Below the pieces are notes generated by a model that made no database searches, was not told where the DNA came from, and saw only the letters and a list, made by a program, of their open reading frames with translations. Of a stretch of DNA of 64,000 nt, positions 1-64,000 are shown one piece after another (the stretch's first letter is position 1; each line of letters starts with the position of its first letter). The DNA is from Saprospiraceae bacterium. GTDB lineage: Bacteria > Bacteroidota > Bacteroidia > Chitinophagales > Saprospiraceae. A program made the position numbers and the translations under genes. Where the stretch lies: contig JABSSL010000002.1 of the NCBI GenBank assembly GCA_013214355.1, forward strand, positions 1-64,000, in the 5' to 3' direction.

Positions 1-20
1 AAACCCTTTTTGAGGACGCC

Positions 21-263
21 CTAATTAAGCCAATCTCGAACAAATTCTTCCACGCCTCTATGCTTCTCGATCACATAAGTTGGGGTGAAATGGGAACGAT
101 ATCCAGTTTCTGAAATTGGCAAAGGTTGGTCATCCTGACTTTTGATTTCCAAATGTGCCATGCTATGACCATAAGCCTCACGATGAGCCTTTGACCAATC
201 ATTATTGTAGGTGATCTCAATCACTCTATTATTCCAAGTAATACTGAGGGTTCGAATACTCAT
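21..263 (-). CDS. conserved hypothetical small protein (80 aa)
   Basis: The function is not recognised. I place the start at the ATG at 263 because an AAGGAAT ribosome-binding sequence sits just upstream. The reading frame stays open a further 37 codons, but those are proline-rich and look non-coding. The protein begins MSIRTLSITW, is soluble, and is rich in aromatic and charged residues. It has no signal peptide or membrane segment. Its short alternating strands (RVIEITYNNDW, AHLEIKSQDD) suggest a small beta-rich fold. It stands alone, far from the tRNA gene to its right. Codon use and the ribosome-binding sequence support a real gene. Confidence 0.6.
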   Translation of the reverse strand: MSIRTLSITWNNRVIEITYNNDWSKAHREAYGHSMAHLEIKSQDDQPLPISETGYRSHFTPTYVIEKHRGVEEFVRDWLN

Positions 264-552
264 AGGTATTCCTTTCTTTGGGTTTTGGGTTGCATTGCTT
301 GCTTGCAACCCTTGGCCTTCGCCGAGAATGGGGGTGAGAGTGTCAAGGGGAGGGGGATCACCCGATCTGCACAAACGCTAGTGCGGAAGATTGGGGAAAC
401 CGCTTGATACGAACGGGGGCAAAGCCCTTAATTTTTTAGGTTATCTCCTGTAAATTCGCGCACTGTACCCAGATAGTGGAGAGTGATTTTGGAAGGATGC
501 TTTTTAAAGAAAGGAAAAATTGGTAAATTGAGTTTCTGCTAGAATATAAAGC

Positions 553-583
553 AAAAAAGGTCAGATAGAGGTATCTGACCTTT
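553..583 (-). terminator. intrinsic terminator downstream of tRNA-Met
   Basis: A perfect 12-bp stem (AAAGGTCAGATA pairing with TATCTGACCTTT) closes a 4-nt loop. Read on the minus strand it runs directly into a run of six T. It lies about 100 bp downstream of the minus-strand tRNA gene and is the best canonical terminator in the window. Confidence 0.85.
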
Positions 584-681
584 CCTAATTAACACATTTC
601 TTAAACGACTGCTAAAATGACTGCTGAGCGTTTTTTCTCAGTATTCTTTTCTGATAATCAGTCTTTTATAGCGTCGAAAAG

Positions 682-755
682 TGGTCCCACTTGGGCTCGA
701 ACCAAGGACCCCCTGATTATGAGTCAGGTGCTCTAACCAGCTGAGCTATGGGACC
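682..755 (-). tRNA. tRNA-Met (anticodon CAU)
   Basis: On the minus strand the 7-bp acceptor stem is GGTCCCA paired with TGGGACC, followed by discriminator A. The D-arm is AGCTCAGCTGGTTAGAGC, the anticodon stem-loop is CCTGA-CTCATAA-TCAGG, and the T-arm carries GGTTCGAGCC. The anticodon is CAU. The 3' CCA is not encoded, because ACTTTT follows the discriminator. A CAU tRNA could be initiator or elongator Met, or Ile-CAU after lysidine modification. The paired G1-C72 end argues against an initiator, so elongator Met is the best call. Confidence 0.93.
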
Positions 756-940
756 ATTTCATCCATTCAGGTATCACTTCTGATACCCTGATTTCAAGAA
801 CGCAAAGTTAACGGAATTTGTTCCAACTTGCAAAAAAAAGGCTGGGCTAAAATTTTGGCGGGTGGGTGATATGGACGGAGAAGGAAAGGGCTTTTTTGGA
901 AAAAGTTTCTTTTCTTTAGCATCGCGATAAGCTGCTAGAT

Positions 941-1666
941 ATGTCAGAAAAAAGAAAAGTTGGGGGAAGGATTCGCCAGGTATGGAGCAATACCTTACAG
1001 CGGGTGAATTGGACCTATGCTTTAGGGGAAGTGTTCTTGATCTTTATTGGCATTAGCTTGGCGATTTCGTTTAGCAATTGGAATGAAAGAAGGGCAGCGA
1101 AGGTGGTGGAGATGGAAACCTTGAAGGAGCTAAAGGGTGGTTTGGAGAAGGATTTGGCAGATATCAAGGTGAATATCCAGGGGCATAGTAGTCGCCTATG
1201 GGGATACAAGTGGTTGCTCGAGAACATAGAGAGCGGAAACGCGGAGCAGGATTCCTTGGAAAAGGTTATTCCAATATTTATTGGTACAACTGTTTTTGTG
1301 ACAAATACGGCCCCCTACGAAATGTTGAAGTCAAGAGGGTTGGAGATCATATCTAATGATTCTATCCGCTTGCAATTACTGACCTATTACGATATTACGC
1401 AGGAGTGGATTGTGGACAATGAGCAGCGACATATCGAGCATCACCGGGACTACATCAAACCCTTTTTATTGAAATATATGCAATACCGAGCAGGGAAGTA
1501 CGTGGTAGATGAACCATCGGTACTGCTTGGTGATGAGTCTGTAGCTCCAATTTTACAATGGGCACGTATCAATGATAACTACATTCTTACACTTTACAAG
1601 AATGCCCAAAGTGATGTGGAAAAATTAATCATCCTACTCCAACAGGAAATCAATCACTTGAGATAA
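941..1666 (+). CDS. DUF6090 family membrane protein
   Basis: This 241-aa protein has a basic N-terminus (residues 1-20) and one transmembrane helix at about 24-46. The helix ends in NWNERRAAK, the sequence pattern of the DUF6090 family that is common in Bacteroidota. The rest is a charged, mostly helical domain with a coiled-coil-like stretch at about 50-80. It is probably anchored in the inner membrane, with the large domain on the periplasmic side. The family has no established function. It lies 50 bp upstream of the Nif3-like gene on the same strand, but nothing in the sequence links the two jobs. Confidence 0.8.
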   Translation: MSEKRKVGGRIRQVWSNTLQRVNWTYALGEVFLIFIGISLAISFSNWNERRAAKVVEMETLKELKGGLEKDLADIKVNIQGHSSRLWGYKWLLENIESGNAEQDSLEKVIPIFIGTTVFVTNTAPYEMLKSRGLEIISNDSIRLQLLTYYDITQEWIVDNEQRHIEHHRDYIKPFLLKYMQYRAGKYVVDEPSVLLGDESVAPILQWARINDNYILTLYKNAQSDVEKLIILLQQEINHLR

Positions 1667-1716
1667 ATCATCTCGATATTTAGCGAATTACCAAAATCTA
1701 CAGTATAAAGAAACCT

Positions 1717-2706
1717 ATGACTAAGATTAAGGAGATCCTTCAACATTTGGAAAGTATTGCTCCCCCAACTTACCAGGAAAGTTATGATAATGCGGGCCTT
1801 ATTGTGGGAGATAAGGAAGCGGAAGTGACGGGCGTTCTGACCTGCCTAGACTCTACGGAAGCAGTGATAGAAGAGGCCATCGCACAGAATTGTAATTTGG
1901 TGGTAGCGCATCATCCTATTGTGTTCCGAGGCTTGAAGAAGATCACGGGGAAAAACTACGTCGAGCGAGTGATCATTAAGGCCATCCAGCATAAGATTGC
2001 GATTTATGCGATCCATACCAACCTTGATAATGTTTATTATAAGGGGGTAAATGCAAAGATCGGGGAGAAAATTGGTTTAGAGAATACCCAGATTTTAGCG
2101 CCCAAAGCAGTGCTCAAGGGTTTTATAGCCTATACTTTTGATGATCGAACTTTGCAGCTGTATGATGAACTTAAAGCAGCTGGTGTGATTGCCTTACATC
2201 AGCAGGGGCACCGTTTGGAAGGGCAATTTGAGAAAGGAATTCAATCTAAGGTGGTGCGAATTTTAGAAGCGGCGGAAGCGCATAGCTCCATCACTGACAT
2301 CGAAAATAAGGCTACAAATGTAGGATCGGGCTTGTTTGGTACACTACCGGAACCCCTGTCGGAGGAAAGTTTTCTGACACATCTGAAACAGGCCATGCAG
2401 CTAGACTGTATAAGATACACAGCCCTGCGTAAAAAAGCGATCCAGAAAGTGGCTTTATGTGGAGGAGCCGGTGGCTTCTTGTTAAAGCAGGCGATTCGCA
2501 AAAAAGCAGATGTTTTTATTACTGCAGATTACAAGTATCACGAGTTTTTTGACGCGGATCAAAACATAATCATCGCTGATATCGGACACTTTGAAAGTGA
2601 GCAATTTACAATTGATTTGTTAGCCGAGATAATATCAGATAAATTTAGTAATTTTGCGGTTCGTTGCACTAGCGTGCGCACCAATCCGATCCATTATTGG
2701 TGTTGA
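1717..2706 (+). CDS. Nif3-like dinuclear metal centre protein (YbgI/YqfO family)
   Basis: This is a 329-aa member of the Nif3/DUF34 family, which forms toroidal hexamers with two metals per subunit. Visible landmarks are YDNAGLIVGD (23-32), the metal-binding VAHHPIVF (His65-His66), IHTNLDN (99-105), ADYKYHEFFDA near 265-280, and GHFESE (290-295), which supplies the last metal ligands. The middle segment between about 125 and 225 corresponds to the PII/CutA-like insert seen in longer family members. The family is often annotated as GTP cyclohydrolase I type 2, but its physiological role is unsettled. A zinc-ribbon coiled-coil gene follows after 41 bp; I recall this as a recurring gene pair in bacteria. 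Confidence 0.92.
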   Translation: MTKIKEILQHLESIAPPTYQESYDNAGLIVGDKEAEVTGVLTCLDSTEAVIEEAIAQNCNLVVAHHPIVFRGLKKITGKNYVERVIIKAIQHKIAIYAIHTNLDNVYYKGVNAKIGEKIGLENTQILAPKAVLKGFIAYTFDDRTLQLYDELKAAGVIALHQQGHRLEGQFEKGIQSKVVRILEAAEAHSSITDIENKATNVGSGLFGTLPEPLSEESFLTHLKQAMQLDCIRYTALRKKAIQKVALCGGAGGFLLKQAIRKKADVFITADYKYHEFFDADQNIIIADIGHFESEQFTIDLLAEIISDKFSNFAVRCTSVRTNPIHYWC

Positions 2707-2747
2707 TCGATCAAATCATCCAAGCAAAAGCTTTAAAATAAACGTAA

Positions 2748-3509
2748 ATGGCGGAATTGACAATTGCTGAGAAGCTTAAAAATCTTTACGAACTTCAAGT
2801 TGTAGACTCCAAAATCGATGAAATTCAAATTATGAAGGGGGAGCTTCCGATGGAAGTGAGTGATTTAGAGGACGATATAGCCGGTTTGGAAACGAGAATC
2901 GGACGCCTGGAAGGGCAAATCCAAGAACTAGAAGGAGAGATGAGCCGACATACTGCCAATGTTAAAGAGGCAGAAGCGCTTATCGAACGCTACCAGACGC
3001 AGATGGATAATGTGAAGAATAACAGAGAATACGATGCACTTACGAAAGAGATAGAAATGCAGCGGTTGGATATCCAATTGGCTGAAAAGAAAATGCGCCA
3101 AGCTCGTGTGGAGTTAGAGAAGAAGCAAGAGACCTTGGGTGCTACGAACGAGCGTATTGACGGAAAAAGAAAGGATTTAGAGGTTAAGAAGGTTGAGCTA
3201 GAAAAGATTATCGAGAAAACGGAAAAGGAGGAAGACAAACTCAAAAAGGAATCTGAGAAAGCTAGAAAGACGATCGAAGAGCGTTTGATCAAAGCTTATG
3301 ATAAGATTCGTACTTCTTACCGCAATGGCCTTTCTGTGGTATCTGTAGAGCGTAACTCTTGTGGAGGGTGTTTCAATAAGATTCCACCACAATTACAATT
3401 GGAAATCGGACAGCGTAAAAAGATTATCGCCTGTGAGCACTGTGGTCGAATCCTTGTGGATCAACAGATTGTAGCAGAAGTAAAAGGCGAACCTACTACT
3501 ACTGAATAA
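2748..3509 (+). CDS. C4-type zinc-ribbon coiled-coil protein (DUF164-like)
   Basis: The 253-aa protein is a long, highly charged antiparallel coiled coil at about 10-185. It ends in a C4 zinc ribbon formed by Cys205 and Cys208 (SCGGC) and Cys229 and Cys232 (CEHCG). This is the architecture of the DUF164/CdsZ family, proposed to interact with nucleic acid or translation-related partners. It has no signal peptide and is probably cytoplasmic. It follows the Nif3-like gene closely and is probably cotranscribed with it. A strong stem-loop 24 bp after the stop codon ends the unit. Confidence 0.88.
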   Translation: MAELTIAEKLKNLYELQVVDSKIDEIQIMKGELPMEVSDLEDDIAGLETRIGRLEGQIQELEGEMSRHTANVKEAEALIERYQTQMDNVKNNREYDALTKEIEMQRLDIQLAEKKMRQARVELEKKQETLGATNERIDGKRKDLEVKKVELEKIIEKTEKEEDKLKKESEKARKTIEERLIKAYDKIRTSYRNGLSVVSVERNSCGGCFNKIPPQLQLEIGQRKKIIACEHCGRILVDQQIVAEVKGEPTTTE

Positions 3510-3532
3510 TCGTACTTCGATATAGCAACTAA

Positions 3533-3575
3533 CAAGAGGTTGATGATTGCTATCGTCAACCTCTTGCTGTTTTTG
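3533..3575 (+). terminator. intrinsic terminator after Nif3/zinc-ribbon unit
   Basis: A perfect 11-bp stem (CAAGAGGTTGA at 3533-3543, TCAACCTCTTG at 3556-3566) has a 12-nt loop and is followed by CTGTTTTT. It lies directly after the zinc-ribbon gene. Confidence 0.85.
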
Positions 3576-3598
3576 AGATTTTGTCCTTAAAGTATCCC

Positions 3599-5092
3599 AT
3601 GATTAACCGAAGACTACTACTGTTCTATCTCGTCTGCCTGCCCTACATCGTGCTCGCCCAAGGCTATTTTGAGTATGACGACCAGTCTAAAGCGGTTTAT
3701 AAAGCCATTACCAGTCTACAATTTTCCAAGGCTTACGAAGGGATTGCCTCCTTGAAGTTTAAATCGCCAGATAATCTGGTGGTTCATCATTTGGAGAACT
3801 ACCTGGACTTTTTCTACCTCTACGTGAATGGAGATCAGAAGAGTTTCGATCGGTTAAAACCGAGGCGAGCTCGGCGGATCGAGTTGGTGAGTGCCGGGGA
3901 TAAGGAGTCTCCCTATTACTTGTATGTGCAAGCCGAAATCTATCTTCAGTGGGCCCTAATTCGTCTACGCTTTGGAGAACAGCTAAATGGTTTCATGGAC
4001 ATCAATCGAGCGAATCGATTGCTAGAAAAGAATCGAAGGCGTTTTCCGGATTTTATCCCTAACCTGAAAGACCTAGGGATTTTACATGCCATGGTAGGAA
4101 CCATTCCTGATAATTACCAATGGGGGGTCAAGCTGTTGACTAGCCTTAATGGTACGATCAGACAAGGGCGGGAAGAGTTGGAGAAGGTGGTAGACTATGC
4201 AAATAAGCATGAGTTTCTGTTTAGGGAGGAGGCGAGGAGTATGTATGCCTACCTGCTGATGCACCTGGCAAAGGATGAAGAGGCTGCTTGGAAAGTCATT
4301 CGAACCTCTGGGTTATCTCCTAAAACAAACCCGCTACATTGCTTTATCATGAGCAATATTGCCATGCGTAGTGGGCATAATAATGAAGCCATCCAGATAC
4401 TTAGCAATTTTAGAAAAGATGATAAACGATTAGATTTTCCCTACTTAGATTATATGCTTGGATTGGCTAAGCTACGGCGCTTGGATAGCGATGCTGCGCC
4501 TTTCTTTCAGCGCTTTTTGGGGAGAAACAAAACGCCTTACTATGTTAAGGAGGCTTATCAGAAACTCGCCTGGCAATCTTTGATAAACGGAAAAAGCTCC
4601 AAGTATACAGCCTACATGAAGGCCTGCCTAAGTAACGGGGAGGCTATTGCCGGGGGGGATAAAAATGCTTATCGAGAAGCAAAATCCATGCATCAGCCCC
4701 GTGAAGTCTTAGTGAAGGCTCGGCTATTGTTTGATGGGGCGTACTTCCGGCGCGCCCACGAATTGATGCGTACTCAAAATAGAGCCGCCTTTACGGAAAA
4801 GCGTGATCAATTGGAATACACATACCGCCTCGGTCGCATTTTACATGGCTTGGAACGCTGGCAAGAAGCCATCCAGGCGTATGAAGAAACCATTCAGCAG
4901 GGAGAGCGGGAGTCTTATTTCTTTGCCTGCAATGCCGCGTTGCAAATTGGTTTAATACATGAATTACTCGGGGAAAAGGGGCAGGCGCAAATCTATTTCA
5001 AGCGTTGTCTGTCCATCAATCCAAATGAATATAAGACCGGGCTACACCAGCAAGCAAAGTCTGGTCTAGCCCGAGTCAAAAATTCGAAATAG
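3599..5092 (+). CDS. secreted TPR-repeat protein
   Basis: I start at the ATG at 3599, six codons inside the longest frame, which would begin with TTG. This puts a clean signal peptide at the N-terminus (MINRRLLLFYLVC... ending at about residue 21, VLAQG). The mature part, about 475 residues, is all helical with tetratricopeptide-like repeats. The clearest are near the C-terminus (a helix pair around ERWQEAIQAYEETIQ, then GEKGQAQIYFKRCLSINP). It is probably a periplasmic or outer-membrane-associated scaffold. No enzymatic motif is visible. It is convergent with the TraR/DksA-like gene, with only 15 bp between the stop codons. Confidence 0.8.
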   Translation: MINRRLLLFYLVCLPYIVLAQGYFEYDDQSKAVYKAITSLQFSKAYEGIASLKFKSPDNLVVHHLENYLDFFYLYVNGDQKSFDRLKPRRARRIELVSAGDKESPYYLYVQAEIYLQWALIRLRFGEQLNGFMDINRANRLLEKNRRRFPDFIPNLKDLGILHAMVGTIPDNYQWGVKLLTSLNGTIRQGREELEKVVDYANKHEFLFREEARSMYAYLLMHLAKDEEAAWKVIRTSGLSPKTNPLHCFIMSNIAMRSGHNNEAIQILSNFRKDDKRLDFPYLDYMLGLAKLRRLDSDAAPFFQRFLGRNKTPYYVKEAYQKLAWQSLINGKSSKYTAYMKACLSNGEAIAGGDKNAYREAKSMHQPREVLVKARLLFDGAYFRRAHELMRTQNRAAFTEKRDQLEYTYRLGRILHGLERWQEAIQAYEETIQQGERESYFFACNAALQIGLIHELLGEKGQAQIYFKRCLSINPNEYKTGLHQQAKSGLARVKNSK

Positions 5093-5107
5093 TCGATACA
5101 AAGTGTT

Positions 5108-5689
5108 TTACTCTATATCTCCCATCTTAGGTCGTTGATCCATAGGAATGTCTTCTACAGAAGGTAAAGGCGTAACTTGGGAGAGTAGACCTTCCTCGGG
5201 GTTCGTGGCTGTGGATAGCTTATTTTTTTTGCTTCTCCCCGATTTGAATTTTGAGATGATTTGTCTACTTCTTCTACGAGCGGAGAACCGAGTGTTTCTC
5301 CCCCTTTGGCCACTGCTAATCGCATTTTTGGCCGCTACGCTTTTGGTGGTGGTGGGAACGGCCATTAATCGTCTCTTGTCGATTAGATTGCCTGTGATGA
5401 TGCAAATACCGTAGACTTTGTTGCGAATTCTAATGAGGGCATTTTCCAGCTCCTTCTTGTACTTTCGTTGCCGGATCGCCATCGTATTGAGCATATCCAA
5501 TTCCGCATTCATGCTGCTATCATCCATCCAGTCTGCACCATGTGCGTCGCTGGAGTTTTGAGTAGCTTCGATAATTTGCGTCTGCAATTGCAACAGTTGA
5601 GCCTTGGCTTTGGCTAATTTGGCATCGATGATTTCTTTGAAGGTCGCCAATTCCCGATCTGAATACCGTAAAGTGTTATTAGATGCCAT
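5108..5689 (-). CDS. TraR/DksA-like protein lacking most zinc-finger cysteines
   Basis: The 193-aa protein starts with YSDRELATFKEII and a coiled coil at about 10-95. This is followed by YGICIITGNLIDKRRLMAVP, which aligns with the DksA/TraR zinc-finger region. Only one of the four cysteines is present, which as I recall is usual in the Bacteroidota branch. The last 75 residues are a basic, disordered tail (RSRQIISKFKSGRSKKNK) and then an acidic end. DksA proteins bind in the RNA polymerase secondary channel; whether this branch does so is inference. The very basic tail could contact nucleic acid. Confidence 0.75.
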   Translation of the reverse strand: MASNNTLRYSDRELATFKEIIDAKLAKAKAQLLQLQTQIIEATQNSSDAHGADWMDDSSMNAELDMLNTMAIRQRKYKKELENALIRIRNKVYGICIITGNLIDKRRLMAVPTTTKSVAAKNAISSGQRGRNTRFSARRRSRQIISKFKSGRSKKNKLSTATNPEEGLLSQVTPLPSVEDIPMDQRPKMGDIE

Positions 5690-6170
5690 AACAGAATAAT
5701 TTGGTTTAAAATGCTAATTTACGTGTGATATCTAGCTAGGTAAGGCTTGTTCGCTTTACTAAAGTTAGGAATTATTTTGCTTGGGGTCAAGAGCTGGATT
5801 AGCAATATAATTTTATTATTTACCTATAAGGTACAGGGGATTAGCTGATTGTACGGATTTAGAAGTGATGTTTTGCAGCGGCTTAAGGGCAAAGGATATG
5901 GAAAGCCTGACAGCCTTTTAATTGAGCTTAGTAACTTGTAGCAGCATAATTTTTTTGATTCCTTGTCAAATCACTTAATTTTGATCGTTTTTGAAAGTTA
6001 ATGTGGCTCTCAAGAATATACATTGTAACCACCTGTACCTAAATAATTACCCCCGACTTCCGAGGTTTTTTAAGTGGGGATTGAAGATAAATTAGAACTG
6101 TTATCAGGTAGATGGATGGTCCTCCTCTAGATGAAATTGTCGGCAAGCTATTTTTTAAAAGCCCTCCAGT
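5690..6170. other. 480-bp intergenic region upstream of the ABC operon
   Basis: This AT-rich region separates the minus-strand DksA-like gene from the plus-strand peptide transporter operon and should carry both promoters. No coding frame with a credible start was seen. The only structure noted is an imperfect hairpin near 6051-6080 (CCCC..ACTT with AAGTGGGG). No clear TAnnTTTG element was identified. Confidence 0.4.
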
Positions 6171-7997
6171 ATGAAATATCAATTAACACAACCTTTCAGC
6201 ATTTCTCTCTTGCTGATCCTCTCTATCAGTTTGTCCATGTGCCGAACTGAGGCTTCTCAGGAAGAGCCAGCGCAAACCGTAGATATCTCCAAATTCAAAC
6301 AAAGGGACAATGTAGTAAGGGTTAGAATGCCTATTGATCCCAGAACATTCAATCCAATATTGTATACAGATTCGCAAAGTCGCATGGTATTCGAGTATAT
6401 GTTCCCATATCTGATGACTTATGATGCGCAGTCTTTGGAGCCCATCCCTCAATTAGCCGTGGCAAAACCGGAAATCAGTGAGATTGAATCAGGCCCTAAT
6501 GCAGGAAATTTGGCGTACACTTTCATCTTACAGGAAAAAGCCAATTGGGATAACGGCACGCCAGTGACGGGGCATGATATGGCTTTCACTTTGAAGGCCA
6601 TGTTTAACCCATTAGTTCCCGCGGCGCATTTACGTTCTTACTTTGATTTTATAGCTGGCGTGGAGGTAGATGAAGCTAATCCAAAGAGATTCACTATCAC
6701 CACGCAGAAACCCTACATGCTGCAAGAGCTTGGCTTGAGCAGCTTACCTGTTATGCCCGCCTACCTTTATGACCCCGATGGCTTGATGGCAGATATCCCA
6801 TTGGAGGACTTGACCAATGTGGAAAAGGCTCAACAATTAGCCGAAAGTGATCAGGACTTGAAAGCTTTTGCGGATGCATTTACGTCCCCTCTACACAACC
6901 TGGAACCAGAAGGTGTCGCTGGCCCAGGGCCGTATAAGTTAGTATCCTTTGAAACAGGTCAGGGCACGGAGCTAGCCTTGAAAGAAAATTGGTGGGGAAA
7001 AGGTATGGAAGAAGCATTCCCAAGTTTAAGTGCTTATCCGGAGAAGATCATTTTCCAAGTAGTAAAGGATCAAAATACAACCATAGCAGCCATTAAAGAC
7101 GAAGCCTTGGACGTTGCAGGTCGACTGGATTCTAAAGCATTTGCAGAATTGGAGAAAGACACGGATATCCAAGATATTTACGCCCTGCATAAGCCGTCAA
7201 CCTTTCAATTCTATTTCATTGGAATCAATACACAGTCACCCCTTTTATCCGATAAGCGAACCCGTAGGGCACTTGCACATCTAGTGGATGTAGAAGATGT
7301 GATTGAGACCTTATATAATGGATATGCAGAAGCTATTACAGGACCTTTTCATCCCAAAAAGCCTATCGCCCATAAAGGCTTAGATCCGATAGATTACAAC
7401 TTAGAAAAAGCTAAAGCCTTGCTGGCAGAGGCTGGCTGGGAGGATGCCAACGGGGATGGTGTTTTGGATCGAGAAATAGATGGCGAGCGAGTGGATTTTT
7501 CCATTACTTACTTGGAATACCAAGCCAGTACATTTGGCAGTAATATGACCCTGTATTTGAAAGAACAGGCCAAAAGAGTAGGTGTCGATGTGAATATCAA
7601 CTCGGTGGACCGAGGAGTGATGATTCAAGACTTGGCCAACAGGAATTTTGACCTGTATGGAGGGGCTTTATCTCCGGGGCATGAACCGGAGGAAGATCCC
7701 AAAGCGATATGGCATACTGAAAGTGATCATCCGAGAGGCTTGAACCGCATGCGTTTTAGTCATCCACGAGTTGATGAGTTGATTGATGAATTACGACTTA
7801 CGACCGACGAACAAGAGCGCAAGAAATTATTTTTAGAGTTACAAGAGATTATTTACGACGAGCAACCTGCAATCTTCTTATTCGCTCCCCTAGAAAGATT
7901 GGCATTTCACCGGCGCTTCGAAGCGCAAGCCAGTTCAATACGACCTGGTTATCGATTAGGTGCCTTTCAGTTGATGGAGGATCTAGTAGTACAATAG
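6171..7997 (+). CDS. ABC transporter substrate-binding lipoprotein, peptide/nickel type (SBP_bac_5)
   Basis: The 608-aa protein has a lipoprotein signal with Cys24 (ISLSMC) as the lipidation site. It then shows the fold of OppA/DppA-type binding proteins. Recognisable blocks are DPRTFNPILYTDSQ near the mature N-terminus, WDNGTPVTGHDMAFTLKAM, GPGPYKLVSFETGQ, SPLLSDKRTRRALAHLVD, and LELQEIIYDEQPAIFLF near the end. It is probably anchored in a membrane facing the periplasm and delivers an oligopeptide or similar solute to the permeases encoded 2-4 kb downstream. It is closely related to the next binding protein and looks like a tandem duplication. The actual substrate cannot be read from sequence. 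Confidence 0.93.
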   Translation: MKYQLTQPFSISLLLILSISLSMCRTEASQEEPAQTVDISKFKQRDNVVRVRMPIDPRTFNPILYTDSQSRMVFEYMFPYLMTYDAQSLEPIPQLAVAKPEISEIESGPNAGNLAYTFILQEKANWDNGTPVTGHDMAFTLKAMFNPLVPAAHLRSYFDFIAGVEVDEANPKRFTITTQKPYMLQELGLSSLPVMPAYLYDPDGLMADIPLEDLTNVEKAQQLAESDQDLKAFADAFTSPLHNLEPEGVAGPGPYKLVSFETGQGTELALKENWWGKGMEEAFPSLSAYPEKIIFQVVKDQNTTIAAIKDEALDVAGRLDSKAFAELEKDTDIQDIYALHKPSTFQFYFIGINTQSPLLSDKRTRRALAHLVDVEDVIETLYNGYAEAITGPFHPKKPIAHKGLDPIDYNLEKAKALLAEAGWEDANGDGVLDREIDGERVDFSITYLEYQASTFGSNMTLYLKEQAKRVGVDVNINSVDRGVMIQDLANRNFDLYGGALSPGHEPEEDPKAIWHTESDHPRGLNRMRFSHPRVDELIDELRLTTDEQERKKLFLELQEIIYDEQPAIFLFAPLERLAFHRRFEAQASSIRPGYRLGAFQLMEDLVVQ

Positions 7998-8012
7998 GGA
8001 GCCATTAATCAT

Positions 8013-8176
8013 TAAGCACCAGCGCATAATTATGTATAGGAAAAAGAGGAGTGACTTTTTAGCAGAATCGAGGCGCGAAAACCGAGCCTAGCCATAGCTA
8101 AGCTAGGCTTTGAGCAACGAAGAGTCTGCTAAAAAGTAGCCTTCATTAACTATAGATAATTTTGATTTGGTGCTTA
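8013..8176. repeat. 164-bp imperfect palindromic element
   Basis: The whole 195-bp gap between the two binding-protein genes is nearly filled by one inverted repeat. Paired blocks, outside to inside, are TAAGCACCA (8013-8021) with TGGTGCTTA (8168-8176); AATTATgTATAG with CTATAgATAATT; ACTTTTTAGCAGA (8054-8066) with TCTGCTAAAAAGT (8125-8137); and GCCTAGC (8086-8092) with GCTAGGC (8102-8108), around a 9-nt loop. It is too long and too internally diverged for a simple terminator. It could be a miniature inverted-repeat element or a large mRNA hairpin that separates expression of the two genes. No clear target-site duplication was seen. Confidence 0.75.
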
Positions 8177-8192
8177 TCCTAAAATTTGACCC

Positions 8193-10001
8193 ATGAATCA
8201 CGTACGTGTACTTATGCTTAGCTGTCTGGTCGTCTGCCTATTGGCCAGCTGTAAAACAGACCCTAAAGAAGGGACTGATACGGAGACAATTTCATTGGCT
8301 AGTTGTGAAAGAACTACTAATGAGGTAGTCCTGAGATTGGAAGCAGAGCCAGATATGTTAAACCCGCTGATTACTACCTCTGGGTATTCCAATCAGCTCA
8401 ACTTTCAAATCTTTTCTTATCTACTTACGATTGATCCTGAGACCCTCGAGTTTATTCCACAGCTGGCGAAGGAACTTCCTACTTCTACACTTATTGAAGA
8501 AGGACCCTATGCTGGAGGAACTAGTTATACCTATGAGATACATGAAGAAGCCGTTTGGGAAGATGGGAGCCCTGTTACAGGCCACGATTACGCCTTTACC
8601 CTAAAAGCAGTATTGAATCCAGAGGTTCCTGCCGTAAGACTTCGCCCACATATATCTTTGATCAAAGATGTAGTGGTGGATGAGGATAATCCCAAGCGAT
8701 TTTCTGTTGTTACGGACAAACGATATTTCAGTGGAGAGGAAAAGACGGCTAGTACCTTTCCCGTCATGCCTGCAAGTATTTATGATCCCAATGGGTATCT
8801 GACAGATATTGCGGTAACTGAATTTTCGGATGCTAAAAAAGTGGAAAGTCTAGTTGCTTCTGATGACCGCCTCAAAAAATTCGCTGATGAATTTAAACAA
8901 GCAAAGTATGGCAGAGAAGTAGGATTTGTGAGTGGCTCTGGTCCGTATAAATTTGTAGGATGGGAGACTGGACAGGAGTTAGTGATAGAGAAAAAAGCGG
9001 ATTGGTGGGGAGATGCTTTAGCTGCCAAATATCGTAGCTTGGAGGCCTTTCCGGATCGTCTGGTATTTCGACCCATAAAAGAGGCTTCAACCGCTTTTCA
9101 GGGCTTGAAAGCGGGTGAGATTGATGTAGTTCCTTCTATCGATCCAGCTACTTTTATGGATATGAAAGAGGATCCAACCGTGACGGATTGTTATGAATTT
9201 TACTCGCCTTCCATGTTGGCTATTGCCTATATTTCTATCAATACAAATAATCCGAAATTATCTGATAAACGAGTTCGCCAGGCGCTATCACATGCCTTTG
9301 ATGCTAATTCCATCATTGAGCAGGTGTACTTTGGGATAGGAGATAGACTGGCTTCGCCTGTTCATCCTTCTCAGCCTTTTTACAATAAGGATTTGGACAT
9401 TCCCACTTATGATGTGGAAAAAGCTAGAACTCTATTGGCAGAGGCAGGTTGGACAGATACGAATCAGGATGGAACAGTGGATAAGGAGATTGATGGAGAG
9501 CGTCAAGAAATGAAGCTCACCTATTCTTACGCTAGCTCTAGTGCAACTGCTCAACGAACGGCACTTATTCTGCAGGAAAATGCTCGAAGAGCGGGTGTCG
9601 AGATAGAGTTAGATGGAAGTGCCGCCAATGGCCGCGAGCTGGTCACTCGACAAAGAGCTGGAGATTATGAATTGAGTGGTGCTGGGCGCAGTCTAGCCCC
9701 AAATTGGGAGCCTAGACAAAATTACCATACACAGGGTGATAATCGCACTGGCTTTGGGAATGCGGATACAGATGATCTCATGGTTAGGATTCAGGAAACA
9801 TTGGATAAGAAGGAACGTTATAAGTTGTATAATGAGTTGCAGGAAGTCATTTACGACGAACGACCAGAAATTTACATCATGACCTATAGTGTCAGATTTG
9901 CTATCCACAAGCGATTTGACACTCCGATCTCTGCCTATTTCCCCGGTTACTTTCCCAACTATATGAACTTGAAAGGTAACCAGATGACGGCTGAAAAATA
10001 G
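8193..10001 (+). CDS. ABC transporter substrate-binding lipoprotein, second paralogue (SBP_bac_5)
   Basis: The 602-aa protein has a lipoprotein signal with Cys20 (CLLASC). It resembles the preceding gene block by block: EPDMLNPLITTSGYS, WEDGSPVTGHDYAFTLKAV, GSGPYKFVGWETGQ, NPKLSDKRVRQALSHAFD and NELQEVIYDERPEIYIM. Two binding proteins in one operon suggest different affinity or specificity through shared permeases. Differences such as the added cysteine-containing segment after the lipobox and the altered central region are consistent with a changed ligand. Translation starts 16 bp after the 164-bp palindrome, so folding of that element may affect its ribosome access (inference). Confidence 0.93.
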   Translation: MNHVRVLMLSCLVVCLLASCKTDPKEGTDTETISLASCERTTNEVVLRLEAEPDMLNPLITTSGYSNQLNFQIFSYLLTIDPETLEFIPQLAKELPTSTLIEEGPYAGGTSYTYEIHEEAVWEDGSPVTGHDYAFTLKAVLNPEVPAVRLRPHISLIKDVVVDEDNPKRFSVVTDKRYFSGEEKTASTFPVMPASIYDPNGYLTDIAVTEFSDAKKVESLVASDDRLKKFADEFKQAKYGREVGFVSGSGPYKFVGWETGQELVIEKKADWWGDALAAKYRSLEAFPDRLVFRPIKEASTAFQGLKAGEIDVVPSIDPATFMDMKEDPTVTDCYEFYSPSMLAIAYISINTNNPKLSDKRVRQALSHAFDANSIIEQVYFGIGDRLASPVHPSQPFYNKDLDIPTYDVEKARTLLAEAGWTDTNQDGTVDKEIDGERQEMKLTYSYASSSATAQRTALILQENARRAGVEIELDGSAANGRELVTRQRAGDYELSGAGRSLAPNWEPRQNYHTQGDNRTGFGNADTDDLMVRIQETLDKKERYKLYNELQEVIYDERPEIYIMTYSVRFAIHKRFDTPISAYFPGYFPNYMNLKGNQMTAEK

Positions 10002-10022
10002 GTGTTGCAGGAAACATGATTT

Positions 10023-10057
10023 CACTCCGAATTTTGCCATTGCCAAAATTCGGAGTG
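10023..10057 (+). promoter_or_regulatory. intercistronic stem-loop
   Basis: CACTCCGAATTTTG (10023-10036) pairs perfectly with CAAAATTCGGAGTG (10044-10057) around a 7-nt loop. It lies between the second binding-protein gene and the first permease gene. No T-run follows directly, so I read it as an RNA-stabilising or attenuating hairpin that keeps binding-protein mRNA more abundant than permease mRNA. A partial terminator is the alternative. Confidence 0.65.
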
Positions 10058-10084
10058 CTTAATTGTTTTCAGGAAAATTAACCC

Positions 10085-11494
10085 ATGACCACATATTTAC
10101 TAAAGCGTGTACTTTGGTTCATACCTACCTTGATTGCCATTTCCTTTTTGGCATTTGGGTTGAGTAAATGCACGCCTGGTGATCCTGTCATGCAAGCTTG
10201 CTTTCCTGAAGATACTCCCTTCGACGAAGCTGTTTTTGAAATAGAATACCAACGTTGTGCTCAGTCACTTGGACTGGATAGACCAGCGTTTTATTTCAGT
10301 CTTTCCGCAGCAGCCTATCCCGATACCCTATACCGGATTCAACAAATGGCTCGCCGAAATATGCTGTCTAAATTAATTGGACAGTATGGAAATTGGCCGC
10401 AAATCGAATCCTATTATCACGAGATTAAGCGGTTTAAAACGAAGCTAGCCGAAGTGCCAGATACGGTGGCCGCTTACGCCCTAACGAATGTCAAGGCCGA
10501 TATCCGTTTCCTACCCTTGCAATATAAGGATGAACTAGTTCGCCGCACCCTAGATTCCATTGGAGTGCAGGTTAATAGCGATGCTGCTCTAAGCCAAAGG
10601 CTAGGACAAGGCTACCAGACCTTGGCTGGGAAGTATGCCGCGATTAAAGCGGAATCGACACCAGGACGTTTATACATACCTGACTTTAAATGGTATGGAG
10701 CTCACAACCAATATCACTATTGGTTTAGCCGATTTGTTTCCGGCGATTTTGGCATATCGCTGCAAGATCGTAGACCCGTGAGTCGTAAGATATGGGAAGC
10801 GCTGCAATGGACTTTGATTTTAAATGGTCTAGCCGTTTTCTTTGCCTATTTAATCGCTATCCCAGTTGGTGTATATGCAGCTGTTTATCAAGGAAAAGCA
10901 TTTGATCGTTGGACTTCCGGTCTACTATTCTTCCTATATTCTTTGCCAAATTTTTGGGTGGCGACCCTGCTAATTATCTTTTTCACCAATTCCGAATATG
11001 GCATGAACTGGTTCCCGGCCTTTGGAACGGGAAGCTTGCCGGATGATGCCCCATTTTGGTCAAGGTTTTGGGAGGTAGCTTATCACTTGGTACTACCCGT
11101 CTTTTGCTTGACCTATGCCAGTCTGGCTTTTATCAGTCGCCAAATGCGGGGGAGCATGTTAGAGGTGCGGCAGCAGTTATACATGCGTACGGCCAAGGCA
11201 AAAGGATTGAGTGCTAAGGCAGTGATTTGGAAACATGGATTTAGGAACGCCCTTTTTCCCATTATTACTTTGGTTGCCAATATTTTCCCGCGTGTATTGA
11301 CGGGGTCAGTAGTAATAGAATGGATTTTCAATATCTATGGGATGGGGTGGTTGACCATTGAGTCTATTGGTCAGAAGGATTGGCCAGTGGTCTTTACGAT
11401 TATGATGTTGGGAGCTATAGTAACGTTAATTGGGATTTTGATTGCAGATATATTGTATGCTTTTGTAGATCCGCGTGTGCGGTATAGTAAATAG
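10085..11494 (+). CDS. ABC transporter permease, OppB/DppB type, enlarged periplasmic insert
   Basis: This 469-aa integral membrane protein begins with TM1 (about 5-27) followed by KCTPGDPV, the usual OppB start. About 190 mostly soluble residues come next, before the conserved SGDFGISLQDRRPVS block; typical OppB proteins are about 310-340 aa. The remaining helices lie at about 245-465. The EAA loop that contacts the ATPase is present (AKGLSAKAVIWKHGFRNALF). The insert includes the helix-rich stretch around 80-200 and probably sits in the periplasm near the binding protein. It is followed after 17 bp by the partner permease. Confidence 0.9.
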   Translation: MTTYLLKRVLWFIPTLIAISFLAFGLSKCTPGDPVMQACFPEDTPFDEAVFEIEYQRCAQSLGLDRPAFYFSLSAAAYPDTLYRIQQMARRNMLSKLIGQYGNWPQIESYYHEIKRFKTKLAEVPDTVAAYALTNVKADIRFLPLQYKDELVRRTLDSIGVQVNSDAALSQRLGQGYQTLAGKYAAIKAESTPGRLYIPDFKWYGAHNQYHYWFSRFVSGDFGISLQDRRPVSRKIWEALQWTLILNGLAVFFAYLIAIPVGVYAAVYQGKAFDRWTSGLLFFLYSLPNFWVATLLIIFFTNSEYGMNWFPAFGTGSLPDDAPFWSRFWEVAYHLVLPVFCLTYASLAFISRQMRGSMLEVRQQLYMRTAKAKGLSAKAVIWKHGFRNALFPIITLVANIFPRVLTGSVVIEWIFNIYGMGWLTIESIGQKDWPVVFTIMMLGAIVTLIGILIADILYAFVDPRVRYSK

Positions 11495-11511
11495 TACTTC
11501 AAAAGGTATAT

Positions 11512-12807
11512 ATGTTTTTTGGCAGAAAGCAACAGAAAGATATAGAGGAACAATTGAGCAAAAGGACGTATTGGTCTTTTGCCTGGGAGCGCTTTCGCAA
11601 AAATCGAATGGCGCTGTGGTCCTGGCGTATCTTCTTGGTACTTCTGTTCGTGGCTTTTACTGGAGATTTCATCGCCAATGATAAGCCCCTGTACTGCAAG
11701 ATTGAAGGGAAACGATATTTTCCAGTCGTGCAAGATTATGCCGTGCAGCTCGGTTGGTCTAAGTGGGAGGCCAAGTTCTTGATGACGCCTTGGAACGAAC
11801 AGACGTTTGAATCAGTATTTTGGCCGATTATCCCTTATGCTAGTGAGCAATTAGATTACAAAAATACCTATAAAGGCCCCTTTGATGAGCAAAAGGTGGA
11901 CAGTTGGCGATTTCGGCACTGGCTGGGGACAGATGATCTGGGACGTGATGTAGCAGCAGGGATGATTGCTGGCGCACGTACGGCTTTGATGGTGGGTGTT
12001 GTAGCGATGTCCATTGCCCTGTTCATTGGTCTGTTATTGGGAGCCTTGGCCGGATATTTCGGGGATGATGGCTTGAAATTGTCTCGAATTCGTGTGGGCC
12101 TTAATCTATTGTTCTTATTGCTTGGGATCTTTTGGGGATGGAGTAGTAGATCCTACGCGATCAGTGAAGGTAATCAGGCAGCCAATTTCTTCTTGGGCTT
12201 ACTTTTCATTATTGGACTAGTAGTCTTGGCCAATCTGCTGGCCGGCAGATTGGAGCGTCTTCCAATATTTGGGAAGAAGCGGATCATTCCGATTGATCTA
12301 ATTGTAATGCGTTTAATCGAGATGGTAAATGCCATTCCTGGGCTGCTGTTAATTTTAGCTTTTGTGGCTGCCATTCAAGAGGAAAGTATCCTATATGTGA
12401 TGTTGCTTATCGGCTTATTGGCGTGGACAGGAGTGGCCCGTTTTGTGCGTGCGGAACTGCTCCGCATCCGGCGCATGGAGTATATCGACGCAGCTAGGGC
12501 CTTAGGGTTTACACAATGGAAGATCGTCTTTCGCCATGCATTACCTAATGCACTGGGCCCTGTGTTAATCGCCTTATCCTTTGGAATGGCAGGGGCTATT
12601 CTTTTGGAAGCTTCCCTTTCCTTCCTGAACATTGGAGTGCCAGAAGAACAAGTAACCTGGGGGAGTCTGCTACGAGAAGCTCGTAACTATCCTAAGGCCT
12701 GGTGGTTGACTATAGTCCCAGGTTTTGCCATATTCATTAGTGTAACCATTTTCAATTACATAGGAGATGGGCTGACGCAGGCGCTTGATCCACGCTTGAA
12801 GGAGTAA
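11512..12807 (+). CDS. ABC transporter permease, OppC/DppC type, with extra membrane helices
   Basis: The 431-aa protein has an N-terminal OppC-type segment (TM at about 40-58), a periplasmic region of about 90 residues, and the conserved GTDDLGRDV block. After TM GVVAMSIALFIGLLLGAL there is an insert with two additional hydrophobic helices (near 198-215 and 223-240) not usual in OppC. The EAA loop reads YIDAARALGFTQWKIVFRH, followed by the standard last helices (LLEASLSFLNIGVP). It pairs with the preceding permease. No ATP-binding subunit gene follows, so the ATPase must be encoded elsewhere or shared. Confidence 0.9.
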   Translation: MFFGRKQQKDIEEQLSKRTYWSFAWERFRKNRMALWSWRIFLVLLFVAFTGDFIANDKPLYCKIEGKRYFPVVQDYAVQLGWSKWEAKFLMTPWNEQTFESVFWPIIPYASEQLDYKNTYKGPFDEQKVDSWRFRHWLGTDDLGRDVAAGMIAGARTALMVGVVAMSIALFIGLLLGALAGYFGDDGLKLSRIRVGLNLLFLLLGIFWGWSSRSYAISEGNQAANFFLGLLFIIGLVVLANLLAGRLERLPIFGKKRIIPIDLIVMRLIEMVNAIPGLLLILAFVAAIQEESILYVMLLIGLLAWTGVARFVRAELLRIRRMEYIDAARALGFTQWKIVFRHALPNALGPVLIALSFGMAGAILLEASLSFLNIGVPEEQVTWGSLLREARNYPKAWWLTIVPGFAIFISVTIFNYIGDGLTQALDPRLKE

Positions 12808-12874
12808 ATAGCTTTTCTCCACTCCAGGTTTCTCTTATTAGGAATGAAACTAGCGAGCAGTAAGATGATAATCT

Positions 12875-13816
12875 CTAGCCAGAGATAAAGTCATAATACA
12901 GCTTCGAAATAATATCCTTTCCAATTTCTTTTCGGTGTATGACCATTCGGTAACGTAATTCTAGCCACTTACCTTTTTTCATTGCAAAGGCTTGATTGCC
13001 TGGGAAGGCTGCATTTTGCATGCTTCCTTTTGCACGTAAGATCCATTTCTGTGGAGCTGAAGGATATGATGGATTCATCATGATGGCCACGCCCGAAACT
13101 TCATCATTGTTGAAGCTGCCCAACATATCGATCCAAGGGCCAGCTTCTATCCCATTCGTCTGAGGTATTACCGCTCCCAATTCCCCGAAGAACTGCAGAT
13201 CGTCTGGGAGTTTAATTCGTGGCGAAAAACCTCCATAGCCCTTTGTATCCGTTGATCCACCAATAGCCATATCTTGTAGTAAGGGTTTGAGTTTTATCGT
13301 AAAATCTATGACCCGGTAAAAGGCAGTAGAAGGGTGTACTTCAATTCTGGTTTTTTCCTTAAAGATTTTGGTGGGTTTGGAATCGTCCTCAGCGAGGGGG
13401 GATTCCCAGAAGGTACGTGTGGTCAGGATAGCGGTCTCCCCATTGGAAGAACCCTTCACCTTTTGAACATCCCAGCTGATGTTTTTGCAATCCCAAGCAT
13501 CCCCAATCTTTTTCCCGGCAACAAGAATTTCGTGCCAGGCCCAGAAAATACCACGGTGATGGAGGTGATCTTCGGGGAAATCTTCACTCAGAACGTTTCC
13601 ATCCAGATCGTGAAGCGGATGCACATAATTAGACCGACTGTACTTGCCTTCCAGTGATTTAGGCGATTGTTGGAAAAAAAGCACTGCTTTGCCCTGCTCG
13701 TTGAGAAGAATGCCTCCATCTTTCCGTTCAAAGTCAAAGGATTGGGAATGGCCAGTCCAGGCAATATGAAGACTGGCTAGGATGAGTAGAATCCCTGCTA
13801 AAGTTGGTTGTTTCAT
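12875..13816 (-). CDS. DUF6807 (PmoA-like) secreted protein
   Basis: The 313-aa protein has a signal peptide of about 24 residues ending near GHSQS. It then shows the DUF6807 pattern, also named PmoA family in databases although unrelated to the particulate methane monooxygenase mechanism. Key blocks are a YVHPLHDLDG strand, PEDHLHHRGIFWAW with clustered histidines, and a C-terminal LELRYRMVIHR. The fold is beta-rich. Family members often sit among sugar-related genes, but no such partner is seen here. It ends 12 bp upstream of nothing on its own strand and starts 12 bp after the DCC-family gene, so the two are probably cotranscribed. Confidence 0.82.
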   Translation of the reverse strand: MKQPTLAGILLILASLHIAWTGHSQSFDFERKDGGILLNEQGKAVLFFQQSPKSLEGKYSRSNYVHPLHDLDGNVLSEDFPEDHLHHRGIFWAWHEILVAGKKIGDAWDCKNISWDVQKVKGSSNGETAILTTRTFWESPLAEDDSKPTKIFKEKTRIEVHPSTAFYRVIDFTIKLKPLLQDMAIGGSTDTKGYGGFSPRIKLPDDLQFFGELGAVIPQTNGIEAGPWIDMLGSFNNDEVSGVAIMMNPSYPSAPQKWILRAKGSMQNAAFPGNQAFAMKKGKWLELRYRMVIHRKEIGKDIISKLYYDFISG

Positions 13817-13828
13817 AGCCTAAATCTA

Positions 13829-14557
13829 CTAAACTTTAACTTGGTTCCAGCGTATTTGTGCGAAAAGGATGCGATATCTCCGGATAAATTGCCAGAGAAA
13901 AATGGCTGCTGCTACTCCGATAAAAACGGGCGCTAGCAAAGGGATGATCTTTCCTAGTAAGAGTATTAAACCACTTAAGAACAGTACTACACTAAGATGC
14001 CCTAAATAGGATGCATAGTGTTTACTGCCAAAAGGTATTCCCAGGACGAATAGCCCCAATGCAGCTAGTAAGATAAACTTTAGTTCGCTATACGGAATTA
14101 GTGTAGCGTAAACTAAATAGCTGCCAATCCCACCCAAAAGGAGTACCAATAATAAGCGGTATCCCAGGTGAAAGTCAGGAGTACAATCATATTTGCGATA
14201 GGTAGGATAGCTAGGCGCCATGATGCCGCGATTGTAAGAAATAAACTGGTATAATTTGCGGACCAAATAGGAGAGGGCTGGCACTTGCATTAGCTTTCCA
14301 ATCATCGGGAACCTTGGCTGTAGTAAATGTACCAAGCTATCCACACCATAGATGGTCTCTCCCCCATCCAGGTCTACCAAGGGGATTTCATGTTTGCTGC
14401 GTTGCATTTCGATTTGTTCGGCAAGGGGAGAGTCGTTCAGCTCGCCGAAAGATATCCGATTGGCAGACTTCAGAAGATTGGCTTGGACGAAGGCCCCAGT
14501 ATACCATTTGCACATGGGACAATTGTCGTCGTAGATGATGGCTTTTTCGGTTTTCAT
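13829..14557 (-). CDS. DCC-family (DUF393) thiol-disulfide oxidoreductase-like membrane protein
   Basis: The 242-aa protein begins with a DCC domain. The motif YDDNCPMCKWY (residues 9-19) is a variant of the family's DxxCxxC, giving a CxxC redox pair. The domain runs to about residue 110 and is followed by about four hydrophobic helices (roughly 130-230). A fused membrane domain is less usual than the roughly 130-aa standalone DCC protein. It probably acts at the cytoplasmic membrane on an unknown thiol or electron-transfer partner. A 17-bp perfect inverted repeat lies 41-80 bp upstream of the start codon. Confidence 0.75.
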   Translation of the reverse strand: MKTEKAIIYDDNCPMCKWYTGAFVQANLLKSANRISFGELNDSPLAEQIEMQRSKHEIPLVDLDGGETIYGVDSLVHLLQPRFPMIGKLMQVPALSYLVRKLYQFISYNRGIMAPSYPTYRKYDCTPDFHLGYRLLLVLLLGGIGSYLVYATLIPYSELKFILLAALGLFVLGIPFGSKHYASYLGHLSVVLFLSGLILLLGKIIPLLAPVFIGVAAAIFLWQFIRRYRILFAQIRWNQVKV

Positions 14558-14597
14558 AAGTATAGGGTTTAGTATGAAAACGTAGAAGCTTAAAGTT

Positions 14598-14637
14598 TAG
14601 TTCATTATTTTCAATAACTATTGAAAATAATGAACTA
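14598..14637. promoter_or_regulatory. 17-bp perfect inverted repeat upstream of the DCC gene
   Basis: TAGTTCATTATTTTCAA (14598-14614) and its exact complement (14621-14637) flank the 6-nt spacer TAACTA. The position just upstream of the DCC-family start codon suits an operator or a 5' leader hairpin. The AT-rich arms without a T-run make a terminator less likely. Confidence 0.6.
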
Positions 14638-14653
14638 GTGCTTGGTCCTGATA

Positions 14654-14685
14654 TAAAAAAGGACAGCATACTGGATGCTGTCCTT
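14654..14685 (-). terminator. intrinsic terminator, minus strand
   Basis: AAGGACAGCAT (14659-14669) pairs with ATGCTGTCCTT (14675-14685). On the minus strand the stem is followed by a run of six T. It lies about 270 bp beyond the stop of the cohesin-like lipoprotein gene and isolates it from the DCC gene. The 14686-14954 stretch holds no convincing gene. Confidence 0.8.
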
Positions 14686-14954
14686 CTACATTACACTGAA
14701 TGAGTCGTAATTTAGTTTGTGGGATTATAAATGAAGAAGTGTTTGTGTTTTGAAATTATACGGAGCTAATTAACTAAGTAGTGGTGAATAAGTGATCTGG
14801 TATATTAGGAGAGCTATTTTGAATTTAGGCAAGGCGCAGGTTCGGGATGCTAGCAGCGCTAACAAGCCCGGTTCTGCAACGCAGCATAAATCCAAAAGAG
14901 CCTCATAAGATCCGGAAGGGCTTATCCATCACTACTTACACAATCAACAGATTC

Positions 14955-15527
14955 TTACCGCAATCGTACCCGCCCTGGGAGCGACCAGACACTTACATTC
15001 TCAAAATTGGTGTTAATTACCTCAATATCCGTTGGGTTATCAGTAATAGAGACAGGGGTACGGTCGCCAGGATTACCGATGGCATCGAAGCAGATGCTAT
15101 ACAAAGGAGTTCCTCGTGGTACGCTTGCCCCAGCTAAGGTGAGATCTATCCAGGCAGTAGTTAAACGATCACTCTGTGGATTGCCAAAGCTGCTAGCATC
15201 TAAGCCTGGCAAATTAAAGTTGTCTACGTGTGAAAAAGCCAGGACAGCGTCATCCCAGGCTACGCTGTATTGCCAACTTACGATGTCTCTGAAGCCAGCC
15301 GATCTTACGTCCACACAAAAGGATGATCCAGCTGTGACTTTGGCATTTTCTACTTTGAATAGTAGAACGTTACGGCGTTTCTCATTGACCGTTAATTGTT
15401 CAGCTGCTACTAGGTTTTCCTTACCTAGATCTAGTTCGACCTCTTCAGTCGGTGTGATGTTCTCTTTAGTACAGGCTGCAAAAGACATTGCAAGTGCTAG
15501 CACTACTAACAATCTTGTTCTGATCAT
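14955..15527 (-). CDS. lipoprotein with cohesin-like beta-sandwich domain
   Basis: The 190-aa protein has a lipoprotein signal with Cys19 (SFAAC). After a short acidic linker, residues from about 50 to the end resemble a cohesin/dockerin-type module: SFCVDVRSAGF, SWQYSVAWDDAVLAF, LTTAWIDLT and TPLYSICFDAIG are the strand-rich landmarks. In Bacteroidota such single modules are common on surface proteins and need not imply cellulosomes. No dockerin is visible in the window. It stands between two hairpins and is probably monocistronic. The anchor suggests an outer-membrane or periplasmic location. Confidence 0.7.
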   Translation of the reverse strand: MIRTRLLVVLALAMSFAACTKENITPTEEVELDLGKENLVAAEQLTVNEKRRNVLLFKVENAKVTAGSSFCVDVRSAGFRDIVSWQYSVAWDDAVLAFSHVDNFNLPGLDASSFGNPQSDRLTTAWIDLTLAGASVPRGTPLYSICFDAIGNPGDRTPVSITDNPTDIEVINTNFENVSVWSLPGRVRLR

Positions 15528-15822
15528 GGTGATTTACGTTTTAGGATTATTGTAATGATCGGGGTTGTTTCCCCTCGTATTTCACTACAATACTAGGCGC
15601 ATTTGATAGCCCAAAAAAGAACAATTTTTGGTGCTTATAGCAGGTTTTGGAACAAGAAATGGGCAGCATTTTAACTACTTATCGCAAGCCTGGGTTACAC
15701 AATTCGTTCATAATCAAAAGTCTCTAGAAATGAAGGTAAGTTGCATGCAATGAGATTACTACGCATAATTAGTGGTAGTTATAGGTTTTTTCTGGTAGAA
15801 TCGTGAGGAAAGGAACGGAATT
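15528..15822. other. intergenic region, no gene seen
   Basis: About 295 bp between the cohesin-like lipoprotein and the SecA paralogue. It should carry the lipoprotein promoter. I saw no credible coding frame or RNA gene in it. Confidence 0.4.
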
Positions 15823-15857
15823 AGGTGCCACTAGAGGCTAATTCAATAGTGGCACCT
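15823..15857 (-). terminator. stem-loop after the SecA paralogue
   Basis: AGGTGCCACTA and TAGTGGCACCT form a perfect 11-bp stem with a 13-nt loop, 12 bp past the stop codon of the SecA-like gene. There is no U-tract on either strand, so termination may need a factor, or the hairpin may protect the 3' end. Confidence 0.6.
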
Positions 15858-15869
15858 GGTAGAGGTAAC

Positions 15870-18248
15870 CTAAGATCTCTTTTTCTTCATCCAGCGCATC
15901 ATGGCTACTGTAAATAGGAAAGGCGCTGAAACGAAGTCGACATGCATGCCCGTATTGGCATTATCCAGCAGCATAATCGACAGCTGATCTTCAAACGGAT
16001 TATCGTTAATTACGTAGGTCCAAGTGGAAGCCGGGCGTTCCAGATCTTTAGCTTCTTCTTCGGGAAGTGATTCGCTGAGGACCTTTTGTATCCAATCTCG
16101 CAGTATGATCTCGAGGCGTTCATACAGTTTAGTAAAGGAAGCATCTGTCATCTTGCGGAAGACATTCAATGGGTTTTGCCCTCCTAACCTCACTAGGTGT
16201 ACACTATCTCTCGACTGGGCCAATTCGTCCAAGTGTAACGCCCATTGGCGATCATATTGCAGTAAGGCAAACGCCTTAATTTTTGCCAGTTGCTGTGGAC
16301 TCGCTGCTGATAGCATTTGGAGCGGGGGAAACAGCTGGGCTAAGCTATCAGGATGCTGAAGGATTTGAAGCCTTTCTCCCTGTAGAACCATCCTTTGCTT
16401 CTCTGTAAAGGCAGCATACTGATAGAGGCTCTTTCTCATATCCAGTAGCTGACATTCTATGGTATACTGCATGGACCGGATCACTTTTCTTACCTTGGGC
16501 GCTAGGATTGGAGCAGACCCAGCCAAGTTTTGGAACTTCCGGGGGAGTAGGTCCTTGAGTCCATATTTGAGCATTAAATCATCTTCTAAACTGATGAAGA
16601 ACCGACTTTTCCCCACATCTCCCTGTCTACCGGCCCTCCCCCTAAGCTGACGATCTATCCGGATGCTTTCATGCCGATTGGTGCCGATCACATAAAGGCC
16701 TCCATACCTGACCACTTGCCTTCTTTCTTCTTCATTATGTCCTCCTAATTTAATATCCGTTCCTCTTCCAGCCATATTGGTGGCTATGGTTACAGCTCCC
16801 ACTTTTCCGGCATCGGCTATGATCTTAGCCTCTTCCTCATCATTTCTAGCATTGAGTACTTGGCAAGGGATATTATGTTGCCCAAATAGTTCGGCTAAAT
16901 GCTCAGACTCTCTTACGGTTAAGGTCCCCACTAGAATGGGTTGTCCTATCCGGTGAACTCGGCGCACTTCCTCCACTAAGGCAGCCTCTTTGCTCGCCTT
17001 GTCTACGTAAATTTGGTCCGGGTAATCGGTTCTGCGTGAGGATTTGTTGGGCGGTATAACTACTGTTTCTAAGCCATAGAATTCCGCGAATTCGGTAGCT
17101 GCGGACTGCGCTGTAGCTGTCATTCCTGCAATCCTTGGGTATTTCTGCAGTAGATGCTGCAAGCTAATGGAATTGAGGACACTGCCTTCGGACTGAAGGG
17201 GAAGTCCTTCTTTGGCCTCTACGGCACGCTGTAGGCCGTTTCGCCAGCGGCGGTCTTCAACAACTCGGCCGGTGAATTCGTCAATCAACCAAATCCGACC
17301 ATCTTTCACCAGGTAATCCACATCTTTAATTAAGAGGGTGTGAGCCTGGAGGGAAAGGTTGATGGCGGTATGCAATTCGAAATGTACATCCTCAATCAAA
17401 TCTACTACCCCGTAGAAGGCTTCTGCTTTTTCGATCCCTTCATTGGTCAGATACACCGTCCGCGCTTCCGTAGAAAGCTCAAAATCGGTCCCTGCTTCCA
17501 GACGACTGACCAAGCTCGCTACTTTGCGAAGATCTACACTATGCTGCTCCATGGTACCGGCGATGACGAGCGGATTGCGCGCTTCATCGATCATAATAGC
17601 ATCCGCCTCGTCCACAATAGCATAGTGGAAAGGCCGCAGCAGCAGTTCTTCCGTTTTAAAAGCTCCTTGAGATCTCAAGAAATCAAAACCTACTTCTTTG
17701 GCGGTAGCATAGGTGATATCGCAGTGGTAGGCCGCTTTTTTATCCGGCAGAGACATTTCATTAGTGATGTACCCCACGGAGAGCCCCAAAAACTCATATA
17801 TCGGTCCCATCCATTGAGCATCACGCTTAGCTAGATAGTCATTAAAGGTTAATACATGTACGCCTTTACCCTGCCAAGCATTGAGTATAGCTGGGAAAAC
17901 AGCAGTCAAGGTTTTGCCTTCACCCGTTTGCATCTCGATCAATTTTCGCTGGTGCAGTGGGATCGCAGCGATCAATTGTACATCAAAGACTTTGAGCTTG
18001 AATTGTCGATGTATGACTTCCTGGATCAAAGCGTAGGTGGGTGCTAATAGTTCTTCCAGTTCTATGCCGGCTTGTGCCTTTGCTTTGAGTTGAGCAGCGT
18101 AGGCCTTTAGTTTTGCATTAGTTAAGTTGGTAATTGAGCGGAAGGACTCATAGATTGCTTCCAATCTATTCTCATAAGAAGAAAGATCAGTTTGAATATA
18201 GGTAGGACTTCCAATCCCCCAATCATGGAGTTTATGAAGAAGTTTCAT
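15870..18248 (-). CDS. divergent SecA paralogue (accessory SecA-like ATPase)
   Basis: I start at the ATG at 18248, giving 792 aa; a TTG two codons earlier is possible. SecA signatures are clear: Walker A MQTGEGKT (about 106-113), FNDYLAKRDAQWMGP, ITYATAKEVGFDFLR, DEAD box VDEADAIMIDEARNP, TNMAGRGTDIKLGG and RQLRGRAGRQGD. A canonical Bacteroidota SecA is, as I recall, around 1,000 aa or more. This one is shorter, lacks the C-terminal zinc-binding cysteines, and ends in an unusual hydrophobic-basic tail (APFLFTVAMMRWMKKKRS). It is therefore probably a second SecA with a specialised substrate. No SecY2-like or glycosylation genes are nearby. A small putative secreted protein gene lies upstream on the same strand. 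Confidence 0.85.
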   Translation of the reverse strand: MKLLHKLHDWGIGSPTYIQTDLSSYENRLEAIYESFRSITNLTNAKLKAYAAQLKAKAQAGIELEELLAPTYALIQEVIHRQFKLKVFDVQLIAAIPLHQRKLIEMQTGEGKTLTAVFPAILNAWQGKGVHVLTFNDYLAKRDAQWMGPIYEFLGLSVGYITNEMSLPDKKAAYHCDITYATAKEVGFDFLRSQGAFKTEELLLRPFHYAIVDEADAIMIDEARNPLVIAGTMEQHSVDLRKVASLVSRLEAGTDFELSTEARTVYLTNEGIEKAEAFYGVVDLIEDVHFELHTAINLSLQAHTLLIKDVDYLVKDGRIWLIDEFTGRVVEDRRWRNGLQRAVEAKEGLPLQSEGSVLNSISLQHLLQKYPRIAGMTATAQSAATEFAEFYGLETVVIPPNKSSRRTDYPDQIYVDKASKEAALVEEVRRVHRIGQPILVGTLTVRESEHLAELFGQHNIPCQVLNARNDEEEAKIIADAGKVGAVTIATNMAGRGTDIKLGGHNEEERRQVVRYGGLYVIGTNRHESIRIDRQLRGRAGRQGDVGKSRFFISLEDDLMLKYGLKDLLPRKFQNLAGSAPILAPKVRKVIRSMQYTIECQLLDMRKSLYQYAAFTEKQRMVLQGERLQILQHPDSLAQLFPPLQMLSAASPQQLAKIKAFALLQYDRQWALHLDELAQSRDSVHLVRLGGQNPLNVFRKMTDASFTKLYERLEIILRDWIQKVLSESLPEEEAKDLERPASTWTYVINDNPFEDQLSIMLLDNANTGMHVDFVSAPFLFTVAMMRWMKKKRS

Positions 18249-18351
18249 TGTCAATAGTGTTAAAACAAGTTAGCTAATAAATTCCAGAAGCGATCAGCCC
18301 GCCATGGATTAGTTGACGGCGAGCGCTTAGTTTCTACGGTTATGGAAAAAA

Positions 18352-18711
18352 TTAGCTTAACTGATAGGGGAGAGACCTACGCTGAATCCAAGAAATTAGT
18401 AGGTTTTGATGGTACAGGTGAATGAAGCTGGAGGAAACATCGAGTGAAAAGTGATCCGTAAGATTCGAAGAAACAACGGAGAGGGCCGTATCAGTACTGC
18501 CATAATTTCCATGATTTCGTTCTAAATCCTCCTCCCACTGGAGACGATAATCTGTATCAGTTGCAGCTTGTTCTATTAACTCTGTTTGCTGACTAAAGTT
18601 ATTATCAGGATAGAATGATAGGGCAGGACCTTGCTCAATAGCTAGGGCTAAGAGCAGCCAAGGGAGCCAGGAAAGGAAGGAAAAACGATCTGATAGTCTA
18701 ATCCGATCCAT
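18352..18711 (-). CDS. hypothetical small protein with N-terminal hydrophobic segment
   Basis: The function is not recognised. The 119-aa frame starts with a basic stretch and a strongly hydrophobic segment (WLPWLLLALAIEQGPALS, about 15-32), which could be a signal peptide or anchor. A polar, Ser/Thr/Gln-rich remainder follows. No good ribosome-binding sequence precedes the ATG. It lies 103 bp upstream of the SecA paralogue on the same strand, so it could be its partner or substrate, but this is speculation. It may not be a real gene. Confidence 0.4.
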   Translation of the reverse strand: MDRIRLSDRFSFLSWLPWLLLALAIEQGPALSFYPDNNFSQQTELIEQAATDTDYRLQWEEDLERNHGNYGSTDTALSVVSSNLTDHFSLDVSSSFIHLYHQNLLISWIQRRSLPYQLS

Positions 18712-18868
18712 ACAATTATTAGATCAAACTTCAGGCCGATTATTGGAATAGGACAGAATGGCAGATAAGCGGGAAAGAGTTTCAGCTCGCTTTGCGAAGA
18801 TTTAAGCCAAATAGGTCATGAGCTGAGCTGATTAGCTGATCCGTCAACTTTCTTTTTTAAAGTACTTC

Positions 18869-18895
18869 GTTCTTTTTTCTTTGATACAAAAGAAC
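18869..18895. repeat. short palindromic repeat of a Bacteroidota-like dispersed type
   Basis: GTTCTTTT (18869-18876) pairs with AAAAGAAC (18888-18895) around TTCTTTGATAC, followed by CAAAGAATCATGG. It resembles, from memory, a sequence scattered in many Bacteroidota intergenic regions (the CTTTGATxCAAAA...AATCA pattern). The surrounding gap 18712-19020 holds nothing else I can identify. Confidence 0.4.
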
Positions 18896-19020
18896 CAAAG
18901 AATCATGGCTGTATTCATTTCTTTAGGCGTGGACTGTACGAAAATCCTAACCGAAAAAACACTACATCTCCGAAGTCACTTCCATCTTGAAGCCACGTTG
19001 GAGATGTCGATGGCGAGAAA

Positions 19021-19542
19021 TTACTCCTCGATATAAGCCTTGAAATTGGTAAGTCCTTGCTCAAAATCTCCTCCAACAGATTTATCCAAATTCATGAACA
19101 TCATAAAAATATTCATTGGGAAGGCACTGCTGCCACTAAATCCCCAAGCCACATGACTTCCATTGCCCTTAGCATCAATTTTGAAGTAAGCATCATTCGT
19201 GGCTTTAAAGGGCTTAAGAAAACGTAGCTGCGTATCAATTCGATGAGGAGGTTGTAAACCCATAATCTCTTGTTCACCTTCTCCTACATCTTTATTCCCA
19301 TTCCAGTAGGAAACGGATCCCACTTCTCCATCAGTTCCTCGAAAATCTTTTTCCATATTGGGGTCTTTCTTAGCCCATACAGACCATTCGTCCTGTTGTT
19401 TTAGGGAGCGAAGTGCATCGTAGGCAGTCTGCTGCGATACAGAGAGATCTATCGTTCTTTCGACAGCAAAATCCTTGGGGGCTATGAAACCTAGAATCGC
19501 TATGATGGCTACCAGAGCCAATAGAATGTACAAGAATAACAT
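19021..19542 (-). CDS. SRPBCC (START/polyketide cyclase-like) family membrane-anchored protein
   Basis: The 173-aa protein has one N-terminal hydrophobic helix (3-21, LYILLALVAIIAILGFI). A SRPBCC-type helix-grip domain follows, marked by FAVERTIDLSVSQQTAYDALRSL, WSVWAKKDPNM and the final helix GGDFEQGLTNFKAYIE. Such domains bind hydrophobic ligands. Close relatives are usually annotated as polyketide cyclase or activator-of-Hsp90-like, without known function. It begins 56 bp after the potassium-channel gene on the same strand, so cotranscription is plausible. Confidence 0.82.
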   Translation of the reverse strand: MLFLYILLALVAIIAILGFIAPKDFAVERTIDLSVSQQTAYDALRSLKQQDEWSVWAKKDPNMEKDFRGTDGEVGSVSYWNGNKDVGEGEQEIMGLQPPHRIDTQLRFLKPFKATNDAYFKIDAKGNGSHVAWGFSGSSAFPMNIFMMFMNLDKSVGGDFEQGLTNFKAYIEE

Positions 19543-19598
19543 AGGTGGTTTTGACTTTTGTTAATGATCGTTAGAGAATATCTTGACGCTAAATGTGC

Positions 19599-20438
19599 TT
19601 ATTTTTTGGGTAAAGCCTGGCCGCAACAGGGGCAATAATTGTAACCTTCTAAGTTTTCTGGCAACTTTTGATCGTCTTCCTTTTTCTTTTCCTCCTCTAG
19701 ACCTTCGATGAAAGCTGCGCTAATGATGCCGGTCGGTAGGGCAACCATCCCAATACCTAGCAGTGCAATAATCCCGCCAAAAAATTTACCTAATGGAGTG
19801 ATGGGGAAAACATCACCATAACCTACCGTCGTTAAGGTGGCGATGGCCCACCAAAAGGTGGAAATGATGTCCGGGAATTTATCCGGTTGGGCTTCATTCT
19901 CTAGATTGTACATGACACTGGATGAAATCAACAGTAGGATAAAGGTCACAAATAAGGTAATGGAGAGCTCTGACCGCTTTTCTACAAAAATTTGCACGAT
20001 GATTTTTAAGGCTCTGGAATGCCGCTTCAGTTTTAGGACGCGTAGTAGTCGTAGAATGCGGAGCAATCGGATAAATCGTAAATCGAAAGCTACAACGAAG
20101 GGCAAATAAAATGGTAGAATCGCCACTAGATCCACCATCCCCATAGGAGAACTGATAAACTTCAGGCGGGCCTTAGTGACACTAAGCTTTGGATACTTTA
20201 GGTCCGCAATCCAAATGCGTAATCCATACTCAATACTAAAGATGATGATAGTTATGAGTTCAAAAACAGTGAAGGCTGTCCCGAAACGTTCCCTTAGCGG
20301 GGCATAGGAAGCCAAGATAATGGCAATGACACTAAGGATGATTAGGGTCATGATAGCAGCATTTACCTGCCTGTTTAAAGTGGTTTTCTCTTGATCACCT
20401 CCATCTAGGATTTCAAAGACTTTCTCTTTAAGGTTCAT
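19599..20438 (-). CDS. voltage-gated-type potassium channel (ion transporter family)
   Basis: The 279-aa protein has six transmembrane helices in the Kv pattern. S4 carries regularly spaced arginines (FIRLLRILRLLRVLKLK, about 122-138). The pore loop contains the potassium selectivity filter TVGYGD at 204-209, followed by the S6 helix (about 217-240). The N-terminal 20 residues and the C-terminal 40 are cytoplasmic. The tail ends with YCPCCGQ (Cys269, Cys271, Cys272), a rubredoxin-like knuckle that could bind metal if paired between subunits of the tetramer (inference). No nucleotide-binding or RCK domain is present. Confidence 0.92.
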   Translation of the reverse strand: MNLKEKVFEILDGGDQEKTTLNRQVNAAIMTLIILSVIAIILASYAPLRERFGTAFTVFELITIIIFSIEYGLRIWIADLKYPKLSVTKARLKFISSPMGMVDLVAILPFYLPFVVAFDLRFIRLLRILRLLRVLKLKRHSRALKIIVQIFVEKRSELSITLFVTFILLLISSSVMYNLENEAQPDKFPDIISTFWWAIATLTTVGYGDVFPITPLGKFFGGIIALLGIGMVALPTGIISAAFIEGLEEEKKKEDDQKLPENLEGYNYCPCCGQALPKK

Positions 20439-20614
20439 GTTAGTTCAATATGGTGTTTAAGGATGTGCTACCTAATTGTACGGTTTTATAAAAATTGAGT
20501 TGTGTATCAGTGCTATAAGCCGGTAAGTGCGGTAAAAATAAGATAAAGCCTTATATCCTATAAATCTAGCTGAAAAGCTCGTTTCTTGTGCTCTTTATTA
20601 AACAGATCCATATT

Positions 20615-21604
20615 ATGTCAATCTTTAACATCCGACTCGATGTGATGAAGGCCGTCGAAAAGCAATTGGACGGCTTCATGGAAAAGTATCTGATCCCCAT
20701 CGACAAAATCTGGCAGCCATCAGACTTTCTGCCTGATTCGCAGTCCGAAGAGTTTATCGATGAGATCAAGGAAATTCGAGAAGAGGCAAAAGAACTGGAT
20801 TATGACTTTTGGGTAGTACTGATCGGTGATATGATCACAGAGGAAGCATTACCTACCTACGAATCCTGGCTGATGGATGTCGTAGGCGTAGACCAACAAA
20901 CGAGAAACCCTTGGGCAAAGTGGGTCCGTCATTGGACCGCTGAGGAAAACCGACATGGAGATGTGTTAAACAAGTATCTATTTTTGTCCGGAAGGACAGA
21001 AATGAAAGAAGTGGAAAAAACTATCCAATATCTAATTAGCGACGGCTTTGATATTGGGACTGGACGAGATCCTTACAAAAACTTCGTTTATACTAGCTTC
21101 CAGGAGCTGGCCACACACATTTCTCATAAGAGAGTTTCCAAACTTGCCTTTGAAAAGGGGAATCAACGACTCGGTAACATGTGCCGAATCATTGCTGGTG
21201 ACGAAATGCGTCATTATCTAGCTTATCGAGAATTTGTCAAGCTTATCTTCGAATACGATCCTAGCCAAATGATGTTGGCTTTTGCGGACATGATGAAACG
21301 CAAGATTGTAATGCCAGCTCATTTTATCCGGGAATCAGGACAAAAGATTTCTGAGGCTTTTGTAAACTTTTCCGATGCGGCTCAACGCATGGGAGTCTAC
21401 ACCAGTTTGGATTATGTAGACATCATGAAAAAGCTTACGGCTTACTGGGACATTGAGCATATGAGCTCTTTAACCGAAGAAGCTGAAAAAGCAAGGGATT
21501 ACGTCATGAATCTACCCGCCAGATTAATGCGAGTAGCAGAGCGCTTGATGGTGCCAGAAACCACCGTACAAATGCAATGGGTAAAACCCAATGGCATGAT
21601 GTAA
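20615..21604 (+). CDS. acyl-ACP desaturase (soluble di-iron, type 2 fatty acid desaturase)
   Basis: I use the ATG at 20615 (329 aa); a GTG nine codons upstream is less likely. The family's di-iron ligands are visible: the Glu76/77 helix, E110-E-N-R-H114, the ELATHISH helix (about Glu164, His168), and DE-M-R-H at 196-200. These enzymes introduce a cis double bond into acyl-acyl carrier protein using O2 and ferredoxin, so it probably makes unsaturated membrane lipids. It is cytosolic with no transmembrane helix. It stands alone and ends in a stem-loop shared with the convergent xylA. Confidence 0.9.
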   Translation: MSIFNIRLDVMKAVEKQLDGFMEKYLIPIDKIWQPSDFLPDSQSEEFIDEIKEIREEAKELDYDFWVVLIGDMITEEALPTYESWLMDVVGVDQQTRNPWAKWVRHWTAEENRHGDVLNKYLFLSGRTEMKEVEKTIQYLISDGFDIGTGRDPYKNFVYTSFQELATHISHKRVSKLAFEKGNQRLGNMCRIIAGDEMRHYLAYREFVKLIFEYDPSQMMLAFADMMKRKIVMPAHFIRESGQKISEAFVNFSDAAQRMGVYTSLDYVDIMKKLTAYWDIEHMSSLTEEAEKARDYVMNLPARLMRVAERLMVPETTVQMQWVKPNGMM

Positions 21605-21622
21605 AAGACTAGTCCTAAAATG

Positions 21623-21659
21623 AGGAGAGATGATTCCCCGTTTGGAAACCATCTCTCCT
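21623..21659. terminator. bidirectional stem-loop between desaturase and xylA
   Basis: AGGAGAGATG (21623-21632) pairs with CATCTCTCCT (21650-21659), with extra inner pairs TTCC/GGAA. It sits between two convergent genes. No strong T-run follows in either direction. Confidence 0.6.
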
Positions 21660-21684
21660 TGCTTATCTATCTCTCCTTATTAGT

Positions 21685-23013
21685 TTATACAAACTGATTC
21701 AAGATATTCTCATACAATTCTTGCTGACCACTCTGTAATGCAGGTTCGTCACTAGCCATTCCTATGGCCGCTAAGCTGCTTAGATCCATTTTGCCATTTT
21801 CAAATGTCTGTCCATCTCCAGCATCAAAAGAGCTATAACGGTCTTTACGCATACTTCGGTAGGCTGATTTCTCAAGAATAGCATCTGCTGCCAGGAGGGC
21901 ACGAGCAAATACATCCATTCCACCGATATGAGCATGGAAGAGATCTACTAAATCTGTAGAGTTTCTTCTTGTCTTAGCATCAAAGTTCACTCCTCCTCCT
22001 TGGATTCCTCCAGACTCCAAGATTACTAGCATAGCTTCGGTAATCTCCAATACATTATTAGGGAATTGATCGGTGTCCCAGCCATTTTGGTAGTCTCCCC
22101 GGTTGGCGTCGATGCTTCCCAAGGCGCCAGCGTCAGCAGCTACTTGCAATTCGTGCTGGAAGGTATGACTAGCTAAGGTAGCGTGGTTTACCTCTACATT
22201 AATCTTGAAATCATCCATCAAATCATACTGGCGCAAAAAGCCCAGAACGGTAGCGGAATCGAAATCATATTGATGTTTGGAAGGCTCCATCGGCTTCGGC
22301 TCTATGAAGAAAGTGCCTTCAAAGCCTTGGCTTCGGGCGTAGTCCTTGGCCATATGTAGGAAGCGTGCCATGTGATCCAGTTCTCGCTTCATATCGGTAT
22401 TGAGCAAGGACATATACCCTTCTCTACCGCCCCAGAAAACATAATTCTCGCCATTCAAAGCAATGGTCGCATCCAAAGCATTCTTGACCTGAGCGCCGGC
22501 TTTAGCTACTACCTGGAAGTTTGGATTAGTAGCCCCTCCATTCATGTATCTTGGGTTAGAGAATAGGTTTGCCGTTCCCCATAAAACTTTTACTCCTGAG
22601 CTTGCCATTTTCTCTTTGGCATAATCTGTAATGATCTGCAGCCTTCTCTGCAATTCGGCTACAGATTCTCCCTCATCCACTAAATCCACATCATGAAAAC
22701 AGAAATACGGTACCCCTAACTTCGTGATGAATTCGAAAGCCGCATCCATCTTGTCTTTAGCTTGCTGTACGGGATCAGCGGCAACCAGCCAAGGGAAGGC
22801 CTTTGTGCCTACACCGAAAGGATCTCCCCCAGTATTGCAGAGCGTATGCCAGTAGGCTACTGCAAATTTGAAGTGATCCTTCATGGTTTTCCCCGCTACC
22901 ACCTTATGCTCATCATAAAATTTGAACGCCAAAGGATTATCTGATTCTCTTCCTTCATACGGAATCTTTCCAATGCTAGGGAAATACTCCTTAGCTCCTA
23001 GAACTACCGACAT
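21685..23013 (-). CDS. xylA: xylose isomerase
   Basis: The 442-aa protein matches the longer (class II) xylose isomerases. Landmarks are the substrate helix [19 protein letters not shown], the catalytic [15 protein letters not shown], the metal-binding [15 protein letters not shown] and [12 protein letters not shown], and GSIDANRGD. It converts D-xylose to D-xylulose in the cytoplasm. It is the last gene of a minus-strand block and follows xylulokinase by 54 bp. An AAGAAGAA purine stretch precedes the ATG. No xylose transporter or XylR-type regulator is in the window. Confidence 0.97.
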
Positions 23014-23067
23014 ATTCTTCTTTTTTATTTATTAAAGTTTGGTTTTTGTCCTGTTTAATTCTCCACA

Positions 23068-24558
23068 TCATCCATTCTTCATCCTATCCTCCAAACTCTC
23101 CTTCCACCTTCCATAAGCGGCCTGGTAAGCTGCCAATTGATCCCCCGGTTCATAGACGTGTGCGAGTTGTAATTGCCCCAGTCCTTCTTGTAAACTAGAG
23201 AAGGCTCCTACTGCTACACCTGCTGCCCGCGCAGCACCACTTGCGCCTGTGGTTTCCATCACTTCTATTCTACTACCCAGTAAGGTCGCAATCGTTTCCG
23301 CAAAGATTTTGGATTGGAACATATTGTCATTACCGACTCGCATCACATCCATATTGAGTCCCATCTCCTGAATGATGTCTACTCCGTAGACAAAGGAGAA
23401 GGCCACCCCCTCTAAAGCTGCTCTAATCAAATGTGCTTGTTGGTGCCGGTTGAATTGAAGATGATCGATATGCGCGCCAAGGTCGCGGTTGCGCAACATA
23501 CGTTCAGCTCCATTGCCGAAAGGCAAAATACTTAGTCCATCAGCACCAATGGGGATTCCTGCAGCTTGTGCTTCAAGTTCAGGGTAGGATAATTTAGGGT
23601 CGGCTACTTGGTGCTTGAGCCAACTGTATTGTATGCCCGCGCCATTAATGCAAAGTAGAATACCGATGCGCGGGTTTTCTTTGGTGTAATTGACATGGGC
23701 AAAGCCGTTTACGCGTGAATACTGATCGTAAACGGCTTGGTCTACTACGGCATAGATCACTCCAGAAGTTCCTCCAGTACCGGCTACCTCACCGGGCTCA
23801 AAGACATTTAGCGCCAGCGCATTATTGGGTTGGTCACCAGCACGGTAGGTCACTGGTATACCTTCTTTTAGCCCGGTTTCAGCTGCGGCTGAGGCATTGA
23901 GTTTACCCTGTATACTGATAGTAGGAACAATCGTGGGAATGAGGCTTCGGTCAATGCCATACTGATCTAATACCAGTTGAGCCACATCATTTTCTTGGAA
24001 ATCCCAGAGAATGCCCTCCGAAAGACCTGAAATGGTGGTGTTCACTTCGCCCGTAAGCTTCATGGCGATGTAATCTCCGGGGAGCATGATATGTGCTATC
24101 TTGCTGTAGAGTTCTGGTTCATTGTCCTTCACCCACTTCAATTTAGAAGCGGTGAAGTTTCCAGGAGAATTTAACAAATGTTGCAAACTCTGTTCTGCTC
24201 CGATCGCGTCAAAGGCCTTATCGCCGATAGATACGGCACGACTATCACACCATATGATGGAAGGGCGCAGTACTTCTTGTTGATCATCTACTACTACGAG
24301 GCCATGCATTTGGTAGGCAATTCCAATGGCTCCAATATCTTCAGCTTTCACTCCAGTTTGTTGCAGTAACTTTTGCGTTGCCTTACAAATACAGTCCCAC
24401 CAAGTAGCTGGATCTTGTTCAGCCCAGCCCGCCTGATGCGAAATCATGCCCAATTCTTGCTCGGGATGCTGTGCCACGCCAATCGTGGTACCAGTATTGG
24501 AATCGACAAGGGATGCCTTGATGGAAGAACTACCTACATCATAGCCTAATAGTAACAT
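23068..24558 (-). CDS. xylB: xylulokinase
   Basis: The 496-aa protein is a FGGY-family sugar kinase. The N-terminal phosphate motif is GYDVGSSSIKASLVD, the substrate segment is YQMHGLVVVD, and the C-terminal ATPase motifs are GTGGTSGVIYAVVD and ETTGASGAARAAGVA. Its place immediately before xylA identifies the sugar as D-xylulose. The product xylulose-5-phosphate feeds transketolase, whose two subunits are encoded 1.5-3.4 kb upstream on the same strand. Confidence 0.95.
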   Translation of the reverse strand: MLLLGYDVGSSSIKASLVDSNTGTTIGVAQHPEQELGMISHQAGWAEQDPATWWDCICKATQKLLQQTGVKAEDIGAIGIAYQMHGLVVVDDQQEVLRPSIIWCDSRAVSIGDKAFDAIGAEQSLQHLLNSPGNFTASKLKWVKDNEPELYSKIAHIMLPGDYIAMKLTGEVNTTISGLSEGILWDFQENDVAQLVLDQYGIDRSLIPTIVPTISIQGKLNASAAAETGLKEGIPVTYRAGDQPNNALALNVFEPGEVAGTGGTSGVIYAVVDQAVYDQYSRVNGFAHVNYTKENPRIGILLCINGAGIQYSWLKHQVADPKLSYPELEAQAAGIPIGADGLSILPFGNGAERMLRNRDLGAHIDHLQFNRHQQAHLIRAALEGVAFSFVYGVDIIQEMGLNMDVMRVGNDNMFQSKIFAETIATLLGSRIEVMETTGASGAARAAGVAVGAFSSLQEGLGQLQLAHVYEPGDQLAAYQAAYGRWKESLEDRMKNG

Positions 24559-24614
24559 CTTAATCCTGTTTTATGGTACATGTATGTCTTGCTTAGCCTA
24601 TGAACGCAAGACTA

Positions 24615-25760
24615 TTATAGATTAACCAGTGCCTTTTCTAGGTCATCTATTAGATCATCCACATCCTCAACACCAACGCTCAAACGGATCAATGAATCGG
24701 TCAAGCCTACCTTCAATCGCTCCGGTTTTGGGATGGAAGCATGGGTCATAGAGGCTGGGTGTCCAATCAAGGATTCTACACCTCCTAAAGATTCAGCCAG
24801 TATGAATACCTGAGTCCCACTTAGCACTTTGATGGCATCTTCGAAGCTGTCTCGTACTAGGTCGAAGGAAACCATCCCTCCGTAATCCCTCATTTGCGCC
24901 TTGGCGATTTCATGCCCTGGGTGCTCCTTAAATCCTGGATAGTATACATTCTTAGTCTTGGGGTGACCTTGCAAAAACTTAGCGATCTTCTTGGCATTTT
25001 TACAGGCTCGTTCAACACGAAGATGCAATGTTTTGATCCCTCGAAGTACCAAGAAGCAATCCTGTGGACCAGGAACAGCACCCGAAGCATTCTGCAAAAA
25101 GTAAAGCTCCTCTGCAATCTTTTCATCCTTAACAACCAATGCTCCAAGCACTACATCGCTATGTCCCCCTAGGTACTTGGTAGCGGAGTGTAAAACGATG
25201 TCCGCACCAAGATCGAGTGGCGTCTGTAGATAAGGAGAAGCAAAGGTGTTATCCACACAAGTCCAGATATTGTGCTTTTTCGCCACCTCACAAACCGCCT
25301 TAATGTCAATGATATTGAGCATGGGGTTGGTCGGTGTTTCAATCCAGATCAGCTTGGTGTTCTTATTGATCTTTTTCTCTAATTTCTTGGTGTCGCTGAG
25401 GCCCATGAAATGGGCTTTGATCCCATATTTTTCATAGATTCTCACCATCAGGCGATAAGATCCTCCGTACAGGTCATTGGTAGAAATGATCTCATCTCCT
25501 GGATTTAGAAGCTTCATAACGGCATCCATCGCTGCCAAGCCACTGCCAAAGCAGATGCCATGCGTCCCATTTTCTAGTGCCGCTAGGTTGTTTTCTAGTA
25601 CGGTACGAGTCGGGTTTTGCGTTCTTGCGTATTCGAAGCCTTTGTGTTTACCTGGCGCTTCCTGCGCATAGGTAGAGGTTTGGTAAATAGGAGTCATTAC
25701 AGCTCCTGTGGTGGGGTCAGGGTCAACCCCAGCATGGATTACTTTCGTTCCAAATTTCAT
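24615..25760 (-). CDS. cystathionine gamma-synthase/gamma-lyase family PLP enzyme
   Basis: The 381-aa protein belongs to the Cys/Met metabolism PLP family. The PLP-binding lysine is Lys195 in HSATKYLGGHSDV. Other family blocks are YQTSTYAQE, YARTQNPTR, FGSGLAAMDAV, ETPTNPMLNI and SLGGVESLIGHPASMTH near the end. Sequence alone does not separate cystathionine gamma-synthase from gamma-lyase. It lies between the transketolase and xylose genes without an evident metabolic link and is separated from transketolase by a terminator and an inverted-repeat element. It is therefore probably an independent unit. No SAM riboswitch was recognised in its leader. Confidence 0.92.
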   Translation of the reverse strand: MKFGTKVIHAGVDPDPTTGAVMTPIYQTSTYAQEAPGKHKGFEYARTQNPTRTVLENNLAALENGTHGICFGSGLAAMDAVMKLLNPGDEIISTNDLYGGSYRLMVRIYEKYGIKAHFMGLSDTKKLEKKINKNTKLIWIETPTNPMLNIIDIKAVCEVAKKHNIWTCVDNTFASPYLQTPLDLGADIVLHSATKYLGGHSDVVLGALVVKDEKIAEELYFLQNASGAVPGPQDCFLVLRGIKTLHLRVERACKNAKKIAKFLQGHPKTKNVYYPGFKEHPGHEIAKAQMRDYGGMVSFDLVRDSFEDAIKVLSGTQVFILAESLGGVESLIGHPASMTHASIPKPERLKVGLTDSLIRLSVGVEDVDDLIDDLEKALVNL

Positions 25761-25870
25761 TACTGATTAGGGATTATAATGGTGAATGAATGTTGTTAAA
25801 AAAACTACCCACACGAATCATGGCAAGCTTAGGGAAATACCTGCTATTTCATCATGCGAAAGGGAATCCC

Positions 25871-25899
25871 AAAAAACTATCAATCCCTTTAGAGATAGT
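25871..25899 (-). terminator. intrinsic terminator downstream of the transketolase C-terminal gene
   Basis: On the minus strand ACTATC and GATAGT form a 6-bp stem enclosing weaker pairs, followed by a run of six T. It lies about 155 bp past the stop of the transketolase C-terminal subunit and upstream of the cystathionine gene. Confidence 0.6.
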
Positions 25900-25902
25900 C
25901 AT

Positions 25903-26040
25903 TGGGTATTGAGATATCGGCGACCCTTGTGGTGGTGGTAAAAGACCTGAAAGCTGCGGGATCGGCAATTTCCGGCCGCAAGATCCAGAATTCGATCATG
26001 ATTACCAAAGGTCCATATCGGTACCTAATCTCAATACCCA
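25903..26040. repeat. 138-bp element with 13-bp perfect terminal inverted repeats
   Basis: TGGGTATTGAGAT (25903-25915) and its exact complement ATCTCAATACCCA (26028-26040) bound a 112-bp centre that looks more GC-rich than its surroundings. The sequence ATATCGG occurs near both ends. The centre has partial self-complementarity (GGATC...GATCC). The form suggests a miniature inverted-repeat transposable element. It ends 13 bp before the transketolase stop codon. No target-site duplication was apparent. Confidence 0.6.
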
Positions 26041-26053
26041 AACAACATTATAC

Positions 26054-27010
26054 TTATTTACGTTTAATCACGTTTCGGATTGCTTGTACTATATCGTCTA
26101 CACCAAGACCATATTTAGACAGTAGCTCTACAGGTTTGCCACTTTCTCCAAAGCTATCGTTTACGGCAATGTACTCTTGAGGAGTTGGGGCTTTCCTGGA
26201 CAATACCTGGGCTACGGCATCTCCCAAGCCTCCATTGCGTTGGTGCTCCTCTGCTGTGACAACCGCTTTGGTTTTTAAAGCAGATTCTAAGATTGCTTCC
26301 TCATCTAGCGGTTTAATGGTGTGAATGTTGATTAACTCGACACTGATTCCTTCCGCTGCTACGATCTTGGCTGCTTCGACTGCGTTCCAGACCATGTGGC
26401 CTGTGGCAAAAAGACTCACATCACTTCCTTCACTCATCAACAAGGCTTTGCCAATCTCAAACTTTTGATCTTCTGCTGTGAAATTAGGCCAGCTAGGACG
26501 GCCGAAACGAAGGTATACAGGACCATAATGTTCGGCAATAGCAATCGTAGCGGCTTTGGTTTGATTGTAATCACAAGGATTGATCACTGTAAAGCCAGGT
26601 AGCATACGCATCATACCCATATCTTCCAAAATCTGGTGGGTAGCACCATCTTCACCAAGCGTCAAGCCAGCATGCGAAGCACAAACTTTTACATTCTTGT
26701 GAGAATATGCGATAGATTGGCGAATTTGATCGTACACCCTTCCTGTGGAGAAATTCGCAAATGTACCAGTATAGGGAATTTTACCTGCAGTCGCTAAACC
26801 AGCGGCAATCCCCATCATATTGGCTTCCGCGATTCCCACCTGGAAGAAGCGTTCTGGAAAGTCCTTGATGAAGGCTTGCATTTTTAGCGAACCAATCAAG
26901 TCAGCGCACAAAGCTACTACTTCGTCGTTTTGTTGCCCGATGGCATGAAGTCCTGCACCGAATCCATCACGCGTAGCTTTTTTACCGGAATCTATTATTT
27001 GATCTAACAT
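26054..27010 (-). CDS. transketolase, C-terminal subunit
   Basis: The 318-aa protein corresponds to the pyrimidine-binding and C-terminal domains of a split transketolase. Visible are [12 protein letters not shown], the [18 protein letters not shown] segment with the catalytic glutamate region, [16 protein letters not shown], and C-terminal [16 protein letters not shown]. It pairs with the N-terminal subunit encoded just upstream (108-bp gap). Together they transfer two-carbon ketol units in the non-oxidative pentose phosphate pathway, which fits the xylose genes downstream. Confidence 0.94.
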
Positions 27011-27118
27011 TGTTTTTGAAGTATAAGAGTTGTCAAGTAGGATGCTGAACTAGTTTGTATTGGAGTTCTATTCTTCTAGCTTCTATGCACAGCACGGACT
27101 CCAATTTCAGTATCCAGA

Positions 27119-27964
27119 TTAATAGTCACCTAGGGTTTCTTCTAATTGAGACAAAGCATCTGCAGTTTGCTCTGCATTGGGTGCTTTTCCGTGCCATTTA
27201 TGGGTGCCCTGCATGAAATCAACTCCGAAGCCCATTTCTGTCTTCATCATAATGACAATTGGTTTACCCTGGCCGGTCTTGGATTTGGCTTCGTTCAGCT
27301 TGGCTACCACTTGTTCCATATCATTGCCATCTTCCAAGTGCACGATTTCCCATCCAAAAGCGGCCCATTTCGCTGGCAGATCTCCTAGCGACATGACTTC
27401 CTCTGTAGGACCATCAATTTGCTGACCGTTCCAGTCCACTGCTACCACTAAGTTGTCTACCTTGTGATGAGCTGCAAACATCATAGCTTCCCAAACTTGT
27501 CCTTCTTCTAATTCCCCATCACCAGTCAAGGCATAGATGGTTTTATCATCCCCATCTAGTTTTTTAGCCAAGGCCATTCCAATTGCTACCGAAAGTCCTT
27601 GCCCGAGAGAACCTGAGGCCACGCGGATACCTGGTAGGCCTTCGTGTGTAGCAGGGTGCCCTTGCATACGAGAGTTGATCTGTCGGAAAGTAGCCAATTC
27701 GGCAGTTGGGAAATAGCCGCTACGTGCTAGGACACTGTACCAAACTGGAGAAATATGACCATTAGAAAGGAAGAATACATCCTCACCTTTAGCCTTCATA
27801 TTGAAGGAGGGATCATGTTCCATTAAGTCGAAGTAAAGTGCCACTAGAAAGTCTGTACAACCTAGCGAACCACCGGGATGACCACTGGCGGCACTATGGG
27901 TCTGCCGGATAATATCTCGGCGAACTTGAGAGGCAATTTGTTTTAGCTTTTGAATATCAGCCAT
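27119..27964 (-). CDS. transketolase, N-terminal subunit
   Basis: The 281-aa protein is the thiamine-diphosphate-binding half of transketolase. It has HSAASGHPGGSLGCTD, GSLGQGLSVAIGMA, and the ThDP/Mg motif GDGELEEGQVWEA. Splitting transketolase into two genes of about 280 and 310-320 aa is common in Bacteroidota and other phyla. It is the first gene of the minus-strand pentose block. Its start codon is preceded by a long region without genes. Confidence 0.94.
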   Translation of the reverse strand: MADIQKLKQIASQVRRDIIRQTHSAASGHPGGSLGCTDFLVALYFDLMEHDPSFNMKAKGEDVFFLSNGHISPVWYSVLARSGYFPTAELATFRQINSRMQGHPATHEGLPGIRVASGSLGQGLSVAIGMALAKKLDGDDKTIYALTGDGELEEGQVWEAMMFAAHHKVDNLVVAVDWNGQQIDGPTEEVMSLGDLPAKWAAFGWEIVHLEDGNDMEQVVAKLNEAKSKTGQGKPIVIMMKTEMGFGVDFMQGTHKWHGKAPNAEQTADALSQLEETLGDY

Positions 27965-28557
27965 GATTATATATTCGTTGGTAAAGATTGACTATTTCAA
28001 GACGTAGAAAGGTCAGATGAGAAGGTGAAGATCAATGCCGGTCCAAATAGTCATTCAAAACGGAACAGATAAGGCATTTTACTCGCTTCTATCTTCTACA
28101 TATCTACAGATTAAGTAAAGATCATCAAAGCGGCTAGGGCAACCATTTGAAAAATGGCCTCTGTTTTGTTTTCGCTAATTCTGTGTCGGTACTATCGAGA
28201 AAGAATATAGATGTTGGTGCTACTTACTTTTCCTCTGTGAGTACCGTGATTTGGACAAAGCAATTGTATTCAAATGGAGGGTTTGCATTAGGCTATAACC
28301 CTGCTCGCGAATGAATTGAGCACAAATGTATAACATGCCTGGGAGTTTTCCTGCCTAACGCACACTTATTTGTAAAAAATCTATAGAGTGGGATTATTTA
28401 GCACTAAACTAGTGCAAATGGACAAAGAAAGGATCGCCTATTAATCCGTATTTAACCCATGGAGTACGGCCTATCGGAATATTCAACGAGTCTTTTAAGG
28501 TAGGGAAGATTCAAGTACTGAGGCGGTTTTGGACTGTTGGTGTGAGGTATGGGCGTG
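27965..28557. other. gene-free region upstream of the transketolase genes
   Basis: About 590 bp without a credible coding frame. It should hold the transketolase promoter. One 15-bp palindrome, GCACTA-AAC-TAGTGC (28401-28415), is visible about 440 bp from the start codon. Nothing else was recognised. Confidence 0.4.
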
Positions 28558-28593
28558 AAAAAGGGCTACCAGGATCATACCTGATAGCCCTTT
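28558..28593 (-). terminator. intrinsic terminator after the HU gene
   Basis: AAAGGGCTACCAGG and CCTGATAGCCCTTT pair over 14 bp with one mismatch around a 6-nt loop. On the minus strand a T-rich tract follows (GCCCTTTTT). It lies 40 bp past the HU stop codon. Confidence 0.8.
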
Positions 28594-28632
28594 ATCTTTA
28601 TATCTTGTAAAATAGGGTGAACTAATTTGGGA

Positions 28633-28905
28633 TTAGTTCACAGAATCGCTCAATTTCTTACCGGGCTTGAACTTGATAACGTTCTTAGCCGCAATTTGAA
28701 TTGTTTCACCGGTTTGTGGGTTTCTACCACTGCGAGCCTCGCGACGAGATATTGAAAAAGTACCGAAGCCTACTAGAGTAACAGAGTCACCTCCTTTAAG
28801 GGCGCCACCGATTCCTTCTAGTACAGCATTCAATGCATCTTCAGCTTGACCTTTAGATACACCTGCACCTTCTGCAACCTTGCTGATTAAATCTCCTTTG
28901 TTCAT
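28633..28905 (-). CDS. HU-family DNA-binding protein
   Basis: The 90-aa protein is a full-length HU/IHF family member. It starts MNKGDLISKVAEGAGVSK and carries the beta-arm signature GFGTFSISRREARSGRNP followed by TGETIQIAAKNVIKFKPG. It binds DNA as a dimer and compacts the nucleoid. It is monocistronic, with a good promoter upstream and a terminator downstream. Confidence 0.97.
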   Translation of the reverse strand: MNKGDLISKVAEGAGVSKGQAEDALNAVLEGIGGALKGGDSVTLVGFGTFSISRREARSGRNPQTGETIQIAAKNVIKFKPGKKLSDSVN

Positions 28906-28941
28906 TTCAACAATTTTTGATGATTTTTAAAATTGGTGGGG

Positions 28942-28972
28942 CAAATTTATACCCTTGCTTTTGTAAAAACAA
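28942..28972 (-). promoter_or_regulatory. sigma-ABfr-type promoter of the HU gene
   Basis: On the minus strand a TTG (-33 element, 28970-28972) is followed after 20 nt by TAAATTTG (28942-28949). The latter matches the Bacteroidota -7 consensus TAnnTTTG. It ends 36 bp upstream of the HU start codon. Confidence 0.7.
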
Positions 28973-29188
28973 GTAATCCTCAGCAAAAAAAGCACGAAAG
29001 CCAGAAAATACGGGGGATTTAAAGGATTTCATCACATACGAAACTATACCCAGATTCGTTATTATTGCAGCAAAATCGGTTTTCAAAGCTGCTGAATTCA
29101 TTTTGTTATATTAGACAGGCTGAAAACCGCTTTTTTGAGATTAAAATAGATGATAATCTATTGGTGATACATATGTGTTATTTATATG

Positions 29189-29196
29189 TATATTTG
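29189..29196 (+). promoter_or_regulatory. candidate -7 element (TATATTTG) for the small lipoprotein gene
   Basis: TATATTTG matches TAnnTTTG and lies 38 bp upstream of the ATG at 29235. No TTG is found at the ideal distance, so only the -7 part is supported. The 28973-29188 stretch also holds a 9-bp stem (CGGTTTTCA with TGAAAACCG, 29077-29129) followed by CTTTTTT. That could end a short plus-strand RNA. Confidence 0.45.
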
Positions 29197-29234
29197 TCCA
29201 AACTGTTTCAAGATATTCCAAACGATTCATCAAA

Positions 29235-29435
29235 ATGAAAAGAGTAATCCTGAGTTTAGCCTTTATATTTTCTATGGGAATTTTTTTTACAACAAGCTCC
29301 TGTAGTCGCAAAACGGGCTGTCCTACGGCTGAAAATGTACAGGTGAAAACCAATAGAAAAGGGGAATTACCAACGCGAAGGGGAAACTCCAGCCTTTTCC
29401 CTAAGCAAATGCGCAAGAAGAAAAGAGGCAAATAA
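29235..29435 (+). CDS. small lipoprotein (66 aa)
   Basis: The start at the ATG at 29235 gives MKRVILSLAF..., a signal peptide and a lipoprotein Cys (TTSSC, about residue 23). The tail is basic: SRKTGCPTAENVQVKTNRKG, then SLFPKQMRKKKRGK. Similar tiny lipoproteins with an RKTGCP motif occur in Bacteroidota (from memory). No function is known. The strongly basic C-terminus could bind nucleic acid or lipid headgroups. It converges with the sigma-linked membrane protein gene, with a gap of only 14 bp. Confidence 0.7.
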   Translation: MKRVILSLAFIFSMGIFFTTSSCSRKTGCPTAENVQVKTNRKGELPTRRGNSSLFPKQMRKKKRGK

Positions 29436-29449
29436 AAGCCGATATAGCT

Positions 29450-30082
29450 CTATTGTACTGAGGAATTTTCTAACCCCTCAGCGGATAGGTTATCATGTAC
29501 TTCTTGTAGCTCTTCGATGTATTGGCCATACATCCAGTGCATGTATTTTCGGGTGACAAACCAAACAATGACGCCTAGAACTACTGCTGATACCCCTAAG
29601 ATGATGAGTAGTGTCCAAGGTTGTACCATATCCGACCAATCTCCTCCTGCCTCAATGAATCCCATCATAAAGCCTAAAGTGTAGCCTATTGGCATCACGA
29701 TATATAGTAGGATTTTAGTACGCTGGTAGGATTTGCGGAAAAGTTGAAGATATCCCGCCACACTTTCTTTTACATTTTTCGTGTTGATTGATCTGAACTT
29801 CTTTAGCATCCGATAGACACTGTAACCTGTGCCGAGGTACAAGAGTATACCACCTCCGAGTAGATAGCCGATCAAAGGGTTTTCCGCAAAAAAGAAAAAT
29901 AGGCCAATCCATAAGGCAATGCCAGCAATCAGCTCGATCAAAGCATTTTGCTTCATCCGTTGGATGATATTGGAAGATCGTTGACGAGCCATCCGCATAA
30001 CCTCTCCTTCCAGTTGATCATAATAATCACTGGCCTCCTTGTCACTGTTCTTCCATATGGCATTCAGATCAAATTCTTCCAT
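29450..30082 (-). CDS. membrane protein overlapping an ECF sigma gene (putative anti-sigma-like regulator)
   Basis: The 210-aa protein has a soluble N-terminus of about 45 residues, four hydrophobic helices (about 48-66, 68-90, 125-145, 155-178) and a polar C-terminal tail. It overlaps the upstream sigma factor gene by 14 bp, so the two are translationally coupled. This arrangement is that of a sigma/anti-sigma pair, but there is no classical anti-sigma domain or zinc motif. A second pair with the same order, size and membrane pattern lies at 60.3-61.4 kb. The regulatory role is inferred from context only. Confidence 0.65.
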   Translation of the reverse strand: MEEFDLNAIWKNSDKEASDYYDQLEGEVMRMARQRSSNIIQRMKQNALIELIAGIALWIGLFFFFAENPLIGYLLGGGILLYLGTGYSVYRMLKKFRSINTKNVKESVAGYLQLFRKSYQRTKILLYIVMPIGYTLGFMMGFIEAGGDWSDMVQPWTLLIILGVSAVVLGVIVWFVTRKYMHWMYGQYIEELQEVHDNLSAEGLENSSVQ

Positions 30083-30584
30083 ATCCCTTTTCGCTTAATA
30101 ACTTATATAGTCGTTTTTTGATGCGCATGATCTTTACCCCTACATAATTGGTTGTGATACCTATGATGTCGGCGGATTCTTCGTATGATTTTCCTTCTAG
30201 ATGCAAAAGAATTAGAGCTCTTTCATCTTTTGGTAGTTCATTAATGCTTTGGTAGAGTAGATCTATTTTTTGTTGTTGTTTACGTTCTAAATCCAATTGC
30301 GCCACTCCATCATCTGCTTTTTCCATCATCCAGGCAGTAACTTGGGTGGTGGGTGGCTTCCGTTTTTTCTTCTTGGTAAAAGTCAAGGCGGTATTCAAAG
30401 CCACTCGATAAATCCAAGTCGAAATTTTAGCCTTTCCCTGAAAACGAGCGAAAGAATTCCAAAGCTGGATCAGCATCTCCTGATAGAGATCATCGAAATC
30501 CACTTTCTCCGAGGCATAAGATCGGGCAATCTTATAGAGGATGCCGTTATGCTCAGCGATAATATGCTTGAAAGTTTCTTCCAC
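30069..30584 (-). CDS. ECF-type RNA polymerase sigma factor
   Basis: The 171-aa protein starts with GTG at 30584; no ATG alternative fits. Region 2 (YKIARSYASEKVDFDDLYQEMLIQLW, then FQGKAKISTWIYRVALNTALT) binds the -10 element and core RNA polymerase. Region 4 (LPKDERALILLHLEGKSYEESADIIG, then VGVKIMRIKKRLYKLL) is a helix-turn-helix for the -35 element. The small size and the two-domain layout define the extracytoplasmic-function class. The overlapping downstream membrane protein probably controls it. Confidence 0.92.
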   Translation of the reverse strand: MEETFKHIIAEHNGILYKIARSYASEKVDFDDLYQEMLIQLWNSFARFQGKAKISTWIYRVALNTALTFTKKKKRKPPTTQVTAWMMEKADDGVAQLDLERKQQQKIDLLYQSINELPKDERALILLHLEGKSYEESADIIGITTNYVGVKIMRIKKRLYKLLSEKGYGRI

Positions 30585-30779
30585 TAGTCTTCTAATTAGT
30601 AACCTTAATCGGATTTTTATTACAGTTCACCGAATTATAACTCCTTTTTTCCAATTGAGTTGTAATAATAGTGGAAGCCTGCATACTAACCAAGTAAACA
30701 AAGATTAACTAATTACGATATCGAATTGATTATCCAGCTTGCAAGCGACCAATCATAGAAATTTAAAACTGGATAAGAA

Positions 30780-31022
30780 ATGGAAGAATCAAAGAAAGGA
30801 ATTCAGATTGAAATTTGTTCGGAAGAAGATTCAAGTTATACGGCGATAGGTTTATCCTTTGCGATGCTTGGGACCACTTTTAGTGGCATAGAGGGCTTCC
30901 CCTTTGTGATTACCATGATGTTTTTCCTTTTGGGTATTGCCTTGCCCACTTATGAAATGGTTACTAAGGTGGCTGACCGAACGGCACCTAGTGGAAAGGA
31001 AGGAGAGGAGGAGTTGAATTAG
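30780..31022 (+). CDS. small hypothetical membrane protein (80 aa)
   Basis: The function is not recognised. Residues 1-20 are polar and acidic. Two hydrophobic segments (about 21-37 and 41-58) are followed by a charged tail with GKEGEEEL. A purine-rich GGATAAG precedes the ATG. It is divergent from the sigma gene, from which it is separated by 195 bp, and is followed after 57 bp by the TraB/GumN gene. A link to the sigma module is possible but not shown. Confidence 0.6.
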   Translation: MEESKKGIQIEICSEEDSSYTAIGLSFAMLGTTFSGIEGFPFVITMMFFLLGIALPTYEMVTKVADRTAPSGKEGEEELN

Positions 31023-31079
31023 TATTGAATAATCTACTTTAAAAAATAGCTTAACATAAAACTTTTAAAAATCAAGAAA

Positions 31080-32003
31080 ATGAAAAATGTAATGTCAAAA
31101 GCATTGATAGCTGTATTATGTTTAATGGTTAGTTTCCTAGGATACACTACTGCTCAGGAAAAGGCCGCTACAGCAACAGCTACTACGCTTGTCGCGCTCG
31201 AAAAAGCTCAAGATAACAATACGCTGTTGTGGAAAATTGAGGGAGACGGGATTCAGACATCTTATCTATATGGAACAATTCATTTGATTCCACAAGCTGA
31301 TTTTTTTATTGCCGAAGCTACAAAGACAGCCATGCTGACGAGTGATCAGGTGGTAATGGAATTGAAAATGGATGATCCAAACATGCAGATGGCCATCATG
31401 CAGAATGCGGCCATGAAAGATGGATCAACATTGGATAAACTCGTGAGTGAAGAAGACTATAAGAAAGTAGATGAGCTTTTAAAATCTGCCTTGGGGATGG
31501 GAGTAGCCCCCTTCAATGGCTGGCAGCCCATGCTAACCTCTTCTCTTTTCCTAAGCAAATTTATCGATGGCACGCCGGCTTCCTACGAAGGTAGCTTTGT
31601 GGCCATGGCCAAGGAGGCCAACAAAGAGTTGTTGGGATTGGAGACAGTTTTAGATCAGGTGAATGCTATGGGGGAGATTCCGTACCAGAAGCAGGCGGAA
31701 CTCCTGATGGAAACCGTTAACGATATGGAAGGCATGAAAAAGATCTTTGCTAAGCTAGTTGGTGTGTATAAGACGCAAGATATCGAGGCTTTGCACGAAA
31801 TGATCGCAGAACAGTCAGGTGGAGAAGAGTTCGCCCAATTCATGATCTACAAGCGCAATAAGAATTGGATTCCCAAAATCGGAGAGCTAGCAAAGGATAA
31901 GACTACCTTCTTTGCAGTAGGTAGTGGACACCTTGGTGGTGAGTTGGGAGTGGTAAATTTGTTGAAGGAGGCGGGTTACACCGTGACACCGATTGCGAAC
32001 TAA
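31080..32003 (+). CDS. TraB/GumN family protein
   Basis: The 307-aa protein has a signal peptide (about 1-25, FLGYTTAQE). The TraB/GumN domain follows: LWKIEGDGIQTSYLYGTIHL contains the conserved GTxH, then VVMELKMD, and the C-terminal FFAVGSGHLGGELGVVNLL contains the second conserved GxxH. Relatives of this fold include Tiki metalloproteases, and the GTxH/E/GxxH residues are proposed metal ligands. The bacterial substrates are unknown. It probably works in the periplasm. Confidence 0.9.
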   Translation: MKNVMSKALIAVLCLMVSFLGYTTAQEKAATATATTLVALEKAQDNNTLLWKIEGDGIQTSYLYGTIHLIPQADFFIAEATKTAMLTSDQVVMELKMDDPNMQMAIMQNAAMKDGSTLDKLVSEEDYKKVDELLKSALGMGVAPFNGWQPMLTSSLFLSKFIDGTPASYEGSFVAMAKEANKELLGLETVLDQVNAMGEIPYQKQAELLMETVNDMEGMKKIFAKLVGVYKTQDIEALHEMIAEQSGGEEFAQFMIYKRNKNWIPKIGELAKDKTTFFAVGSGHLGGELGVVNLLKEAGYTVTPIAN

Positions 32004-32032
32004 GTTCTAAAAACAAATACAGATAGGTTAAT

Positions 32033-32066
32033 GGGGGCTCTAGTGAGAGTCCCCTAATTATTTTTA
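32033..32066 (+). terminator. intrinsic terminator after the TraB/GumN gene
   Basis: GGGGGCTCT (32033-32041) pairs with AGAGTCCCC (32046-32054), including one G-U pair, around loop AGTG. A TAATTATTTTTATT tract follows. It overlaps the 3' end of the convergent thioesterase gene. Confidence 0.75.
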
Positions 32067-32483
32067 TTCTTCTGCATTGAGTAATTCATACTTCGCCAAA
32101 ACAGATTTGGTGAAAGGAATGGTCTTCCGAGTCGTTTTGTTGATGTGAACCCCTACGATCTTAGCTTTTGCCACTAACTCATCATTCTCTGCATTAAACA
32201 TTTGATGGAGAAAGACGATTGCCTTTGCTTTGAATTCCACCATTTGGGTTTTGATGTAAATGAGGTCTCCCGCAACCAATTCATGAAAGTAGTTGATGTT
32301 TTGTTCTACCGTAAACATCCCCACATTATGGGCCTTCATATAAGAAGGCGTGATGCCAAGGTGGGCATAAAAATGCCAGGTAGCTTCATCAAATTTTCCC
32401 ATGTAGTGTTGAACATTCATGTGTCCATTGAAATCACAATGCCAAGAATTTACGGTTCCTCGATGGGAAATCATGCTTTTCAT
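32064..32483 (-). CDS. acyl-CoA thioesterase (hotdog fold, 4HBT family)
   Basis: The 139-aa protein is a typical single hotdog domain. It shows WHCDFNGHMNVQHYMGKFDEA, with the Asp/Asn-x-x-His-Met substrate loop, and YFHELVAGDLIYIKTQMVEF. Such proteins hydrolyse acyl-CoA or acyl-ACP thioesters. The chain length cannot be read from sequence. ATG codons at 32483 and 32474 are both possible. It is a separate unit between a terminator and the serine dehydratase gene. Confidence 0.85.
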   Translation of the reverse strand: MKSMISHRGTVNSWHCDFNGHMNVQHYMGKFDEATWHFYAHLGITPSYMKAHNVGMFTVEQNINYFHELVAGDLIYIKTQMVEFKAKAIVFLHQMFNAENDELVAKAKIVGVHINKTTRKTIPFTKSVLAKYELLNAEE

Positions 32484-32667
32484 GTAGATACTATTTAATG
32501 CAAGTTGCGATGAATGAGCGCAACTTGGGTTGTTTAGTAAAGAGCAAGTGGAAGGTGTAAAGCTAGAGGGGCCTACACCCTAACAGTACCTAGTAAAGAT
32601 AAAATTCTTCGGGAATAATTCTAGCCCTTACCCTACTTCTATGCTCAATCCAGGTGCTTCTTTTCCC

Positions 32668-34086
32668 TTAGCATTCAGGAAGATACACTGGCACATTCAC
32701 TGCTAAGCCCCCTTCGGAAGTTTCTTTGTATTTGTGGTGCATATCTTTGGCCGTTTCCCACATAGATTTGATCACCCCGTCTAAGCTTACCTTGGCTGCA
32801 CTTGGATCACTTTCAAGAGCAATATGCGCAGCGGTAATAGCTTTAATAGAGCCCATGGTGTTTCTCTCAATACAAGGAATTTGTACCAGCCCTGCTATCG
32901 GATCGCAAGTGAGACCCAGATGGTGTTCCATCGCGATTTCAGCTGCCATCAATACCTGGTCCGGCGACCCACCTAAGCACTCCGCTAATCCTGCAGCAGC
33001 CATGGCTGATGACACCCCAATCTCGGCTTGGCATCCACCCATAGCGGCAGAAATTGTAGCGTTTTTCTTGAAGATTGTCCCAATTTCCCCGGCAACTAGC
33101 AAGAATTCAATAACCTTATCCAGGTCAAAACCCTCAAAACAATGGGCATACATCAACACTGCCGGTAGCACACCGGAAGCACCATTGGTTGGGGCTGTCA
33201 CCACGCGACCAAAGGATGCATTCTCCTCATTAACTGCTAAGGCAAAGCAGCTCACCCATTTGTTGATGTTAGTAAAGGACTTATCGGTTTCTTTGATTAA
33301 GTCAATCCATTCTTCCACTGTCGTGTGAGACTGGCCTTTGAGTAGCTTAAGATTCATCTCCGCAGCACGTCGCTTTACCCCTAACCCACCGGGAAGCTGG
33401 CCGGTTTTTCGGATCCCTCGATAAATGCAGGATTTGATCTCGTACCAAATATTAAGCGCCAGTTCTTTGGTGGCCGCTTCGGACCGCCAAGCTTGTTCAT
33501 TGAGCCAGACAAGTTCACTGACAGAGAGATTGAGTTGTTGACAATTACTGGCGATATCTGCGGCTTGATGACAAGGATAAGGGGTAGCAATTAGATCGCG
33601 ATTAATGATAGCGTCTTCCTCCGTGGCGACGAATCCCCCTCCCACCGAATAATATTCTTTGGAGAAGCCTTCTCCATCGGCCAGAAAAACTTCAAAACGC
33701 ATTCCATTGGCATGGAAAGGGAGAAATTCGTGCCCGGAGAAAATGATATCTTCCTCATAAGAAAATGGAAGGAGATATTTCCCTTGTAGAAGGAGCTCCT
33801 TTTTATACTTAATCACGTCTATTCGGTGCGGAATGGTATCTGTATCGATAAGTGTATAGTCCTCGCCGCTCAATCCCATCAAAACGGCCACGTCTGTCCC
33901 GTGACCAACTCCAGTCAGGGCAAGAGAACCGTATAAATGAACTTTGAGCTGGCGAACTTCGGCGAGTTGACCTCGAGATTGCAAAAGACTAAGAAACATC
34001 TCTGCTGCCTTCCATGGGCCCATGGTATGAGAACTGGAGGGACCAATGCCTACTTTGATAATCTCAAAGGCACTGATTGATTTCAT
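32668..34086 (-). CDS. L-serine ammonia-lyase, iron-sulfur dependent, single chain
   Basis: The 472-aa protein fuses the beta (about 1-170) and alpha (about 190-470) domains of bacterial L-serine dehydratase. Marks are IGPSSSHTMGPWKAAE at the N-terminus, PTNGASGVLPAVLMY, ATISAAMGGCQAEIG with a cluster cysteine, and LTCDPIAGLVQIPCIERN with two more. It converts L-serine to pyruvate and ammonia using an oxygen-sensitive [4Fe-4S] cluster. It appears monocistronic. Confidence 0.94.
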   Translation of the reverse strand: MKSISAFEIIKVGIGPSSSHTMGPWKAAEMFLSLLQSRGQLAEVRQLKVHLYGSLALTGVGHGTDVAVLMGLSGEDYTLIDTDTIPHRIDVIKYKKELLLQGKYLLPFSYEEDIIFSGHEFLPFHANGMRFEVFLADGEGFSKEYYSVGGGFVATEEDAIINRDLIATPYPCHQAADIASNCQQLNLSVSELVWLNEQAWRSEAATKELALNIWYEIKSCIYRGIRKTGQLPGGLGVKRRAAEMNLKLLKGQSHTTVEEWIDLIKETDKSFTNINKWVSCFALAVNEENASFGRVVTAPTNGASGVLPAVLMYAHCFEGFDLDKVIEFLLVAGEIGTIFKKNATISAAMGGCQAEIGVSSAMAAAGLAECLGGSPDQVLMAAEIAMEHHLGLTCDPIAGLVQIPCIERNTMGSIKAITAAHIALESDPSAAKVSLDGVIKSMWETAKDMHHKYKETSEGGLAVNVPVYLPEC

Positions 34087-34649
34087 GGCTAAGGTTTTAC
34101 TGGTTTAGGTATAGCATGGTATCAGAACGTGTTTGGTCAAAGCTGATTAGTCAAAAGTGAGCTCATCGAATTTGATCAAAAACATTCTTAAGCTTGTAAA
34201 AGAAAGATTGGTTAGTTCTTTCTGTATGCTTGTACACGCCTTATTCTTTTCAGATCGAGTACTAGGACTCCTCTGCCATAAATATGCATCTACATGATTT
34301 ACAGGCTTTCCAGATTTACATCCCATTGACATTTTTCTATCATAATGGAACTACAGTCTAGTAAAGGACATAGTTAGTAGAAAAGCTTAGGAAAAGAAAA
34401 GAAATGCAGACTTTTTTGTCTTGTCTGTTTTCATTCCCCGCCTTGTTTTTTTGGATTGGAATAGGGGGAATGTCGACTTACCGCATCTTAATTACGACAT
34501 CAATAGCTAAGTAGAACCACAATCTTGTCCTATTCTGACGGGAAACTCCCAGCAGATAGAGATGGATTGCTTGTAAAATGGATTTAGGTCGAAAATGTAA
34601 GATCTAGATTGCCACACAACTAATTATCCATTAATTAAAAAATTATCCG
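34087..34649. other. 560-bp intergenic region between divergent genes
   Basis: This region lies between the starts of the serine dehydratase (minus) and the histidine-ladder protein (plus) and should hold both promoters. A 61-codon minus-strand frame at 34147-34332 has no ribosome-binding sequence and no recognisable content. An 8-bp inverted repeat, CATTCCCC...GGGGAATG (34432-34472), is visible with a 25-nt loop. Nothing else was seen. Confidence 0.4.
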
Positions 34650-35762
34650 ATGAAAAGAGCTGCGCAACATCTCGTCTTGTTTTTAGCAGTAATGGTATCT
34701 ACCACTCACCTTTCAGCCACTAAATTAGGAGAAGTCAGTAAGACAATTAAGCGCGATTTCAGCATTACTGCCGATGGTAGTACTAGCATTTCCAATAAGC
34801 ATGGGAAGGTTGAAATCAACACTTGGAATCAGAATAAAGTGAAAATTGAAGTGGTTATTCGTGTGGAATCCCGCCGCAAAGAAGACGCACAACGATTATT
34901 AGATGCTATCGATGTGGACTTCTCAAATACTTCCAGTTCCGTATCTGCTACAACTGTCATCGAGAAGATTTCAAATAAGTGGTGGAATGGAAATAACAAC
35001 CGGATGAAGATTGACTACACGGTTCATCTTCCTGCCACTAATGATCTTGCCCTAACTCATCGGCATGGCCACGCCGCTATTGATGACATGAAGGGTAGTG
35101 TAGACATCAATTTCCGACACGGAGAATTCAGAGCAGGGGACTTAGGAACCGAAGCTCGAATTGATATGGCCCATTCTAAAGGTTATTTTGGCAGTACAGG
35201 GAATATCGATGCCTCAATTGCCCACGGAGGGCTATATGGTCGATCTGCTGGAGATTCAGATGTGGACGTTCGTCATGCTACTTTTGAATTAGAAGAAGGA
35301 GGCTTGATCACTAGCCGATCAGGTCACAGTAGCTTCAATTTAGGAGCGATAGCTGGCTTCAGATCAAGCAGCAGTAGCCACGATAGAATTCGTATTCAAA
35401 ATGCAGATGTGGTTAAAGTGAATGGTAGTCACTCCAGTGTACGAGTAGGTAAAGCCACAAAAGAGCTGGAGTTAGATCTTAGCCATGGTGGGGGTACAGT
35501 AGGTCTTGGTGCAGGATTTACCAATGTAAGCTTAGTCGGCTCACACGCTAACTTTGGCATTGAAGTTGATCGTGCAGCTGCCTTTAGTATGGAAGCTAGT
35601 ACACAGCATGGAGGACTTACCTATCCTAGTGGAATGGATGTACGATATCACGTTGAGAAAAACCATAACAAGACCATTAAAGGTTCGATTGGTGGTGATT
35701 CAGGTAATGCTTTGATGAAGGCTCGGCTTTCTCATGGTAGCTTGAAGGTGACGCAAATGTAG
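34650..35762 (+). CDS. DUF4097-like beta-solenoid protein with a periodic histidine ladder
   Basis: The 370-aa protein has a signal peptide (about 1-23). A Bacteroidota-type domain follows: SNKHGKVEINTWNQNKVKIE, KISNKWW, then IDYTVHLPATNDLALTHRHG. From about 130 on it is a regular repeat of short strands, each with a His next to Gly or Ser. The histidines fall at 139, 157, 175, 192, 209, 226, 244, 261 and 279, steps of 17-18 residues, then 299, 320 and 362. As I recall, relatives carry Tyr-Gly at this place. A solenoid with one residue stacked per turn would line up these histidines on one face. It is secreted or periplasmic, with no enzymatic motif. Metal or haem binding is my inference. Confidence 0.75.
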   Translation: MKRAAQHLVLFLAVMVSTTHLSATKLGEVSKTIKRDFSITADGSTSISNKHGKVEINTWNQNKVKIEVVIRVESRRKEDAQRLLDAIDVDFSNTSSSVSATTVIEKISNKWWNGNNNRMKIDYTVHLPATNDLALTHRHGHAAIDDMKGSVDINFRHGEFRAGDLGTEARIDMAHSKGYFGSTGNIDASIAHGGLYGRSAGDSDVDVRHATFELEEGGLITSRSGHSSFNLGAIAGFRSSSSSHDRIRIQNADVVKVNGSHSSVRVGKATKELELDLSHGGGTVGLGAGFTNVSLVGSHANFGIEVDRAAAFSMEASTQHGGLTYPSGMDVRYHVEKNHNKTIKGSIGGDSGNALMKARLSHGSLKVTQM

Positions 35763-35789
35763 CTAGAGTATTACAGGTAAATAATAAAA

Positions 35790-35837
35790 CAATCTCCTGG
35801 TGACGGTATAAGACTGTCATCAGGAGATTGTCGTTTT
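35790..35837 (+). terminator. intrinsic terminator after the histidine-ladder gene
   Basis: A 17-bp stem runs from 35790-35806 to 35814-35830 with two G-U pairs (outer arms CAATCTCCTG and CAGGAGATTG) and a 7-nt loop. TCGTTTT follows. It lies 28 bp past the stop codon. Confidence 0.8.
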
Positions 35838-35868
35838 AGGGATAAGCTACTTTAGCATTGCTCTCCTT

Positions 35869-36519
35869 CTATACCTCCAGCATTCTTCGGATGATACCAA
35901 GTGCTACGGCCTGGAGATCCTGGTTCTTCTCTTTATTGATATCTAGCTTGGTTACTATGGGGGATACATCAGAAATGCCTTTCAAATAGGCCCAGATATT
36001 CATCATGTGTTCAACTGGAGAGGTACTAGAATTGATTGTTCCATCCATCTGCCCGGTCTGAATTTCTTCCGTGAGGAGTTTGAATGGAAGCTGAGCTAAC
36101 TCATTTACATGTTCAAAGTAGATCCCTTCCTTTATCTTCCGGTGTGCTTCGACCTGTACGGCAGTTTCATTGATACTTCTAAGAATACCATAAAAGTCGA
36201 GCATTACTTGATAATACTGGGGGGCTGCTTGCGCATAATCCAGGTAACCCTGGGCCAGTGTCAGTACCCGATCCATGCCTGATTTCCCTTCCAGTTCCAA
36301 TGCCGCAAAATGTCCTAAGAACCTGCTAAGCGTCTTCTTAACTACTGCCAAATATAGATTCTCCTTGGATTCAAAATAACTGTAAAGCGTCGTCCGACTG
36401 CAGCCTGCTGACTTGCAAACATCCGAAATAGCGGTCATGGAATACCCCTTCTTGAAGAATACTTCCTTAGCATGCTGGATGATATGATCTGCTCTGCTCT
36501 CCTTGATCACTGCTTTCAT
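35869..36519 (-). CDS. TetR-family transcriptional regulator
   Basis: I start at the ATG at 36519 (MKAVIKESRADHII), which gives a normal TetR N-terminus of 216 aa; upstream in-frame ATGs lie closer to the operators. The helix-turn-helix is at about 10-57 (AKEVFFKKGYSMTAISDVCKSAG, then TTLYSYFESKENLY). The C-terminal ligand domain is about 150 residues and not specific by eye. It is divergent from the thiolase/carotenoid-oxygenase cluster. The intergenic region holds two palindromes of the size TetR dimers bind, so it is probably the cluster's repressor and may sense an acyl-CoA or apocarotenoid. Confidence 0.88.
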   Translation of the reverse strand: MKAVIKESRADHIIQHAKEVFFKKGYSMTAISDVCKSAGCSRTTLYSYFESKENLYLAVVKKTLSRFLGHFAALELEGKSGMDRVLTLAQGYLDYAQAAPQYYQVMLDFYGILRSINETAVQVEAHRKIKEGIYFEHVNELAQLPFKLLTEEIQTGQMDGTINSSTSPVEHMMNIWAYLKGISDVSPIVTKLDINKEKNQDLQAVALGIIRRMLEV

Positions 36520-36551
36520 GCTATAAAAGTACTCATATAAATTTAGTGCCC

Positions 36552-36615
36552 GAAAAATGGACATTGTGTCCAAGTTTTGTATTTTTGAAAAATGAACACT
36601 TTGTTCAAGTTTTTG
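36552..36615. promoter_or_regulatory. paired operator and promoter region of the TetR-controlled cluster
   Basis: Two 15-bp perfect palindromes, TGGACA-TTG-TGTCCA (36558-36572) and TGAACA-CTT-TGTTCA (36593-36607), fit TGRACAnnnTGTYCA. Each sits in a near-identical direct repeat (GAAAAATGnACA...GTyCAAGTTTT) offset by exactly 35 bp. Between them lies TATTTTTG (36580-36587), a match to the -7 consensus TAnnTTTG. Binding would cover both the upstream promoter part and the transcription start. The second palindrome overlaps an upstream in-frame ATG at 36592, which argues that translation starts at 36628. Confidence 0.8.
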
Positions 36616-36627
36616 AAAATAGGGAAT

Positions 36628-37860
36628 ATGAGTAAAACGAAAGTGTACATCCTAGGTGGGGCGCAAACCGATTTTTCCCTGCGCTGGGAACGCGAAGGGA
36701 AAGGTATTGATGATCTAATGGCGAGTAGTTTTGAGCAAGCCTTGGAGCAGGTGCAGTTGGAGACCTCTGATATTGAATCGATACATGTGGGCAATTTTGT
36801 GGGAGAGCTCTTTAGTGGGCAAGGCCAGTTAGGAGGCTTGCTAGTTCAGTATTTTCCAGAACTAGCCGGTGTTCCTAGTGCTCGCCACGAGGCTGCTTGT
36901 GCTTCCGGTAGCATGGCTGCTTTTGCTGCTATGCGGGAGATTGAGGCAGGTTGGTATGATTTGGTAGCCGTAACTGGTGTAGAACTTATGCGGAATGTGG
37001 ATGGTAAAACGGCTTCGGCATATCTGGGAGCTGCCGCCTGGAAGGGCCACGAAGCGGAAGAGGCCAATTATCCATGGGTTTATCTATTTTCAGAAATACG
37101 CGATTACTACCAGGATCGATTTGGAGTGGAAGCAGCCCACCTAGCGGCAATTGCTAAGAATAATTATGCCAATGCAAGACGAAACCCTGCCGCCCAGACC
37201 CGCCAGTGGAGTTTAAGCGAGGGGGACTTTGGCAATGATGAGCTTCAAAACCCCGTCGTGGAAGGGAGTTTGCGAAAATCTGACTGCGCCCGCATCACGG
37301 ATGGCAGTGCCACACTTTTCCTAGCTTCCGAAGAATATGCTCAAAGGTATGCTGCTCAACGTAATATTCCTCTGGCTCATCTCCCCTTTATCAAGGGCTG
37401 GGGGCATCGAACCGCTCCTATTGCCTTGAAGCACAAATTAGAAAATGCACCTACCGGCGCTTATCCTTTTCCTCACCTGCATGGAGCCATTCAAGATGCA
37501 CTACAGCGTGCCAATCTATCAAATGCTACGGAGCTTGACGCCATTGAAACGCACGATTGCTTTACCATTTCGGAATACGTAGCCTTAGAGCATTTTGGTC
37601 TAGCTGAAGCAGGTAAGGCTTGGCAATTGATCGAAAATGAAAGCATTGCCTTCGCTGGAAGCTTGCCAGTTAACCCTAGTGGTGGATTGATTGGAGCGGG
37701 GCACCCGGTGGGAGCCACCGGCGTGCGGATGTTATTGGATGCCTACAAACAAGTATCGGGTAAAGCTGGCGACTATCAGATAGCTAATGCTAATAATGTT
37801 GGTATTCTCAATATAGGCGGGAGTTTTACAACCGTAGCCAGTTTTGTGGTGAGTAAATAA
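36628..37860 (+). CDS. SCP2-type thiolase
   Basis: The protein is 410 aa from the ATG at 36628, chosen because the upstream ATG at 36592 overlaps an operator. It has the three thiolase active-site blocks in the SCP2-like form: ACASGSMAAFAAMREI with the nucleophilic Cys, ETHDCFTISEY, and NPSGGLIGAGHPVGATG. Such thiolases cleave or form 3-ketoacyl-CoA, often with branched or sterol-derived chains. It is the first gene of the cluster and is followed after 26 bp by the carotenoid oxygenase. Confidence 0.9.
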   Translation: MSKTKVYILGGAQTDFSLRWEREGKGIDDLMASSFEQALEQVQLETSDIESIHVGNFVGELFSGQGQLGGLLVQYFPELAGVPSARHEAACASGSMAAFAAMREIEAGWYDLVAVTGVELMRNVDGKTASAYLGAAAWKGHEAEEANYPWVYLFSEIRDYYQDRFGVEAAHLAAIAKNNYANARRNPAAQTRQWSLSEGDFGNDELQNPVVEGSLRKSDCARITDGSATLFLASEEYAQRYAAQRNIPLAHLPFIKGWGHRTAPIALKHKLENAPTGAYPFPHLHGAIQDALQRANLSNATELDAIETHDCFTISEYVALEHFGLAEAGKAWQLIENESIAFAGSLPVNPSGGLIGAGHPVGATGVRMLLDAYKQVSGKAGDYQIANANNVGILNIGGSFTTVASFVVSK

Positions 37861-37886
37861 AGTATCAGAACTAAAACTATATACTC

Positions 37887-39341
37887 ATGAAAAATGATGT
37901 AATGAACTATGCGCTCGAAGCAGCCAATCCCTATCTGCTTGGAGCGTATGCTCCCGTCTTCGAGGAAGTGGTGGATGATAATTTGAAAGTAATTGGAGAA
38001 ATCCCTAAGGATATCAATGGCATTTATGTCCGGAATGGCCCGAACCCAAAGTTTGAACCCAAGGGACACTATCACTGGTTTGATGGAGATGGCATGCTAC
38101 ATGCAGTACACATCGAAAATGGCAAGGCCACCTATCGCAATCGTTGGGTACGCACCAAGAACTTAGCTACCGAAGAAGCCGCTGGCCATTCTCTCTGGCA
38201 AGGTTTGATGGGTAGGTTGGCCGCTAATATGCATCTGCCTTTCAACCGAGGAGTGCCATTGAAGGACACGGCTAACACGGCAGTGGCTTTCCATGATGGG
38301 AAATTACTTGCAGGCTGGTATATGTGTGGTGACCTATACGAGATCGATCCCATCACATTGGAAACGAAAGGCATACAGGATTACAACGGGACACTGACTT
38401 CCAAGGCCATGGCTCATGTAAAGGTGGATGAGCATGCCAATGAGATGATGTTCTTTGATTATGAACTCACCCAGCCCTATTTGGCCTATGGGGTGATAAA
38501 TGGCAATGGAACGGTAAAGCACTTTACCAAAATTCCTACTCCTGGTCCTCGTATACCTCACGATTTAGGTATTACGGAGAATTATTCCATCCTCATGGAC
38601 TTACCTTTAATCTACGACTTGCAACTCATGATGAAAATAGGCAGAGCTATTCCTGTTTTTAAAAGAGATATGCCAAGTCGCTTTGGGGTGATCCCTCGCT
38701 TCGGGAATCCGGAGGATGTCAGATGGTTTGAGGCGAATCCTTGCTATATCTATCATACCATAAATGCCTGGGAGGAAGGGGATGAAATTGTAATGGATTG
38801 TTGTGTAAATGATGACCCTACTCCTCAGCAGGAATTGCCGAAGGGCGCCAGCGCAGTAGAAAAACTCAATGAATACCTTCGCTTAAAGGCCTATATGCAT
38901 AGATACCGATTTAACCTTAAGACGGGAGAGACAAGGGAATATCGTCTTGATGATCTGGTTACGGAATTTCCATTGATGAATAGTCAATATCTTGGCCGGA
39001 AATCTAGATACGCCTACAACCAGCGTTTTGACCTTTCTCAATCCCTTCGCTTTGACGCCATTGTAAAGTACGATACACAGGCGGATACCACACAAACATT
39101 TGAATACGGCAAGAATAAATTTGGTAGCGAATCGCCATTCATTCCTAAAGAAAATGCACAAGCAGAAGATGATGGTTATGTAATCAGTTTTGTTACTGAT
39201 GCAGTAGAAGGTACTTCCGAGGTAGTGATCGTGGATGCCCAAAATATGGACCGAAAGCCGCTCGCGAGAATTCAATTGCCACAAAGAGTACCGCTAGGAT
39301 TTCATGGTTGTTGGGTCAATGGAGATCGACTTTTGCGGTAG
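37887..39341 (+). CDS. carotenoid oxygenase family protein (carotenoid/stilbene cleavage dioxygenase)
   Basis: The 484-aa protein is a full-length RPE65/carotenoid cleavage oxygenase. It has DINGIYVRNGPNPKF and HWFDGDGMLHAV at the N-terminus. All four iron-ligand histidine blocks are present: MAHVKVDEHANEMMFF, GPRIPHDLGITENY, CYIYHTINAWEEGDE and VPLGFHGCWV at the C-terminus. These enzymes cleave a C=C bond of carotenoids, apocarotenoids or lignostilbenes to aldehydes using Fe(II) and O2. Here it lies between two thiolase genes, with an aldehyde dehydrogenase in the same cluster. That points to catabolism of the cleavage product rather than pigment synthesis. Confidence 0.93.
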   Translation: MKNDVMNYALEAANPYLLGAYAPVFEEVVDDNLKVIGEIPKDINGIYVRNGPNPKFEPKGHYHWFDGDGMLHAVHIENGKATYRNRWVRTKNLATEEAAGHSLWQGLMGRLAANMHLPFNRGVPLKDTANTAVAFHDGKLLAGWYMCGDLYEIDPITLETKGIQDYNGTLTSKAMAHVKVDEHANEMMFFDYELTQPYLAYGVINGNGTVKHFTKIPTPGPRIPHDLGITENYSILMDLPLIYDLQLMMKIGRAIPVFKRDMPSRFGVIPRFGNPEDVRWFEANPCYIYHTINAWEEGDEIVMDCCVNDDPTPQQELPKGASAVEKLNEYLRLKAYMHRYRFNLKTGETREYRLDDLVTEFPLMNSQYLGRKSRYAYNQRFDLSQSLRFDAIVKYDTQADTTQTFEYGKNKFGSESPFIPKENAQAEDDGYVISFVTDAVEGTSEVVIVDAQNMDRKPLARIQLPQRVPLGFHGCWVNGDRLLR

Positions 39342-39380
39342 CGAAAGAGTCTTTAATATTATATGCTATAAAGCAGAAGT

Positions 39381-40586
39381 ATGGACGTATATATTTTTGA
39401 TGCGATCAGAACGCCTAGGGGGAAGGGGCATGCGGAAAAAGGAGCGCTAGGAGAACTTAGACCAGTCGATCTATTGTCACAATTGTACGGTGCTTTGGAA
39501 GAGCGAAATGGTATCACTGGTGAGGATGTGGAGGCTGTAATACTGGGCTGTGTTGGCCAAGTGAAGGGCCAGGGAGCTAATGTTGCAAAGATTTCTACGC
39601 TGTATCACGGTTGGGGAGACCATATCAATGGTATGACCGTCAATACCTTTTGCTCATCGGGCATGACTGCCCTTGGTTTGGCTTACGCTAAAGTGAAGGC
39701 AGGACTTAATGATCTGATGGTAGCGGGAGGAATCGAAATGCTATCCCAGGTACCTATGTTTGCGGACAAAGGGGCCTGGTTTTCTGATCCTCAAGTAGCC
39801 GATAAAACAGGCTACACCATAATGGGAGTTTCGGCAGATCTTATTGCCAGTATGGAAGGTTTTTCCTTTGAAGAATTGAACCAATATGCTCTACAATCAC
39901 AGCAAAGAGCTGAAAATGCGACAAAAAAAGGATATTTTAACAACTCATTGATCCCTGTCAAGGATGCTACTGGAGAGATTTTATTAGAGGCAGATGAATG
40001 TATTCGCGGAAATACGAAGCTAGAAAAGCTCAACTCACTTCCGCCAATATTCGAAGCCTTTACCACACCCCAAATCCGGGAGAAAATCTTTCAAACCTAT
40101 CCCCGACTACAACATTTAGCGCATTTACACACGGTGGGAACCTCCCCGGCTATGGCCGATGGAGCAAGCCTTTTGCTGGTAGGAACCCTGGAAAAGGGGA
40201 GGGCCTTAGGCTTACAACCAAAGGCGAGGATTCGCTCCTTTGACAGTACTGCCTGCGAACCTATTATCATGTTGCTGGGAGGGCAATTATCTGCCCAAAA
40301 GGCGATTGAGAAAGCGGGCTTGGAGCGGAAGCATATTGGCTTGCACAACTTTGCAGAAGCTTTTTCGGCTTCCTGTCTAAAGTATCAGAGAGATTTGGAG
40401 GTGGATCCAGGTCTCTTCAATGTTAATGGAGGAACCATGACGATGGGGCATGCACAAGGTGCTAGTGGAGCTATGATTACAACTACACTGCTGGACGAAA
40501 TGAACCGGAGCGCTATCCCGTTTGGAGTAGCTAGTATTAGTGGCGGAGCGGGTTTGGGGGCAGCAGTGGTACTAGAAAGCGTGTAG
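39381..40586 (+). CDS. acetyl-CoA C-acyltransferase (thiolase)
   Basis: The 401-aa protein is a classical thiolase. It has DAIRTPRGKG at the N-terminus, the nucleophile block NTFCSSGMTALGLAY, GGIEMLSQVPMF, HNFAEAFSASCLKY and the C-terminal GHAQGASGAMITTTLL with the catalytic His. The third block reads GHAQGASG rather than the common GHPLGASG. The last catalytic Cys region reads ASISGGAGLGAAVVLE, where CxGGGxG is usual. The general-base Cys therefore appears replaced by Ser, which could change activity or direction. It lies 39 bp after the carotenoid oxygenase gene. Confidence 0.9.
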   Translation: MDVYIFDAIRTPRGKGHAEKGALGELRPVDLLSQLYGALEERNGITGEDVEAVILGCVGQVKGQGANVAKISTLYHGWGDHINGMTVNTFCSSGMTALGLAYAKVKAGLNDLMVAGGIEMLSQVPMFADKGAWFSDPQVADKTGYTIMGVSADLIASMEGFSFEELNQYALQSQQRAENATKKGYFNNSLIPVKDATGEILLEADECIRGNTKLEKLNSLPPIFEAFTTPQIREKIFQTYPRLQHLAHLHTVGTSPAMADGASLLLVGTLEKGRALGLQPKARIRSFDSTACEPIIMLLGGQLSAQKAIEKAGLERKHIGLHNFAEAFSASCLKYQRDLEVDPGLFNVNGGTMTMGHAQGASGAMITTTLLDEMNRSAIPFGVASISGGAGLGAAVVLESV

Positions 40587-40675
40587 AAATAGACCTTTTC
40601 CAACAATTATTAGTATCCCTTGTTACAATCACCAGGCCGTTTCTATGCATATTCGACTAACTAGAGCTGATTATC

Positions 40676-41536
40676 ATGAATAGATCACAAACCATCAAGA
40701 GCTTAATAATTGTTCCTATCATTGGAATTCTCGTAGCACTAGCCGGATCCCAAAATGGCTTGAGCTTTAACGGTATACCCATTTTTACGCTCTGTGTGGC
40801 CTTGGCCTTCCTAGTTAACTGGATTGCCTTTGTTCCGGCCTACAGTATGCAGTCAGAGAAGTTTTATGATTTTACGGGCAGTCTTACCTATATCTCCGTT
40901 ACTATCGTGGCTTTGCTATTGAGTGGTAAGTCGGATCTACGGTCAATAATCCTGGCTGCCCTAGTTATGATTTGGGCGGCGCGACTTGGCACCTTTCTAT
41001 TGCGTCGAGTAAGCAAAGCAGGCAAAGATGATCGTTTTGATGCCATTAAACCTGATTTTTATCGCTTTTTGAATGCTTGGACCATACAGGCACTTTGGGT
41101 GACACTTACCGCTGCTCCAGTTTTCATCGCCCTTTCCTCTGCCAAAGAGGTAGAGCTTGGCCCCTTGGCGATCGCAGGTTTAGTCGTCTGGCTGCTTGGT
41201 TTCGGGATTGAAGTAGTGGCAGATGGACAAAAAACGCAGTTTCGCAAGGATCCTACCAACAGGGAAAAGTTTATTTCTACGGGGCTTTGGGCCCGCTCTC
41301 GTCATCCCAATTATTTTGGAGAAATTGTTCTCTGGGCTGGTGTTACTTTGATTGCGATGCCGGTGTTACAAGGATGGCAGTGGGTAGCGCTTATTTCGCC
41401 TCTATTTGTATTCCTATTGCTAACTCGAGTGAGTGGAGTGCCTATGTTGGAGGCTAAAGCTGATAAGAAATGGGGTGGGCAGGAGGATTATGAGTCGTAT
41501 AAGGCAAATACACCTGTCCTCATTCCAAAACTGTAG
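40676..41536 (+). CDS. DUF1295 (steroid 5-alpha-reductase-like) membrane protein
   Basis: The 286-aa integral membrane protein has about seven hydrophobic helices. The family signature LWARSRHPNYFGEIVLWAG lies near the C-terminus (about 202-220), the NADPH/quinone-side motif shared with 3-oxo-5-alpha-steroid 4-dehydrogenases and isoprenylcysteine methyltransferases. The family may reduce an enone or conjugated double bond. In this cluster it could saturate a polyene fragment (inference). It starts 89 bp after the second thiolase. Confidence 0.85.
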   Translation: MNRSQTIKSLIIVPIIGILVALAGSQNGLSFNGIPIFTLCVALAFLVNWIAFVPAYSMQSEKFYDFTGSLTYISVTIVALLLSGKSDLRSIILAALVMIWAARLGTFLLRRVSKAGKDDRFDAIKPDFYRFLNAWTIQALWVTLTAAPVFIALSSAKEVELGPLAIAGLVVWLLGFGIEVVADGQKTQFRKDPTNREKFISTGLWARSRHPNYFGEIVLWAGVTLIAMPVLQGWQWVALISPLFVFLLLTRVSGVPMLEAKADKKWGGQEDYESYKANTPVLIPKL

Positions 41537-41730
41537 CGAAAACCTTGTTTTGTCCTTATTAGCAAAAGATTTACCACATTATATTTTGCTAAATTGATAA
41601 AATTGCTCTTTTTTATTCTCTCTCCATTAATGTAGAAGGAGTTGCTGCTTATGGAAGATACTAATTCGATAGTAGCCAACTCGATTCCCAGTAGGTTTAA
41701 TTTTTTTGATAAAAGTAAAATCCTCAACAT

Positions 41731-43164
41731 ATGAACACAGCCGTATCTGAACCTGTAGTTGACACACAAATAGAAGATATTCAAAGAATATTTGATCTTC
41801 AACAACAGCATCAGTTTGAATTAGGCAATACCACTGCCTCACAGCGGATTGCCAAGTTGAATAAGTTACATGATGCTGTTCTAAAATATCGCCCTGAAAT
41901 TAAGGAAGCGCTTTATAAGGACTATCGCAAACATCCCAGTGAAGTAGATCTTACGGAAATTTATCCCGTTACTTCAGAGATCAAGCATACCAAACGAAAT
42001 ATTCGCTCTTGGATGAGCAGTAAACGAGTACCTACGCCTATAGCTTTGATGGGATCAAGTTCAAGAGTAGTGTACGAACCCAAAGGAGTAGTATTGTTGA
42101 TTTCTCCCTGGAATTTCCCAATCAACCTGACCTTGGGACCACTGGTATCTGCTATTGCTGCCGGCAATACGGTCATCGTTAAGCCATCAGAGATGACACC
42201 CAATGCTTCTGGAGTAATGAAAAAGCTATTGGGAGAAATTTTTGACGAAAAAGAAATAGCCGTTTTGGAGGGGGGAGTAAATACTTCTACGGAGCTACTG
42301 AAGTTACCTTTCAATCACATCTTCTTTACGGGGGCTCCCAGCATTGGGAAAATTGTAATGAAAGCTGCCGCTGAGCACCTTAGCTCGGTTACCTTGGAAC
42401 TGGGTGGGAAATCGCCAACCATTGTGGATGAAACAGCTAATGTAGATACCGCAGCAAGAAGGATTGCCTGGGGTAAGTTTGTTAATAATGGCCAAGTGTG
42501 CATTGCTCCAGATTATCTTTTCGTACATGAAAGTAAGCAAGAGGAGTTCATGACTGCATTCAAAAAATATATGGCCTCCTTTTATTCTGAGGATGCCTCC
42601 AAAGCATCTTCCTATGCTCGGATTGTGAACGGTAAGCACTATAATCGCGTGAAGGGGTATGTAGATGATGCCATGTCGAAAGGGGCGAAGATGGAAGCTG
42701 GAGGAAAGTTTGATGAAAGTCAAGATTACATTTCACCTACGCTGATGACCAATGTCTCCAAGGATTCTAAATTGATGACAGAAGAGATTTTTGGCCCAGT
42801 CCTTCCAGTGTATAGCTTTACGGATATTGATACGGTAATTGATGAGATCAATGCTCGAGAGAAGCCATTGGCACTATATATCTACAGCAGTAAGAAGAAA
42901 AATATTAACTATATACTCGCTAATACACGTGCAGGAGGAAGTTGCATCAATCACAATGCCGCTCACTTCTTCAACTCAAACCTTCCTTTCGGAGGATCCA
43001 ATAATAGTGGAATCGGAAAAGCGCACGGTCACGCCGGCTTTTTGGAGTTCTCCAATGAGCGGGGCGTTTTCAAACAACATATCCCGAATGCACTGGAATT
43101 GCTCATGCCTCCCTACAATGACTTTAAACAGAAACTGATTGATTTGACCATTAAGTGGTTCTAG
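41731..43164 (+). CDS. aldehyde dehydrogenase, class-3 (fatty/aryl aldehyde) type
   Basis: The 477-aa protein is of the ALDH3 type. It has VVLLISPWNFPINLTLGPL, IFFTGAPSIGKIVM (NAD-binding GxxxxG), VTLELGGKSPTIV with the general-base Glu, NNGQVCIAPDYLFV with the nucleophilic Cys, and EEIFGPVLPVYSF. It lacks the hydrophobic C-terminal anchor of some eukaryotic forms. It would oxidise the aldehyde released by the carotenoid oxygenase. It lies 194 bp after the DUF1295 gene, so it could also have its own promoter. Confidence 0.93.
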   Translation: MNTAVSEPVVDTQIEDIQRIFDLQQQHQFELGNTTASQRIAKLNKLHDAVLKYRPEIKEALYKDYRKHPSEVDLTEIYPVTSEIKHTKRNIRSWMSSKRVPTPIALMGSSSRVVYEPKGVVLLISPWNFPINLTLGPLVSAIAAGNTVIVKPSEMTPNASGVMKKLLGEIFDEKEIAVLEGGVNTSTELLKLPFNHIFFTGAPSIGKIVMKAAAEHLSSVTLELGGKSPTIVDETANVDTAARRIAWGKFVNNGQVCIAPDYLFVHESKQEEFMTAFKKYMASFYSEDASKASSYARIVNGKHYNRVKGYVDDAMSKGAKMEAGGKFDESQDYISPTLMTNVSKDSKLMTEEIFGPVLPVYSFTDIDTVIDEINAREKPLALYIYSSKKKNINYILANTRAGGSCINHNAAHFFNSNLPFGGSNNSGIGKAHGHAGFLEFSNERGVFKQHIPNALELLMPPYNDFKQKLIDLTIKWF

Positions 43165-43186
43165 GTCATTTCCTGCGAAGCCAGTT

Positions 43187-43223
43187 GGCCGGTGTTTTCC
43201 TGCTAAATAGGGAAATACCGGCC
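43187..43223 (+). terminator. stem-loop after the aldehyde dehydrogenase gene
   Basis: GGCCGGTGTTTTCC (43187-43200) pairs with GGGAAATACCGGCC (43210-43223), with two G-U pairs and a 9-nt loop. No T-run follows. It abuts the tandem-repeat array. Confidence 0.6.
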
Positions 43224-43392
43224 AGCCGCTTCCCCCGCCCCTTGTTGCGTGTTCTCACCAACAAACCCAGCCGCTTCCCCGCCCTTGTTGCGTGTTCTCA
43301 CCAACAAGCCAGCCGCTTCCCCGCCCTTGTTGCGTGTTCTCACCAACAAGCCAGCCGCTTCCCCGTCCTTGTTGCGTATTCTCACCAACAAG
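43222..43392. repeat. GC-rich tandem repeat, four units of 42-45 bp
   Basis: Units run 43222-43266 (45 bp, first copy with small insertions), 43267-43308, 43309-43350 and 43351-43392 (42 bp each). The second and third are identical apart from flanking bases; the fourth has two changes (GTCC, GTATT). Each unit contains CCAGCCGCTTCCCC and a hairpin, CTTGTTG...CAACAAG, with a 10-11-nt loop. Because 42 is divisible by 3, spurious open frames arise on both strands. The array lies between convergent genes. It is not CRISPR: there are no spacers. Confidence 0.85.
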
Positions 43393-43402
43393 CCCCTGGA
43401 AC

Positions 43403-44437
43403 TCATAAAACCTTCCCTATCGTATTCAGAATTCCCGCGTGAATCTCTTCTCGGTAAATCATGGGCAAATCATGCCCCATGCCTTCAATGAATAGAGTGT
43501 CAGCATCTGGTATTAATGGGGCATATTTTAGCGCATGTTCAAATTGAACCAAAGGATCTGATTTCCCATGTAGTATCAGGGTGGGGACTGTGATTTGAGG
43601 TAAGGCTTCTAGTCTTGATCCGGAGACCTCCATGGCTTTGATTTGATGGGTTGCGGCATTGGGGTTGTATCCATTCCGCTCCTTCAATTCATAAAGCGTC
43701 ATTTGGGCAGTATTTTTGATATTGATATCATAGGGGCCATCTCCTTTCAGTAGATGCCTACTCATGATCTGATAATAAATGAAGTTGCGGTCGGATCGAT
43801 CAAGGAATAGCTTTAATCCAAGTTTGGTGAACTCACTAGTCAAGGCATCAGAACCAGTGGGAACCTCAGGATCAGTGATATGACCAGAAGACATGATGGA
43901 GGTAAGGGATGCTATCCGATCTGGATGACTAATAGCCATTTGTTGGACAATCATACCCCCCATAGAAGCGCCAACTACATGAGCTTCAGGAATATTCAAT
44001 GCGTCTAAGACCGCTATTCCATCCTGAGCCATATCTTCTAAGGTATACGGATTATCCTCATCCCAATCTTCTAGCCAAGTAGAAAGACCAACATCCCGAT
44101 TGTCAAAGCGGACTACTTGATATCCAGCTTCCAAAAATGGCTGATGAAACTCATTATCCCAAATCATGGCAGACGCTCCTAATCCCATGACAAGCAGTAC
44201 TGTTCCTTTGACCGAATCCGTGGGCATTTTAGACTCATACCAAATCTTTACATCACCGTTAGTAGCCATGCCAGTTTCACCCACTACCAGATTTGGTATT
44301 GCTGAGGACAATGCAGACTTTACAATGATATCTGTATCCTCGGGTAGTTTTACCTGACTTGTGTTGATGTAATAGTAGAAGGCAACAGCCGCAATGGCAA
44401 GTAAGCTTCCTAAGCCTAGTAGAATTTTCCTAAACAT
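43403..44437 (-). CDS. alpha/beta hydrolase, membrane-anchored
   Basis: The 344-aa protein has an N-terminal hydrophobic helix (about 5-25) as signal anchor, then an alpha/beta-hydrolase fold. The nucleophile elbow is GASMGG with Ser158, the acid is Asp294 (HGKSDPLVQ), and the base is His322 (GMGHDLP). The oxyanion-hole strand is VMGLGAS. The 3-oxoadipate-lactonase-like appearance of LILHGKSDPLVQFEHA does not fix the substrate. It is convergent with the aldehyde dehydrogenase gene across the tandem repeat. Confidence 0.88.
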   Translation of the reverse strand: MFRKILLGLGSLLAIAAVAFYYYINTSQVKLPEDTDIIVKSALSSAIPNLVVGETGMATNGDVKIWYESKMPTDSVKGTVLLVMGLGASAMIWDNEFHQPFLEAGYQVVRFDNRDVGLSTWLEDWDEDNPYTLEDMAQDGIAVLDALNIPEAHVVGASMGGMIVQQMAISHPDRIASLTSIMSSGHITDPEVPTGSDALTSEFTKLGLKLFLDRSDRNFIYYQIMSRHLLKGDGPYDINIKNTAQMTLYELKERNGYNPNAATHQIKAMEVSGSRLEALPQITVPTLILHGKSDPLVQFEHALKYAPLIPDADTLFIEGMGHDLPMIYREEIHAGILNTIGKVL

Positions 44438-44595
44438 GTAGTTCGTGTTTCTATTAATCTGTAGTCCTAATTAGAGGAAGATAATACAAAACTGGCGGTT
44501 GATGGTACTAATAATAGGCCAAGGGTATAAAGGAGCGCAAATCCCCTCAAGAATTGCTAATTTAAATGAGTGAACTAAAGCTATAACCCATCGAT

Positions 44596-45447
44596 ATGAA
44601 ATACCTCCTTATTACCTTGCTTCTGACACTGAGTTTTTCTTGCCAAACACCACCAATAGAGGATAGCCTTAACCTTGACAATATTTACGCCTGGTGTATT
44701 GTGCCTTTTGACAGCCTGGAGCGCACTCCCGAACAACGCATAGAGATGCTGAAGCGCCTCAATATCAAGCGCTATGCTTATGATTGGAGAGTCAAACATC
44801 TAGAGAGCACGGCACGGGAATTACGACTGGCTGCAGAGAATGAGATAGAAGTGATATCCGTCTGGATGTGGATAGATGCGCAGCAGGATACAGTTGGAAA
44901 ACTAAATGGGCCAAATGAAGAACTGCTCGAGATTATTGAGGAGGTGGGATATGAGGGGCAATTGTGGGTGAGTTTTCATGCTAATTTCTTCAAAGGTTTG
45001 CGTGATACAGACGCGGTGCAGAAAGGGGCAGAAATGATTGCCTACCTAAGTAAGCGAGTAGAGGCGCTAGGCTGCAAACTGGGGCTGTACAACCACGGAG
45101 ATTGGTTTGGCGAACCAGATAATCAGATTAAGATCATTAAAGCTTTGCCGGATCACGATCTTGGGCTTATCTATAACTTCCATCATGGGCATCATCAGAT
45201 AGATACTTTTGCTGATTTAGTTCCTCAGATGCTTCCTTATTTATGGTATGTTAATCTGAACGGCCTTCAAAAGGGGGGACCAAAAATCTTGACGATTGGT
45301 AAGGGAGAGCATGAAAAAGAAATGATTGATCAACTCTTGGCAGGAGGTTATCAGGGTGATTTTGGTATTCTTGGGCATGTAGAGGAGGCTGATGTCGAGC
45401 AAGTGCTAAAAGCCAACCTAACCGGACTCAAGGAATTGATGCAGTAA
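44596..45447 (+). CDS. lipoprotein with xylose-isomerase-like TIM barrel (sugar phosphate isomerase/epimerase family)
   Basis: The 283-aa protein has a lipoprotein signal with Cys16 (LSFSC). The rest resembles the AP-endonuclease-2/xylose-isomerase-like TIM barrel. IKRYAYDWR, LGLYNHGDWFGEPD, YNFHHGHHQ with clustered histidines, and YVNLNGLQKGG are barrel-strand ends that would carry metal ligands and substrate contacts. It probably acts on a sugar in the periplasm. It is divergent from the hydrolase gene, with a 158-bp gap. Confidence 0.8.
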   Translation: MKYLLITLLLTLSFSCQTPPIEDSLNLDNIYAWCIVPFDSLERTPEQRIEMLKRLNIKRYAYDWRVKHLESTARELRLAAENEIEVISVWMWIDAQQDTVGKLNGPNEELLEIIEEVGYEGQLWVSFHANFFKGLRDTDAVQKGAEMIAYLSKRVEALGCKLGLYNHGDWFGEPDNQIKIIKALPDHDLGLIYNFHHGHHQIDTFADLVPQMLPYLWYVNLNGLQKGGPKILTIGKGEHEKEMIDQLLAGGYQGDFGILGHVEEADVEQVLKANLTGLKELMQ

Positions 45448-45578
45448 ACCATTCGTATAGAATTTCATAATGAGTTGTTAATCCTCCTGTTGAGGACCGT
45501 AGGAAGGGTAGGGATACAGGTAATTCTATTTAACTTTAAGGGTGTGGGATGGAAAGTTAAATACAGCCAGAAGAATAA

Positions 45579-46382
45579 ATGTTTGATCTAATGAAAAGAG
45601 AACTACCACTATTGCTATTGATTCTGGGGGTGCACCTAGGGCTGGGGTATCTTTATCAACTTAGTAATGGAATCATCTGTTTCACCGAACTTAGTTTTTT
45701 AGCAGTAGGAGGTATCCTGTTTTGGGGAGCCTTGTATCAACCACTAAAAAGACTGACAACTAAAATGATCGGCAAAGACGCTCTCACAAATAGAAGTCTT
45801 TTAGGTCTGAGTGGGATTGGATTATTGACCAGTATCCTCAATCTTTTTTTCTGTCAGCTCTTTTTGATTACTTGCTTCGGTTTCTTATTCAACTGCGAAA
45901 GCCCATCTTTCAATACTTTGACCGCTTCACTCACTAACAATGTGGCCGGTAATCTCCTGTGTTACGCAGCTTTGATCACAACTTTTGTCCAAAACCGGGA
46001 GTGGCCTCCCTTGGAAGTGGCTTCTCAAGATTTTGCCATATTGGAATCAAGGTATATCCTATTGCAACATCAAAATGCTTCTGTAAAAGTGCTACTGAGA
46101 GACATTAGTCATGTTACGGTAAGTCATAATGCCATCACAGTTCATACGAAGGAACGGAGATACGTTAAATACCAAAGTTTGAAAGCCTTTCAAGAGGAGT
46201 TGAAGTGCTCGAAGTTTCAACGTGTCCATCGTTCTACCCTAGTCAATATGGCCCAGGTACTTGAGGTCCGCCCGAATGCTAATGGGGACGGTACGCTATT
46301 ACTCAATAATGGTGAAAAAATTCGATTCAGCCGCGCTTATAAAGCTTCTATGTTGGCTCATTTCCAAGAACCCTCAACCTAA
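45579..46382 (+). CDS. membrane-bound LytTR-domain transcriptional regulator
   Basis: The 267-aa protein has about four N-terminal transmembrane helices (roughly 8-28, 36-55, 80-105, 122-140). A LytTR DNA-binding domain follows (about 160-262): VLLRDISHVTVSHNAITVHT, then FQRVHRSTLVNMAQVLEV and ADGTLLLNNGEKIRFSR-type strands. It is a one-component, membrane-tethered regulator without a receiver domain. The ATG at 45591 is an alternative start. It precedes the molybdenum hydroxylase genes by 113 bp on the same strand and may regulate them. Confidence 0.85.
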   Translation: MFDLMKRELPLLLLILGVHLGLGYLYQLSNGIICFTELSFLAVGGILFWGALYQPLKRLTTKMIGKDALTNRSLLGLSGIGLLTSILNLFFCQLFLITCFGFLFNCESPSFNTLTASLTNNVAGNLLCYAALITTFVQNREWPPLEVASQDFAILESRYILLQHQNASVKVLLRDISHVTVSHNAITVHTKERRYVKYQSLKAFQEELKCSKFQRVHRSTLVNMAQVLEVRPNANGDGTLLLNNGEKIRFSRAYKASMLAHFQEPST

Positions 46383-46495
46383 CGACCAAGCGTTTAGCTC
46401 TATTCATCCTTTCAATTTCGCTGCTTAGCATTTTCCCAATACATGCTGGATGTTAATGCCATTATTTTGGTCCTGAATCAAAGTAATGAATTTAT

Positions 46496-46963
46496 ATGCC
46501 GAGTTATAGTTTATCAATTAATGGACAAATGCATACCGTTGAGGCTCCCGGAGAAATGCCGCTACTTTGGGTGTTGAGGGACTTGTTGGACATGAAAGGT
46601 ACCAAGTATGGATGTGGCCTAGGTATTTGTGGTAGCTGCATGATAATGGTAGAAGGCAAAGCCAAGACAGCCTGCTTGTTACCCGTCCAGGCAGTGGGGA
46701 AGCAAGCGATTACCACGATAGAAGGGCTGTCTGGCAATAATGATCATCCCATCCAACAAGCTTGGCGCACTGCGCATGTGCCACAATGTGGTTATTGTCA
46801 ATCTGGGCAGATTATGCGGGCAGCAGCGCTGTTACAAGAGGAGCCCAATCCCAGTCCAGAGCAGATTGAAGCGGCGATGTCACAAGTGCTTTGTCGATGC
46901 GGAACTTATCCACGTATCAAAGAGGCTATCCAATCTGCTATCCAACTATCTAAAAAACCATGA
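46496..46963 (+). CDS. (2Fe-2S)-binding subunit of a molybdenum hydroxylase (IorA-like)
   Basis: The 155-aa protein has two [2Fe-2S] sites. The plant-ferredoxin-like site has Cys40, Cys45, Cys48 and Cys60 (YGCGLGICGSC). The helical site has Cys98, Cys101, Cys133 and Cys135 (PQCGYCQSGQ, CRC). This is the small subunit of the isoquinoline 1-oxidoreductase/xanthine-oxidase family. It passes electrons from the molybdopterin subunit, whose gene overlaps its stop by 4 bp. No FAD subunit is encoded, so the acceptor is probably a cytochrome or another carrier. Confidence 0.93.
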   Translation: MPSYSLSINGQMHTVEAPGEMPLLWVLRDLLDMKGTKYGCGLGICGSCMIMVEGKAKTACLLPVQAVGKQAITTIEGLSGNNDHPIQQAWRTAHVPQCGYCQSGQIMRAAALLQEEPNPSPEQIEAAMSQVLCRCGTYPRIKEAIQSAIQLSKKP

Positions 46964-49140
46964 ATATGAATCGACGATTGTTTCTCAGCACGGCTACCTT
47001 GGCCAGCGGTAGTTTGATGTTGGGGATAAAGGCGAGGGCCCAAGCTTCTTTTCCACCTACTATTGATGACTTCCAACCCAATCGCCTTCTAGTGTTTCAG
47101 AAGGATGGCATTATTCGCCTGATCACGAATAAGACGGAGATGGGACAAGGAACCAATTCTAGTATTCGGCTCTTGGCTGCAGAGGAACTCTGTGTGCCGC
47201 TTGATTGGATACATCAAGAAGTCAGAGTTCCCGCAGATGAAGGCTTTGTTGGAACTGGAGGAAGTTGGGGGATGGCCGGCTACTACCGGGGAGCGAGACC
47301 CATTTTCGCTACCGCTAGGCAACTTTTTGTCAATGCTGCTGGCCAATATTGGTCGGTAGATCCTAAGCAGATTATCCTAGAGGAGGGGGAATTCAGGCAT
47401 CCGACAAAATCGGAAAGCGTAAGCTATGCAAGCTTGCTCGAGGTGGCTAGTAAACTGGAAGTTCCCGAGGAAGCACCCTTGATTTTGGCACAAGCCTTTA
47501 AGTACATTGGTAAATCTCATCCGCATGTTCATTTGGAAGCGCAATTGAATGGGACCTTACCTTACGGGATTGATCAGCAGTGCGAAGACATGTTGTATGC
47601 TTCAATTGAACGCTGTCCGGTGACTCAAGGCAAATTGAAGCGCTTTGATAGTACTGCTGCGCTGCACTTTCCAGGAGTACAGGCGGTGATTCCTTTAGAA
47701 GGGACAAGTTGGGAGGCTTACGATTACTTTCCGGCTGGGGTGGCGGTATTAGCTACGAATACTTGGGCAGCGCAACAAGGTCGGCATCTGTTAGAAATTG
47801 AATGGGATCTAGGGGAGAATCAGAAGCTAGACAATGACTTTATTCAAAGACACTTTAGCGAGCAGCTGGATGGGAAAGGAGTGGTTTTTCACCAAACAAG
47901 AACCGAACCAAATGCTAGTGAGAATGGAACTACGCTGACTGCTATCTACGATACTCCCTTTTGGTCCCATAGTCCCATGGAGCCTATGAATACCTTAGCT
48001 GCATATACCACGAAGGGCTGCGAGCTATGGACCCCCTGTCACATGCAAAGTCGCTTGCTTGCTGCTGTCAAGGAGGTGACCGGGTTTTCGGATCGACAAA
48101 TAAAGATTCATACCACCTATCTAGGCGGTAGTTTTGGCCGCCGGCTACTTGTAGATTATGCCATTGAAGCGCTGCTACTATCCAAAGCCAGTGGAAAACC
48201 TGTGCAGCTTTTGAATACCAGGATTGATGAGACGAAACAAGGGCATTACATGCCTGCGGGTAAATACCGTTTGGAAAGTAGTTTGAAAGATGGGCTACCT
48301 ACTAGCCTTAAGCTAAAAGTGGTAAGCTTAAGCATCTACGCACAGCGGGAACCAGAGCAGTTGAAGGATGGAATTGATCATGCGATTGGAGATGATTTTC
48401 TAAGATATCCCTATGCAATTCCATACGTACAGTATGAGCAGATGTTGGCCTCGGAAATTCAGATTCCGGCTTTGTGGTGGCGAGGGACCTTTGCCAATAC
48501 AGCAGGCTTTGTGATGGAAAGTTGGATGGATGAACTGGCACATTCGACCCAAACCGATCCCTTGGCATTTCGCCTTGCTCTCCTCACAAAGACAGAAGAT
48601 CTAGTGAAAATTCGAGGAGAAGAAACGATGGACAAAAGCTTGTTTAGAGGAGTCTTGCAGGAGATAGGCCGCTTATCGGGTTGGAAGAAAAAGCGTAAGA
48701 AAAATCAGGGTAGGGGAGTTGCTGCTTGTTTTACTTTTTTTGAGTCTTATGCTGCGATCGTAGCTGAGGTAAGCGTAAAAGGAAATAGGCTTAAAATCCA
48801 CAAACTCTATTGCGTTGTAGAATGTGGTCAAGTAGTAAATCCAAATCTAGTGCGAGCACAAATTGAGGGTGGGATCGTATTTGCTTTATCTGCCATGTTG
48901 AAAGCCTCAATCACCTTTGAGCAGGGTGAGGTTGTGGAGAATAGCTTTGGGGACTATCCGACTTTGACTTATAAAGAATGCCCCGAGATTGAGATTCACT
49001 TATTGCCCTCTGAGCGTCCAGCTTGTGGCGTGGGGGAGTTATCCAATATCCCCACTTTTGCGGCTGTAACCAATGCTATTTTTGATGCTTGTGGCTTACG
49101 CATAAGATCCTTGCCGCTTAATCAGTATTTGGAGGTTTAG
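46960..49140 (+). CDS. molybdopterin-binding subunit of a molybdenum hydroxylase (IorB-like)
   Basis: The 726-aa protein starts with a twin-arginine signal (NRRLFLSTATLASGS; Arg5-Arg6), so the folded enzyme is probably exported with its small subunit. Molybdenum-cofactor blocks are GQGTNSSIRLLAAEELCV, GGSWGMAGYYRG, GGSFGRRL and the C-terminal ACGVGELSNIP, whose Glu fits the catalytic base of the family. Relatives oxidise aldehydes or N-heterocycles; the substrate here is unknown. ATGA overlap with the small subunit indicates coupling. Confidence 0.93.
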   Translation: MNMNRRLFLSTATLASGSLMLGIKARAQASFPPTIDDFQPNRLLVFQKDGIIRLITNKTEMGQGTNSSIRLLAAEELCVPLDWIHQEVRVPADEGFVGTGGSWGMAGYYRGARPIFATARQLFVNAAGQYWSVDPKQIILEEGEFRHPTKSESVSYASLLEVASKLEVPEEAPLILAQAFKYIGKSHPHVHLEAQLNGTLPYGIDQQCEDMLYASIERCPVTQGKLKRFDSTAALHFPGVQAVIPLEGTSWEAYDYFPAGVAVLATNTWAAQQGRHLLEIEWDLGENQKLDNDFIQRHFSEQLDGKGVVFHQTRTEPNASENGTTLTAIYDTPFWSHSPMEPMNTLAAYTTKGCELWTPCHMQSRLLAAVKEVTGFSDRQIKIHTTYLGGSFGRRLLVDYAIEALLLSKASGKPVQLLNTRIDETKQGHYMPAGKYRLESSLKDGLPTSLKLKVVSLSIYAQREPEQLKDGIDHAIGDDFLRYPYAIPYVQYEQMLASEIQIPALWWRGTFANTAGFVMESWMDELAHSTQTDPLAFRLALLTKTEDLVKIRGEETMDKSLFRGVLQEIGRLSGWKKKRKKNQGRGVAACFTFFESYAAIVAEVSVKGNRLKIHKLYCVVECGQVVNPNLVRAQIEGGIVFALSAMLKASITFEQGEVVENSFGDYPTLTYKECPEIEIHLLPSERPACGVGELSNIPTFAAVTNAIFDACGLRIRSLPLNQYLEV

Positions 49141-49144
49141 GATG

Positions 49145-49191
49145 TGGAATAATACTTCCGAAGTCTTTAAAAAATCGGAAGTATTATTCCA
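49145..49191 (+). terminator. 17-bp perfect stem-loop after the molybdenum hydroxylase operon
   Basis: TGGAATAATACTTCCGA (49145-49161) and its exact complement (49175-49191) enclose a 13-nt A/T-rich loop, starting 5 bp past the stop codon. Outer pairs including one G-U extend the stem to about 20 bp. No U-tract follows. It separates this operon from the hut operon promoter. Confidence 0.7.
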
Positions 49192-49208
49192 TATCAACTT
49201 TATTTTAC

Positions 49209-49239
49209 TTGCATAAGCAACAAAAAATTCGCTACTTTG
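49209..49239 (+). promoter_or_regulatory. promoter of the MarR-GNAT/hut operon
   Basis: TTG at 49209-49211 is followed after 21 nt by TACTTTG (49233-49239), close to the Bacteroidota -33/-7 pair. A short palindrome, TTGC-ATAA-GCAA (49209-49220), overlaps the -33 element and could be an operator for the MarR domain of the first gene (inference). Confidence 0.6.
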
Positions 49240-49267
49240 TGTAAGTGCTTATATAAATGCTATTATA

Positions 49268-50119
49268 ATGAATTTTTACAAAGCTGCTGGTGGACTGATT
49301 TTGGGTACAAGATTGAAGCGATTGAGCGATCGATTTTTGCAAGAGGTAGGCCAAATCTATCAAGAACTGGAGATAGAATTTGAGCCTAGTTGGTTCCCCG
49401 TATTTTTTCTTTTGCGTGAAAAGGGTAGTCTATCTATGACGGATATTGCTGCGGCAATGGACGTTTCTCACTCAGCCATTAGTCAGATGATTAGCAGCTT
49501 ACGGAAAAAGGAACTGATTCAACTTGTAGAAGATTCGCAAGATGCACGCCGCAAGAAGGTAAGCTTAACGCAGCTTGGGGATAATCTTTTACAAAAGGTA
49601 ACGCCGATATGGCATTCCATGCAGCTCGCCATGCCAACGCTTTGGGAAACAGAGGATCGTCAAACACAATTCATGGAGGAGCTGGGAGCTTTAGAAGAGA
49701 GACTATCTCAGAAGGTCTTTTCCACTAAAACTTTGGCACTAGTACCAGAGGTTGACTTTGAGGTGAAGAGATGGGACACCTCCAAGTTTGATCCGGCTTT
49801 TGAAGTCTTTAAAGGGGAAAGTGAAGGGAGATTCCACCAGCTACCAGAAGGGGCTCAGATCTGGGTGACAATGACTAAAGGCCAAGTTGTTGGAGCGCTA
49901 GCTATTCTTCCTAACTCAGCAGCTGGATTGCATCTATGGCAAGTTTTTGTGCAAGCTGACTATCGACGAAAAGGATTGGCCACTAGCATGATTAAGGAAG
50001 CCCTGCTGGCTTTAAATACCAGACCTAATACCATCCTGAAAGTAGAAGATCCTCAACTACCGCTGATTCAGTTATTAATCAAGGCAAAAGTCACTTTTAC
50101 CGTCGCGCCCAATAAATAG
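49268..50119 (+). CDS. fused MarR-type regulator and GNAT acetyltransferase, first gene of the hut operon
   Basis: The 283-aa protein has an N-terminal MarR winged helix (about 40-115). The recognition region is MTDIAAAMDVSHSAISQMISSL, and the wing is EDSQDARRKKVSLTQLG. The C-terminal GNAT domain (about 165-283) has the acetyl-CoA motif A, VFVQADYRRKGLATSMI. MarR-GNAT fusions are known, but their roles are mostly undefined. The gene ends 6 bp before hutH, so it is almost certainly cotranscribed with the histidine degradation genes. I infer it controls them and may acetylate or sense a metabolite. Confidence 0.9.
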   Translation: MNFYKAAGGLILGTRLKRLSDRFLQEVGQIYQELEIEFEPSWFPVFFLLREKGSLSMTDIAAAMDVSHSAISQMISSLRKKELIQLVEDSQDARRKKVSLTQLGDNLLQKVTPIWHSMQLAMPTLWETEDRQTQFMEELGALEERLSQKVFSTKTLALVPEVDFEVKRWDTSKFDPAFEVFKGESEGRFHQLPEGAQIWVTMTKGQVVGALAILPNSAAGLHLWQVFVQADYRRKGLATSMIKEALLALNTRPNTILKVEDPQLPLIQLLIKAKVTFTVAPNK

Positions 50120-50125
50120 TAGGTT

Positions 50126-51700
50126 ATGAACAAACAAGCATTTCATTATGGATTAGACGAACTCTCCATCGGTTTGGCGCTACAAATTGCTCAGGGTAGA
50201 TTAAAGGGAAGTCTGAATCGGGAGGCTCGCGAAAAAATTAGCCAAAGTCGTTCCTGGGTTGATGCCGTAGTGCGTAATGAGCAAGTTGTATACGGAGTGA
50301 CTACAGGTTTCGGTCCCTTGTGTACTACTTTAGTGGCTAAAGAGTTAACGCAGGAATTACAGCACAATCTACTTAAAAGTCATAGTGTGGGAGTGGGAAA
50401 ACCCATTCCTAAGCAGGTAGCCAAATTAATGTTGATCCTGAAAGCACAGGCACTAGCACAAGGCTATTCGGGTATTAGATTGCAGACGCTGGAGCGGATG
50501 CTTTGGCACATTGATAATGACATTATTCCCTTCGTCCCGGAGAAAGGATCAGTAGGAGCGTCCGGGGACTTGGCTCCTCTTTCTCACCTCTTTCTTCCGC
50601 TGATCGGCCTTGGTAAGGTATACTATAAAGGGAGTTATCAGCCGACTGGTGCTGTTTTGCAGGCTTGTGGTTTAGCGCCTCTTCAGCTAGAGGCAAAGGA
50701 GGGCTTAGCGCTGATCAATGGCACGCAATTTATGGCAGCCTATGGCATTGTCGTCGCGGCACGCTTACAGCGATGCTTAGATCAAGCGGATATCACCGCC
50801 GCCATGATGCTAGAGGCCCTGACGGGTTCTGCCAAACCTTTTCATGCTGATCTACATCGTTTGCGTCCTCATCCTGGCTGTAGTTATGTGGCGGAACGGC
50901 TACGTCAATTGCTCCAGGATTCTGCCATTATGCAATCTCACGTGAACTGCGACCGGGTTCAGGACCCTTATTCTTTGCGATGTATACCACAAGTACACGG
51001 TGCGTCTAGACAAGCTTGGCTCCACTTGAAGGAAAGTATCCACACCGAAATCAACTCTGTCACTGATAACCCGATTATCCTAGACGATATTAATATCATC
51101 AGTGGAGGGAATTTCCATGGTCAACCCATCGCTCTACCGCTAGACTATGCTGCTATGGCAGCAGCAGAGATAGGAAATATAGCGGATCGACGCATTTATT
51201 TAAGCATTGAAGGAAAGATGCCAGGTGTGCCAAAACTTCTGATGCAGGAAGTCGGCCTTAATTCGGGATTTATGATTCCTCAGTATACTACCGCGGCCTT
51301 GGTAAGTGAGAACAAAACGCTCTGTTTTCCCGCTTCAGTCGATAGTGTTCCTACTTCCTTAGGGCAAGAAGATCATGTTAGTATGGGATCCATCAGTGGA
51401 CGGAAAGCCTATCAGGTGGTGCAAAATCTTGAGCAGATATTAGGTATAGAGTTGCTATACGCTGCGCAAGGTTTAGACTTTCACCAGCCGCTCCGTTCCA
51501 GTGTTTTGCTGGACGCCTGCTACCAATTAGTGAGGTCAAAGATTGCACACCGCACCTCCGATGCCCTTTTTGAGGATGATTTAGAAATGGCCATTCAGCT
51601 TATTAGTGAAGGCAAGCTTCAACAGCTCACAGATGGGCTTGCTGTCGATCACCAAATTTCTTTTAAAAACAGTACTCATGAACTATACGGACTTTATTAA
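50126..51700 (+). CDS. hutH: histidine ammonia-lyase
   Basis: The 524-aa protein has the Ala145-Ser146-Gly147 triad in [15 protein letters not shown], which cyclises to the MIO electrophile. It also has [10 protein letters not shown] and [15 protein letters not shown], and the C-terminal [16 protein letters not shown] helix region. It removes ammonia from L-histidine to give urocanate, step one of the Hut pathway. Its last 23 bp overlap hutU. Confidence 0.96.
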
Positions 51701-53348
51701 ACAATACGCAGCTCATCCACATTACCGAGCACCGAAAGGGAATCGATTACATGCCAAATCATGGCAGACGGAGGCGGCCCTTCGGATGTTGCTGAATAAC
51801 CTGGATTCGGAAGTAGCTGAAGACCCAGCGGAGCTAATCGTGTATGGTGGAACCGGTCAAGCGGCTCGAAATATCCCTGCTTTACAGCAAATCATAAAGG
51901 TGTTGTTGGAATTGGATGAAAACCACAGCTTATTGGTACAGTCGGGCAAACCCGTCGGTATTGTGCGTACGCATCCGCATGCCCCCAGGGTCTTGATCGC
52001 CAATAGTAACCTCGTTCCTGCTTGGGCCAATTGGGAGCATTTTGAAGATTTGAAGGAAAGAGGTTTGATGATGTTTGGTCAAATGACCGCAGGTAGCTGG
52101 ATCTACATTGGCACACAAGGTATTTTGCAAGGAACCTACGAGACTTTCGCAGCCTGTGGTCGCAAGTACTTTCAGGATAATCTCAAACATCGGCTTTTAG
52201 TGACGGGTGGTTTGGGAGGAATGGGGGGCGCTCAGCCGCTTGCCGCTACGATGGCGGGAGCCACTTTCCTTGGAGTTGATATTGATCCCGCTCGAATTGA
52301 AAAACGGATAGCTACGCGATATATAGACAAAATGACGGATAGCTATGAGGAAGCTATGTCTTGGGCTCTCGCTGCCAAGGAAGAAGGACAGGCGGTTTCT
52401 ATTGGCCTAGTGGGAGATATAGGAGATGTGTTAGAAAGACTATTAGCGGATGAAATTATTCCGGATATTCTCACCGATCAGACCTCTGCTCATGACCCAG
52501 TGCATGGTTATGTTCCTCACGGGATGACCCTATCGGAAGCGGAATCACTAAGAGCGACTAATCCTTCCTGTTACAAAGATCGGTCTCTACAATCCATGGC
52601 AAGACACGTTGGGTTGATGCTGGAGATGCAAAAGCGAGGAAGTATTGTTTTTGACTATGGCAACAACCTGCGAGAGTTTGCTCGGCAGGGAGGTGAAGAA
52701 GATGCTTTCGATTTTCAAGGTTTTGTTCCTGAGTTTATCCGTCCTCTCTTTTGTGAAGGTAAAGGTCCTTTCCGGTGGGCGGCCTTATCCGGTGATCCCG
52801 CCGATATCCACCTTACAGATCGGGCTTTGATGGAGGCTTTTCCCGAAAACAAGCATCTAATCAATTGGTTGAAACAGGCCCAAGAGAAAGTGGCCTTTCA
52901 GGGTATTCCCTGTCGCATCTGCTGGCTTGGAATGGGAGAACGAGAAAAGGCAGGCTTGATCTTTAATGATCTAGTTAAAACGGGAGCAGTGAAGGCTCCC
53001 ATCGTGATAGGAAGGGACCATCTAGATTGTGGTTCGGTAGCATCTCCCAATCGTGAAACAGAGGGGATGATTGATGGCAGTGATGCAGTATCAGATTGGC
53101 CATTACTAAACCTCATGTCCAACACGGCTGGAGGAGCGACTTGGGTTTCTTTTCATCACGGAGGAGGCGTGGGTATGGGATTTTCACAGCATGCAGGAAT
53201 GGTAATTCTGGCTGACGGTACGGAGGAGGCCGCCGAAAGACTGAAAAGGTGCTTGCACAACGATCCCGCCATGGGCGTATTTCGGCATGTAGACGCCGGC
53301 TATGAGTTGGCCCAGCAAACGGGACAGAAACATGGATTGCTCCTTTAA
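51678..53348 (+). CDS. hutU: urocanate hydratase
   Basis: The 556-aa protein starts at the ATG at 51678, inside the end of hutH. The N-terminus [20 protein letters not shown] fits the family. Other marks are [50 protein letters not shown] (NAD-binding), [14 protein letters not shown] and [14 protein letters not shown]. It hydrates urocanate to imidazolonepropionate using tightly bound NAD. A longer frame to 51606 exists but has no support. Its TAA shares one base with the ATG of hutI. Confidence 0.96.
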
Positions 53349-54619
53349 TGAAAATACCTCGGACTATGTCGGCGACTATAGCTATTGGCCCTTTTTCCCA
53401 AATTATTACGATGAGCGGCCTCCCACTCAAAGGTGCTATTTCTGATGAACACTTAGTTGTAATCGAGAATGGAGCTATGATCTTGGAGAATGGCCGAGTG
53501 GAAGCGATTGGGGAGGCTAAGGCCATTCGGAATACGGCAAAGGTAAAAGGAATGCCGTGGCATGAGTTGGAAAAGCAGTTGGTGGCGATCCCTGGGCTGG
53601 TTGATGCGCATACGCATATCTGTTTTGCTGGCTCTAGGGCCAGGGACTATGCTGCAAGATCGGCTGGTAAAACTTACCTAGAGATTGCGCAGGCTGGTGG
53701 GGGAATTTGGGATACGGTATTGAAAACACGAGCTGCTTCTGAAGAGAACTTGACTACATCCATGCTGGACAGGTTGTCTCGTCTACTGCAATCAGGCGTT
53801 ACCACAGCAGAAGTAAAAAGTGGTTATGCTTTAACTGTTGAGGGTGAGTTGAAGATGCTCAGAGCCATTCGGAAAGCTGGACAAGATAGTCCCATGGATG
53901 TGATTCCTACCTGCTTACCTGTCCATATTGTACCCCGGGATTTTACTGGTACGGCGATGGAGTATGTGGAGTATCTACTAGCTGAGTTTTTCCCAATTGT
54001 ACAACAGGAACAACTGGCCAGACGAGCTGATATTTTTGTGGAAGAAGAGGCCTTTGGTATGGCCGAGGCAAAACACTATTTATCTACCTTAAATCAGCGG
54101 GGATTTGATTTGACGGTTCATGCAGACCAATTTAGTACGGGTGGGAGTCAAGTAGCGATAGAATGTGGGGTTCGCAGTGCAGATCATCTTGAAGCATCGG
54201 GGACGGAACAGATAGAAGCTTTGGCTGCTAGTGGGGTGATTCCTGTAGCTCTACCTGGAGCTTCTCTAGGTTTAGGCTGTGATTTCACTCCGGGCCGCCG
54301 ACTGCTAGATAGGGGCGCCTCCCTTGCCATTGCTTCCGACTGGAATCCGGGCTCCGCTCCGATGGGCGATCTTTTGACTTGTGCTAGTATTTTTGGGATG
54401 TGGGAAAAGCTGAGTTTAGCTGAGGTGTTAGCGGGGGTGACATTTAGAGCTGCTGCTGCTTTGGGGTTACAAGATCGAGGTAGGTTGCTGGAAGGACAGA
54501 TCGCCGATATTACAGCCTTTGAAACATCGGATTACAGGGAGATTTTTTATCAGCAAGGCCAATTGCGACCCACTATGGTGTGGAAAAGAGGGCAGCTCAT
54601 TTCAAACAGCACATCATGA
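53348..54619 (+). CDS. hutI: imidazolonepropionase
   Basis: The 423-aa protein is an amidohydrolase. The metal motif VDAHTHICFAGSR is followed by ARSAGKTYLEIAQAGGGI, VKSGYALTVEGELKML, DLTVHADQFSTGG and ASDWNPGSAP. It opens the imidazolone ring to formiminoglutamate, step three of the pathway. It is translationally coupled to hutU (TAATG) and overlaps the start of hutG by about 4 bp. Confidence 0.95.
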   Translation: MKIPRTMSATIAIGPFSQIITMSGLPLKGAISDEHLVVIENGAMILENGRVEAIGEAKAIRNTAKVKGMPWHELEKQLVAIPGLVDAHTHICFAGSRARDYAARSAGKTYLEIAQAGGGIWDTVLKTRAASEENLTTSMLDRLSRLLQSGVTTAEVKSGYALTVEGELKMLRAIRKAGQDSPMDVIPTCLPVHIVPRDFTGTAMEYVEYLLAEFFPIVQQEQLARRADIFVEEEAFGMAEAKHYLSTLNQRGFDLTVHADQFSTGGSQVAIECGVRSADHLEASGTEQIEALAASGVIPVALPGASLGLGCDFTPGRRLLDRGASLAIASDWNPGSAPMGDLLTCASIFGMWEKLSLAEVLAGVTFRAAAALGLQDRGRLLEGQIADITAFETSDYREIFYQQGQLRPTMVWKRGQLISNSTS

Positions 54620-55596
54620 TGAATCCGACCTACTATCAAGCAGCAGACCCACAGCATTGGAGTGGGCGAGTGGATACAGCAAAGGATGTTCGGTTACATC
54701 AAAAAATTTCCTTGGTAGATCTTGATGGAAAGTGGGATCAGAATCCTGCTGTAGCCATACTTGGTTTTTGTAGTGAGGAAGGCGTCCGGCGAAATAAGGG
54801 GCGGATAGGAGCGGCGGAGGGGCCTCAGGCTTTACGAAAAGCGCTGAGTAGTTTTGCTTGGCATTTCCCGGGAGACTTTTGCTTAGCGGATTGCGGTAAC
54901 ATCTACTGCAAGGACGAGGCTTTAGAAGCTGCGCAAGAAACCTTAGCAAGGGGGATAGCTCGAATCTTAGATGGCTCTGCCTTTCCATTAATTCTCGGTG
55001 GGGGGCATGAGACTGCCTGGGGAAGCTATCAAGGGATCCGGCAGGCTCTTGGCTCAAGCGCCCAAATAGGAATTATAAACATTGATGCTCATTTTGATTT
55101 GCGTACTCCGGTTGAACAAGGTAATTCTGGAACTCCCTTCTGGCAAATGGCCGACTGGGCAAAATCTAACGGGGCTAACTTCAATTATCTTTGCCTAGGG
55201 ATTAATCCAAGTGGTAATACCCAATCGCTTTTTGACACTGCTGACGACCTAGGGGCAGCGTATTTGACCACAGATCAATTATCCTTGCTTCCACCTAACA
55301 GTTTACCTGAACAACTTAGGCAATTTGTTCAGGCTCATGAGTATCTATATCTATCCATCGATTTGGATGCTTTTGATGCCGCCTTTGCGCCGGGCGTTAG
55401 CGCTCCTGCTAGCCTTGGCCTATATCCCTTGCAAATCCTTCCCTGGCTCAATTTTATTGCCAGTTCTGGGAAACTAATACTCTGTGATATCTGCGAATTA
55501 AATCCGACGTTTGATGTCGATCAACGCACGGCTAAGCTGGGTGCGAGTTTGCTGTATCGCATCCTCCAAAATTTAGTTTTCGTTGCTCCCGTCTAG
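54616..55596 (+). CDS. hutG: formimidoylglutamase (arginase family)
   Basis: The protein is about 326 aa from the ATGATG at 54616; either ATG may serve. The ureohydrolase manganese-site motifs are GGGHETAWGSYQG, NIDAHFDLR and SIDLDAFDAAFAPG. It hydrolyses formiminoglutamate to glutamate and formamide, so the operon has the four-step route ending in formamide. Its last 24 bp overlap the 3' end of the convergent sigma factor gene, with no terminator between. Confidence 0.94.
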   Translation: MMNPTYYQAADPQHWSGRVDTAKDVRLHQKISLVDLDGKWDQNPAVAILGFCSEEGVRRNKGRIGAAEGPQALRKALSSFAWHFPGDFCLADCGNIYCKDEALEAAQETLARGIARILDGSAFPLILGGGHETAWGSYQGIRQALGSSAQIGIINIDAHFDLRTPVEQGNSGTPFWQMADWAKSNGANFNYLCLGINPSGNTQSLFDTADDLGAAYLTTDQLSLLPPNSLPEQLRQFVQAHEYLYLSIDLDAFDAAFAPGVSAPASLGLYPLQILPWLNFIASSGKLILCDICELNPTFDVDQRTAKLGASLLYRILQNLVFVAPV

Positions 55597-56430
55597 GTTA
55601 AAGATATCTTTCACCGCTTCAGAAGCTAGCAGATCCTTGATGGAATCTAGCAGATCTGGACTTTTTAAGAAAGGATGACTTTGATATAAAGCGCGATACT
55701 GCTCCATCATATCTTCTTGATAAGCCTCTAGTTTTTTCCCAATCACCTGGTCGATAGTGGCAAGGGTATTTTTCTGAAAGTGCAGATGGACCGGGTCTAC
55801 ATAGCCCTGTCTAATAAAACCTGCTGTTTTTTTCGCACAGCGACAAGGGTTCTGTTTATTGATCAGACCACATTTTTCTTGCATGAAGCTATAGAGGTCT
55901 TTCTTGACCCGATGTAGTTTTATGCGAAAATTAGCCCTAGAGATTTCCATAATGTCGGAACCTATTGTATCCGGTAGCTCTAATAGCTCTCCGATGATAT
56001 ATACCAACCGCTGTTCTGGGGTAAGGCATAACAACATGCCCTTCATGCAACTCAATTTGGCCTCTTTTACCAATAAGCCCTGTTCCACTCCTTGATATTC
56101 CTCGGGTAAACTTGTATTGGGAGTGTGATCCAGACCAGCAGCAAAGGCCTCAAAGGAAAGCATGGCCTTTTCGTTTCTTTTCAGGTTAAGGAAGTGATTC
56201 TTAATGATTCGATATAGCCAGGTTCTAAACTCGCTATTTCCTTTAAAATTGCTCAGTTTCGTGATCGCTTTTATTAATACTTCTTGACTGAGATCAGCCG
56301 CATCTTGGTGATTACCTGTAAATGCCAAGGCAATATTAAAGACCCAATCTTGATGACGTTTGATAAGGTCTTCTAAAGCAGATTTTTCTCCCACTAAGGC
56401 GGCTTGGATAAGTTCTTTATCTGAAGTCAT
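55573..56430 (-). CDS. ECF-type sigma factor with a cysteine-containing C-terminal extension
   Basis: The protein is 285 aa from the ATG at 56430; a GTG at 56451 within a repeat is less likely. Region 2 spans about 10-90 (DWVFNIALAFTGNHQDAADL, then FRTWLYRIIKNHFLNLKRN). Region 4 spans about 125-185 (LTPEQRLVYIIGELLELPD, RANFRIKLHRVKKDL). The remaining 90 residues are an extension with CGLINKQNPCRCAKK, a possible metal site, and a helical end. Such extensions are typical of some large ECF subgroups and may tune activity. Two 38-bp inverted repeats lie upstream. Confidence 0.88.
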   Translation of the reverse strand: MTSDKELIQAALVGEKSALEDLIKRHQDWVFNIALAFTGNHQDAADLSQEVLIKAITKLSNFKGNSEFRTWLYRIIKNHFLNLKRNEKAMLSFEAFAAGLDHTPNTSLPEEYQGVEQGLLVKEAKLSCMKGMLLCLTPEQRLVYIIGELLELPDTIGSDIMEISRANFRIKLHRVKKDLYSFMQEKCGLINKQNPCRCAKKTAGFIRQGYVDPVHLHFQKNTLATIDQVIGKKLEAYQEDMMEQYRALYQSHPFLKSPDLLDSIKDLLASEAVKDIFNLDGSNEN

Positions 56431-56442
56431 AGATTTTTTTTG

Positions 56443-56642
56443 CTCACTCACCCCCTGAGTTACTCACCGGGTGAGTGTTTTCTTGAAAATACCAGAATTT
56501 ACGGTTCTGGCTAATGCTAGACTGTAGGAGTAGTTTATGTTTAAAGTTATGATTTACAGTGGGTTATTATGGTTTTTTCTTGATTTTTAAACAAAAGAAA
56601 AAAGAAACACTCACCCGCTCAGTAACTCACCCGCTGAGTGAG
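56443..56642. repeat. pair of 38-bp inverted repeats (56443-56480 and 56605-56642)
   Basis: The two copies are in opposite orientation and agree at about 31-32 of 38 positions. They share CTCACTCA, TGAGTTACT and GGGTGAGTGTTT blocks. Each is itself built of ACTCACCCGCT/GAGT-type half-sites, so it is internally palindromic. The centre (56481-56604) is AT-rich. The pair lies between the sigma factor start and the end of the NTF2-like gene. One copy covers the sigma gene's probable leader. It may be an operator pair or the ends of a small mobile element. Confidence 0.65.
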
Positions 56643-56655
56643 TGTTCTCGAGCTC

Positions 56656-57150
56656 CTACTGCTCCAGCAGAAACTGCCCATGCGGATCATCAAAGACCAT
56701 TAACCATCTCCCATCTTCTTGTTTCCTCAAAACGGCGATCGACAAGCCCGTCTGCTTAACGGAAGTGCCATCAGGAGCTGTGGCCGTCATGGTCCAAGGA
56801 GCCAAGTGTACGCCAATGTCACCATTGACAAAAACCTCATGGCCACTGTATTCAAATCTCGGACTGATTCCGAAACTCTGCACGAATCGCTCCTTTAGTA
56901 ACTCATCATCCTGGATCGGGTTTTGGGGATCAAACACGACTAGGGCATTTGACTCATAGCTATCCATCACACCCTTGATATCTTTTTGATGAAAGGCTTC
57001 CGTCATGTGTTGAACGGCTTGTAGCACTTCTAGCTGCGTGGGATTGAAAGCTTGCTTTTCCATAGGTTTAAAAGTTTGTGCGTTTGAAAAAAAAGATAAG
57101 CAGATGCCTAGTAGGACTAGGCTTCTCCGGTGTGCATTGGACATTATCAT
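56656..57150 (-). CDS. secreted NTF2-like (SnoaL/DUF4440-type) protein
   Basis: The protein is 164 aa with a signal peptide (about 1-24, ending SNAQT). The ATG at 57144 is an alternative start. The rest matches a YybH/DUF4440 cone-shaped NTF2-like domain: helix QAVQHMTEAFHQKDIKGVMDSY, then strands around ALVVFDPQNP, WTMTATAPDG and WLMVFDDPHG. Such domains bind small ligands or act as enzymes; none is assigned here. It is upstream of the sigma factor gene on the same strand, with the repeat pair between. Confidence 0.8.
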   Translation of the reverse strand: MIMSNAHRRSLVLLGICLSFFSNAQTFKPMEKQAFNPTQLEVLQAVQHMTEAFHQKDIKGVMDSYESNALVVFDPQNPIQDDELLKERFVQSFGISPRFEYSGHEVFVNGDIGVHLAPWTMTATAPDGTSVKQTGLSIAVLRKQEDGRWLMVFDDPHGQFLLEQ

Positions 57151-57381
57151 TTATTTTTCTTGTGATTGAATTTTGCCCTTAGACACGGGAAAAGGAAAGC
57201 TGTTACAGTTCATTCATAATTTTTGACAAATTCCGCTCTCAGGCAAAGGATATTGGCATTTCAAAAAGAGCAATAAAATCGAGGAGAGCTTTCGCTGAGT
57301 TTTGTATTTTTCCGAAGCAGTGTAAAGTAAAGTCTTCAAAGACAACAACTTAATTCATTTTTTACCAAAAAATAATCAGCT

Positions 57382-59889
57382 GTGAAGAATTGTTATGCTA
57401 AGGCGATAGCCAGTGCGTTGTGCTTTCTCATTTCTTGTTTTTATGTGCCAAATAGTCTATTGGCACAGAAGAAAGAAGCCAAAATTGAAGCCGATACCAC
57501 GGCTAAAAAACCTAAGAAAGAAAAATCCCCCTTTAAAGCTTATAAGGATGTCATCACGGATAAGGCCAAAAGTGATGAAGGTTTATTTACCGTACATCGA
57601 GTGGGAGACAAGTGGTACTATGAAATCCCGAATAAGGAGCTAGGAACGGAGATGTTATGGATCAGTCGTATCAAGGCTATTCCTGGAAACTTTAGTCCAT
57701 ACCTTAATGCTGGCTCTAAGATCTACACCAAAATGGTACGCTGGGAAAGAAAGGAAAATAAGATCTTAGTGAGGATTGTCTCCACCCAAAATGTGGCTAA
57801 TGAAGAGGAGGCCATACATGAATCCGTAAGGGTGAATAACTTTGAGCCAATCTGGCAATCTTTTAAAATTGCAGCTTTAAATGCGGATACTACGGGAGTG
57901 GTCATCGATGTAACCAACATTTTCTCTAAGGAGGCAGCTGGTATTAGTCAGATTCCTAGTCGAGTCAAAAAAGACCAGAAAATTAGTTCTTCTGATGCTT
58001 CAAAGTCTTTTATCGATACGGTACGAGCTTTTCCTATCAATGTAGAAGTGACTCATACTATTACCTACAAAGCTGGACAGGATTCGCGAAGTGGCCGAGG
58101 TGGTGTCATGTCTGTTCAATGGAATCAGTCGATGATTAAACTCCCCGAAGAGCCAATGACGCCCCGATTATTCGATCCTCGAGTGGGTTGGTTTACCATT
58201 AGTCAGACGGACTATAGTTCAAAAGCGCTAAAATCAGATACGAAACGCTATATCCGTCGTTGGCGTCTAGAGCCCAAAGATCCAGCTGCTTACGCACGTG
58301 GAGAACTCGTGGAGCCAGTAAAGCCGATTATCTATTACCTCGATCCAGGAACGCCAGAAAATCTACGCCCCTACATTAAGGCTGGCGTGGAAGAGTGGCA
58401 AGAAGTATTTGAAACGGCTGGTTTTAAAAACGCTATTCTGTGCAAGGATCCCCCGAGCCCTGAGGAAGACCCCGATTTTAGCCCGGAAGATGCCCGTTAT
58501 TCGGTGGTGCGCTACGTGGCTAGTACCACTAGAAATGCCATGGGTCCTAGCGTTAGTGATCCGCGTACGTGAGAAATCATAGAGAGCGATATTATTTGGT
58601 ATCACAACCATTTGCGCTCCTACCGCAATCGCTATTTGCTAGAGACTGGAGCAGCTAATCCCAATGCGCGTACCTTGGATACACCCGCAGAAGATATCGG
58701 AGAAATGATGAAAATGGTAATTGCCCATGAGATTGGACACGCCTTGGGTTTACCTCACAATATGAAAGCCAGTGCCGCCTATCCAGTTGATTCCCTTCGA
58801 TCGGCAAGTTTCACCAAGAAGTATGGAATTGCTACGACAATCATGGACTATGCTCGCTACAATTATGTAGCACAACCTGGCGATGAAGGGGTTCGCTTTG
58901 TTCGCCAGATCGGACCATACGATCATTACAGTATCAACTGGGGGTACCGCTTGGTACCTGGAGTAACCACTGCAGAAAGTGAGAAGCCGACTTTGGACAA
59001 ATGGATTCGGGAAAAGGTGGATGATCCTCGCTATCAATTTGGCAGCGGGTTTGGAGGCGAAGATCCTGACTCTCAAACAGAGTCTATAGGAGATAACGCG
59101 ATTCAAGCTAGCTCATACGGTTTAGCTAATCTGAAAAAGATCACGCCTAACTTGATTGAATGGACCACCAAAGATTCTAAGGACTATACTGATCTATCAG
59201 AACTATATGGAGAACTGATTAGTGTTTGGAATCGCTACATTGGACATGTAGTTACCAATGTGGGAGGGATACATAATGAGATTAAGATGGCGGACCAGGA
59301 AGGACCAATGTTCACATCTGTTCCAGCTGCGCGTCAGAAAGAGGCCATGCAGTTCCTGAATCAGCATGTTTTTGCAACACCTACCTGGCTATTGGATGAA
59401 GAGATTCTTCGAAGAATTGAATCCAATGGAGCCTTGGAGCGCATTCGTAATCTGCAATCACGCTGGATGCGGAGCCTGATGAGTACACGGCGTATACAAC
59501 GCATGATGGAATCTGCCGCCTTTGGCAATAAAAATGCCTATTCTCCTATGGAGATGTGCCAAAGTTTACGCAGAGGTATTTGGACAGAGATTTATACAAA
59601 TCAGCCGATTGACATTTATCGTAGAAATCTGCAGCGTGCATATCTGGATCATGTTAAGAGTCTACTTAATCCTCCTAAGTCATCTGGTACTGCCTCTCGT
59701 TTTTCATTTGGCCCGCCAACTACTCCCCTAAGCCAGTCAGATGTTTGGCCAATGATCAAGGCAGAATTGAAGACTTTGGATAAGGACTTGAAGAAGGCTA
59801 TTCCTCGTATGGGCGATCAGATGAGTCGATATCATTTAGAGGACGCGCGGGATCGTATTGCAGATTTGTTGAATACGGATAATTGGTAG
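57382..59889 (+). pseudogene. zinc-dependent metalloprotease (DUF5117/DUF4953 type) interrupted by an in-frame TGA
   Basis: Two open segments, 57382-58572 and 58612-59889, are in the same frame. They are separated only by a TGA at 58570-58572 and would form one 835-aa protein, the usual length of the family. The GTG start gives a signal peptide ending near LLAQKK. After the TGA the frame continues EIIESDIIWYHNHLRSYRNR without loss of family similarity. The metzincin-type zinc site HEIGHALGLPH (His449, His453, His459 in joined numbering) lies after the stop, so the upstream product alone cannot be active. A single GGA-to-TGA change (SDPRT-Gly-E) explains it: recent inactivation, sequencing error or readthrough. 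Confidence 0.8.
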
Positions 59890-59900
59890 TGTGAGGACCA

Positions 59901-59935
59901 GGAGTTGCAGAGTGAAAGGCTCATTCTGCAACTCC
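59901..59935 (+). terminator. stem-loop after the metalloprotease gene
   Basis: GGAGTTGCAGAGTGA (59901-59915) pairs with TCATTCTGCAACTCC (59921-59935), with one G-U pair and loop AAGGC. CATTCTTCTTC follows; there is no true U-tract. Confidence 0.7.
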
Positions 59936-60037
59936 CATTCTTCTTCAGATATGCTATTGAATTCTAGTAAACAAAAAAAATTATACTGCTGTAACGTTTG
60001 GGCCCTTTAGGAATACTAACCAGGAAAAACATTAATT

Positions 60038-60334
60038 ATGATGACTGGTTTAATACAAAGAATTAGATGTTCCTTCAGTACCGGCTCTATTGCTGAATAC
60101 TACAGCCGCCTTGGGAAAAATGAATTGGAAAATAGAAAAAAAGGCTTGAAGAAAATGTTGCTCGTCCCACTCATAGCCTGGCTCACCAGTTTTTCCCTAA
60201 TTACCCTTAGTACAGACCTAGACCTTCCCTTACTCATTGTCTTTTCCCTCGCTGTTTTTGGGACGATCATTGGATTGTTTGTAGACTATCAGAAAAGAAG
60301 AAATCTGATAGATGAAGCTTTGAAAAAATTTTGA
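60038..60334 (+). CDS. small membrane protein upstream of sigma factor (98 aa)
   Basis: The function is not recognised. It has a basic, helical N-terminus of about 40 residues and two hydrophobic helices (about 41-58 and 64-83), with a charged C-terminal end. Its stop is 3 bp before the sigma factor start, so it belongs to that operon. A GTAAC sequence at 59991, typical of ECF -35 elements, lies about 45 bp upstream of its ATG and might make the unit autoregulated (weak inference). ATG at 60041 is an alternative start. Confidence 0.65.
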   Translation: MMTGLIQRIRCSFSTGSIAEYYSRLGKNELENRKKGLKKMLLVPLIAWLTSFSLITLSTDLDLPLLIVFSLAVFGTIIGLFVDYQKRRNLIDEALKKF

Positions 60335-60337
60335 TTC

Positions 60338-60817
60338 TTGAGATTACAGGAGACATTTATTTCCAATATCCAAGCACATCAACAGTTGATCAATAAGGTC
60401 TTGTATCTCTATACCGATAACCTGGAAGACCGAAAGGATCTTCGTCAGGAAATCTTATCCCAAGCTTGGCTGGCATATCCGAAGTTTCGTGGAGATGCTA
60501 AGTTCTCTAGTTGGTTGTATCGAATTGCCTTGAATGTATCAATTTCTGGGTTGAAGCAGAACAAGAAGCGCTCGGTCAGGGAGGCTAGCCTGCGACCTGC
60601 TAATGCGAGTAAATTGATTAATGAAACTGAGCTACTTGATTTGATTTTAGCCCTCTTAAATGAAATTGAAAAATCGATTGTCCTGCTGCTCGTAGAAGGG
60701 TATGAGAGAGAAGAAATAGCAGACATGCTAGGTATATCTAAAGGGGACTTAAGAGTCAAGATTTTTCGCGTAAGGAAAAAGCTGAAGCAATATGGAATTG
60801 AAGGATATCTTGAATAA
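60338..60817 (+). CDS. ECF-type RNA polymerase sigma factor
   Basis: The 159-aa protein starts with TTG at 60338; no in-frame ATG is near, and family alignment of LQETFISNIQAHQQLINKV supports a start here. Region 2 is LYTDNLEDRKDLRQEILSQAW, then FRGDAKFSSWLYRIALNVSIS. Region 4 is LLNEIEKSIVLLLVEGYERE, then GISKGDLRVKIFRVRKKLKQYG. It overlaps the downstream membrane protein gene by 26 bp. It resembles the sigma factor at 30 kb in size and organisation. Confidence 0.9.
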   Translation: MRLQETFISNIQAHQQLINKVLYLYTDNLEDRKDLRQEILSQAWLAYPKFRGDAKFSSWLYRIALNVSISGLKQNKKRSVREASLRPANASKLINETELLDLILALLNEIEKSIVLLLVEGYEREEIADMLGISKGDLRVKIFRVRKKLKQYGIEGYLE

Positions 60818-61412
60818 AAAGGCTGCTAGTATAGATGATTTCCAATTCCATTCAGAGGAAATCAAAAGGGAGTTAACCGGGAAAATAAAGGGTAACCTTA
60901 GATACCTACTTCGATATCATCAGGTGGCTTTGGTCTTCAATCTAGTGATGACCCTCGCCTTTGCCTCGATATATGTATGGTATCCCTCAAAGGATATCAT
61001 AGTGTCACTGGCATTGATCTGCGGATGCTTTATATACATCAGTGCTAATCTGGTCTATCATCTCTGGAATCAGGCGCAAATAGATGTGGACCTTCCCTTG
61101 AAAAAGGTATTGACGAAAGAACTCAGTCTGTTAGACGCACTAGAACGGCGGAATAAGCACTTTTTCTCCGTAATTTTTGCTACCTCTTTCCTAGGCGGAT
61201 TTTTGCTCGGACTCATTGCTAGAGGCTGGACCATAGACCAAATGATAACTAAACCCATCTTGATTCTTCTTATTTTGGTGCTCACTGGCTTCGCATACTG
61301 GGTATCGGGGAAATCGTCTTTCCGAACTTTGAATTCAATCCTGAGCAAGAACTATAGAGTCCGCAAGATGGCTTTGAAAGAGCAGCTATCTTTTTTGGAG
61401 GAGGAGGAATAA
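60792..61412 (+). CDS. membrane protein overlapping an ECF sigma gene (second module)
   Basis: The 206-aa protein has a soluble N-terminus of about 45 residues and four hydrophobic helices (about 47-65, 72-92, 127-145, 154-172). A helical charged tail ends LSFLEEEE. Its start lies within the sigma gene (26-bp overlap), indicating coupled translation. Layout and length match the membrane protein at 29.5-30.1 kb although identity is low. A role as sigma antagonist is inferred from context. Confidence 0.65.
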   Translation: MELKDILNKKAASIDDFQFHSEEIKRELTGKIKGNLRYLLRYHQVALVFNLVMTLAFASIYVWYPSKDIIVSLALICGCFIYISANLVYHLWNQAQIDVDLPLKKVLTKELSLLDALERRNKHFFSVIFATSFLGGFLLGLIARGWTIDQMITKPILILLILVLTGFAYWVSGKSSFRTLNSILSKNYRVRKMALKEQLSFLEEEE

Positions 61413-61419
61413 TGTGGAA

Positions 61420-61463
61420 GGGAACTAGTATCTATGAATTATGACACATAGATTCCAGCTCCC
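61420..61463. terminator. imperfect stem-loop between convergent genes
   Basis: GGGAACTAGTATCTATG pairs imperfectly with CATAGATTCCAGCTCCC (three mismatches) around a 10-nt loop. It lies between the sigma-linked membrane protein and the DUF5694 gene. No U-tract is seen. Confidence 0.5.
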
Positions 61464-61478
61464 AAAATTATACTTGTG

Positions 61479-62297
61479 CTATAAATAATCCACTGCCTCC
61501 ACCAACTCATACTCCGCCGAAGCCCGGATCAATTCTCTCAAAATTGCGGCATGCCCGGAGCCAAATATGACCAGAATGCGATCTTCTGGATCCGTACTGA
61601 CTCGAGTAAGATTAGCGTAAATATTGATATTCCTTGCATACCATTTAGTAAGGACTTCTGCTCCGGGATAGTCCTTACCTTTCCCAATGCGAGTCATGGT
61701 GACATAGAATTGATGCCCACCATCTAACATTGTCGGATCGTTCATGACTTTCAAAGATTCCCCCATCGTTCTTTCAGACAATTTGCTTTGGAATTCTCCA
61801 ATGAAGGATTCGATTTGCCCGAAGATCGGTTGGAGAATATCCATTTGACCGTTCTTTTGAGCATACTCCATCATCGAATCGAAGGGTAGATTGAGGCGAT
61901 AATCTATGCAGTAGATCTGCGGATGACCTAATTTCTTAGCTAAACGGAAACCAATTTGCTCATCCTCGCCTTTCTTCAAGGTATATTCTCCTTTGCGATA
62001 GGCTTGGTAATGCTTTTGATCCAAGGTGTCATATCGACTCTGCCATGCCGTTTCGATAGCAATTTTAGTGGGTTTGAACTTGGCTAGCATTTCTGCGACG
62101 GCTTCCAATTCTTTTTGTCGGCGCTCGGTGGTAACATCGTCAGATTTTACATTATACATGTCTTGGTTAGGGTTGTTGAAATGCCAAGTCCCTAATACCA
62201 TAACCTTGGCTTTTTTTGCGGTTTGAGCTTGTGCGCTCAGTAAAGAGGGTGCAATCATCACAAGCCCTAGCAGGACTAGATAGTAGATCGATTTCAT
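61479..62297 (-). CDS. DUF5694 family secreted protein
   Basis: The 272-aa protein has a signal peptide ending near residue 22 (LLSAQ). KVMVLGTWHFNNPNQDM is followed by IAIETAWQSRYD and a C-terminal ILVIFGSGHAAILRELI. The GTWHF, E and GSGHA residues correspond to the GTxH/E/GxxH set of the TraB/GumN and EreA/ChaN-like superfamily, so a metal-dependent hydrolase is plausible. Family function is not established. The TraB/GumN protein at 31 kb is a distant relative. Confidence 0.85.
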   Translation of the reverse strand: MKSIYYLVLLGLVMIAPSLLSAQAQTAKKAKVMVLGTWHFNNPNQDMYNVKSDDVTTERRQKELEAVAEMLAKFKPTKIAIETAWQSRYDTLDQKHYQAYRKGEYTLKKGEDEQIGFRLAKKLGHPQIYCIDYRLNLPFDSMMEYAQKNGQMDILQPIFGQIESFIGEFQSKLSERTMGESLKVMNDPTMLDGGHQFYVTMTRIGKGKDYPGAEVLTKWYARNINIYANLTRVSTDPEDRILVIFGSGHAAILRELIRASAEYELVEAVDYL

Positions 62298-62520
62298 AAA
62301 TAACAGTGTTTTGGTGATTGTTATGACTGCTTTAAAGTAAGGCTGAGGGAAGGAGTAAGGCGAGTGTTGCAGGACGAAAGGCGCTTTTCAACCTTTCAAA
62401 TGGGAAAAATTACTTCTGAAGATGTGGACCCATACCACCAAATTAACCTCACTGGGGAAACCTGGACATATCCTTGCGCTATTAATTTTCTCATCCGGCA
62501 ATGACATAAAAAATGCCCGT

Positions 62521-64000
62521 TTATCTAAAGCGAAAGTTAAAAGTGAGCAGGAAGTATTGAGTAAGTGTATTCCATTGCCTTTGCATCAAAAAATTGGTGT
62601 CTCCGATTCTTTGAAGCCCCGTATATTGATTCAGCAGGTCGAAACCACTAAGGGTAAGAGAGCCCTTTTCTGCTTGCAGGAAGAAATAACTGATATTGGC
62701 ACTTATTAATGGAACACTAACCGCCTCATCAAAGCTTCTGGCATTGTAATTTACAATATTGGCTCTAGCCTCAAAATTCCATTTTTGAGTGGGTGTATAT
62801 CGTAGATTCCCAGTGTAGCTGGTATTTAGGTAGATATTGTTTTGATCTTGCGCGATGGAGAATTTTGTTTCCGTCAGACTTATAGCAGCGCTTAATCTTA
62901 TGGCAAAAATATCGTTCCTGCGATTTTCTATTGCGACATCAAGGCTATGGGTGAAGTTGGTGTTGATGTTTTCTTTTTGGTTGATAAAGACGATGCTTCT
63001 ATTCCAATTTTCATTGGAGGTAATATTCAGGTCGAGTCCCAGACTTCGTATCGGGGTGGAAAAGTCTAGGTAAGTGTTCAGGTTAACGTCATTGTCTACA
63101 TTGATGGGTTGACTTATCTTGACGAGCTCATCATTGATGCTTTGAGCCCATCTAATCTTGTCCTTTGTGTAATCACCTCCAAGGCGAAAGGACACAGACG
63201 TAAAGGAAAACTGATCAAACAACGTCCAACTGGTAGAAAGTCGATGCCTTTGTTCTGGAGCAAGGTTTGGATTGCCTTGGATAACATTCAAAGGGTTTAC
63301 TACATTGCGTACAGGAATTAGCTGGATGACAGTAGGCATATTGACTGTGCTAGCATAATTGATATTTATGCGTCTGCCGCTGCGGTATTCATTTCGATAA
63401 CTTATGGTAGGTGTCCAGAAAAAGTAGGTCTGCTGCTGAAAGCTGGATTGATTTAGAAGTTTATTGAAGTTATTGACAACCGCCATTAATTGTAGGTTGA
63501 ACTGAGCTTTTTTTCCAACTCGATTTAGGGTGAGGCTTGGCCAAAAGAATCTTTGTTGAGTGTTAAATTCTGGAATCTCAATTTCCTCTAATTCACTCCG
63601 ATCATTTATAAATCCTTCACCGCGATCTAAACCACTGTTTTCTACACCTATCCTTGCTCCTATCCCCATCGACCAGGAAGGGTTTAGTTTTTGTAAGAGA
63701 GTGGGTTCCAGCGCAAGGAAGAGTCGATCTTCATCGTTGCGTTGAATTTGTTGTAGTACTTCTTCGCTCTGTGGGTTGAAAAATCGGGTAGTATTTATCC
63801 AGTCTAGATGATTAGCATTTTCTTGGAGCGTACTCTGGAATTCTGTCTTGAACTGGGTTCTATCCTCATTGAATTTGGCGATGTAGGTTGCTCTTGACCA
63901 CAGATATAAGTTGTCGGAGACATCCTGGGTTGTATTATCTAGGGCATTGACTGCTTTTTCTTGGCTTTGAGTTGAGGTAAGGGTTTGGGTGAAAATATCA
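62521..64000 (-). CDS. outer-membrane beta-barrel protein (TonB-receptor-like), N-terminus beyond the window
   Basis: The frame is open from the stop at 62521 to the right edge, giving about 493 visible residues. I checked that no stop interrupts 63670-64000. The visible part is all alternating amphipathic strands: for example TPTISYRNEYRSGRRININY, GNPNLAPEQRHRLSTSW, which is the plug-and-barrel signature seen before the last strands of OMP_b-brl_3-type receptors, and the final strand FLLTFNFRFR ending in aromatic residues for BAM recognition. Substrate and any TonB box would lie in the missing part. Confidence 0.85.
   Translation of the reverse strand, partial: DIFTQTLTSTQSQEKAVNALDNTTQDVSDNLYLWSRATYIAKFNEDRTQFKTEFQSTLQENANHLDWINTTRFFNPQSEEVLQQIQRNDEDRLFLALEPTLLQKLNPSWSMGIGARIGVENSGLDRGEGFINDRSELEEIEIPEFNTQQRFFWPSLTLNRVGKKAQFNLQLMAVVNNFNKLLNQSSFQQQTYFFWTPTISYRNEYRSGRRININYASTVNMPTVIQLIPVRNVVNPLNVIQGNPNLAPEQRHRLSTSWTLFDQFSFTSVSFRLGGDYTKDKIRWAQSINDELVKISQPINVDNDVNLNTYLDFSTPIRSLGLDLNITSNENWNRSIVFINQKENINTNFTHSLDVAIENRRNDIFAIRLSAAISLTETKFSIAQDQNNIYLNTSYTGNLRYTPTQKWNFEARANIVNYNARSFDEAVSVPLISANISYFFLQAEKGSLTLSGFDLLNQYTGLQRIGDTNFLMQRQWNTLTQYFLLTFNFRFR

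Follow-up and report, generated by a model that had tools for sequence, protein, structure and literature searches.

Proteins of the Toastrack superfamily (DUF4097/DUF2154/DUF2807; PDB 3LJY, 3PET, 4OPW, 4QRK) have a fold defined as a right-handed single-stranded β-helix with a seven-stranded intertwined N-terminal region; in some contexts they are operonically linked to a σ factor, and they are proposed to act as scaffolds under the membrane, with a predicted intracellular location (PMC11237479). The passages of that review on which we draw mention neither a Tyr nor a His ladder (PMC11237479). Porphyromonas gingivalis formed less biofilm and attached less after one of its DUF2807 proteins had been deleted (PMC10949514). 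Columns of stacked side chains have been described in proteins of other kinds. The ice nucleation protein is a β-solenoid of 65 16-residue tandem repeats with a Tyr ladder, which was modelled as pointing outward and is the proposed dimer interface (PMC10727499, PMC9418140). The viral leucine-rich repeat protein Crov588 has a His/Tyr ladder along its concave surface to which 8 of 14 polyoxotungstate clusters were bound (PMC9525666), which indicates that such strips can bind ligands. In a His amyloid studied by cryo-EM, imidazoles of adjacent layers are 4.7-5.7 Å apart, which was considered too far for consecutive layers alone to form a catalytic zinc site, and a second leaflet was invoked (PMC10008563). 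Our literature search, which mostly lay outside subscription papers, retrieved no paper on the His ladder described below or on its protein family.

The window is the whole stretch of 64,000 nucleotides that was analysed; it belongs to a genome of 11.2 Mb in 224 contigs. The gene under study encodes a protein, referred to below as q, with a regular column of histidines. The features of the locus are as follows:

34650..35762, + strand: open reading frame of the His-ladder β-solenoid protein (predicted fold), 370 amino acids
34800..34802, + strand: codon of H51, the ladder residue of the first rung, before an excursion with a helix
35064..35735, + strand: span from the codon of H139 to that of H362, with 12 ladder codons (139, 157, 175, 192, 209, 226, 244, 261, 279, 299, 320 and 362)
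34087..34649, + strand: intergenic region 5′ of the His-ladder gene, without a TGCAACC-N12..20-TGTC box

An earlier sequence-only reading of this DNA had listed the 12 histidines between residues 139 and 362, and all are exactly where it placed them; its count was slightly understated, since it missed H51 (context NKHGKVEI), which aligns to the same column and brings the ladder to 13 His. The 17-18-residue period that it reported is also real. Within residues 121-370, the longest chain of histidines with 17/18 spacing has nine members; a chain of nine was seen in none of 20,000 residue shuffles (the largest shuffled chain had six). There are eight pairs in which one His is followed by another at 17 or 18 residues, and at least eight such pairs arose in 3 of 20,000 shuffles. 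The shuffles lead us to reject a chance origin of the ladder. Amplification of a repeat that carried one His was rejected as well: the rungs differ in sequence and use a mixture of CAT and CAC codons, so the 13 histidines arose by separate changes. The neighbour of a ladder His had been read as usually Gly or Ser; eleven of the 12 listed histidines are followed by Gly, Ser or Ala, the exception being H244, which is followed by Asp.

The protein contains no Cys and has no match to a Pfam family at E<=1. Its N-terminus looks like a signal peptide by eye, and q is probably secreted or periplasmic, a location that would differ from the intracellular one given for Toastrack proteins. The closest named relatives are from an uncultured Lewinella bin (94% identity) and a Saprospiraceae bin (91%). 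A tblastn search of a plasmid collection with the protein gave no match, and PADLOC found no defence match for three ladder proteins; the gene was accordingly considered neither a plasmid gene nor a defence gene.

AlphaFold2, with an alignment of 31 rows, predicted a β-solenoid for q (pLDDT 92.3, pTM 0.86), in agreement with the solenoid proposed earlier from the letters, and also for a Tyr-ladder relative, L014 (pLDDT 90.9, pTM 0.83). Perfect repeats can lead AlphaFold2 to predict false solenoids with high confidence (PMC11795689); that the repeats of the ladder protein are imperfect, together with the size of the alignment, lessens this worry and does not remove it. The q rod would have about 14 rungs, 13 of them with a ladder residue at one corner. 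In its model, 6 of the 13 rungs have a strand break at ladder offsets 0/+1; offsets -6 to -1 and +2 to +4 are free of breaks, and the remaining seven rungs are drawn as continuous strand at the ladder. In the L014 model, 11 of 13 rungs break between offsets 0 and +2, and single breaks occur at -1 and +2. Both models show a second cluster of breaks around +6 to +9 and none at -6 to -2, +3 and +4. With predicted breaks clustered at the ladder offsets, the ladder falls at a single corner of rungs that consist of two strands. The expectation that the histidines would stack in a single column is supported by one aligned column and by the model, in which any strand break near the ladder falls at it.

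Structure comparison of the q model retrieved 3lyc_N (Z 17.7, rmsd 2.5, 215 aligned residues, model positions 27-268), the Dot/Icm component 7muc_AM (Z 15.8), 3ljy_A (13.1), 3jx8 (12.8-13.1), 4opw_A (12.8) and 4qrk (11.0); other β-helices scored alike (6f7k_B, Z 14.0; 5zku_A, 13.2). For L014, Z scores were 16.9-17.8 to 3lyc, 3jx8, 3ljy and 4opw and 15.4 to the antifreeze protein 3p4g_C, and Foldseek TM-scores were low (0.19-0.41 in the first 20 rows). No solved structure of a sequence relative was found at E<=10. The predicted fold of q is thus like that of the Toastrack superfamily, of which we take 3LYC and 3JX8 to be members. The corresponding sequence profiles do not recognise the gene: PF13349 (DUF4097) hit six places in the genome of q at E<=1 and PF10988 (DUF2807) hit 15, none of them being the q gene or its Tyr-ladder paralogue. 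Among 31 scanned family members, one matched DUF2807, weakly (E 0.021), and hhalign found no relation between the ladder family and one DUF2807 protein. The earlier description of the protein as DUF4097-like therefore fits the fold, but the DUF4097 profile misses the gene, and we file q as a His-ladder variant of a known fold that belongs to neither DUF4097 nor DUF2807. The single Tyr column on a β-solenoid recalls the ice nucleation protein (PMC10727499, PMC9418140) and the stacked His column on a repeat protein recalls Crov588, in which the ligand was an inorganic cluster (PMC9525666); their repeat architectures and, for the former, the function in ice nucleation set both apart from the ladder family by description.

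Homologues were detected at E<=1e-5 in 111 of 150 genomes of the same bacterial family. Tyr occupied all 13 ladder positions in 16 of the 34 homologue rows of a first alignment and 751 of the 988 ladder cells of a first table, His-types included. A set of 109 distinct proteins, for which most loci were retrieved by His-type queries and which therefore gives no estimate of prevalence, divides into 71 proteins with at least 12 Tyr in the column, 12 with at least 12 His, two that are half switched (L016 with 6 His and L020 with 5) and 24 other mixtures. The earlier reading had placed Tyr-Gly here in relatives; Tyr is indeed the rule, the column does not vary freely, and Gly follows the ladder Tyr in about 46% of rungs. 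A search of the phylum matched 65 of 296 genomes, and ladders were read for loci fetched from the best of these. One further family of the same class, f25, has Tyr at all 12 aligning positions in 19 of 21 fetched proteins and at 11 in the other two, one rung being absent; the ladders of f29 (two proteins) and f30 (one protein) are degraded mixtures. Given the prevalence of Tyr in the column, including that of the near-pure f25, comparison of the sequences leads us to infer that Tyr is the old state and His the derived one. His-ladders were found in 12 of 398 Saprospiraceae genomes, a lower bound, since matches at E<=1e-100 alone were counted. The genome of q itself holds a Tyr-ladder paralogue (32% identity over residues 27-368, E 2.3e-59). 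It also encodes, in another σ/anti-σ operon (L003/L005, G000:C154), a Tyr-rich solenoid of 430 amino acids in which Tyr-Asp and Lys-Tyr corners alternate by eye.

The His-ladder proteins fall into two groups. In group 1 (q, L006, L007, L008 and L035), His is present at 13 of 13 ladder positions; in group 2 (L010, L042, L043, L044, L104, L105 and L107), the first rung is Phe and the 12 others are His. Two trees were built, one without the ladder columns and the other without these columns and the preceding residue; the first used 73 of 76 rows (L003, L004 and L052 were left out) and the second used 50 hand-picked rows of 109. Group 2 branches apart from group 1 on the best trees, and the two were joined in 0 of 200 bootstrap trees, although the bootstrap of the 50-row tree had not settled. 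The AU test did not reject a single His clade (p 0.199 with 73 rows, 0.177 with 50 rows). Moreover, 14 further sites, among which are M147 and M173 and of which two directly precede a ladder position, share residues between both His groups that are rare in Tyr-types, which may reflect common descent or parallel change. Because of these sites and the AU values we reject the statement that two origins are proven; the His-ladders may have a single origin.

The ladder His are retained over large distances. Both L007 (45% identity to q) and L008 (39%) have the complete set of 13 ladder His, but each shares only one of the seven other His of q. Among q, L035 and L036, dN/dS is 0.024-0.039, a rough value since dS is 1.3-1.5 and thus near saturation; in this comparison six of the 13 ladder positions show both CAT and CAC, and all 13 residues are unchanged. 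These comparisons of coding sequence indicate purifying selection on the ladder His, and a selected, whole-column switch from Tyr to His, as the sequence-only reading had surmised, is well supported.

The residue before the ladder changed too. Lys takes this place at a frequency of 0.45 in Tyr-types and of 0.03 and 0.02 in the two His groups, which mostly have Ser, Ala or Arg instead, and the charge shifts by -0.35 ± 0.10 and -0.30 ± 0.11, respectively. When 19 offsets were compared (five and four His proteins against 47 Tyr proteins), -1 was the only neighbouring position with a change of both charge and size in both groups, and recurrence at the same offset makes chance less likely than it would be for one hit in one group. 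No second column of Asp, Glu, Cys or His was gained with the ladder in both His groups; single acidic gains are D330 in both and E213 and E274 in group 1 alone.

We favour, tentatively and with somewhat less than even confidence, an explanation in which the ladder is a working edge that runs along the rod, binds a ligand or forms an assembly, and has had its chemistry changed as a unit. Less surely, the resulting imidazole strip might bind transition-metal ions or haem. The loss of Lys at -1 would be expected if cations or protonated His had to be accommodated. Since a single His column with residues one β layer apart would make a poor zinc site by itself, the missing ligands would have to come from outside, from a second solenoid or from the ligand itself. 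Metal or haem binding, by one rod alone or between two, is plausible, and it would be the use that we think most likely for the His strip. The gain of single acidic sites, without a second ligand column, speaks against it. A more elaborate version, which we regard as unlikely, would have the 13 stacked His form an imidazole wire as long as the rod, exchanged for the Tyr column rung by rung, perhaps twice, and serving as a metal or haem row or as a proton relay; the Tyr form would be a counterpart with different cargo or charge-transfer chemistry.

The ladder could also be an aromatic stack that stabilises the corner, with no new ligand involved. The side chains of His and Tyr share a flat shape and polarity, a single transition (TAY to CAY) separates their codons, and once some rungs were His, stacking would favour conversion of the rest. 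The half-switched proteins agree with such a course, and so does the finding that the scanned group-2 proteins are ordinary operon copies (see below). Hydrophobic residues recur at -6, -4, -2 and at +3, +5 relative to the ladder; position 0 is in phase with them, as would suit an inward-facing and possibly purely structural ladder. Yet Phe, the closest buried isostere, accounts for just 43 of the 1261 ladder cells outside His-types (34 of them gaps), where the other replacements are mostly polar (48 His and 38 N/S/D/K/R/Q, against four Leu/Val and one Gly), which suggests a partly exposed edge. Each switched rung, furthermore, loses about 40 Å3 that the neighbours do not make good, apart from a gain of 9 ± 4 at -2 in group 1, and the loss of Lys in both groups would be left unexplained. 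On balance we consider this explanation rather unlikely.

A three-gene operon that encodes an ECF σ factor, an anti-σ-like protein and a Tyr-ladder solenoid is common in Saprospiraceae and relatives (L002, L009, L011-L034 and others). The third genes of such operons, in Saprospiraceae and other Bacteroidota, are homologous to q over nearly the full length, with the same, mostly Tyr, ladder column, at 26-36% identity (alignment A2, group-1 His proteins apart). The scanned group-2 members (L010, L042, L043 and L044) are likewise third in an ECF σ/anti-σ/ladder operon. The histidines can thus serve within the ancestral operon and need not mean a new job; the earlier proposal of a new function has the whole-column substitution in its favour but is too strong for group 2. 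No ladder-type σ or anti-σ gene is adjacent to the group-1 genes at the q locus, L006/L036, L007/L037 (L037 spans 5.2 kb), L008/L038 and L035, and these genes are therefore called orphans below.

A box of the form TGCAACC-N15/16-TGTC, whose shape we presume to resemble that of known ECF promoters, is located 5′ of 42 of 60 distinct σ operons; spacers of N12..20 were allowed in this search, and all 42 had N15 or N16. Of 1650 shuffled sequences, 2 carried the same pattern (N12..20). One of the 18 operons without a match, L002, was missed owing to its cut locus, and its box lies at G000:C79:68028. The box was found in none of six regions upstream of orphans, and no N15 box with up to one mismatch is present in the window. 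Its absence indicates that group 1 has probably left ECF σ control. Judging from the position of the orphan outside the σ operon and without the promoter box, its expression is probably separate from that of the Tyr-ladder copy that remains in the same genome.

Such an operon copy is held by the genome of q and by the group-1 genomes G121, G023 and G045, and its Tyr ladder is degraded in each (YHYFHYYYYNFYY in both congeners; YYYYNYFYNYYYY; YHLYDKYYNKSYH). The operon copy has ten or fewer Tyr in 3 of 3 examined orphan-bearing lineages (the genus counted once), compared with 14 of 88 other proteins (Fisher p 0.006, post hoc); rows with at least four ladder His, L003, L004, L052 and L081, a near-copy of L002, were left out. 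This association is of the kind expected if Tyr and His ladders were zipper-like edges that pair two solenoids lengthwise, His making the pairing pH-dependent or specific for like partners. A mixed ladder would then pair badly, which would account for the near-pure columns of the 71 Tyr and 12 His proteins counted above, and the dimer interface proposed for the Tyr ladder of the ice nucleation protein is a parallel (PMC10727499, PMC9418140). However, degraded Tyr ladders are not confined to orphan-bearing lineages, as the 14 others show, and the 24 other mixtures are neither near-pure in Tyr or His nor half His. Pairing of this kind is a possibility that we hold to be on the doubtful side.

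Each of six genomes has 2 to 6 exact box sites, whereas the reversed pattern gives 0 to 3. Two genomes also have the box 5′ of PDZ-repeat proteins, at three sites, and a third has it 5′ of a DUF2807 protein (L166, L159, L147 and L167), hinting at a small envelope regulon. It further stands 5′ of single genes such as those for a cytochrome c, a dioxygenase-like protein and, in two congeners, an AraC-type regulator (Pfam was run on one of the two), and several sites lie inside ORFs. With so few exact sites, we rejected the derivation of a function from the regulon. The same scarcity speaks against a reading in which the Lys-Tyr column binds an anionic or glycan ligand in an envelope-stress σ system and the His version takes a different anion, or binds only when protonated, with an adhesin role of this kind. 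In its favour are the Lys just before the ladder in 45% of Tyr-type rungs, the operon with an ECF σ factor and an anti-σ-like protein, and the box that other genomes have upstream of secreted PDZ-repeat proteins and of a DUF2807 protein, as well as the polyoxotungstate bound by a His ladder (PMC9525666) and the biofilm and attachment phenotype in P. gingivalis (PMC10949514). We judge it to be quite improbable.

Neighbouring genes did not yield a function either. This approach was rejected because no neighbour is conserved outside the genus in the two further orphan loci compared: none in L037/L084 and L038/L085 matches a neighbour in the window. No metal or haem gene was recognised beside the orphan of the window, which counts against the metal or haem reading.

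In the ladder family, an entire column of stacked residues appears to have been replaced, and the family still has pure Tyr, half-switched and pure His members, some inside the σ operon and some outside it. Swapping one type of residue can thereby test what a stacked ladder does in a natural solenoid. The family also offers a first entry point to an uncharacterised σ-operon protein, common in Saprospiraceae and present in other Bacteroidota as well.

The 38 bases immediately 5′ of the ATG of the q gene (34612-34649) are nearly invariant among three congeners, with 37 identical positions and with the last 23 all identical, and the region 5′ of them is largely variable. This segment is a possible operator or leader. 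The sequence AATTATCC is present twice in the window at 34612-34649. On the minus strand, at 29450-30584, the window contains another ECF σ gene with a partner. It lies at a distance of about 4 kb from the His-ladder gene, and two congeners retain it nearby; in the genus, this distant σ factor is weakly similar to that of the ladder operon (E 4e-9 to 7e-8). Downstream of the ladder operon, an ORF that by eye resembles the metallo-β-lactamase fold is present in 11 of 24 compared loci (L046, L047, L048, L051, L081-L083, L096 and L098-L100).
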